Source of the DNA: Anaerolineales bacterium
Lineage (GTDB): Bacteria; Chloroflexota; Anaerolineae; Anaerolineales; Anaerolineaceae
NCBI GenBank assembly: GCA_020060485.1
Contig: JAGVAB010000050.1
Span: 1-27,742 of the forward strand
DNA: 27,742 bases
Direction: 5' to 3'
Shown in pieces: positions 1 to 27,742 of the stretch. Numbering within the stretch: position 1 is the stretch's first letter; each line of letters opens with the position of its first letter. The translations under genes and the position numbers were made by a program. A model generated the notes under the pieces. That model did not search any database. It saw only the letters and a program-made list of their open reading frames with translations, and was not told where the DNA came from.

Positions 1-71
1 CAGCCGGCCAGCAGGGCAGACAGGATGAGGCATGCAAGCAGGGCTTGCTTGAGGGCTTTAATTTTCAACAT
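1..71 (-). CDS. Lipoprotein, N-terminal part only (runs off window)
   Basis: The first 23 codons of a minus-strand gene are visible, starting at ATG 71-69 and leaving the window at base 1. They encode a basic start (MLKIKALK) and a hydrophobic core ending in LLAG. The next codon begins TG, so cysteine is likely, which would complete a lipobox (L-L-A-G-C) for lipid modification and signal peptidase II cleavage. There is no Shine-Dalgarno sequence. A TAAAAT box lies six bases before the ATG, suggesting a leaderless transcript. The mature protein is not in the window, so its function cannot be given; it would be a membrane-anchored extracytoplasmic protein. It is transcribed divergently from the gene at 152. 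Confidence 0.6.
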   Translation of the reverse strand, partial: MLKIKALKQALLACLILSALLAG

Positions 72-77
72 AGCGCA

Positions 78-83
78 ATTTTA
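78..83 (-). promoter_or_regulatory. -10-like box, putative leaderless promoter
   Basis: TAAAAT on the minus strand lies exactly six bases before the ATG at 71. No convincing -35 hexamer is seen 16-18 bases upstream, and there is no ribosome binding site between box and start. Confidence 0.4.
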
Positions 84-139
84 CCCTATATTGTTTTCGA
101 TCATCGGTTTTTCTGCACACCTTTGACGCATGCCTGTAT

Positions 140-145
140 TATAAT
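140..145 (+). promoter_or_regulatory. -10 box TATAAT, putative leaderless promoter
   Basis: A consensus TATAAT lies six bases before the ATG at 152, where the transcription start would fall on or next to the start codon. There is no purine-rich ribosome binding site in the gap (AACAAC). A TTGACG lies too close (11 bases) to act as a normal -35. Confidence 0.45.
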
Positions 146-151
146 AACAAC

Positions 152-622
152 ATGTTGACCATTGAAATTCCCGGGCGCGGCCAGTTGTCATTGCAGCATC
201 TGGTGCTGGACGTGAACGGCACACTGGCCGTGGACGGCAAACTGATCGAGGGCGTGGCACAATCCCTGTCCGGCTTGCAAGGCATTTTACAGGTGCATCT
301 GGTGACTGCCGATACCCACGGCCATCAGGCAGAGATTGACCGCCAGTTGGGTGTGCAGGCTGTGCGCCTGGCGCGGGGCGATGAAGCCCGTCAAAAAGCG
401 GACTATGTCTGTCGTCTGGGCAAGACCAGCGTGGCCGCCATTGGGCAGGGTGCCAATGACGCCGGCATGCTGGCCGAAGCAACCCTGGGTGTGTGTGTTC
501 TTTCTGTGGAAGGCCTGGCAGTGGAGGCTTTACAGTCTGCCGATCTGCTGATGCCCGATATTCTTTCAGCGCTGGCTTTGTTCCAGCATCCCGTACGCAT
601 GGTTGCCAGTTTAAGAAAATGA
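152..622 (+). CDS. HAD-superfamily protein resembling soluble P-type ATPase domain (COG4087-like)
   Basis: A 156-residue cytoplasmic protein with HAD phosphatase motifs. The nucleophile loop is D20-V-N-G-T-L with the following acidic D28-G; motif II is T53-A-D; K82 is a candidate motif III lysine; motif IV is G98-Q-G-A-N-D-A-G-M. The loop and absence of a cap domain resemble the small stand-alone P-domain proteins grouped as soluble P-type ATPases; their substrates are unknown. The Asn at the third position of the loop, where phosphatases usually have Asp, suggests phospho-transfer or sensing rather than ordinary phosphatase activity. Its stop overlaps the start of the next gene (ATGA), so the two are translationally coupled. 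The ATG at 152 follows a TATAAT box with no Shine-Dalgarno sequence. Confidence 0.75.
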   Translation: MLTIEIPGRGQLSLQHLVLDVNGTLAVDGKLIEGVAQSLSGLQGILQVHLVTADTHGHQAEIDRQLGVQAVRLARGDEARQKADYVCRLGKTSVAAIGQGANDAGMLAEATLGVCVLSVEGLAVEALQSADLLMPDILSALALFQHPVRMVASLRK

Positions 623-1803
623 GCCTGCCTACCAGCGAACCCCTTTCCCCCCAAGAACCTCTGCCCCCGGCCCGCCGCCGGCGCAGAAGCCGCCGCATTC
701 TTCCGCAGGGGGTGGATCAGCAATACAGTTTTTTGGAAGAGCTGGCGCGCCGGGTAACGCCATCTTTCGATTTCTTCCTGTTCTGTATCATCTCCGGCGT
801 GATACTGACAACGGCTGTTTTTTGGGATCAATGGGCCTTGCTGGTACTGGCCGCTTTGCTGGCGCCTTTCATGGCGCCTCTGGTCGGCCTTTCACTGGCT
901 GTTGTGTTGGGGTCTGTGCATTTCTTTATGCAGGCATTGGGCGGTCTGCTGGTGGGCGGGGCGTTGTTCTTTGTGTGCGGTGTTTTGGGGGGCGTTTTCA
1001 TGGATGCGCGCTCGGCACAAATACTGACCACGGTTGCCTACCAGTTCAACCAGTTCACCTGGGCCAATTTTTTGCTCCTGACCCTGGGCGCAGCCATGAC
1101 CACCTTCCTCATCGTGCGCTCGCCGCGCCAGCGGACGCTGGTTGCCAGCGTGGCCCTGGCCTATGAAGTCTTCATGCCGCTGGGTGTGACCGGTTTTGGC
1201 CTGATCAGCGGCATTCCCGGTCTGTGGCCAGACGGTCTGCTGGTCTTTGTGGTGCACGCAGCCTGGGCTGTTCTGGTGGGGGCGATCACCCTGGTGGTGA
1301 TTGGTGTGCGCCCGCGCGGCATCTTCGGTTATACGGCTGGCACCACCCTGCTGCTGGCCGGTGTGGCGGCTCTGGTGGCCTTGAGCGGCATGGGCACGGC
1401 CATTGGTTTGCAGGTGGCTGTTCCTACCAGCACGCCCACCGACACGCCAACGGCAACCCTGACGGCTACCATGACGATGACACCCCCGCCACCAACCGCA
1501 ACCCCGCGACCTACCAATACCCTGGTGCCGACCCGCACACCGACCCTTACGGTCAGCCCGCGGCCAACGCCCATTTATGGGCGCGTCAACGCCGGCTCGG
1601 GAGGCGGGTTGCTGGTGAGGCTGGAGCCTTCCCGCGATGCCCTGGTGGCCATCAGTCTGATGAATGGCATGCTGGTGGAGATTGTTCCAGGCAGCGATGT
1701 TCAGGAAGGCACCACCACCTGGGTCAAGGTCATCACTACTGACGGAATTGAAGGCTGGGTGGTAAAATCATTGCTCGCCACGGCAACGCCGCCCGCGCCG
1801 TGA
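619..1803 (+). CDS. DUF389-like polytopic membrane protein with Thr/Pro linker and C-terminal SH3 domain
   Basis: The start is placed at ATG 619, which overlaps the previous stop as ATGA; a longer frame from 493 lies inside the upstream gene. The 394-residue product has an Arg-rich segment (18-26), then about seven hydrophobic helices from residue 52 to 268. The stretch LLAPFMAPLVGLSLA (80-94) resembles the conserved APxMxP segment of DUF389 membrane proteins. Residues 269-317 form a Thr/Pro-rich linker, and 318-386 look like a bacterial SH3 domain, likely extracytoplasmic, as used by cell-wall-binding proteins. The role is unknown. The coupling to the HAD-like protein suggests a joint function at the membrane. 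The DUF389 assignment is from memory of the motif. Confidence 0.65.
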   Translation: MSLPTSEPLSPQEPLPPARRRRRSRRILPQGVDQQYSFLEELARRVTPSFDFFLFCIISGVILTTAVFWDQWALLVLAALLAPFMAPLVGLSLAVVLGSVHFFMQALGGLLVGGALFFVCGVLGGVFMDARSAQILTTVAYQFNQFTWANFLLLTLGAAMTTFLIVRSPRQRTLVASVALAYEVFMPLGVTGFGLISGIPGLWPDGLLVFVVHAAWAVLVGAITLVVIGVRPRGIFGYTAGTTLLLAGVAALVALSGMGTAIGLQVAVPTSTPTDTPTATLTATMTMTPPPPTATPRPTNTLVPTRTPTLTVSPRPTPIYGRVNAGSGGGLLVRLEPSRDALVAISLMNGMLVEIVPGSDVQEGTTTWVKVITTDGIEGWVVKSLLATATPPAP

Positions 1804-1880
1804 TCCCTTGATGCTGTACCAACAGGCGGCTGGCGGAAAGCTATCCCCCTGCATTATTATTTCTTTACAGGAGTTTATCA

Positions 1881-3344
1881 ATGACCGTTAACTTTGGAAC
1901 CGATGGCTGGCGCGCTGTCATTTCAGACACTTTTACCTTTCACAACCTTCGACAGGTGACCCAGGCCATCGCAGATGCGGCTGCCTCGGGGACATGGAAA
2001 ACCTGCAAGTTGCCGGATGAAAATGCATCCGAAGCAAAAAAGGTGGTCATCGGGTTTGATACCCGTTTTTTGTCAGACCGTTATGCCACCGAAGCTGCCC
2101 GCGTGCTGGCCGCAAATGGTTTCACTGTTTATCTCAGCCAGGCGGATGCGCCCACCCCGGTCATATCCTTTGCCACCCGTCATCTGAATGCCATTGCCGG
2201 GATCATGATCACGGCTTCTCACAATGCGCCGCGTTACAACGGCATCAAGCTCAAGTCCTCTTTTGGCTGCTCGGCGCTGCCCCAGCAATGCCGCGAGGTG
2301 GAAGTGTACCTGAATGACAACGAAGCCCAGGGACGCGGCCCCAACCTGATGGACATGGATCAGGCCAGAAATTTAGGCTTGATCAAGCGCTTTAACCCCA
2401 TTCCGGATTATTCAGCCCATTTGCGCAATTTGATCGACTTTGACGTCATTGCCGATTCCAAGCAGCGCGTGGTGGTCGATTCGATGTACGGTTCGGGCAG
2501 GGGAACGATCGCCGGCATTTTGCAGGGCACTGGCATTGAAGTGCATGAGATCCGCAACGAGATGAACCCCGGTTTTGGCGGCATTCATCCCGAACCGATT
2601 GGACGGTATTTGCATACCCTGGCAGGGGCGATCAGCACCGGTCTGGGGGATTACGGCCTGGCCACTGATGGCGACGCAGACCGTATTGGCGCAATGGATG
2701 AGAAGGGCAATTTCGTTGACCCGCACAAGATCATGGCTCTTTCCTTACGCCATCTGGTGGAGAAGCGCGGCCTGACTGGTTCTGTGGTGCGCACCGTTTC
2801 TACTACACGCATGATCGACCGTCTGGCGAAACGTTATGGCCTGACCCTGCATGAAACGCCGGTGGGCTTCAATCATATTGCTGACTACATGCTTAATGAG
2901 GACGTGTTGATCGGCGGCGAAGAGTCCGGTGGCATCTCCTTCAAGGGTCATATTCCCGAAGGTGACGGGATCCTCATGGGGCTGCTGTTGATCGAGATTA
3001 TCGCCAGCACTGGCGCCACCCTGTATGACCTGGTGGAGGATCTGTTGAAGGATGTCGGCCCGGCCCATTACGAGCGCCGTGACCAGCGCCTCAGCCGGCC
3101 GGTTTCCAAATCGGTGATGGTGCAGCACCTGGTCGAAAACGCCCCGCCCCAGATCGGCGGCGAAGTTGTGAGCGAAGTGTCCACTGCTGACGGGGTGAAA
3201 TACATTCTGGCTGATGATTCCTGGCTGCTGATCCGCCCTTCGGGCACAGAGCCGGTGCTGCGCGTGTATGCCGAAGGACGTTCACCTGAGATGGTCACGG
3301 CCTTGCTGAAGTATGGCGAGTCAGTAGCAGAAAGTGTGAAATGA
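1881..3344 (+). CDS. Phosphoglucomutase/phosphomannomutase (alpha-D-phosphohexomutase)
   Basis: A 487-residue alpha-D-phosphohexomutase that interconverts hexose 1- and 6-phosphates in the cytoplasm. All four family signatures are present: the phosphoserine loop TASHNAP with catalytic Ser113, the Mg-binding loop D263-G-D-A-D-R, the sugar-binding loop GGEESGG (345-351), and the phosphate-binding loop RPSGTEP near residue 458. The loop has Ala after TASHN where most members have Pro, a mild variation. Glucose versus mannose specificity cannot be decided by eye; GEESGG with Ser favours glucose-type members. A good ribosome site (AGGAG) precedes ATG 1881. It lies 77 bases after the DUF389-like gene and may have its own promoter. 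Confidence 0.9.
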   Translation: MTVNFGTDGWRAVISDTFTFHNLRQVTQAIADAAASGTWKTCKLPDENASEAKKVVIGFDTRFLSDRYATEAARVLAANGFTVYLSQADAPTPVISFATRHLNAIAGIMITASHNAPRYNGIKLKSSFGCSALPQQCREVEVYLNDNEAQGRGPNLMDMDQARNLGLIKRFNPIPDYSAHLRNLIDFDVIADSKQRVVVDSMYGSGRGTIAGILQGTGIEVHEIRNEMNPGFGGIHPEPIGRYLHTLAGAISTGLGDYGLATDGDADRIGAMDEKGNFVDPHKIMALSLRHLVEKRGLTGSVVRTVSTTRMIDRLAKRYGLTLHETPVGFNHIADYMLNEDVLIGGEESGGISFKGHIPEGDGILMGLLLIEIIASTGATLYDLVEDLLKDVGPAHYERRDQRLSRPVSKSVMVQHLVENAPPQIGGEVVSEVSTADGVKYILADDSWLLIRPSGTEPVLRVYAEGRSPEMVTALLKYGESVAESVK

Positions 3345-3437
3345 AGTCAATCAGGAATCAGTCAACCTGTTGATCAGGCAAGCGGTTTTGCTGATTGATG
3401 GTTTGACCGGCCACTTTTTATATTTGCCCATGAGGTT

Positions 3438-3443
3438 TATAAA
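3438..3443 (+). promoter_or_regulatory. -10-like box TATAAA, putative leaderless promoter
   Basis: TATAAA ends six bases before ATG 3450. The only SD-like bases (GAGG at 3432-3435) are 14 bases from the ATG, too far to be used. The upstream 3345-3437 holds short inverted repeats (TCAATCAG near 3348 and CTGATTGA near 3391) that may form a weak hairpin after the mutase gene. Confidence 0.4.
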
Positions 3444-3449
3444 ATCACA

Positions 3450-4121
3450 ATGATCGTTCAAATCTATACCATGCAGTCTTTGGAAGAAGCACTGGCCGTG
3501 GTCGGCCTGGGCGTAAACCATATCGGCCTGACCCCCGCGGAACATGGCCTGCCTGGCGAAATTTCCTATTCCCTGGCGCACGAGATCTGCGCTGGTGTAG
3601 GCAGCCGTGCAACCTGTGTAGCGTTAAGCGTTGACCGAGACCTGCATGAGATTGTGCGCATGGTGCAGGCCGTTCAACCGGATATTCTGCATTTATGTGC
3701 GCCTTTTGGCGAACTGCCGGCGAGCGGCGTGCGTGCGCTGCGCCCCATGCTGCCCGCTGGTATGCGCATCATGCAGGCCATCCCTGTCGGCACCAGCCGC
3801 GAGGCTGTTGACCATGCCCTGGAATACCAGGAAGTGGCCGATCTGTTGATCCTCGACTCGGTTGCCCCCGACATCGACGGTATCGGCGCATCCGGCGCGA
3901 CCCACGACTGGAACATCAGCCGCGAGATCGTGGAGAAAACCCGCATTCCGGTCATCCTGGCAGGCGGTCTGCGCCCGGAAAACGTGGTCGAAGCCATCCG
4001 CGTGGTGCAGCCCTGGGGAGTGGACTCGTTGAGTCACACCAACCGTCCCCTGCCTGGCGGGGGCTTCTGCAAGGATCTGCAGCGCATCCAGGCTTTTGTG
4101 CAGGCCGCTGCCGGGCAGTGA
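3450..4121 (+). CDS. TrpF-fold (phosphoribosylanthranilate isomerase-like) protein, catalytic residues altered
   Basis: A 223-residue (beta/alpha)8 protein related to phosphoribosylanthranilate isomerase. The family C-terminal half is clear: acid D136 in LLILDS, HDW (152-154), the phosphate-binding VILAGGLRPENVVEAI (168-183) and GVDSLS (190-195). The N-terminal half departs from TrpF. The usual KICG, whose Cys is the general base, is QIYT here (Tyr6 in the Cys place). The SPR segment with the substrate-binding Arg is absent and QLHG is HLCA. The true reaction is therefore doubtful, and I would not call it TrpF. No other trp gene is nearby. It follows the phosphohexomutase and is convergent with the next gene; a palindromic element lies just after the stop. 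Confidence 0.7.
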   Translation: MIVQIYTMQSLEEALAVVGLGVNHIGLTPAEHGLPGEISYSLAHEICAGVGSRATCVALSVDRDLHEIVRMVQAVQPDILHLCAPFGELPASGVRALRPMLPAGMRIMQAIPVGTSREAVDHALEYQEVADLLILDSVAPDIDGIGASGATHDWNISREIVEKTRIPVILAGGLRPENVVEAIRVVQPWGVDSLSHTNRPLPGGGFCKDLQRIQAFVQAAAGQ

Positions 4122-4164
4122 TCTTCTCCCCGCCCGGAAAGCTGTTATCAGCATTGAAACACAA

Positions 4165-4224
4165 ATCAACCCGGTCACTGAGCTTGTATCATCCCCGTAT
4201 GGGGGTCGAAGTGACTGGGTTAAT
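4165..4224. repeat. Palindromic repeat element, copy A
   Basis: About 60 bases with outer arms AACCCGGTCACT (4168-4179) and AGTGACTGGGTT (4210-4221), pairing with one G-T wobble, around an inner hairpin CCCC-GTAT-GGGG (4193-4204). A second copy in the opposite orientation lies at 27384-27442; about 50 of 60 positions agree, including the inner CTTGTAT and the hairpin. Two copies about 23 kb apart suggest a dispersed REP-like or MITE-like element. Confidence 0.7.
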
Positions 4225-4228
4225 AAAA

Positions 4229-4258
4229 AAGACCAGGCTGAGAAATCAGCCCGGTCTT
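4229..4258 (-). terminator. Intrinsic terminator of the eight-gene minus-strand unit
   Basis: Arms 4229-4241 and 4246-4258 form a 13-base stem with a four-base loop. Read on the minus strand, the one mismatch becomes a G-U pair and the stem is followed directly by a run of T (CTTTTTTATTAA). It sits 43 bases after the stop of the last gene of the unit. Confidence 0.85.
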
Positions 4259-4301
4259 GGTATACGACAAGCAATACCGGAGGAGGAAATACGTGCCGGT
4301 T

Positions 4302-4970
4302 TTAGCGGGCGCCGCTGGCAGCTGAGCGCAGCCGCCGCGCCAGAAAGATGATCGCTACCAGCAGTACAGCCAGCCCCAGCATACCCGGAAGGCCAACATC
4401 ATCCGCAAAACCGGAGGTCGGCAGGGCTGAAGGCGTGGCAGTGGTCGTCTGTCCCTGGGCAGCCATGGTCAGCAAGGCTCCAACCGTGGCCGTCAGAGCT
4501 TCAAAATCTCCGGCGCCGACTTCCAGGCCAAACTCATCTGTGGCGGTGGGCACTGGCGTGTCGGTGGCGACGAGCATCACTGGCGTGGACGTGGGTTCCT
4601 CGGTCGGCACCAGCGTGGCGGTAGGCTCCAGCGTGGCGCTGGGGGTGAGGGCCTGCTGCATGACGAAGGCCAACTCGGTAGCAGCCACAGAGGTGGCCGT
4701 ATTCTGGGCGTTAATCAAGGCTGCCTGCTGGGCAACTTTTGCCTGCGTCCTGGGGGCGATCAAAAGAACATAAGCTGCGATCGCACCGCCAATCAACAGT
4801 AAGAAAGCAAAAATAATGCCGATGATCACCACAAAGGTGCGGTTGCCGCCGGGCCTTTGGCCGCCGGTTTCCTCCACATCCAGGTCATCACCATAATCGG
4901 ATTCAAACGGCGGGACTTCCTCTTCGAAATCCTCAAACAGGCTATCATCAAACAGATTATCGTCGCTCAT
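4302..4970 (-). CDS. Two-helix membrane protein with acidic N-terminus and LPTSG-like C-terminal anchor
   Basis: A 222-residue protein of unknown function. The N-terminus (1-36) is strongly acidic, consistent with the cytoplasm. One helix spans 46-71, a small-residue and Thr/Pro-rich extracytoplasmic part follows (72-182), then LPTSG (183-187), a second helix (194-211) and a basic tail (RRLR). This tripartite end resembles a sortase sorting signal, but with Ser in place of Thr (LPxTG norm). A sortase is encoded at 20830-21744. The start is supported by a strong GGAGGAGAAGG site. It is the last gene of the minus-strand unit, 47 bases after its neighbour and just before the terminator. It could also be a plain bitopic scaffold. 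Confidence 0.65.
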   Translation of the reverse strand: MSDDNLFDDSLFEDFEEEVPPFESDYGDDLDVEETGGQRPGGNRTFVVIIGIIFAFLLLIGGAIAAYVLLIAPRTQAKVAQQAALINAQNTATSVAATELAFVMQQALTPSATLEPTATLVPTEEPTSTPVMLVATDTPVPTATDEFGLEVGAGDFEALTATVGALLTMAAQGQTTTATPSALPTSGFADDVGLPGMLGLAVLLVAIIFLARRLRSAASGAR

Positions 4971-5017
4971 CAGTCCTTCTCCTCCGGGTGGGTATGGCTT
5001 GTGCCATTACATTAATT

Positions 5018-6076
5018 TTATTTCAGTACGTCCAAATTTGCCAGCGGCAGGGTAACTTCCTGGTTATTCTCAAGGCGGACAATGCCAGCGCGGGCACGCA
5101 GGCCGTTATCCAGCCGGATCAGGCCGGGCAGAATTTCTGCCAGAATGCCCGTTTTTCCGAGGTAGGGCCGGGACTGCACCCGAATGGTCTGCCCGGGGCT
5201 GAAAGTTTCCACCTCCGGGCCTGTCTCTGCCGGGGCTGGCAGCGAGATGACCGCTTCAGGCCGGATGCCACTGAAGGCATTCCAGGGGGCAGTGTTGAGG
5301 GCAATATTACGCTGCTCGTTGGTGGTCAGCAGTTTGTAGGCAATGCTGTTTATCCCAATTTGTCCAAACCCTTCCAGCACCAGGATGGGAAACTCGGCCT
5401 GTTCGGCTGCCGGGATGAGGTTGGGGGTGATCGACCCCAGGATCAGTCCCCGCAGCGGTAGTTGGGCGGCGGCGCTGATGGTTTCCGGCTGGCTGCACCA
5501 GCCGCCTACCGCCACTGCACCGCGCATGCTCACATCCAGTTTACCAGGGGTCAGTTCTTCATCCGGTTTGCTTGCCAGGTTGAGCAGCAAGCCCTGATTG
5601 ATCTTGCCATTGCCCCACACCCCTTGCAGCAGGACCCCGTTGGTTTCCACCAGCACGCCCTGTTCAGGGATGACTTCCACCACTTCGCCCTCCAGACCAG
5701 CTTTAAGCTGGAAGGGCGGGTTTTCCACTTCGATCAACACCTGCCCATTGCTGATCATCACGATCATCCCATTGACCGGCGCCCGCACCACCCGGCGGAA
5801 GATCTTGCCGGTTTCAGCGATCACATCCCCGGTCTGCAAGCGCTCGCCCAGTTTGCGGTCGATCAACTTGCGGGTCTCGGCCGGGCTGGTCAGGTTAAGG
5901 GCGCGCTGCACGTCAACCAGGGTATGCTGGTTTTGCAGCCGGGCTTCAGCTACAACATCAGAAGCGCCAACCTTTTGACCAACATGGACCAGGACGCGGC
6001 CTTTGGCAGGCAGCAGTCTTGCCCGGCGGATCTTGGTGAGTGGAACGATATGAGTCACTGGTGCTAACATAGGCAT
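5018..6076 (-). CDS. Beta-rich protein encoded next to MutL-like ATPase, function unknown
   Basis: I choose ATG 6076 (MPMLAP), giving 352 residues and a 40-base gap after the ATPase gene; a longer frame to 6211 would overlap it. Residues 8-50 and 93-160 look like barrel-sandwich (biotinyl/lipoyl-like) folds, for instance LLPAKGRVLVHVGQKV and VRAPVNGMIVMISNGQVLIEV, but neither carries a recognisable modified lysine motif. The middle (188-240) has Gly-rich loops (GAVAVGGWC, GLILGSITP). The end (290-350) has short strands like a KOW/SH3-type barrel. No signal peptide or helix is seen, so it is likely cytoplasmic. Its place beside the ATPase suggests a partner. No function is assigned. Confidence 0.6.
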   Translation of the reverse strand: MPMLAPVTHIVPLTKIRRARLLPAKGRVLVHVGQKVGASDVVAEARLQNQHTLVDVQRALNLTSPAETRKLIDRKLGERLQTGDVIAETGKIFRRVVRAPVNGMIVMISNGQVLIEVENPPFQLKAGLEGEVVEVIPEQGVLVETNGVLLQGVWGNGKINQGLLLNLASKPDEELTPGKLDVSMRGAVAVGGWCSQPETISAAAQLPLRGLILGSITPNLIPAAEQAEFPILVLEGFGQIGINSIAYKLLTTNEQRNIALNTAPWNAFSGIRPEAVISLPAPAETGPEVETFSPGQTIRVQSRPYLGKTGILAEILPGLIRLDNGLRARAGIVRLENNQEVTLPLANLDVLK

Positions 6077-6116
6077 CTCTTGTTGTAGATGGTTGCAAAT
6101 ATCATACCAGAAGGCC

Positions 6117-7856
6117 CTAAAGGGCGTTTTCCAGTGAGGTTTGCCATTTTTTGAGCAGGTCGCGGCGGCGGGCATCTTCTTTGGGAAGCTGGATCGGGCG
6201 GCCGCGGGCATCGATCACCGCCCCGCAGATGCCGCCAACGATCTTGAATCTGCCGCCGCGGCTGCCCTGCGGGTCAATCTCTGTGCCGCGCAGCGCATCC
6301 AGGTGGATGTTGGCCGTCTGGCCGAGGCGCAAGGGCAAGGATACAATGCTGCCCTGTTTGATCTGAAAATTCTCTTTCAGCCCGTTCTCATGCTCCAGCC
6401 TCACGTTAAGAATGTGCGTTCCCAGGCGCGCCCGTGAAACCGGGCAGATCACCGTTCCCAGATTGAGAAATGCCCCCGATTCGAGCACCTGCACCGGTAA
6501 TACCGGATTGAAGGCGGCAATGGCGCCCAGGCTGGCAGTCAGATCATTCTGGTCGAGGATCAGGGTGCTGATGCCGATGGGCTGCAATCCATCCAGCAGC
6601 ATGAGCAGGCTTTGGGCCGGGCTGGGTGCGTTGCGCAGAATAGCGCCGCTGACCAGGATCGGCTCAAAGGCAAGTTCACTGTCCACGTCTTTTTGCCACT
6701 GTTCACTGACAGTCTGCATGGCATGGCGCAGGATGAGGCGGGTCACAGCCTGTTCAATGACCATGGCTGTCTGGTCAATCGGCAGACTGGCGGGGGAGAT
6801 GCTCTTTTGCCAGAGATAACTGAGCAGGCTTTCTTCATTCAATGGCAGCGGCAGCCATTGAAGGATTTCGGCCGGTTCATAATGGTCGAGGATGCGCAGG
6901 ATGGTGCTGCCCAGGCCGACGGGAAAAACCTTGTTATTCAGGCTGCCATCCACAGCCACGCTGAGGATGGTGGATTCAGCGCCCACATCCACGCCCATCA
7001 CACCTTTGGCCGGGTTGTAGATCTCGCTCAGGAAACGTACCATGCGCCCGAATGCCTGGGGAGCAGGCAGCGGTGGGGCACTGCAGCGCTGGCCGAGCGG
7101 CTGAAGGCCGCCGATCTGGCGGCTGCGGATGCGGGTGACCACCCCGGTAAGAATGGCTTCGGCCGGGCTGATATCTTCGAGGTCAATGGAAGGGCGTACG
7201 TTGGGCGCTACGTGGACAGAAGCAGTCTTGTCCAGAATTTCCTTGATGCGCTTGCCCAGCACCCGGTTTCCGGCGTAGATGATCTCTGGACGCTTGTCTT
7301 CGGGCAGGATGCGGCAGGTCATCATGATCAATTCGACCATCTTGAGCACTGAGCGGCTTGCACCCTGCTCTGTGCCGCCGGTCAAAATGATCAGATCGGG
7401 CTCGGCCTTGAGGATGGCATCCACCTTTTGGTCAGTGGAGCGCGCATCGGACAAACCAAAGGTTTCCACAATGCGGGCGTTGGTGGTGGCTGCCAGGTGC
7501 ATGCCGCTCTCCAAGGATACATCGTCCAGCAGACCGGCGTTGATCACTTGCAACACGGGGCCGGCAGAAAACGTGATCGCCATGCGGTCGATGCCGCTGC
7601 CATCCGCTTTGCCGGGCAGGATGATGTGCGAGTCCTTGTCTAGCAGGATGCGGCCGGTGACAGATTGCAAATCTTCAATTGCCAGGTGCACGCATTCCCC
7701 AGCGTCGCGGAAGGGGGCATTGACCGTGGTTGGGGCGCTGCCGCTGGCTACAAAGTGGTATCTGCCTTCCACCACGTCAAACAGGGCAGCCCTGGTTTGC
7801 ACAGAGCCGATTTCGATCGCCAGAATGGATTCAGCATCAACAATTGAAGTTGCCAT
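6117..7856 (-). CDS. MutL/GlmL-family ASKHA ATPase
   Basis: A 579-residue protein of the MutL (GlmL) family, actin/Hsp70-fold ATPases first known beside glutamate mutase. The first nucleotide-phosphate loop is EIGSVQTRAALFDV (15-28), the second GVDVGAESTILSVAVDG (288-304), and LILTGGTEQGAS (156-167) is the typical conserved core; ILTGVVTRIR (235-244) also fits the family. Classical members are thought to maintain the B12-dependent mutase, but no mutase subunit is encoded in this window. Here it is embedded in a run of membrane genes, 11 bases after one and 40 before another, so it may energise or control that system instead. The start at 7856 has a GGGA ribosome site. Family assignment is firm; role is inferred. 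Confidence 0.8.
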   Translation of the reverse strand: MATSIVDAESILAIEIGSVQTRAALFDVVEGRYHFVASGSAPTTVNAPFRDAGECVHLAIEDLQSVTGRILLDKDSHIILPGKADGSGIDRMAITFSAGPVLQVINAGLLDDVSLESGMHLAATTNARIVETFGLSDARSTDQKVDAILKAEPDLIILTGGTEQGASRSVLKMVELIMMTCRILPEDKRPEIIYAGNRVLGKRIKEILDKTASVHVAPNVRPSIDLEDISPAEAILTGVVTRIRSRQIGGLQPLGQRCSAPPLPAPQAFGRMVRFLSEIYNPAKGVMGVDVGAESTILSVAVDGSLNNKVFPVGLGSTILRILDHYEPAEILQWLPLPLNEESLLSYLWQKSISPASLPIDQTAMVIEQAVTRLILRHAMQTVSEQWQKDVDSELAFEPILVSGAILRNAPSPAQSLLMLLDGLQPIGISTLILDQNDLTASLGAIAAFNPVLPVQVLESGAFLNLGTVICPVSRARLGTHILNVRLEHENGLKENFQIKQGSIVSLPLRLGQTANIHLDALRGTEIDPQGSRGGRFKIVGGICGAVIDARGRPIQLPKEDARRRDLLKKWQTSLENAL

Positions 7857-7867
7857 AAGTCCCTAGA

Positions 7868-8551
7868 TCAACCGGTTAAAGATTGAAAGAATTGCAAAAT
7901 AAAGTCCAGCCTTTCGATCAAGGCGGTGATAGCAGTGGCATATACGCCTGCCAGTAAGGCGCCCAGGGTAATGGCAATGAACACCTGTCCCACCCGCGCC
8001 AGCTTTTCCACCAGCGCCGAGCGCTGTGCCGGGCCGTTTGGCTTGGGTTTGGCGCCGAAGTGAAAATAAGCCAGGCTGGTCACGGTTCCCACCAGCAGCA
8101 CGCTGGCAGTGATGAACTGAAAGACAGGCCCGCTGCCCTGGATTGTACCCGATTGCAGGTTGAACATCTGGATGGCGGCGCGCGATTGGCTGAGGATGGT
8201 GCCGGTAACCGCACCGCTGATGATAACCGCCGCTCCCGCTCCAACAAGGTAAGCCATCGGAACACTGCCGATCTGTGAGACTTTTGGTGAGAGCTTGGTC
8301 AGCAGCAGCAGGCTTAATAGCAGGGGCAGGATCACAAAGGCGCGTTCGGCCATGCCGCCATGCAGCAAGGGCCAGACCAGCCGCGGCAACAGCACCTGGT
8401 AGATGACCACCACGGCCACATAAGCGGATGTTACACCCACAAAAAGATACGTTGCCAGGCGGAACAACGGGTTATCGCCAAAGAAATAGCTGAAGATCAA
8501 CAGGGTCAGGATGAAACTGGTGAAACTCCAAAAGAGACCGGGAGATGACAT
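7868..8551 (-). CDS. Multi-helix membrane protein of the MutL-linked unit
   Basis: A 227-residue hydrophobic protein with about six or seven predicted helices (roughly 8-25, 33-56, 71-87, 98-120, 142-163, 185-210). I place the start at ATG 8551, because AAGGAGG lies about ten bases before it; a longer frame to 8596 would overlap the upstream gene. The stop of the previous gene is four bases upstream of the start, so the two are probably coupled. I do not recognise a named family. It lacks transporter motifs visible by eye. Its position between the zinc-ribbon protein and the ATPase suggests a subunit of the same membrane complex. Confidence 0.7.
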   Translation of the reverse strand: MSSPGLFWSFTSFILTLLIFSYFFGDNPLFRLATYLFVGVTSAYVAVVVIYQVLLPRLVWPLLHGGMAERAFVILPLLLSLLLLTKLSPKVSQIGSVPMAYLVGAGAAVIISGAVTGTILSQSRAAIQMFNLQSGTIQGSGPVFQFITASVLLVGTVTSLAYFHFGAKPKPNGPAQRSALVEKLARVGQVFIAITLGALLAGVYATAITALIERLDFILQFFQSLTG

Positions 8552-8555
8552 CGTC

Positions 8556-10922
8556 TCAAGCCTCCTTTGCTTTGCGGCTGGCGAAGAGGATGACAAACAA
8601 TTGCAGCAGAATGCCTACCAGGATCAAGGCGATGATCACCGCAATGCCGCCCTGGAATGCAATCCAATTGGACAGGCCAGCGCCGGGTTGCTGCAGGACA
8701 TTCTCATAAGCCACACTGCCTGCCAGGCCGGAAATCATTCCCTGTACTTGCCCGGACTGGACATACGGCTCGAGCATGGGCGCCGCCTGGGCGCTGGAAA
8801 TGAGCAGCATGGGCACACCGCCCAGGAAGGGCTGCACTTGTTCCACCCAGGCGCGGCCGCTGTCAACGCTATCGGTGATAACGATCAACATGCCAAAATC
8901 GGTCAGCTTGCTCACCCCTTGCAAGGCGGGATGATCCCAGGGGATCAAGCCGCCATAGGTGGAGGTGAGTCCATAGCGAGCCGCCTGCTGCGGCCGCAGG
9001 GCAAATTCCTTTAGCGAGGTGATCCCCCCAGGCAGATAGCCCAGGTTGATGGTATTGGTGTTCAGTGAAAAGCCGGGGTCGATTGTGTGCTGGCTGTAGT
9101 AGGCAGTTTGCAGCAGGTCTTCTGCCAGCGCCGGGCCAGCCGGTACGCCGGAAATGACAGCCAGGCGCTGTTGATTGTGCATCAGGCGCTGGATGGCTGT
9201 ATTCGAAGCGGCTTTGAGTTCGCCGGCGTATCCGGGGTCATAGTCCACCGCCACCAGAACCGGCGAACCGGTTGCCAGATTCTCGATCTGGCTGTGGAAT
9301 GGCATCACATAGGGCATCAGATAGGGCCGGCCGGGTGAATCGATCAGATTACCTGCGCCTTTGAAAACCACCAGCACCAGGATCAACACCACGGCAACCA
9401 CCAACTGCATCAGGCGTTTGGAACCTTGCAAGTTTTCGCGTTTGGTGCTGCGCGGTTTGTTCTCTGCTCTCAACAAATCTTCCAGCAAGCCGGCATGACT
9501 GGCCTGGTTTTCGCTCACCTTAAGCCTGGTGGAGTAAATGGGTGGTTTGCGGTATTGGATGGTCTGGCGGTCGGCAGGCAGAATGCCGCGCAAACCCGCC
9601 AGCGGCCCGGATTTTTCAATGTGCTCATCCAGGCTGGCCTGGGTCTCAGGAACGACGGTCTCCACCGGGCGCATGGCCGTCAGCCAGCCAGGCAGATCGG
9701 CGGGAGTCAGCTCGTCTTCGCTTTCCCCGGGCTGTCCCTGAGGCAGCAGATCAGCGATCTCTCCGGTTTCCAGCCAGTCCGGCATGCTATCTTCCGCAAA
9801 GGGATGCGCCGTCGGTTCAGGGGTTTCTTCTGTTGCGTCTGGTTCGGCATCTGCCGCAGGTTCCTGCCATGTTTGGCTTTGCGGCGTTTCCTCCATCATC
9901 GTCCAGTCTGGCAGGTCTTCATCCACAAAGGGAGAAGCAAAGGGAGCGCCTTCCAGCGGCAGGAAGGGTTCCGCGGGCGGTTCAACCGGTTGGGCTTCAC
10001 TCTCAAAGCCTTGCGGAAGGTCAAATCCATGGAATGCAGGTGTATACGATTCCTCAGCGCCCTGCATGGGCGGCAGTCCTTCCCCGCTTTGCCCTTCTGT
10101 CGGCGCAAACGGGGATATTTCCTGAAGCCAGTCGGGCAAATCCGCGGCCTGGGCAGGCGCTTCGGCTTCATCTTCATCATCTTCCAATGGCTGCAATTGT
10201 GCCAGAGAGCCTGTAAAACCAGTGGAAAATGGGGTAGCCGTATGCAGCCAGTCGGGCGGCAGTTCATCCTCTTCATCGGGCGAAGTACTGGTGAAAGGCG
10301 GCGGGCTTTGCGGGGCAGCGCTTTCTGAGTGCAGTTCGTCAGGCTCGGTTCTGAGGTGGTTAAGCCAATCAGGTAGTTCTGCTTCAGTTTCGGCCACGTT
10401 CTCCGAGAGACGGTCAGTAATCCTGCGGGGAGCAGTTTTTCCCAGGCCATTTTCAGGGGCGGGCTGTTCGGGCTGGGCGTTTCCCTTTTGGTCAAGTGTA
10501 TCCAGCCAACTGTCCAGATCGGGTAATTCGCCGGCTGGCAGATCAGGGACGCCTTTTTCTTTTCTGGCGCTAGATTCTTCCAGGATGTTTAACCAATCGG
10601 CATTGCCTTCTTCATTGCGCTCGATCGGGATGAAGGGTTCATCTTCGACAGGTGGGGCGGGTGTCTGTTCGATCAAGGCGGAAGAGCGCAGTCTGTCCAG
10701 CAGGAAGGAATCATCAGCTGCGGGGGCTGAGTCTTGCGGAATTTCGCTGTGCGGGGCAGTTTCGTCCACTGCAGAAAGGTCACGCAGCCAGTCAACTTCC
10801 TCGCCAGGCGGGGGCTTTAAGCCGCCACTGACCGGTTTGATGCGCGCCTGGCAAAATTGGCAAATCTCGGTATGGGCCGGGTTTTCTTTTCCACACATGG
10901 GGCAGCGAATGATCTCAGGCAT
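8556..10922 (-). CDS. Zinc-ribbon membrane protein with nine Trp-Leu motifs
   Basis: A 788-residue protein built of four parts. Residues 7-24 form a zinc ribbon (CPMC then CQFC, ten residues between pairs). Residues 40-430 are acidic, Pro/Glu-rich and low complexity, with a repeated motif around Trp at 45, 110, 139, 186, 225, 265, 340, 383 and 413 (mostly L/M-P-D-W-L). A helix lies at 504-521. Residues 553-745 look like an extracytoplasmic alpha/beta domain beginning SPVLVAVDYDPGYAGEL, followed by a helix at 757-779 and a basic tail. The ribbon and motif array would lie in the cytoplasm, where repeated short motifs could bind several copies of one partner. The gene starts two bases after the previous stop. 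Function unknown. Confidence 0.7.
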   Translation of the reverse strand: MPEIIRCPMCGKENPAHTEICQFCQARIKPVSGGLKPPPGEEVDWLRDLSAVDETAPHSEIPQDSAPAADDSFLLDRLRSSALIEQTPAPPVEDEPFIPIERNEEGNADWLNILEESSARKEKGVPDLPAGELPDLDSWLDTLDQKGNAQPEQPAPENGLGKTAPRRITDRLSENVAETEAELPDWLNHLRTEPDELHSESAAPQSPPPFTSTSPDEEDELPPDWLHTATPFSTGFTGSLAQLQPLEDDEDEAEAPAQAADLPDWLQEISPFAPTEGQSGEGLPPMQGAEESYTPAFHGFDLPQGFESEAQPVEPPAEPFLPLEGAPFASPFVDEDLPDWTMMEETPQSQTWQEPAADAEPDATEETPEPTAHPFAEDSMPDWLETGEIADLLPQGQPGESEDELTPADLPGWLTAMRPVETVVPETQASLDEHIEKSGPLAGLRGILPADRQTIQYRKPPIYSTRLKVSENQASHAGLLEDLLRAENKPRSTKRENLQGSKRLMQLVVAVVLILVLVVFKGAGNLIDSPGRPYLMPYVMPFHSQIENLATGSPVLVAVDYDPGYAGELKAASNTAIQRLMHNQQRLAVISGVPAGPALAEDLLQTAYYSQHTIDPGFSLNTNTINLGYLPGGITSLKEFALRPQQAARYGLTSTYGGLIPWDHPALQGVSKLTDFGMLIVITDSVDSGRAWVEQVQPFLGGVPMLLISSAQAAPMLEPYVQSGQVQGMISGLAGSVAYENVLQQPGAGLSNWIAFQGGIAVIIALILVGILLQLFVILFASRKAKEA

Positions 10923-10924
10923 TG

Positions 10925-11548
10925 TTATCCACTATAGGGGCGGTCGGCGCCAAAGACGACGCGCAGCCCGGTTGTCAAACTGCCCAGTCCAACGCCCAGC
11001 AGAATACCGCGGGCGCCGGCCAGAGGCAGGCTGTTAATAAAATGGATCATGCCGCGCAGAGCGGGCGCGTCTCCGACCAGCAATGTAATGTAACCGCCGG
11101 TGACGATCAAAAAGAAAAAGGTACTGCACACAAATACCCAGGCCATGAGATCATGACGCTGTTTGAGCAGGCGCAGGCTGGTATAGGTCAGGCTGATGGC
11201 CAACACACCCAACAGACTGGTTTCCACCGGCACCTGGATGTAAGTGACCACACGCTGGAAGCGGGTATCGGCCGGGGTGAACCATAGACCGGCCAAAAAG
11301 GTGATCAGAAATGCCAGCAGCAGAACCAGGCTGTAGACATTGCCGGCCTTGGGGGTAACCAGTTTTTTGAGGTGTACTGTCAGCAAATTGTAGATGCCAA
11401 TCAGGGTGGCCACCCCGGCCACGATCACCGCACACCCCAATAGATAAGGCTGCAACACGTCCTGCAGCAGAGGCAGGGGCAGGAAACTGCCCAGAAGAAG
11501 GATGACAGCCACAGCAATGGCAATGGCGGTGGATACAGGTGCTCTCAT
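10925..11548 (-). CDS. Six-helix membrane protein of the MutL-linked unit
   Basis: A 207-residue integral membrane protein with about six hydrophobic helices (roughly 7-25, 33-58, 70-90, 104-125, 134-158, 165-198). The end GARGILLGVGLGSLTTGLRVVFGADRPY, here quoted in two parts as GARGILLGVGLGSL and TTGLRVVFGADRPY, is Gly-rich with a charged tail and looks like a conserved functional segment. The ATG at 11548 overlaps the previous stop at 11545 by four bases (ATGA), so translation is coupled. I do not recognise a named family. It is likely a membrane component of the unit. Confidence 0.7.
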   Translation of the reverse strand: MRAPVSTAIAIAVAVILLLGSFLPLPLLQDVLQPYLLGCAVIVAGVATLIGIYNLLTVHLKKLVTPKAGNVYSLVLLLAFLITFLAGLWFTPADTRFQRVVTYIQVPVETSLLGVLAISLTYTSLRLLKQRHDLMAWVFVCSTFFFLIVTGGYITLLVGDAPALRGMIHFINSLPLAGARGILLGVGLGSLTTGLRVVFGADRPYSG

Positions 11549-12345
11549 AGCAATGCAAATCCCAATAATTGCTCAAGGAGTTTCAGGATGGCTCCCAGCA
11601 CAATGATCACGATCACACCCCAGCGCAGGATGTCCTGGGCCTGGATGCTGGAGCGATGAAAACGCCCGGCTTGCAGATAAGCGGGGATGGCGAACATTTC
11701 TTCGCCGATCAGCGGTTCCTGGGCGGTGGCATACAAAACCGCCTGGGCGGGCAGGGCGTCACTGGCAGCCAGGGTGAAAGTGCCCTGGCGGTCGGCCGCC
11801 TCGCACAGCAGAGCGATCTCGGGGCCAAAGTTGCCGATCAGGATATTGGCGTAAACTTTCTCGCGGTGGACAACCGGCATGGTGCCGGCCAGGTAGGAAA
11901 AAGAGGTGGGGCCTGTCATTCGCCCGCGGTCCGGGCTGTATTGGGCCAGGGCGCTGCCGCTGCGATAGGCTGCTTGCAGGGTGTCCTGGCTGAGAATGGC
12001 CAGGCTGCCATTGCCGCTGGTGGCGATGGGTGGCTGGTCGCTGACAATGCTGAGCTGGGCCAGGCGCTCCAGGGTGCTTAATGCAGAAAGGGCCGAGGCC
12101 GCGTTGGCTTGCAGGATGCTGGCTTTGCCCAGCGAAAGATGCACGCCCTGACCGTCTTCAATAGCCAGGCCAATCGCCCGGCGCAGCTTCTGAAATGCGG
12201 GCAGAGGCCGCAGAGGCTGCTTGCGGCCGGGTTTTGCTTTTTTGGCAAAGCGTAAGGAACTGGAAGGCAAAGCGGAAAAGAACATGATGCCGCCGCACAG
12301 GATCACGATCAGCAATGCCAGCAGGTTGTCAATGTCGGTCGTCAA
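11545..12345 (-). CDS. DUF6754-like membrane protein
   Basis: A 266-residue protein with an N-terminal helix (8-25), a basic stretch (31-47), a soluble domain (55-230) and a C-terminal helix (238-262). The soluble part has a pattern I associate with DUF6754: GQGVHLSLGKASIL (66-79), a helix with repeated Ala/Ser, PIATSGNGSLAILSQDTLQAAY (106-127, given here as two overlapping pieces PIATSGNGS and LAILSQDTLQAAY), ANILIGNFGPEIALL (166-180) and PLIGEEMFA (211-219). This family assignment is from memory and its function is unknown. It overlaps the upstream 84-residue gene and the downstream gene by four bases each. Confidence 0.6.
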   Translation of the reverse strand: MTTDIDNLLALLIVILCGGIMFFSALPSSSLRFAKKAKPGRKQPLRPLPAFQKLRRAIGLAIEDGQGVHLSLGKASILQANAASALSALSTLERLAQLSIVSDQPPIATSGNGSLAILSQDTLQAAYRSGSALAQYSPDRGRMTGPTSFSYLAGTMPVVHREKVYANILIGNFGPEIALLCEAADRQGTFTLAASDALPAQAVLYATAQEPLIGEEMFAIPAYLQAGRFHRSSIQAQDILRWGVIVIIVLGAILKLLEQLLGFALL

Positions 12346-12596
12346 GATGGATCCTCCTCCCGCAAGAAGGCTGCAAAGGCCTGACTCTTTTGTTCATCTT
12401 CAAAAAGCGCGGCCAGCGCTTCCCACTCTCCATCCTGCATACTGGTGGTGATGAAAGGCTGCGCCAAGTAAATGGCTTGAGAGAGCAGCACGGCCAGCGG
12501 GCCAGCAGATTCCAGGATCATTGCTGCTGGTCTATGCATTCCCCAGCGGTGCAAAAATTGTGCCCAGCCAGACCAGAATGGATGTTCGTACATCAT
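12342..12596 (-). CDS. Small conserved-looking protein, first gene of the MutL-linked unit
   Basis: An 84-residue protein (83 if the second ATG at 12593 is used) with no recognised family. It has a Trp/His-rich start (PFWSGWAQFLHRWGMHRP), a hydrophobic middle (residues 27-48, perhaps a weak membrane-associated helix) and an acidic end (EWEALAALFEDEQ, REEDPS). Its stop overlaps the next start by four bases. No Shine-Dalgarno sequence precedes it; a TATACT box lies four bases before the first ATG and seven before the second, so the whole unit may begin with a leaderless transcript. Confidence 0.65.
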   Translation of the reverse strand: MMYEHPFWSGWAQFLHRWGMHRPAAMILESAGPLAVLLSQAIYLAQPFITTSMQDGEWEALAALFEDEQKSQAFAAFLREEDPS

Positions 12597-12600
12597 TCAC

Positions 12601-12606
12601 AGTATA
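12601..12606 (-). promoter_or_regulatory. -10 box TATACT of the eight-gene unit
   Basis: TATACT on the minus strand is followed by GTGA and then two successive ATG codons. The upstream bases TTCGTA at 17-base spacing are only a weak -35 match. Transcription would begin at or next to the start codon. Confidence 0.45.
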
Positions 12607-12784
12607 GCACAAATTGAAGTATATACGAAATGCACGGCGCGCGGGGCAAAGCCCGGCTGGTTTTTCTTAAGCTGTTCTCATTTGAAACGGTGCCTTTTCG
12701 CGGTTCTGCACCATGGTGGATTGATTGGGCAGCTTGAGAAGGCTTTTCTGCAGAATGCATGAATTTGAAATTCCGGTTTGCAGT

Positions 12785-14365
12785 TTAACCTTTTGCTTCA
12801 AATGTTAACTCTGGAAAATTCTCGCAAGTGTGTCGAAAGTGAAACGGCTCTTTAAATAAAGCCACGTAATGTTGATCGACATCAAAGCACAACAGGACAT
12901 TTGAACGGTTTTTGACCTGCAAGATCATTTTCTCATCACCCTTTACCCAACGCGCCATGCTGACCGGCAGTCGTTCAAGGGATGTCGGAACGTTATATTC
13001 ATATTCCAGTCTGGCCTGGACCACATCAAATTGCAGTTCGCCAACCACGGCTAAAACAGGCTCACGTTTGAATGCGTCAATATTATAAAAAACCTGCACA
13101 GCGCCTTCTGTTTCCAGTTGCCGCAAACCTTTGAGAAATTGTTTTTGTTTGCCCAAATCCATATTGCGCAACAGCGCAAAGTGCTCGGGGTGAAAGCGTG
13201 GAATAGGTGAAAATTGAAACGGCTGGTTTTCACACAATGTATCCCCAATGCCAAAACTGCCCGTATTGGGCAAACCAATCACATCTCCAGGAAAGGCTTC
13301 ATCAATGATTTCACGCTCATTAGCGAAAAGTTTATACGGGCGCTGCAGGCGGTATGTTTTGCCGCTCTGGGCATGGATCACTTCCATCCCACGCTCAAAC
13401 CTTCCTGAACAGACTCGCACAAAAGCCACACTATCGCGGTGTTTGGGATTCATGTTCGCCTGTATTTTGAAAACAAAGCCCGAAAATCCGTTTTCGGCCG
13501 GGGATACGATTCCCTTGCTGCTTTCAAATGGTTGGGGCGCAGGGGCAAGGTCAATAAATGCATCCAGAAAAATGCGTACGCCGAAATTGGTAAGAGCACT
13601 GCCAAAAAAGACTGGTGTTTGCTCCTCTGCCAGCATGCGTGCCTGATCAAATTCAATGCCCAGGCCGTCCAGCAAATCAATGTCTGCTTGTAATTTCTCA
13701 ATCTGGGCAGGGCCAATTAGCCCGGCTGAAAGCAAATCGTTGACACTGGCAAATGTTTCAGGCGCCATGCGTTCATTGCGCTCAATGCGCTCATAAAGGT
13801 AAACGCCGCCGCGGCTGCGGTCATATACGCCTTTAAAATCCAGGCCATCTCCCAGCGGCCAGTTGATGGGAACCGGCTGCATGCCCAGAACATTCTCGAT
13901 TTCGTCCAGCAATTCCAGCGGCGGGCGGGCCGGACGATCCATTTTATTGATGAAGGTAAAGATCGGGATGCCGCGTTTACGGCAAACATCAAACAGTTTG
14001 CGGGTTTGTGGCTCAACACCTTTGGCGGCATCCAATACCATCACGGCACTGTCGACAGCAGCCAGGGTGCGGTAAGTGTCTTCCGAGAAATCCTGATGCC
14101 CGGGTGTGTCCAGTAAATTGATGATCTGCCCCTGGTAGGGGAACTGTAGCACGGTGGAGGTAATGGAAATGCCGCGTTGGCGTTCCATTTCCATCCAGTC
14201 CGAAGTTGTACTACGCTGATTGCGGCGCGCACGCACGCTGCCTGCCAGTTCGATTGCATTACCGTAGAGTAAAAGTTTCTCGGTTAGTGTGGTTTTTCCG
14301 GCATCCGGGTGAGAAATGATGGCAAATGTGCGCCGGGTTGAAAATGGTTGTATGGTAGTTTCCAT
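12785..14365 (-). CDS. prfC: Peptide chain release factor 3 (RF3)
   Basis: A 526-residue translational GTPase that recycles RF1/RF2 after termination. G1 is HPDAGKTT (19-26), G3 is DTPGHQDF (86-93), G4 is NKMD (140-143). The pattern of RRNQRSTTSDWMEMERQRGIS (47-67; only the part SDWMEMERQRGIS need be matched) is the RF3 switch I region. Length and the C-terminal domains match RF3. The start has only a weak site (AGAGAAAC). The gene is more AT-rich than neighbours: counted lines range from 40 to 53% GC against about 60%. RF3 is patchily distributed in bacteria, so horizontal gain is possible. It stands alone between two unrelated units, with an AT-rich upstream region. Confidence 0.93.
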   Translation of the reverse strand: METTIQPFSTRRTFAIISHPDAGKTTLTEKLLLYGNAIELAGSVRARRNQRSTTSDWMEMERQRGISITSTVLQFPYQGQIINLLDTPGHQDFSEDTYRTLAAVDSAVMVLDAAKGVEPQTRKLFDVCRKRGIPIFTFINKMDRPARPPLELLDEIENVLGMQPVPINWPLGDGLDFKGVYDRSRGGVYLYERIERNERMAPETFASVNDLLSAGLIGPAQIEKLQADIDLLDGLGIEFDQARMLAEEQTPVFFGSALTNFGVRIFLDAFIDLAPAPQPFESSKGIVSPAENGFSGFVFKIQANMNPKHRDSVAFVRVCSGRFERGMEVIHAQSGKTYRLQRPYKLFANEREIIDEAFPGDVIGLPNTGSFGIGDTLCENQPFQFSPIPRFHPEHFALLRNMDLGKQKQFLKGLRQLETEGAVQVFYNIDAFKREPVLAVVGELQFDVVQARLEYEYNVPTSLERLPVSMARWVKGDEKMILQVKNRSNVLLCFDVDQHYVALFKEPFHFRHTCENFPELTFEAKG

Positions 14366-14785
14366 TGTTTCTCTGTTAATCAGAATGATTGCTCAAAAAA
14401 TATCAAAGGTTCAAATTCAGTGGGGTTTCTTTATGAAAGTTCACAGCCTTTCAAAGCCAAACCGCCACAATCGTGGTCGAAGAATGCTCGTTCCAAAAGC
14501 AATGCCAACAAATGTTCTTATTCCTTATACAAACAGCTTTTGACAGGATCATTCGCCTGCCCTGCGGTTATAACCAGAACCGCAAAAAAAATCGATTCCC
14601 CTTGTTGGAAAAATTTCAATCTTTTTCCCAACAGAGAAAAATCAATTTTTCGGTATCTGCCTGGCAAAGAAAGACAATCAATTCATTGAGACATTAAAGG
14701 AATGAATAAATGGTTCCCCCAACCAGAGAGAGTGCGCGGCAGAGCCCGGTGTGCAAAAAGATTCATTCCTGCTTCATCATACTGA

Positions 14786-14815
14786 ATTCTACCAAGAAAG
14801 CGGCAAAAAGATCAA
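14786..14815 (-). promoter_or_regulatory. Candidate promoter reading toward prfC
   Basis: On the minus strand TTGATC (14815-14810) and TAGAAT (14791-14786) are separated by 18 bases. They match consensus in four and five of six positions. The next gene downstream is prfC, about 420 bases away. Confidence 0.4.
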
Positions 14816-14865
14816 GCAGAAAAAAGATAACTTTGAGAACGCCCTGAATTGCCGCGGCGTTATAG

Positions 14866-14894
14866 TGGACTGATGACAAAATTTCCAGTATGAT
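14866..14894 (+). promoter_or_regulatory. Candidate promoter of the 101-residue gene
   Basis: TGGACT (14866-14871) and TATGAT (14889-14894) with 17-base spacing, 33 bases before the ATG at 14927. Confidence 0.45.
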
Positions 14895-14926
14895 ATAGGC
14901 AAAGGTCAGTTGGACAGGAGGGCAGG

Positions 14927-15232
14927 ATGGGTCTTTTGAAAAATTTATTCCACCGGCCATACGCCCCGCAGAATAAACAGGAAGTCAGTGACTTGATTGC
15001 CGAATTGCTCACGATCGGCGAGCGGGAAGATTATCTCTCCGAGCGGCCCGGGACGCCTTACAACTCGCAATGCCGCCACCTGCGGGCGCGCGAGATCGGC
15101 AAGCGGTTGGACGAACTGGGCGGCTTTGAACTGATGGAATTTGTATATCTGCGGGTCAAGAAAAAATTGGGCCAGCGCCTGGCTTCTCACCTGGAATATG
15201 CCTGGAGCGAGATTGGGACGTGGATGTCCTGA
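14927..15232 (+). CDS. Small soluble protein of unknown function
   Basis: A 101-residue, mostly helical, charged protein with a strong ribosome site (ACAGGAGGGCAGG before ATG). The middle (IGEREDYLSERPG, then RHLRAREIGKRLDELGG) is rich in Arg/Glu and looks like a conserved helical domain. The end (VKKKLGQRLASHLEYAWSEIGTWMS) may form an amphipathic helix. No membrane segment, signal peptide or metal motif is seen. It is a single-gene unit with its own promoter and terminator, convergent with the transporter operon. I do not recognise the family. Confidence 0.65.
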   Translation: MGLLKNLFHRPYAPQNKQEVSDLIAELLTIGEREDYLSERPGTPYNSQCRHLRAREIGKRLDELGGFELMEFVYLRVKKKLGQRLASHLEYAWSEIGTWMS

Positions 15233-15255
15233 TAAAAATTAAGTTGAAAGAACAA

Positions 15256-15281
15256 ACGGGCCTGGAATGTACCAGGCCCGT
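15256..15281. terminator. Hairpin between convergent units
   Basis: Perfect ten-base arms ACGGGCCTGG and CCAGGCCCGT around a six-base loop. It lies between the stop of the 101-residue gene and the stop of the transporter binding protein. No strong T run follows on the plus strand; a short TTTGTTC follows on the minus strand. It may serve both units. Confidence 0.7.
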
Positions 15282-15301
15282 CTTAATTGTGTCAGAGATT
15301 G

Positions 15302-16309
15302 TCAGCGGGCAAGACGCTGATAAGCCGCTTCCAGAATCTCATTCGTGAAAACCTGCGGCACATCCACATCTGGCATGGCATTGTTTTCCTGGAGCATCTC
15401 AGCCAGGGCCAGCCATTGGCTGGCAGTCTGCCAGCCGTAGCCGTTTTCGTTGAGTGCATCTGCCAGTTCTGCTTCAAGCATATATTGTTGGTGAGCCACA
15501 TCCGCTTCAGGGCCGGCAAATTTCAGCACGATCTGTGCCGCTTCTTCCGGGTGTTCTTCTGCATACTGAATGCCCTTCAGGCAGGCGGCCAGGAAACGGG
15601 TGAGCAATTCCGGCTGTTCGGCCAGGGTCTGGTCAGTGGTGACGTAGGCCAGGCCCAGGGTGGGTACACCGTAGTCGGCTGCGTCCCACAGCACCAGTTG
15701 TTTGCCCCAGCTTTCGAGCAGGTAGGGTTCATTGGATTTGTAAAGCGGGTAGACATCCACCTTGCCTTCAGACAGAAGGCGCGGGTCAAAACCCACGTTG
15801 ACCAGTTCCACCTGACTGCTGTCCAGACCGGCGGCTTTCATCAAGGCAAAAAGATCAGGCGGCGGGGTGCCTTTGTAACCAACCGTGTGCCCGGCCCAAT
15901 CCGCGGGGGTCTGCATGCCCGAGTCTGCCAGGGCGGCAAAAGCCTGCTGGCCGCGCTGACCGATCAGGGCGATGGATACCAGTGGCAGTCCAGGGTCGGC
16001 CCGGCGCTGGAGCAGGACGGCCGCGTCCTGGGTGGTCACCTGCACTTTGCCGGCCGCCACAAGCTGCAAATGCTCGCCGCCGCCGGGGGAATGTTCAATG
16101 GCAACCTTGAGCTGCTGCTCTGCGAAGAAGCCTTTTTCCTGGGCAACATAGGCGCCCACAAAGGGCAGGTTGGCCTGGGGCTTGTAGCCGGGCATGAAAA
16201 CCATTTCCATCCACTCGGCTTCGTCAGCGGCCGGGGAGGCATTTGCAGCGGGCTGGCATGCAGTCAGGATGATGGTCAAAATGAGGATGACGGGAAAAAT
16301 ACGTTTCAT
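15302..16309 (-). CDS. NMT1/THI5-like ABC transporter substrate-binding lipoprotein
   Basis: A 335-residue binding protein of the NitT/TauT/ThiY type. I start at ATG 16309, preceded by AAAAGGAG, which gives a lipoprotein signal ending L-T-A-C18; a longer frame to 16468 adds no signal-like sequence. The mature part has the family pattern: GYKPQANLPFVGAYVAQEKGFF near 40-61 (parts GYKPQANLPFVG and AYVAQEKGFF), PGGGEHLQLVAAGKVQVTTQ with the ligand-gripping GGG, and DLFALMKAAGLD. Such proteins bind pyrimidines, sulfonates, nitrate or riboflavin; the ligand cannot be read here. It lies 205 bases after the permease, so it may also have a separate promoter. Confidence 0.82.
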   Translation of the reverse strand: MKRIFPVILILTIILTACQPAANASPAADEAEWMEMVFMPGYKPQANLPFVGAYVAQEKGFFAEQQLKVAIEHSPGGGEHLQLVAAGKVQVTTQDAAVLLQRRADPGLPLVSIALIGQRGQQAFAALADSGMQTPADWAGHTVGYKGTPPPDLFALMKAAGLDSSQVELVNVGFDPRLLSEGKVDVYPLYKSNEPYLLESWGKQLVLWDAADYGVPTLGLAYVTTDQTLAEQPELLTRFLAACLKGIQYAEEHPEEAAQIVLKFAGPEADVAHQQYMLEAELADALNENGYGWQTASQWLALAEMLQENNAMPDVDVPQVFTNEILEAAYQRLAR

Positions 16310-16514
16310 GGAACAAGGACTCCTTTTAGAAATGTTGGCGTACTCAATACACTGCCTGCTTGATCCGGCTTTCCACTGGTGTTCACGATTTGCAAGATAA
16401 CTCTTTTTAAGGTTGATTTCGTTTGCGGGCTGCGCACCCCGTTCCTGCGAGAATGATTGTTGTAACAACTTCAGGCGTTATCGCAGCGCAGTGGTTGCCA
16501 AAATCACTTCTCAA
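16310..16514 (-). other. Spacer between permease and binding-protein genes
   Basis: 205 bases with only the ribosome site of the binding-protein gene identified with confidence. A GGGGTGC string occurs on the minus strand near 16437-16443, but the other conserved parts of a TPP riboswitch are absent. No terminator with a T run is seen. Confidence 0.4.
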
Positions 16515-17282
16515 TTACTCCTCCACTGTGTTCCCCTGCCAGAAGACGATCCTCTTTTCCAGCGTGTCCAGCAGGCGGTACATCACCATGCCGCCGGCGG
16601 CCAGCAGCAGGATGGCGGCAAACATGAAAGGCAGGTTGAGGTTGCTGTACGCCAGCCACATGGTACGTCCCAGACCGCCGGAGGCGCCGGTCCATTCGGC
16701 CACCACTGCCCCGATCAAAGAAAGTGGTGCGCTGATCTTGAGCGCCGAGAAAAGATACGGCAAGGCATATGGCACGCGCAAATGGAAGAAGGTCTCGCCG
16801 CGGCTGGCATGCCATGAGCGGAACAGGTCCAGCATGGCGGGGTCGGTGCGCTGCAAACCGTTGAGCACATTGATCAGCACCGGGAAGAAGGTCAACAGGG
16901 CAGTAATGATGATCTTGGGCAGCACGCCAAAACCCAGCCACAGGGTCAGCAAGGGGGCGATGGCTACCATCGGCGTGGATTTGATCAGGATGGCCAGGGT
17001 CATCACCCCGTCCTCCAGGCCGGGCAGCAGGGTCAGCAGGCTGGCGATCAGCGTGCCGGCCAGCACGCCCAGCAGCAGGCCGCCCAGCGCCTCGCCCAGG
17101 GTGATGCCGGCAGCCCTGATATACAGGGCCGGATGGGCAATCAGGGTTTTGAAAACCAGGCTGGGGGCAGGCAGCAGGTAGGGCGGGGTTTGGGTCAGGT
17201 GCACGCCGCCTTCCCAGGCCAGCAGGAAGATCAGCACGATGCCCCAGGCGACCAGTGCGGAACGGGAAGGTTTGCGCTTCAC
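16515..17282 (-). CDS. ABC transporter permease, NitT/TauT type
   Basis: A 255-residue inner-membrane permease. The start is a GTG at 17282 that overlaps the ATPase stop as GTGA, with GGAGGT about ten bases upstream; the longer frame to 17384 runs inside the ATPase gene. A basic N-terminus precedes about six helices. The EAA loop for contact with the ATPase is near LRVPYALPYLFSALKIS, followed by LSLIGAVVAEW, typical of the SsuC/TauC/ThiX family. It forms the channel for the solute delivered by the lipoprotein encoded downstream. Confidence 0.88.
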   Translation of the reverse strand: MKRKPSRSALVAWGIVLIFLLAWEGGVHLTQTPPYLLPAPSLVFKTLIAHPALYIRAAGITLGEALGGLLLGVLAGTLIASLLTLLPGLEDGVMTLAILIKSTPMVAIAPLLTLWLGFGVLPKIIITALLTFFPVLINVLNGLQRTDPAMLDLFRSWHASRGETFFHLRVPYALPYLFSALKISAPLSLIGAVVAEWTGASGGLGRTMWLAYSNLNLPFMFAAILLLAAGGMVMYRLLDTLEKRIVFWQGNTVEE

Positions 17283-18040
17283 GCGGGCTGCACCTCCGGG
17301 CTGCCGCTGGTCAGGGTGTGGTGCAGGCTGTGCAGCAGGGTTTGATATGCGGGGGCAGATTCCTGCCGCGGGCGCGGTATGCACACTGGCAGGTCGGCGA
17401 TCAGGCGGCCCGGCGTGTCGCTGAAGACCAGCACCCTGTCTGCCAGGTGCAGGGCTTCGTGGATGTTATGGGTCACCCACAAAACAGTGGGGTGCAGCGG
17501 CCGCCAGATCTGCTCCAGTTCATGGGTCAGGCGTTCACGCGTCAGGGCGTCCAGGGCAGCAAAGGGTTCATCCATCAGCCACAGTTGGGCGTCCAGCATC
17601 AGGGTGCGGGCCAGAGCCACGCGCTGCTGCATGCCGCCCGACAGGGCGGATGGGTAAGTGTCCAGGTCATTTTCAAGACGCACCAGGCGCAGGGCTTCTT
17701 CAGGGCTGAGCTGCTGGGCGCACTCGTGGTGGAAGCGGGCCGCCAGGGCCACGTTGGCGCGCGCGGTCAGCCAGGGCAGCAGGGCCGGGTTTTGCGACAT
17801 CCAGGCGATCTGACGTTCGGCGATCATTTCGGCCGGTGTGCGCCCGTCCAGGGTGATGATTCCGTGGCTGGGGGTGAGCAGATTGGCGATCAGGCGCAGC
17901 AGCGTGGATTTGCCGCAGCCGCTCGGCCCGACAATGGCCACAAACTGGCCGGTCTCGATCTCCAATTGAACGTCCTGCAGGGCGGGGTGCGGGCGGTGGT
18001 TGCTGAAGGTGTGGCTCAGGTCGCGGATGACAAGCTTCAT
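17279..18040 (-). CDS. ABC transporter ATP-binding protein, NitT/TauT type
   Basis: A 253-residue ATPase that powers the transporter. Walker A is GPSGCGKST (38-46), the Q-loop Gln is at 83, the signature LSGGMQQR is at 133-140, Walker B is LWLMDEPF (153-160), and the switch His is H191. Closest in pattern to SsuB/TauB/ThiZ. The ATG at 18040 overlaps the regulator stop (ATGA), and its own stop overlaps the permease GTG, so regulator, ATPase and permease are translationally coupled. Confidence 0.92.
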   Translation of the reverse strand: MKLVIRDLSHTFSNHRPHPALQDVQLEIETGQFVAIVGPSGCGKSTLLRLIANLLTPSHGIITLDGRTPAEMIAERQIAWMSQNPALLPWLTARANVALAARFHHECAQQLSPEEALRLVRLENDLDTYPSALSGGMQQRVALARTLMLDAQLWLMDEPFAALDALTRERLTHELEQIWRPLHPTVLWVTHNIHEALHLADRVLVFSDTPGRLIADLPVCIPRPRQESAPAYQTLLHSLHHTLTSGSPEVQPA

Positions 18041-19179
18041 GCTTGTGCCTCTGCGCTGAGTGATGACGGCATGCCCTGCCAGCCGCCGAGATATTCCGGG
18101 CGGATGCGGAAGGCAGTGTGGATTTGCTGGCTGAGGCCGTTGTTGGCCTGGCCCAGGTAGCGGCGGGTCAGGCGCTGCACCAGGGCGGCAGTATCCACGC
18201 CAGGGCCGTCAGCAGGAATGGCTTCTGCCCGCCCGCGCACCACCACCCGCCGGAAAGGCGGCCAGGGTTCATCCACACTGAGGGAAACGCTGGGGTTTTT
18301 CAGCAGGTATTCCGCCCACTGCGAGCCTTTCCAGGCGATGACATGAAAGACTTCGCCGTTCCATTCCTGCCAGACCGGAATGACGTGCGGAAGACCATCG
18401 GGACGCACACAGGCCAGGCGGGCTGCCCAGGGGCCTTGCAAAAAATCATCCACTTGCTGAGCGGGCAGGGCCGAGGTAGCTTGCAAAGCAGGGTTGGTTT
18501 GGGTCTGGAAGGGGGTGTAAGCCGGGGCGCCGAGCTGGTAAGAGAGCCGGGCGGCCATCACCCGCAGCAGGGAAAGATAGGCGTCCAGCAGGTCTGCGAC
18601 CTGCCAGCGGAAAGCAGGGGCGCTGAGCAGCAAAGCGGCTTCCGGGCGGCGGCCATCGCGGCACACGGGCAGGGCCAGTTCAATACTGTCCTCTGTGCGG
18701 GTCAACTGGTAGCCGTTGGTTTGCACATCCGGGGCAGGCTGGCCGGTGAGGATATCGGCGGCCGCTGAAAGCTGGCTGTATTTTTGGCCGGCAGTGAATA
18801 CGCTGCGCACCTGGCGGCTGCCTTCCACCTGGGCCAGAATGAGGATCTCATTGCCGGTGCGCACTGCCAGGGCCAGAGTCTCGCCCCAGGACTGGCGGGC
18901 GGCTTCCTGGTAGAAGGCGCTCAACAGGTCTTGCAGCACGGGAGCAGGCGAACTGCGCCAGGCGCTGAGACGCGGCCCCAGGCGGTAGCGGCCGCGTTTC
19001 TCGGCCTGCTCCACATACCCCAGGGTTTTCAGCGTGCGCAGCAACAGAAAAAGCGCGCTGCGCGACATATCCAGCTGGATGAGCAGCTCCTGGGCAGAGA
19101 GGCCGTCCGGCTGTTCCAGCAGCAGTTCGATCAGGCGCAGGGTGCGCTCGGCAGTGGGGACAAGGGAATCGTCTGTCAT
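18037..19179 (-). CDS. IclR-type HTH regulator fused to an FMN-binding split-barrel domain
   Basis: I start at ATG 19179, preceded by CGGAGT, for 380 residues. Residues 8-70 form a winged HTH (AERTLRLIELLLEQPDGLSA, then SRSALFLLLRTLKTLGYVE). Residues 75-215 resemble the IclR effector domain (GETLALAVRTGNEILILAQV). Residues 240-375 are a pyridoxamine-phosphate-oxidase-like split barrel (ARLACVRPDGLPHVIPVW, KNPSVSLSVDEPWPPFRRVVVRGRAEAI cut here as KNPSVSLSVDE and RRVVVRGRAEAI). The family usually binds FMN, sometimes F420, haem or B6 vitamers. A perfect dyad covers its promoter, so autoregulation is likely. It is coupled to the ABC ATPase. A flavin- or vitamin-sensing transport regulator is inferred. 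Confidence 0.78.
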   Translation of the reverse strand: MTDDSLVPTAERTLRLIELLLEQPDGLSAQELLIQLDMSRSALFLLLRTLKTLGYVEQAEKRGRYRLGPRLSAWRSSPAPVLQDLLSAFYQEAARQSWGETLALAVRTGNEILILAQVEGSRQVRSVFTAGQKYSQLSAAADILTGQPAPDVQTNGYQLTRTEDSIELALPVCRDGRRPEAALLLSAPAFRWQVADLLDAYLSLLRVMAARLSYQLGAPAYTPFQTQTNPALQATSALPAQQVDDFLQGPWAARLACVRPDGLPHVIPVWQEWNGEVFHVIAWKGSQWAEYLLKNPSVSLSVDEPWPPFRRVVVRGRAEAIPADGPGVDTAALVQRLTRRYLGQANNGLSQQIHTAFRIRPEYLGGWQGMPSSLSAEAQA

Positions 19180-19197
19180 GTTTGTGTACTCCGTTGG

Positions 19198-19225
19198 ACT
19201 GATGTCCATTTTAACGGACATCAGT
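19198..19225. promoter_or_regulatory. Perfect dyad operator for the transporter operon
   Basis: Arms ACTGATGTCC (19198-19207) and GGACATCAGT (19216-19225) are perfect inverted copies around eight bases (ATTTTAAC). The dyad covers the -10 box and half the promoter spacer, so a bound protein would block RNA polymerase. The likely ligand is the regulator encoded directly downstream. Confidence 0.75.
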
Positions 19226-19236
19226 TTGGGCGTCAA
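19208..19236 (-). promoter_or_regulatory. Promoter of the regulator-ABC transporter operon
   Basis: On the minus strand TTGACG (19236-19231) and TAAAAT (19213-19208) have 17-base spacing. This is the best canonical promoter on this strand near the operon, and it lies 29 bases before the regulator ATG. Confidence 0.75.
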
Positions 19237-19299
19237 GACAAAATGACGATTTGGGATGTGAAGTTGTTGGGGGCCAGGTGACCCGTCCTAAATAAGAAT

Positions 19300-19328
19300 A
19301 GCAGGGTGGGTTGCCAACCCACCCTGCT
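19300..19328 (-). terminator. Intrinsic terminator after the aminotransferase-fold gene
   Basis: Perfect 13-base arms (AGCAGGGTGGGTT and its complement) around GCC, followed on the minus strand by ATTCTTATTTA. It separates the gene at 19394-20497 from the transporter operon. Confidence 0.8.
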
Positions 19329-19393
19329 CAACTGCGATATAAAACCAAGCCACACGCCAAGCCCGGATTACCCTGTATGGGTGGCCACTGCGT

Positions 19394-20497
19394 TTACCTT
19401 GTTCTGGGCAGCATGACGGTCTGGGTGAGGTGCACGGCCAGGAACGCGTCCAGGGCGGCCAGCAGGGCTTCCATGTCTTGCATCTGGATCTCGCCCATGT
19501 GGGCGATGCGCAAAGTGCGCGAGCGCAGCAAACCATAGCCGGCGGCAATACGCAGGCCAAGCTTGAGCAGGTAGAGGTTCAAATCTTCAACAGATATGCC
19601 GCGGTTGTTCTCGATCACGCTGACCGTATTGGAGCGGCAGGCAGGAGAAGCCAGCAAATTCAAGCCGGCGCCCTGCGCCCAGGCCGCCAGGCGGTTGGCA
19701 AGAAAGACATGCCGGGCAAACCGGTTCTCCCAGCCTTCCAGGTGGATGCGTTCCAGTTGGGCATTGAGGGCATAGATCAGGCTGACCGGCGGTACAAAGC
19801 TCTCGGCGCCGGGGGTGCACATATTTTCCCAGCGCAGGATATCGGTGTGCCAGCCGCGGTGTTCGATCTGGGCGGCTTTTTTTTCAGCCCGTTCTGAAAA
19901 CGCGGTCAACGCCAGTCCGGGCGGCAGGGCCAGGCAGCCCGCCGAAAGGGTAAACACAAAATCCACATCCCAGGCGTCCATTTCCACGGGCACACCGCCC
20001 GCCGAAGTGACCGCATCCACCAGGATCAGCGCCTCCGGGCAGGTCTGGCGCACCACCCCGGCCAGCTCGGACAGCGGGTTTTCCACGCCGGTGGAAGGTT
20101 CATTGTGCACCAGCAGCACGGCATCGGCCGGGCAGGTTTGCAGGGCGGCAGCCAATTTTTCCGGCGAGATGGCCTGACCATAGGGCGCTTCCAGCAGGTC
20201 CACGGTTTGCCCGTTGGCGGCGGCGATCTCGGCCCAGCGGGCGGAATAGGGGCCGTTCACACAGGCCAGGGCGCGCTCCTTGACCAGACTGCGCACGGCG
20301 CTCTCTTGCAGGCTGTCGGTGGTGGCGCTGAGCAGTTGAATGCGCCGGGTTGTGTTGAAGATGGGCTGGGCCTTCTGCCGGACCTGTTCGAGCAGGGCGG
20401 CAAAGCCTTCGCTGCACGGGTCGAGGATGGGGCGGGCCTGGGCCGCCAGCACTTCGGGCGGCACATCCACCGGGCCGGGAACGAACATCGGGGACAT
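19394..20497 (-). CDS. Class V aminotransferase-fold protein lacking the PLP lysine
   Basis: A 367-residue protein of the alanine-glyoxylate/serine-pyruvate aminotransferase family. Family features are FVPGPVDVPPEVL (5-17), HNEPSTGVENPL (131-142), LVDAVTSAGG (159-168, with the pyridine-contacting D161), LPPGLALTAFSER (191-203) and RIAHMGEI near the end. The segment that should read xxSxKxLxxPPG is TLSAGCLALPPG, so the Schiff-base Lys is Gly187; I checked this at codon level. The usual His-Arg early loop is also changed (ILDPCSEGF). It is thus probably not a normal transaminase: it might bind PLP without lysine or have another role. Ribosome site AGAGGAAA supports ATG 20497. It has its own terminators on both sides. 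Confidence 0.75.
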   Translation of the reverse strand: MSPMFVPGPVDVPPEVLAAQARPILDPCSEGFAALLEQVRQKAQPIFNTTRRIQLLSATTDSLQESAVRSLVKERALACVNGPYSARWAEIAAANGQTVDLLEAPYGQAISPEKLAAALQTCPADAVLLVHNEPSTGVENPLSELAGVVRQTCPEALILVDAVTSAGGVPVEMDAWDVDFVFTLSAGCLALPPGLALTAFSERAEKKAAQIEHRGWHTDILRWENMCTPGAESFVPPVSLIYALNAQLERIHLEGWENRFARHVFLANRLAAWAQGAGLNLLASPACRSNTVSVIENNRGISVEDLNLYLLKLGLRIAAGYGLLRSRTLRIAHMGEIQMQDMEALLAALDAFLAVHLTQTVMLPRTR

Positions 20498-20547
20498 GGC
20501 AGTTTCCTCTATTCTTAAAGAGAAGGGTCAAAGGGGGGAAGAGAAAA

Positions 20548-20589
20548 CACGGCGGCGATGGGGAAGGGCCTTCCCGCATCGCCGCCGTG
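20548..20589 (-). terminator. Intrinsic terminator after the sortase and small membrane protein genes
   Basis: Perfect 13-base GC-rich arms CACGGCGGCGATG and CATCGCCGCCGTG, with an inner GGGAAGG/CCTTCCC pairing. On the minus strand it is followed by TTTTCTCTT. It begins 12 bases after the stop at 20601. Confidence 0.85.
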
Positions 20590-20600
20590 GGTGAATCTGA

Positions 20601-20774
20601 TCAGCCGAGGAAAAAGGAGAGGACGATCAGGATCACAAAAAAGCTGGCTGCCATGATGCCGATCTTCTTGAGATCTTTTTTGATGAAGGTGTAATCCGGT
20701 TCAAATTCATTGCTGCGCGCCACACTGGCCTTGCCTGTGCTGGCAACAACACTGCGTTTTTGTTTCTTGGCCAT
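20601..20774 (-). CDS. 57-residue single-helix membrane protein
   Basis: A short gene below usual length limits. ATG 20774 is preceded by AAGGAG at good spacing, and the stop TGA is at 20603-20601, directly before a strong terminator. The product has a basic N-terminus (MAKKQKRS), a charged middle with EFEPDYTFIKKDLKK (23-37) and one C-terminal helix (38-56) ending FFLG. The topology suggests the N-terminus is cytoplasmic. It lies 55 bases after the sortase gene and shares its terminator. No family recognised; it may be a general small membrane protein rather than a sortase partner. Confidence 0.7.
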   Translation of the reverse strand: MAKKQKRSVVASTGKASVARSNEFEPDYTFIKKDLKKIGIMAASFFVILIVLSFFLG

Positions 20775-20796
20775 TGCATACTCCTTAAAAATGATT

Positions 20797-20812
20797 CATC
20801 CTGATCAGGATG
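20797..20812. repeat. 16-base perfect palindrome between sortase and small gene
   Basis: CATCCTGATCAGGATG is fully self-complementary. On the minus strand it is followed after a few bases by ATTTTTA, so it could be a weak terminator or mRNA processing site that sets the ratio of the two genes. Confidence 0.4.
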
Positions 20813-20829
20813 GTCTTGCCACAAAATGG

Positions 20830-21744
20830 TTATGACGGGTCCTGCAGATAGGCAGTGACCACAATGCGTTTGTTATCCACCATGTACGGGTAACAGGATA
20901 TCAATGTTACCACGGCTTCCTGGGTTGGGGCCATGACTTCCACCTGGGTTGGTTCAACGATCTGGGTTTGCTGCACGGTATAGGTGTAGGTGCGCTGGCT
21001 GGTGAAGACCACCACCTCATCCCCAGGTTTGAGCCGGTCAAGGTCGCGGAAGATCTCGCCAAACACGTCGTTGTGCGCCGAGAGCACCAGATTGCCCTTC
21101 TCACCCGGGTTGGGTGTGCCGATGTGCTGGCCGATGCCTTTCTTGAGCTGCTCCCAGCCGTCGCCCTGCACCACCGGATGATCCACGCCGATGGCCGAAA
21201 TCTGCAAACGCAGGGCTTGCTGCGGGCCGGGAGTGGGCACCGGCAGGTCGGCCAGGGACTGCACCAGCGGGCGCAGGTGGTCGGGGATCTCGGCCTCGTT
21301 GAAGCGCACGCCGCCCTCGGCATTGGGCGGGGTGTGTCCGGAAGGCAGCACCACGGCACTGATCAGGGGAGTGGGGGTCAGGGTGGGCATTTCCAGCACG
21401 GCGGCCACTTCCTGGTTGAGATCGCGCAGAATGCTCAGCCCGTTAAAAACGATGAAGACCAGGGCCAGAACCGCGGCCGCTTCGACAATGAACAGCAGCC
21501 GTTCCAGCCAGGTGCGCCTTTTGGAACGCGAGCCGGGGGCGGCGTTCAGGCTGTCTTCTGCCGGTTCCATGTCGTTGCGCAGGGCATGCAGCGGGGTGCC
21601 GCCGGGCTGCGGTTCAACCAGTACCACGCGCCCTGTGCGGCGGAATTGATTCAGCCGCCGCTCGCGTTCTGCACGCTGCTTTTCGATCAGCAGGTGGCGC
21701 AGTTCTTCCACAGTCAGGTCTTCGATGGTTCTTTTTCTTGCCAC
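20830..21744 (-). CDS. Sortase with single membrane helix
   Basis: A 304-residue transpeptidase that attaches proteins bearing a sorting motif to the cell surface. I choose GTG 21744 (VARKRT), preceded by AAAGGAT; the frame to 21957 has no supporting site. A charged cytoplasmic N-terminus, a helix at about 83-102 and a Pro-rich spacer precede the catalytic domain. Catalytic residues are visible: H224 in LSAHND, C284 in TLISC and R293 in KRIVVTAYL. The usual TLxTC is TLISC. The fold pattern fits classes D to F better than A. A possible substrate with LPTSG is encoded at 4302-4970. The 57-residue gene follows. Confidence 0.85.
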   Translation of the reverse strand: MARKRTIEDLTVEELRHLLIEKQRAERERRLNQFRRTGRVVLVEPQPGGTPLHALRNDMEPAEDSLNAAPGSRSKRRTWLERLLFIVEAAAVLALVFIVFNGLSILRDLNQEVAAVLEMPTLTPTPLISAVVLPSGHTPPNAEGGVRFNEAEIPDHLRPLVQSLADLPVPTPGPQQALRLQISAIGVDHPVVQGDGWEQLKKGIGQHIGTPNPGEKGNLVLSAHNDVFGEIFRDLDRLKPGDEVVVFTSQRTYTYTVQQTQIVEPTQVEVMAPTQEAVVTLISCYPYMVDNKRIVVTAYLQDPS

Positions 21745-21777
21745 GGGATATCCTTTGGATGATGTTATCCTTTGCCG

Positions 21778-21783
21778 ATTATA
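21778..21783 (-). promoter_or_regulatory. -10 box TATAAT upstream of the sortase gene
   Basis: A consensus TATAAT on the minus strand, 33 bases before the GTG start. No good -35 is seen at 16-18 bases. Confidence 0.4.
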
Positions 21784-21835
21784 CCCCAGGCGGGGTGAAT
21801 CTGGCGGGTGGAGTCGTGGCAGGGGCGCACTAAAA

Positions 21836-21945
21836 TGTTGTGATTTTGTCTTTGCGAGAAGGGTTTCACCCGACGCGGCAATCCCCATCACGGCTGGGAC
21901 GCTTCGCGGCCGCCGTCGCTCACCTGCACTCCCTGGCACTTGCTT
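21836..21945. repeat. Possible degenerate dispersed repeat
   Basis: The stretch begins TTGTCTTTGCGAGAAGGG and continues with GACGCGGCAATCCCC, then several GC-rich inverted blocks. It resembles degraded members of a dispersed repeat seen in many bacteria (TCATTGCGAG...GAAGCAATC), recalled from memory. No coding signal is seen on either strand. Confidence 0.35.
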
Positions 21946-21983
21946 GGCCATTGACACGCGTGGATAAAATTTTGAAAAGAGGT

Positions 21984-22014
21984 TCTGACACCCCCGTTCG
22001 CCAGGGGTGTCAGA
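21984..22014 (-). terminator. Intrinsic terminator of the metA-metY operon
   Basis: Perfect 11-base arms TCTGACACCCC and GGGGTGTCAGA around a nine-base loop, 17 bases after the metY stop. On the minus strand it is followed by ACCTCTTTTCAAAATTTT. Confidence 0.75.
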
Positions 22015-22031
22015 GGAGAGAGCATATCACG

Positions 22032-23336
<1,305 letters not shown>

Positions 23337-23414
23337 TTATTGTCCCTTTTTTATCTTGATTGATCTGGAAAAACAGGAAACTCCGCTTGATGTATGTCCA
23401 GGCATCTTATTTGT

Positions 23415-24368
23415 TTATACATTCTCCTTTTCACACTCCACACGGTATAAACTGGTTGTTTGATCCAGATCATAGGGTGTTTCCTGGTATACGTAATAAT
23501 TGATCCAGTTGGCAAACAACAAGTGTGAATGACCGCGCCAACGTACAACAGGCAGCCTGGACGGATCGTCGTCAGGATAATAATTGTCAGGAATTGAAAT
23601 GGGTAATCCTGCTGCCACATCACGGTCGTATTCACTTTTCAAGGTGAAGGGGTCATATTCTGAATGACCCGTGATGAACACTTGCCGGCGGTCCACAGCT
23701 TCGACAATGTAAATTCCGGCTTTGTTTGACTCTGCCAGGATTCTCAAATTGGGCACATTCTCAATATCAGCCCGCCGGATTTCTGTGTGGCGGGAGTGTG
23801 GCGCATAGAAAACGTCATCAAATCCCCGTAACAACTTGACGTTCTTTTCAATGACGTTATGTTCAAAAACACCAAACTGCTTGGCGGCCAATGGGTACTT
23901 GGGAATGCCATACTGGTGATAAAGCGCAGCCTGGGCAGCCCAGCAGATATACAGATGAGCAAATACATTGCTCAAGCCCCAATCCATGATGGTTTTTAGT
24001 TCTTCCCAATAGTCCACTTGATCGAATTCCAATTGTTCCACAGGTGCACCGGTGATGATCATTCCATCAAATCTTTGTGCGCTGAGCTCGTCAAAGGTTT
24101 GATAAAAATTAAGCAAATGATCTTCGGAGGTGTTCTTGCTCTGATGTGTGCTGGTTCGCATCAGGGTCACTTCCACCTGTAAGGGTGTGTTTCCGAGCAA
24201 ACGCAGCAATTGGGTTTCCGTGGCAATCTTTGTGGGCATTAAATTCAAAACCAAAATTTTTAGAGGGCGAATATCTTGATGGATAGCCCGGTTTTCATCC
24301 ATGATGAAGATATTCTCATTCTTGAGGATTTCATAAGCTGGTAACTGGTTTGATATTTTGATTGGCAT
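23415..24368 (-). CDS. metA: Homoserine O-acetyltransferase, MetA family
   Basis: A 317-residue MetA-family acyltransferase, first step of methionine synthesis from homoserine. I place the start at ATG 24368 ([11 protein letters not shown]), preceded by AAGGAG; the longer frame covers the leader terminator. Catalytic residues fall at the family positions: C142 (ICWAAQ), H235 and E237 (ITGHSEYDP). Residue 111 is Glu ([10 protein letters not shown]). Published work on MetA proteins links Glu111 to acetyl-CoA use and Gly111 to succinyl-CoA use, so this should be an acetyltransferase despite the common succinyl name. That agrees with metY downstream. The gene is AT-rich relative to neighbours (one counted line 47%). 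Leader regulation is described separately. Confidence 0.93.
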
Positions 24369-24403
24369 TCCATTCTCCTTCGGGTCAAACGGTAAAATAA
24401 AAA

Positions 24404-24425
24404 GAGCCCGGGAGCATTCCCGGGC
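24404..24425 (-). terminator. Intrinsic terminator within the metA leader (attenuator)
   Basis: On the minus strand, arms AGCCCGGG and CCCGGGCT enclose AATGCT and are followed by CTTTTTATTTTA. It lies between the leader peptide and metA, 36 bases before the metA ATG, so it must be bypassed for metA-metY expression. Confidence 0.85.
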
Positions 24426-24446
24426 TGACCAACATTCTTGGGGCTG

Positions 24447-24474
24447 CTCCTTCAATTTTTCAGGAGCAGTACAC
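24447..24474 (-). promoter_or_regulatory. Competing hairpin segments of the metA leader
   Basis: CTGCTCC and GGAGCAG can pair with each other over a 12-base loop. The first arm (extended as GTGTA-CT-GCTCCT, 24474-24462) can pair instead with AGGAGC-TTT-TACAC (24540-24527), which overlaps the leader peptide just after its Met/Cys cluster. GGAGCA can also pair with TGCTCC inside the terminator. These mutually exclusive pairings are typical of an attenuator, though the exact logic needs folding. Confidence 0.55.
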
Positions 24475-24494
24475 TTTTTCTTGGGCTGTATGTC

Positions 24495-24602
24495 TTATTG
24501 GTTCGTATACAGGCATGTCAAAAAAGGTGTAAAAGCTCCTCGCTTCATACACATTATGCACATGCCCATCATTTTTGTTGAACCAAAAAACTTAGTAGCC
24601 AT
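24495..24602 (-). CDS. Methionine/cysteine-rich leader peptide of the metA-metY operon
   Basis: A 35-codon frame starting at ATG 24602 and ending TAA at 24497-24495. Codons 11-19 read MMGMCIMCM: five Met and two Cys in nine codons, with another Cys at position 30. The frame begins about 20 bases after the predicted transcription start, with only a weak ribosome site (CGGAATCGG). An internal start at the first clustered ATG (24572) is possible. After the frame come alternative hairpins and a terminator, then metA. This layout fits ribosome-mediated attenuation, in which scarcity of charged Met (or Cys) tRNA stalls the ribosome at the cluster. The role is inferred; the cluster itself is plain in the sequence. 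Confidence 0.7.
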   Translation of the reverse strand: MATKFFGSTKMMGMCIMCMKRGAFTPFLTCLYTNQ

Positions 24603-24628
24603 TTACCGATTCCGTTTCTTAGTTGACT

Positions 24629-24657
24629 AGTTTACGACTTTAATAATTCTTTGTCAA
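24629..24657 (-). promoter_or_regulatory. Promoter of the metA-metY operon
   Basis: On the minus strand a consensus TTGACA (24657-24652) and TAAACT (24634-24629) have 17-base spacing. It would give a leader of about 250 bases before metA that holds the leader peptide and terminator. Confidence 0.7.
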
Positions 24658-24670
24658 GAAATTTTGACAA
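24651..24670. promoter_or_regulatory. Inverted repeat over the metA -35 region (candidate operator)
   Basis: TTGTCAA and TTGACAA are perfect inverted seven-base arms with a six-base spacer. One arm is the -35 hexamer of the metA promoter, so a bound regulator could act there. It may also be chance, because -35 hexamers contain TTGACA. Confidence 0.4.
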
Positions 24671-24781
24671 TTATCCGATTCCGCAGAAGTGGTTTCAACA
24701 AATCTTTTCCCGCAAGTGACTCCAAACTCCGCTGCCACGGCAAATCCCAGAGACCCGGCAAAAAACGTGCGGCAAAAAATG

Positions 24782-24811
24782 TGGACAATTCCCACTCCCC
24801 TATGATATACT
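24782..24811 (+). promoter_or_regulatory. Promoter of the rpsB-tsf unit
   Basis: TGGACA (24782-24787) and TATACT (24806-24811) with 18-base spacing, about 120 bases before the rpsB ATG. Confidence 0.55.
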
Positions 24812-24840
24812 TGCTCCGCTTAACCATCTTATCATCCCAC

Positions 24841-24887
24841 ACGCCTCCCGACCTTGCCCGGCGTGCTGCCCAGAGGGGCAGTTCGGG
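24841..24887 (+). promoter_or_regulatory. Structured rpsB leader
   Basis: A hairpin CTGCCC-AGAG-GGGCAG (24866-24881) is flanked by CCCGA (24847-24851) and TCGGG (24883-24887), giving a possible two-level stem. ACGCC/GGCGT is an alternative pairing. S2 genes in several bacteria are controlled by leader RNA; here this is only suggested by structure. Confidence 0.35.
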
Positions 24888-24934
24888 CCTGGAATGAAGG
24901 AGGCGGAGGAAAAACGCAAAAGGAGAGTTGCAAA

Positions 24935-25855
24935 ATGGCTTCTGTAGTTTCCATGAAAGCCCTGCTGGAAAGCGGGGTGCACTTCGGGCATCGCACCAAT
25001 AAATGGGATCCAGCGATGAAACCCTATATCTTCACCGAGCGCAATGGTATCCATATCATTGACTTGCAGCAAACGGTGAAATCCCTGAATGATGCATACG
25101 GTGTTGTACGCGATGTGGCTGCCAAGGGCGGCACGGTGTTGTTTGTGGGCACCAAGCGCCAGGCGCAGGAAACCATCCGCGAAGAAGCGGAACGCTGCGG
25201 CATGCCCAGCGTGACCGAACGCTGGCTGGGCGGCACCCTCACCAACTGGGTCACCATTCAGCAGCGCATCCGCGAGCTGGAACGCCTGGAGCGCATGACA
25301 GAAACTGGCGAGATCCACATGCTGACCAAAAAGGAAGGCCTGATGATCGAGCGCGAGATCAACCGCCTCAACATCCGCCTGAGTGGTATCCGCCACATGG
25401 TGAACCTGCCCAACCTGCTGTTTGTGATTGACGTGACCCGTGAAGAAACAGCCATCCACGAAGCAAACCTGAAAGAAATCCCGGTGATTGCCCTGGTGGA
25501 CACCAACTGCAACCCGGTCAATGTGGATTATCCCATCCCATCCAATGATGATGCCATCCGCGCCATCAAGCTGTTGGTGGGCAAGATGGCTGATGCTGTG
25601 CTGGAAGGCAAGTCCATGCGCAAGGATGATGTTGCGGATGAAGGCTTTGAGACTTCGGCTGCCAGAGAAGCCGCCGCAGCCGCCCCGCGTTTTTCGCGTG
25701 ACGAAGAACTTTCAGACGAGGAACTGCTGGGAGCCTCCACTCTGGCCAAGCTGCGCCCTGAGGAAGAGGAAGAAGTCCTGGAAGAAATTGTTGAAGAAGA
25801 TGTTCCTGAAGAAGAAATTGTTGACGATTTTGTTGACGAGGAAGATGAGAAATAA
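24935..25855 (+). CDS. rpsB: 30S ribosomal protein S2 with long acidic tail
   Basis: A 306-residue S2 protein of the small ribosomal subunit. The core (1-228) is standard: [20 protein letters not shown] (10-29), [14 protein letters not shown] (72-85), [10 protein letters not shown] (96-105), [15 protein letters not shown] (163-177) and the conserved LVDTNCNP (187-194). Residues 230-306 form an extra tail rich in Glu and Asp (for example 276-290, 291-306), beyond the usual length of about 230-260. The start ATG 24935 has AAAGGAGAG upstream; the frame to 24854 is untranslated leader. tsf follows at 48 bases. Confidence 0.95.
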
Positions 25856-25903
25856 TCTCTCGTCTTGAACCGGGACCCGATTATTGTAATGAAGGAATAA
25901 AGA

Positions 25904-26521
25904 ATGGCAATCACAACTGAAATGATCAAAGAACTGCGTGAAACAACCCATGCCGGTATTCTGGACTGCCGCAAAGCCCTGGAGGCTTCGGAAGGCGATT
26001 TCCAGAAGGCCATGGATTACCTGCGAGAAAAAGGCCTGGCCACTGCCGCCAAGCGCGCCAGCCGGATGGCTTCAGAAGGCGTGGTTGAGCTTTACTCCCA
26101 CGGCAACGGCCGGGTGGGCGTGATGGTTGAAGTGAACTGCGAAACCGATTTTGTGGCCCGCTCGGAAGATTTCCGCAATTTTGCCCATGAAGTCGCTTTG
26201 CAGATTGCGGCCGCCTCACCGCTGTACATCTCGGACGATGACATCCCCGAGACGGAACTGGCTCATGAAGCGGATATCGCAGCCGCCAAGGCTCGTGAAG
26301 AAGGCAAGCCGGAGAACATTCTGCCCCGCATCGTTGAGGGTTATCTGAAGAAATACAAAGACGAAAACGTGCTGATGCGCCAGACCTATATTCGTGATGA
26401 CAGCATCACCATTCAGGAACTGCTCAATCAGACGATTGCCTCCACCGGTGAAAACCTGGTGATCCGGCGGTTTGCTCGCTGGGCATTGGGCGAAGGTGCT
26501 CAGGAAGAAAGCGAAGATTAA
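25904..26521 (+). CDS. tsf: Translation elongation factor Ts
   Basis: A 205-residue guanine nucleotide exchange factor for EF-Tu. The UBA-like N-terminus (IKELRETTHAGILDCRKAL, 8-26), and TDFVAR (80-85), which contacts EF-Tu, are present. The protein is of the short type (as in Thermus, about 196 residues) rather than the 280-residue E. coli type. A ribosome site GAAGGA precedes ATG 25904. It is followed directly by a strong terminator, so pyrH can be transcribed separately. Confidence 0.95.
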   Translation: MAITTEMIKELRETTHAGILDCRKALEASEGDFQKAMDYLREKGLATAAKRASRMASEGVVELYSHGNGRVGVMVEVNCETDFVARSEDFRNFAHEVALQIAAASPLYISDDDIPETELAHEADIAAAKAREEGKPENILPRIVEGYLKKYKDENVLMRQTYIRDDSITIQELLNQTIASTGENLVIRRFARWALGEGAQEESED

Positions 26522-26526
26522 TAGAG

Positions 26527-26557
26527 AAAAGGCCAACCATTCGGTTGGCCTTTTTTT
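26527..26557 (+). terminator. Intrinsic terminator after tsf
   Basis: Arms GGCCAACC and GGTTGGCC around ATTC, extended by AAAA/TTTT, followed by a run of seven T. It lies four bases after the tsf stop. Confidence 0.92.
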
Positions 26558-26619
26558 ATCAAACCGTACACCGGGTCGGTTGAGGCATTAGTTTGATAGA
26601 ATCCGGAAAACAACTGTAG

Positions 26620-27357
<738 letters not shown>

Positions 27358-27383
27358 AACTGAATTTTGGGAAGAAATAATTA

Positions 27384-27442
27384 ATCAAACCGGTTACTTC
27401 GTCCCCATACGGGGATAATACAAGCCCAGTGACCGGTTTGAT
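27384..27442. repeat. Palindromic repeat element, copy B
   Basis: Inverted relative to copy A at 4165-4224. Outer arms ATCAAACCGGTTACT (27384-27398) and AGTGACCGGTTTGAT (27428-27442) pair with one wobble on the plus strand. The inner hairpin is CCCC-ATAC-GGGG (27403-27414). Differences from copy A include paired changes in the outer stem (CCC/GGG region to ACC/GGT), which keep the pairing. Confidence 0.7.
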
Positions 27443-27466
27443 CAAGTTCAAATGGGTTTAAGGATC

Positions 27467-27515
27467 AAGCCCAGGCCGGCGCCATGTACTCACTGGCAGC
27501 TTGCCTGGGCTTTTT
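27467..27515 (+). terminator. Intrinsic terminator after pyrH
   Basis: Arms AAGCCCAGGC (27467-27476) and GCCTGGGCTT (27503-27512) enclose a 26-base loop and are followed by T residues (TTTTT from 27511). Confidence 0.7.
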
Positions 27516-27742
27516 GCTGCACATGGACGGCATCTTACCTTTCATGGCATTCTCAAGAAAGCTTGACATTTACGATTTTCCAAAACAGTGAAGGTCATCC
27601 AGATCAAAGTAGATGCAAAATGCTGATGATAATGGGCTGCCTTCTGCCGCCATTTCCCCCCCGGCACGGATTGGATTTGTAAATCAGACTTCATAGGCCG
27701 GGGGAGGAAAAGAAACGTGCGGTGTTGAGCAGCGGCGAAGCC
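27516..27742. other. Window end without a supported gene
   Basis: Nothing certain is seen in these 227 bases. A TTGACA occurs near 27564 but has no good -10 at normal spacing. A GGGGGAGG near 27700 has no suitable start codon after it. A minus-strand frame open to the window edge and ending near 27680 could be the tail of a gene, but it is too short to judge. Confidence 0.4.

Follow-up and report, generated by a model that had tools for sequence, protein, structure and literature searches.

In the trp, his, leu and thr attenuators, a short leader peptide rich in the amino acid made by the operon precedes an intrinsic terminator, and the position of the ribosome sets which of several mutually exclusive hairpins is formed. 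When the trp leader is left untranslated, transcription terminates. The controls known for methionine genes are SAM riboswitches, T-boxes and repressors, and to our knowledge do not include attenuators that use Met codons. For cysteine, polycysteine leader ORFs have been described ahead of mycobacterial cys operons (Canestrari et al. 2020, as cited in the available part of PMC13236596). Cys-codon leaders ahead of mycobacterial cys genes had also been predicted in a study which, in the portion accessible to us, found no conserved terminator hairpins for them and saw no conserved RNA structures upstream of the methionine operons of Actinobacteria (PMC1262725). In Rhodobacterales, uORFC-8-2, located ahead of cysS and carrying tandem Cys codons and a terminator, was proposed to act by ribosome-mediated attenuation (PMC8632094, available in part). 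A Met-codon attenuator was not found in the literature searched, which left out most subscription papers, and the accessible parts of PMC2965389, PMC4833913, PMC9413887, PMC9373788 and PMC1273637 make no mention of one. Ribosome-mediated attenuation and Cys-codon leaders being already known, the Met-codon form described here would constitute a new variant.

The window analyzed, a stretch of 27,742 nucleotides from an Anaerolineales bacterium (contig JAGVAB010000050.1), very probably harbors, ahead of metA-metY, a transcription attenuator of the ribosome-mediated type, through which both genes respond to the charging of tRNA-Met and, to a lesser degree, of tRNA-Cys. The basis of this proposal is computational and comprises conservation, alternative pairings, covariation and a switch of the nascent fold upon masking of segment A, from which we infer the stalling of the ribosome, a kinetically set commitment, the tRNAs that are sensed and the physiological response. 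The leader resembles those of trp, his, leu and thr, differing from them in the use of Met (and Cys) codons. With the mycobacterial polycysteine leaders, as far as the available parts of those sources describe them, it shares Cys codons and the sensing of a sulfur amino acid by a leader peptide, and it differs from them in its conserved intrinsic terminator, its covarying alternative stems and the dominance of Met ahead of metA. The partly available account of uORFC-8-2 sets that leader apart by its gene (cysS, against metA here), its alphaproteobacterial hosts and its Cys codons.

A reading made from the sequence alone had proposed a promoter, a 35-codon frame with MMGMCIMCM, alternative stems and a terminator ahead of metA and metY, and every one of these elements is present, in this order, on the minus strand. 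The promoter-like site TTGACA-17-TAAACT (24629..24657, with TTGACA at 24657 and the last base of TAAACT at 24629) matches at 10 of 12 positions, which by itself is weak, the same 1-kb region containing five promoter-like sites where 1.3 would be expected. Among 21 leaders, 14 have a TTGAC box, at 43-79 nt 5′ of their start. The predicted leader ORF (MATKFFGSTKMMGMCIMCMKRGAFTPFLTCLYTNQ, 24495..24602), recognized by ORF reading and by its counterparts in relatives, carries its putative control codons at positions 11-19 (24546..24572), as delimited by translation and cluster comparison. These include Met at codons 11, 12, 14, 17 and 19 and Cys at codons 15 and 18. Such a density, seven Met/Cys per nine codons, was reached by a single one of the 44,188 stop-free six-frame windows in the 27.7 kb, namely the leader cluster. 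Segment A (GGAGCUUUUACAC, 24527..24539) begins 6 nt past the last Met codon, and may pair with segment B (GUGUACUGCUCC, 24463..24474), whose other partner is segment C (GGAGCAGCCC, 24441..24450); the stem letters read GGAGC at 24539-24535, CUGCUCC at 24469-24463 and GGAGCAG at 24450-24444. The terminator hairpin D:E (24405..24426) has nine pairs, seven of them G-C, and is followed by a T-rich tract (24394..24404). Its GCUCC (24415-24411), spanning the loop and the 3′ arm and invariant in the nine sequences of alignment A3, would serve the antiterminator. Downstream lie metA (23415..24368, ATG at 24368), of the homoserine O-succinyltransferase family (Pfam HTS, 1e-140), and, 3′ of it, a gene for a metY-type Cys/Met PLP enzyme (22032..23333; Pfam Cys_Met_Meta_PP, 5.3e-138), for which the name metY is a reading beyond the family match. 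The leader RNA folds with z = -4.77, and none of 200 shuffles was equally stable.

The sequence-only reading had also seen no SAM riboswitch at this locus, and the Rfam covariance-model matches to E = 1 in 22500-27742 bear it out, including neither a SAM riboswitch nor a T-box. On the plus strand, a weak match to Rfam t44 was observed at 24820-24915 (26.5 bits, gathering score 44), just 5′ of an rpsB-like gene; the plus-strand genes from 24854 on were read from their ORFs as rpsB, tsf and pyrH.

According to the proposed mechanism, when methionine is plentiful the ribosome would cross the cluster into segment A (in the relatives L001-L003 and L005 it would run to a stop codon inside A), and with A covered, B would pair with C and the D:E hairpin would end transcription before metA. 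When methionine is short, the ribosome would stall in the early Met codons and leave A free to form A:B, upon which C would take GCUCC and the end of the 5′ arm of the terminator, and RNA polymerase would read on. A leader left uninitiated for want of fMet-tRNA would also leave A free, making read-through the default state. The spacing of the codons is consistent with this scheme. The first three Met codons end 30, 27 and 21 nt before segment A, farther than the roughly 10-12 nt that a stalled ribosome covers downstream of its A-site codon, so stalls there would leave A free. The last Met codon lies 6 nt from A, and since a ribosome stalled on it would cover A, only early stalls would give read-through. 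In relation to trp, his, leu and thr, what we call type I is an A-B-C-D/E chain with a separate terminator hairpin whose loop side would be trapped by C, and type II is a direct A:D antiterminator. Moreover, the untranslated leader is predicted to be ON, as opposed to that of trp.

The comparison of relatives suggests that segments A to E pair alternatively, with compensatory changes. A (GGAGC..ACAC) can pair with B (GUGU..GCUCC), B with C (GGAGCa), and D with E as the terminator, and C, extended by the bases after it, has alternative partners in the end of the terminator 5′ arm and in GCUCC of the loop and 3′ arm. In 14 aligned sequences, 89.7% of the A:B cells were standard pairs, with 13 cells changed on both sides, and the corresponding values for B:C plus D:E were 94.9% and 18, pairing counts that are leaned by the fitting of alignment A4 to A:B and D:E. 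For both sets, none of 500 shuffles was as high in pairing percentage, double-changed cells or covariation score, and slid partners paired less (32-61% of cells for A:B, 32-54% for B:C plus D:E). The number of pairs with a double change was equalled by 162 of 500 shuffles for A:B and by 17 for B:C plus D:E, and that of pair types by 317 and 318, respectively, leaving two of the five measures for A:B, and pair types for B:C plus D:E, not above chance. The C:E core displayed no covariation in the aligned sequences, being invariant or changed on one side, and its extension was group-specific (CCC with GGG, CCUGAG with CUCAGG, UUCUC with GAGAA). Among eight chosen representatives, 446 of 40,320 permutations did as well as or better than the own C′/D′ partners in summed duplex energy; taken alone, neither the window nor the L001 group was fitted better by its own partners than by foreign ones.

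The direction of the switch was addressed by folding nascent transcripts of 18 type I sequences to just past GCUCC, with A free or covered, the counts being based on C:E and D:E values only. In 11 of the 18, the window included, a free A gave A:B and the antiterminator (at least 0.79), and a covered A gave B:C, with the antiterminator at 0.10 or less and termination permitted. For the window itself the values were 0.79 and 0.00, so that masking the bases after the cluster, as the first reading had suggested, shifts the nascent fold from the antiterminator to the B:C state. The remaining seven had no clean nascent switch: the antiterminator was poor even with A free in L004, L177, L009 and L183, and persisted with A covered in L182, L184 and L186. 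In sets of 200 trials, a shuffled A did as well as the real one 7 times for the window, once for L001 and never for L008 and L178. In the type II leaders L007 and L162, A paired with the 5′ arm of the terminator at 0.93-1.00 until the 3′ arm was nearly out (in L007, 0.76 at 10 nt of arm and within that range from 12 nt on).

At full-length equilibrium with A free, the terminator won in 17 of 18 type I sequences, L008 being the exception, which means that the decision must be kinetic and taken while RNA polymerase adds only a few nucleotides. For the window, the value of the antiterminator dropped from 0.83 to 0.01 as the transcript grew from 5 to 9 nt past the GCUCC start. The terminator also won in full-length type II folds from A on (0.85 and 0.83); in a longer stretch of L007 the antiterminator was the minimum-energy fold and the terminator the centroid. 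Both types agree in the modeled outcome, a free A leading to read-through and a covered A to termination. The sequence-only reading had left unsettled which state terminates, and both the four-segment order and type II give read-through for a stall upstream of A. Its attenuator interpretation is thereby supported at the level of sequence, by the conserved cluster and terminator and by the nascent-fold switch on masking.

A scan with MetA yielded 80 loci, and more came from searching 298 genomes of the class and 147 of the family. The tree comprised a selection of 29 MetA rows (one family search alone matched 39 genomes), of which 13, the window included, had a leader ahead of metA, 12 had SAM-I only and 4 had neither in the examined locus. 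As the first reading had anticipated, the Met cluster, the frame up to the cluster and the terminator recur in related Anaerolineaceae and the other codons drift. Type I leaders precede metA in the window, L001-L005, L008, L009, L146, L181 (the second metA of genome G006) and L179 (=L150), and PALP/cysK-like genes in L177 and L178, the gene of L177 being assigned by reading only. Simpler type II leaders precede metA in L007, from Ornatilinea apprima P3M-1, and in L162. The cluster of L146 fell below the ORF-scan threshold and was found by eye, and other weak leaders may be missed. A search of the 147 family genomes with model R1 gave 14 matches, consisting of 8 training sequences, 5 new loci with a Met/Cys leader and L180 (genome G350), which on reading of the locus was rejected as a chance terminator look-alike. 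Models R1 and R2 include the Met cluster, and their matches are hence not independent of it. In a phylum sample of 400 genomes there was a single match, at 5e-4, which was the already known G002, indicating that type I is narrow. A full type I leader (MMAMCMLC) was also observed in L182 ahead of an MFS_2 transporter gene with no evident sulfur link.

In seven of the 13 metA leaders (L001-L005, L181 and L150/L179), a SAM-I riboswitch (RF00162) lies between the attenuator terminator and metA. Relatives have RF00162 upstream of metA, and these seven loci have it within the attenuator leader itself; it is absent from the window leader, and it senses SAM, not tRNA charging. The window groups with the tandem rows (99/95), and support for placing it next to them and not among them is weak (88/69). 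In L012/L178, the leader is ahead of the cysK-like gene and a SAM-I stands between that gene and metA, an arrangement suggestive of staged control in one cluster.

The codon content of the leaders appears to vary with the genes that follow. A search of 396 class genomes with model R2 gave 15 non-training matches with E up to 0.01, the best four of which (L183, CMCMC; L184, MCMCCIC; L185, MCMCCMC; L186, MCNC) all place a Met/Cys frame ahead of a gene of the Pfam NIR_SIR family, which stands for nitrite or sulfite reductase, not told apart by the match. Of the others, L197 has its Met/Cys frame upstream of a gene for a Prok-JAB protein and of a metY-like gene, the leader in L195 is a weak case, and nine are terminator look-alikes with no Met/Cys frame (L187-L194 and L196). 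Model R3, built from the same locus set with no leader ORF and run on 400 genomes of the order, yielded two sites not seen before with E < 1e-5, and a Met/Cys leader is present at each: L205 (MMACMC), ahead of a NIR_SIR gene, and L206 (CLCCMC), ahead of a gene for an NMT1-like binding protein. This cut was set post hoc, the first miss, L207 at 7.6e-5, lying below the two real matches. The 19 weaker loci read (L207-L225) were look-alikes, with at most four Met/Cys per nine codons (L208, in coding-like sequence).

The Met:Cys ratio was 51:15 in 12 metA leaders against 13:18 in the six NIR_SIR/NMT1-like leaders (L183-L186, L205 and L206), with a Fisher p of 0.001 in which related rows are not independent, and of 0.003 with one metA row per group. 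L004 was kept outside the 12 because the contig end cuts its cluster and its start codon is unseen. Neither group included L182 (4:2), L197 (4:3), L195 or the cysK-like leaders L177 and L178, whose 9:4 does not clearly fit a trend from Met to Cys. In L184 and L195, two leaders are possibly placed in series before one nitrite/sulfite reductase gene, the first terminator being followed by another frame (MTTPWTLCICLKRD and MRLPIRFFTRCVCMRRGH).

Other explanations for the conserved cluster were considered. The ATG cluster could be a structural element of the RNA in which the frame is incidental, since the cluster region pairs with the downstream GACAUGCC in the minimum-energy fold of the window and, ATG having no synonyms, codon and base conservation are indistinguishable at Met. 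However, the codons between the ATGs vary (GGC, GGT, GTC, GAC, GCA, CTT and others), the gaps are of three bases, Cys uses both synonyms (TGC 9 and TGT 10 times in 14 clusters), and the clusters are Cys-richer ahead of NIR_SIR-family genes, so that this possibility appears improbable, if marginally less so than the two considered below. Control by translated Met/Cys codons also accommodates the loci L001-L003 and L005, in which one base is missing after the cluster: the frame shifts and ends at a UAA within segment A, and the RNA segment GAAGCGAGGAGCUUU is unchanged, which argues that the Met/Cys content and the downstream RNA are kept, and not the peptide tail.

If the peptide itself were the sensor, SAM or methionine might induce ribosome arrest at the nascent leader peptide in place of tRNA starvation, an idea to which the regulated product, a SAM precursor, and the SAM-I in the same leader of seven relatives lend some appeal. 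Nevertheless, only the Met/Cys content is conserved, the clusters differing in length, order and neighbors, and we infer that arrest by abundant SAM would free A and cause read-through, the wrong sign for feedback; we consider such an arrest very unlikely. An equally slim chance is given to a metal- or redox-sensing nascent peptide, whose Met/Cys motif would bind copper or zinc and whose arrest or folding would move the RNA switch. MMGMCIMCM does resemble what is generally known as a soft-metal ligand motif, but residue spacing in the clusters is not fixed, some metA-leader clusters have no Cys (MMLMSMDM, MSMDM, MAMAM, MMLMVM), and, with the exception of L182 (MFS_2), the downstream genes are metA, PALP/cysK-like, NIR_SIR-family and NMT1-like binding protein genes. 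Sensing of charged tRNA-Met by the translating ribosome is thus preferred to all three.

A broader proposal, for which we hold the chances to be evenly balanced, is that Anaerolineaceae and their kin possess a family of sulfur-amino-acid attenuators that are ON by default when not translated, in which shortages of fMet-tRNA and of elongator Met-tRNA would act alike. At the seven loci in series with SAM-I, transcription of metA would require both a shortage of Met-tRNA and a low level of SAM, and the codons would have been retuned from Met to Cys ahead of sulfite-reductase-type genes. As a signal for attenuation methionine is awkward, since a lack of it also impairs translation initiation, a problem that the opposite default would solve. 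The series with SAM-I would amount to a two-signal gate in one leader, with adjacent metabolites as inputs. The claim is testable, since the carriers include a named strain, Ornatilinea apprima P3M-1 (type II).

The pattern TGYNNNTGYMTNAARCGRGG was also searched in 199 genomes, where its 13 matches against 9 for the reversed control prove little by number; on reading, five of these 13 matches are followed by sulfur genes. Frames of the form CxC[LIM]KRG were observed right before a GGGG-like stretch in L226, L228, L230, L234 (=L129), L235 and L237 (=L131), with 14-47 codons in four of the six and a greater length in L228 and L230 when counted from their first start. By reading, five of these six frames precede sulfite-reductase-, cysteine-desulfurase-, cysK- or metA-like genes, and they are perhaps a second, wider family of Cys leaders in Anaerolineae.
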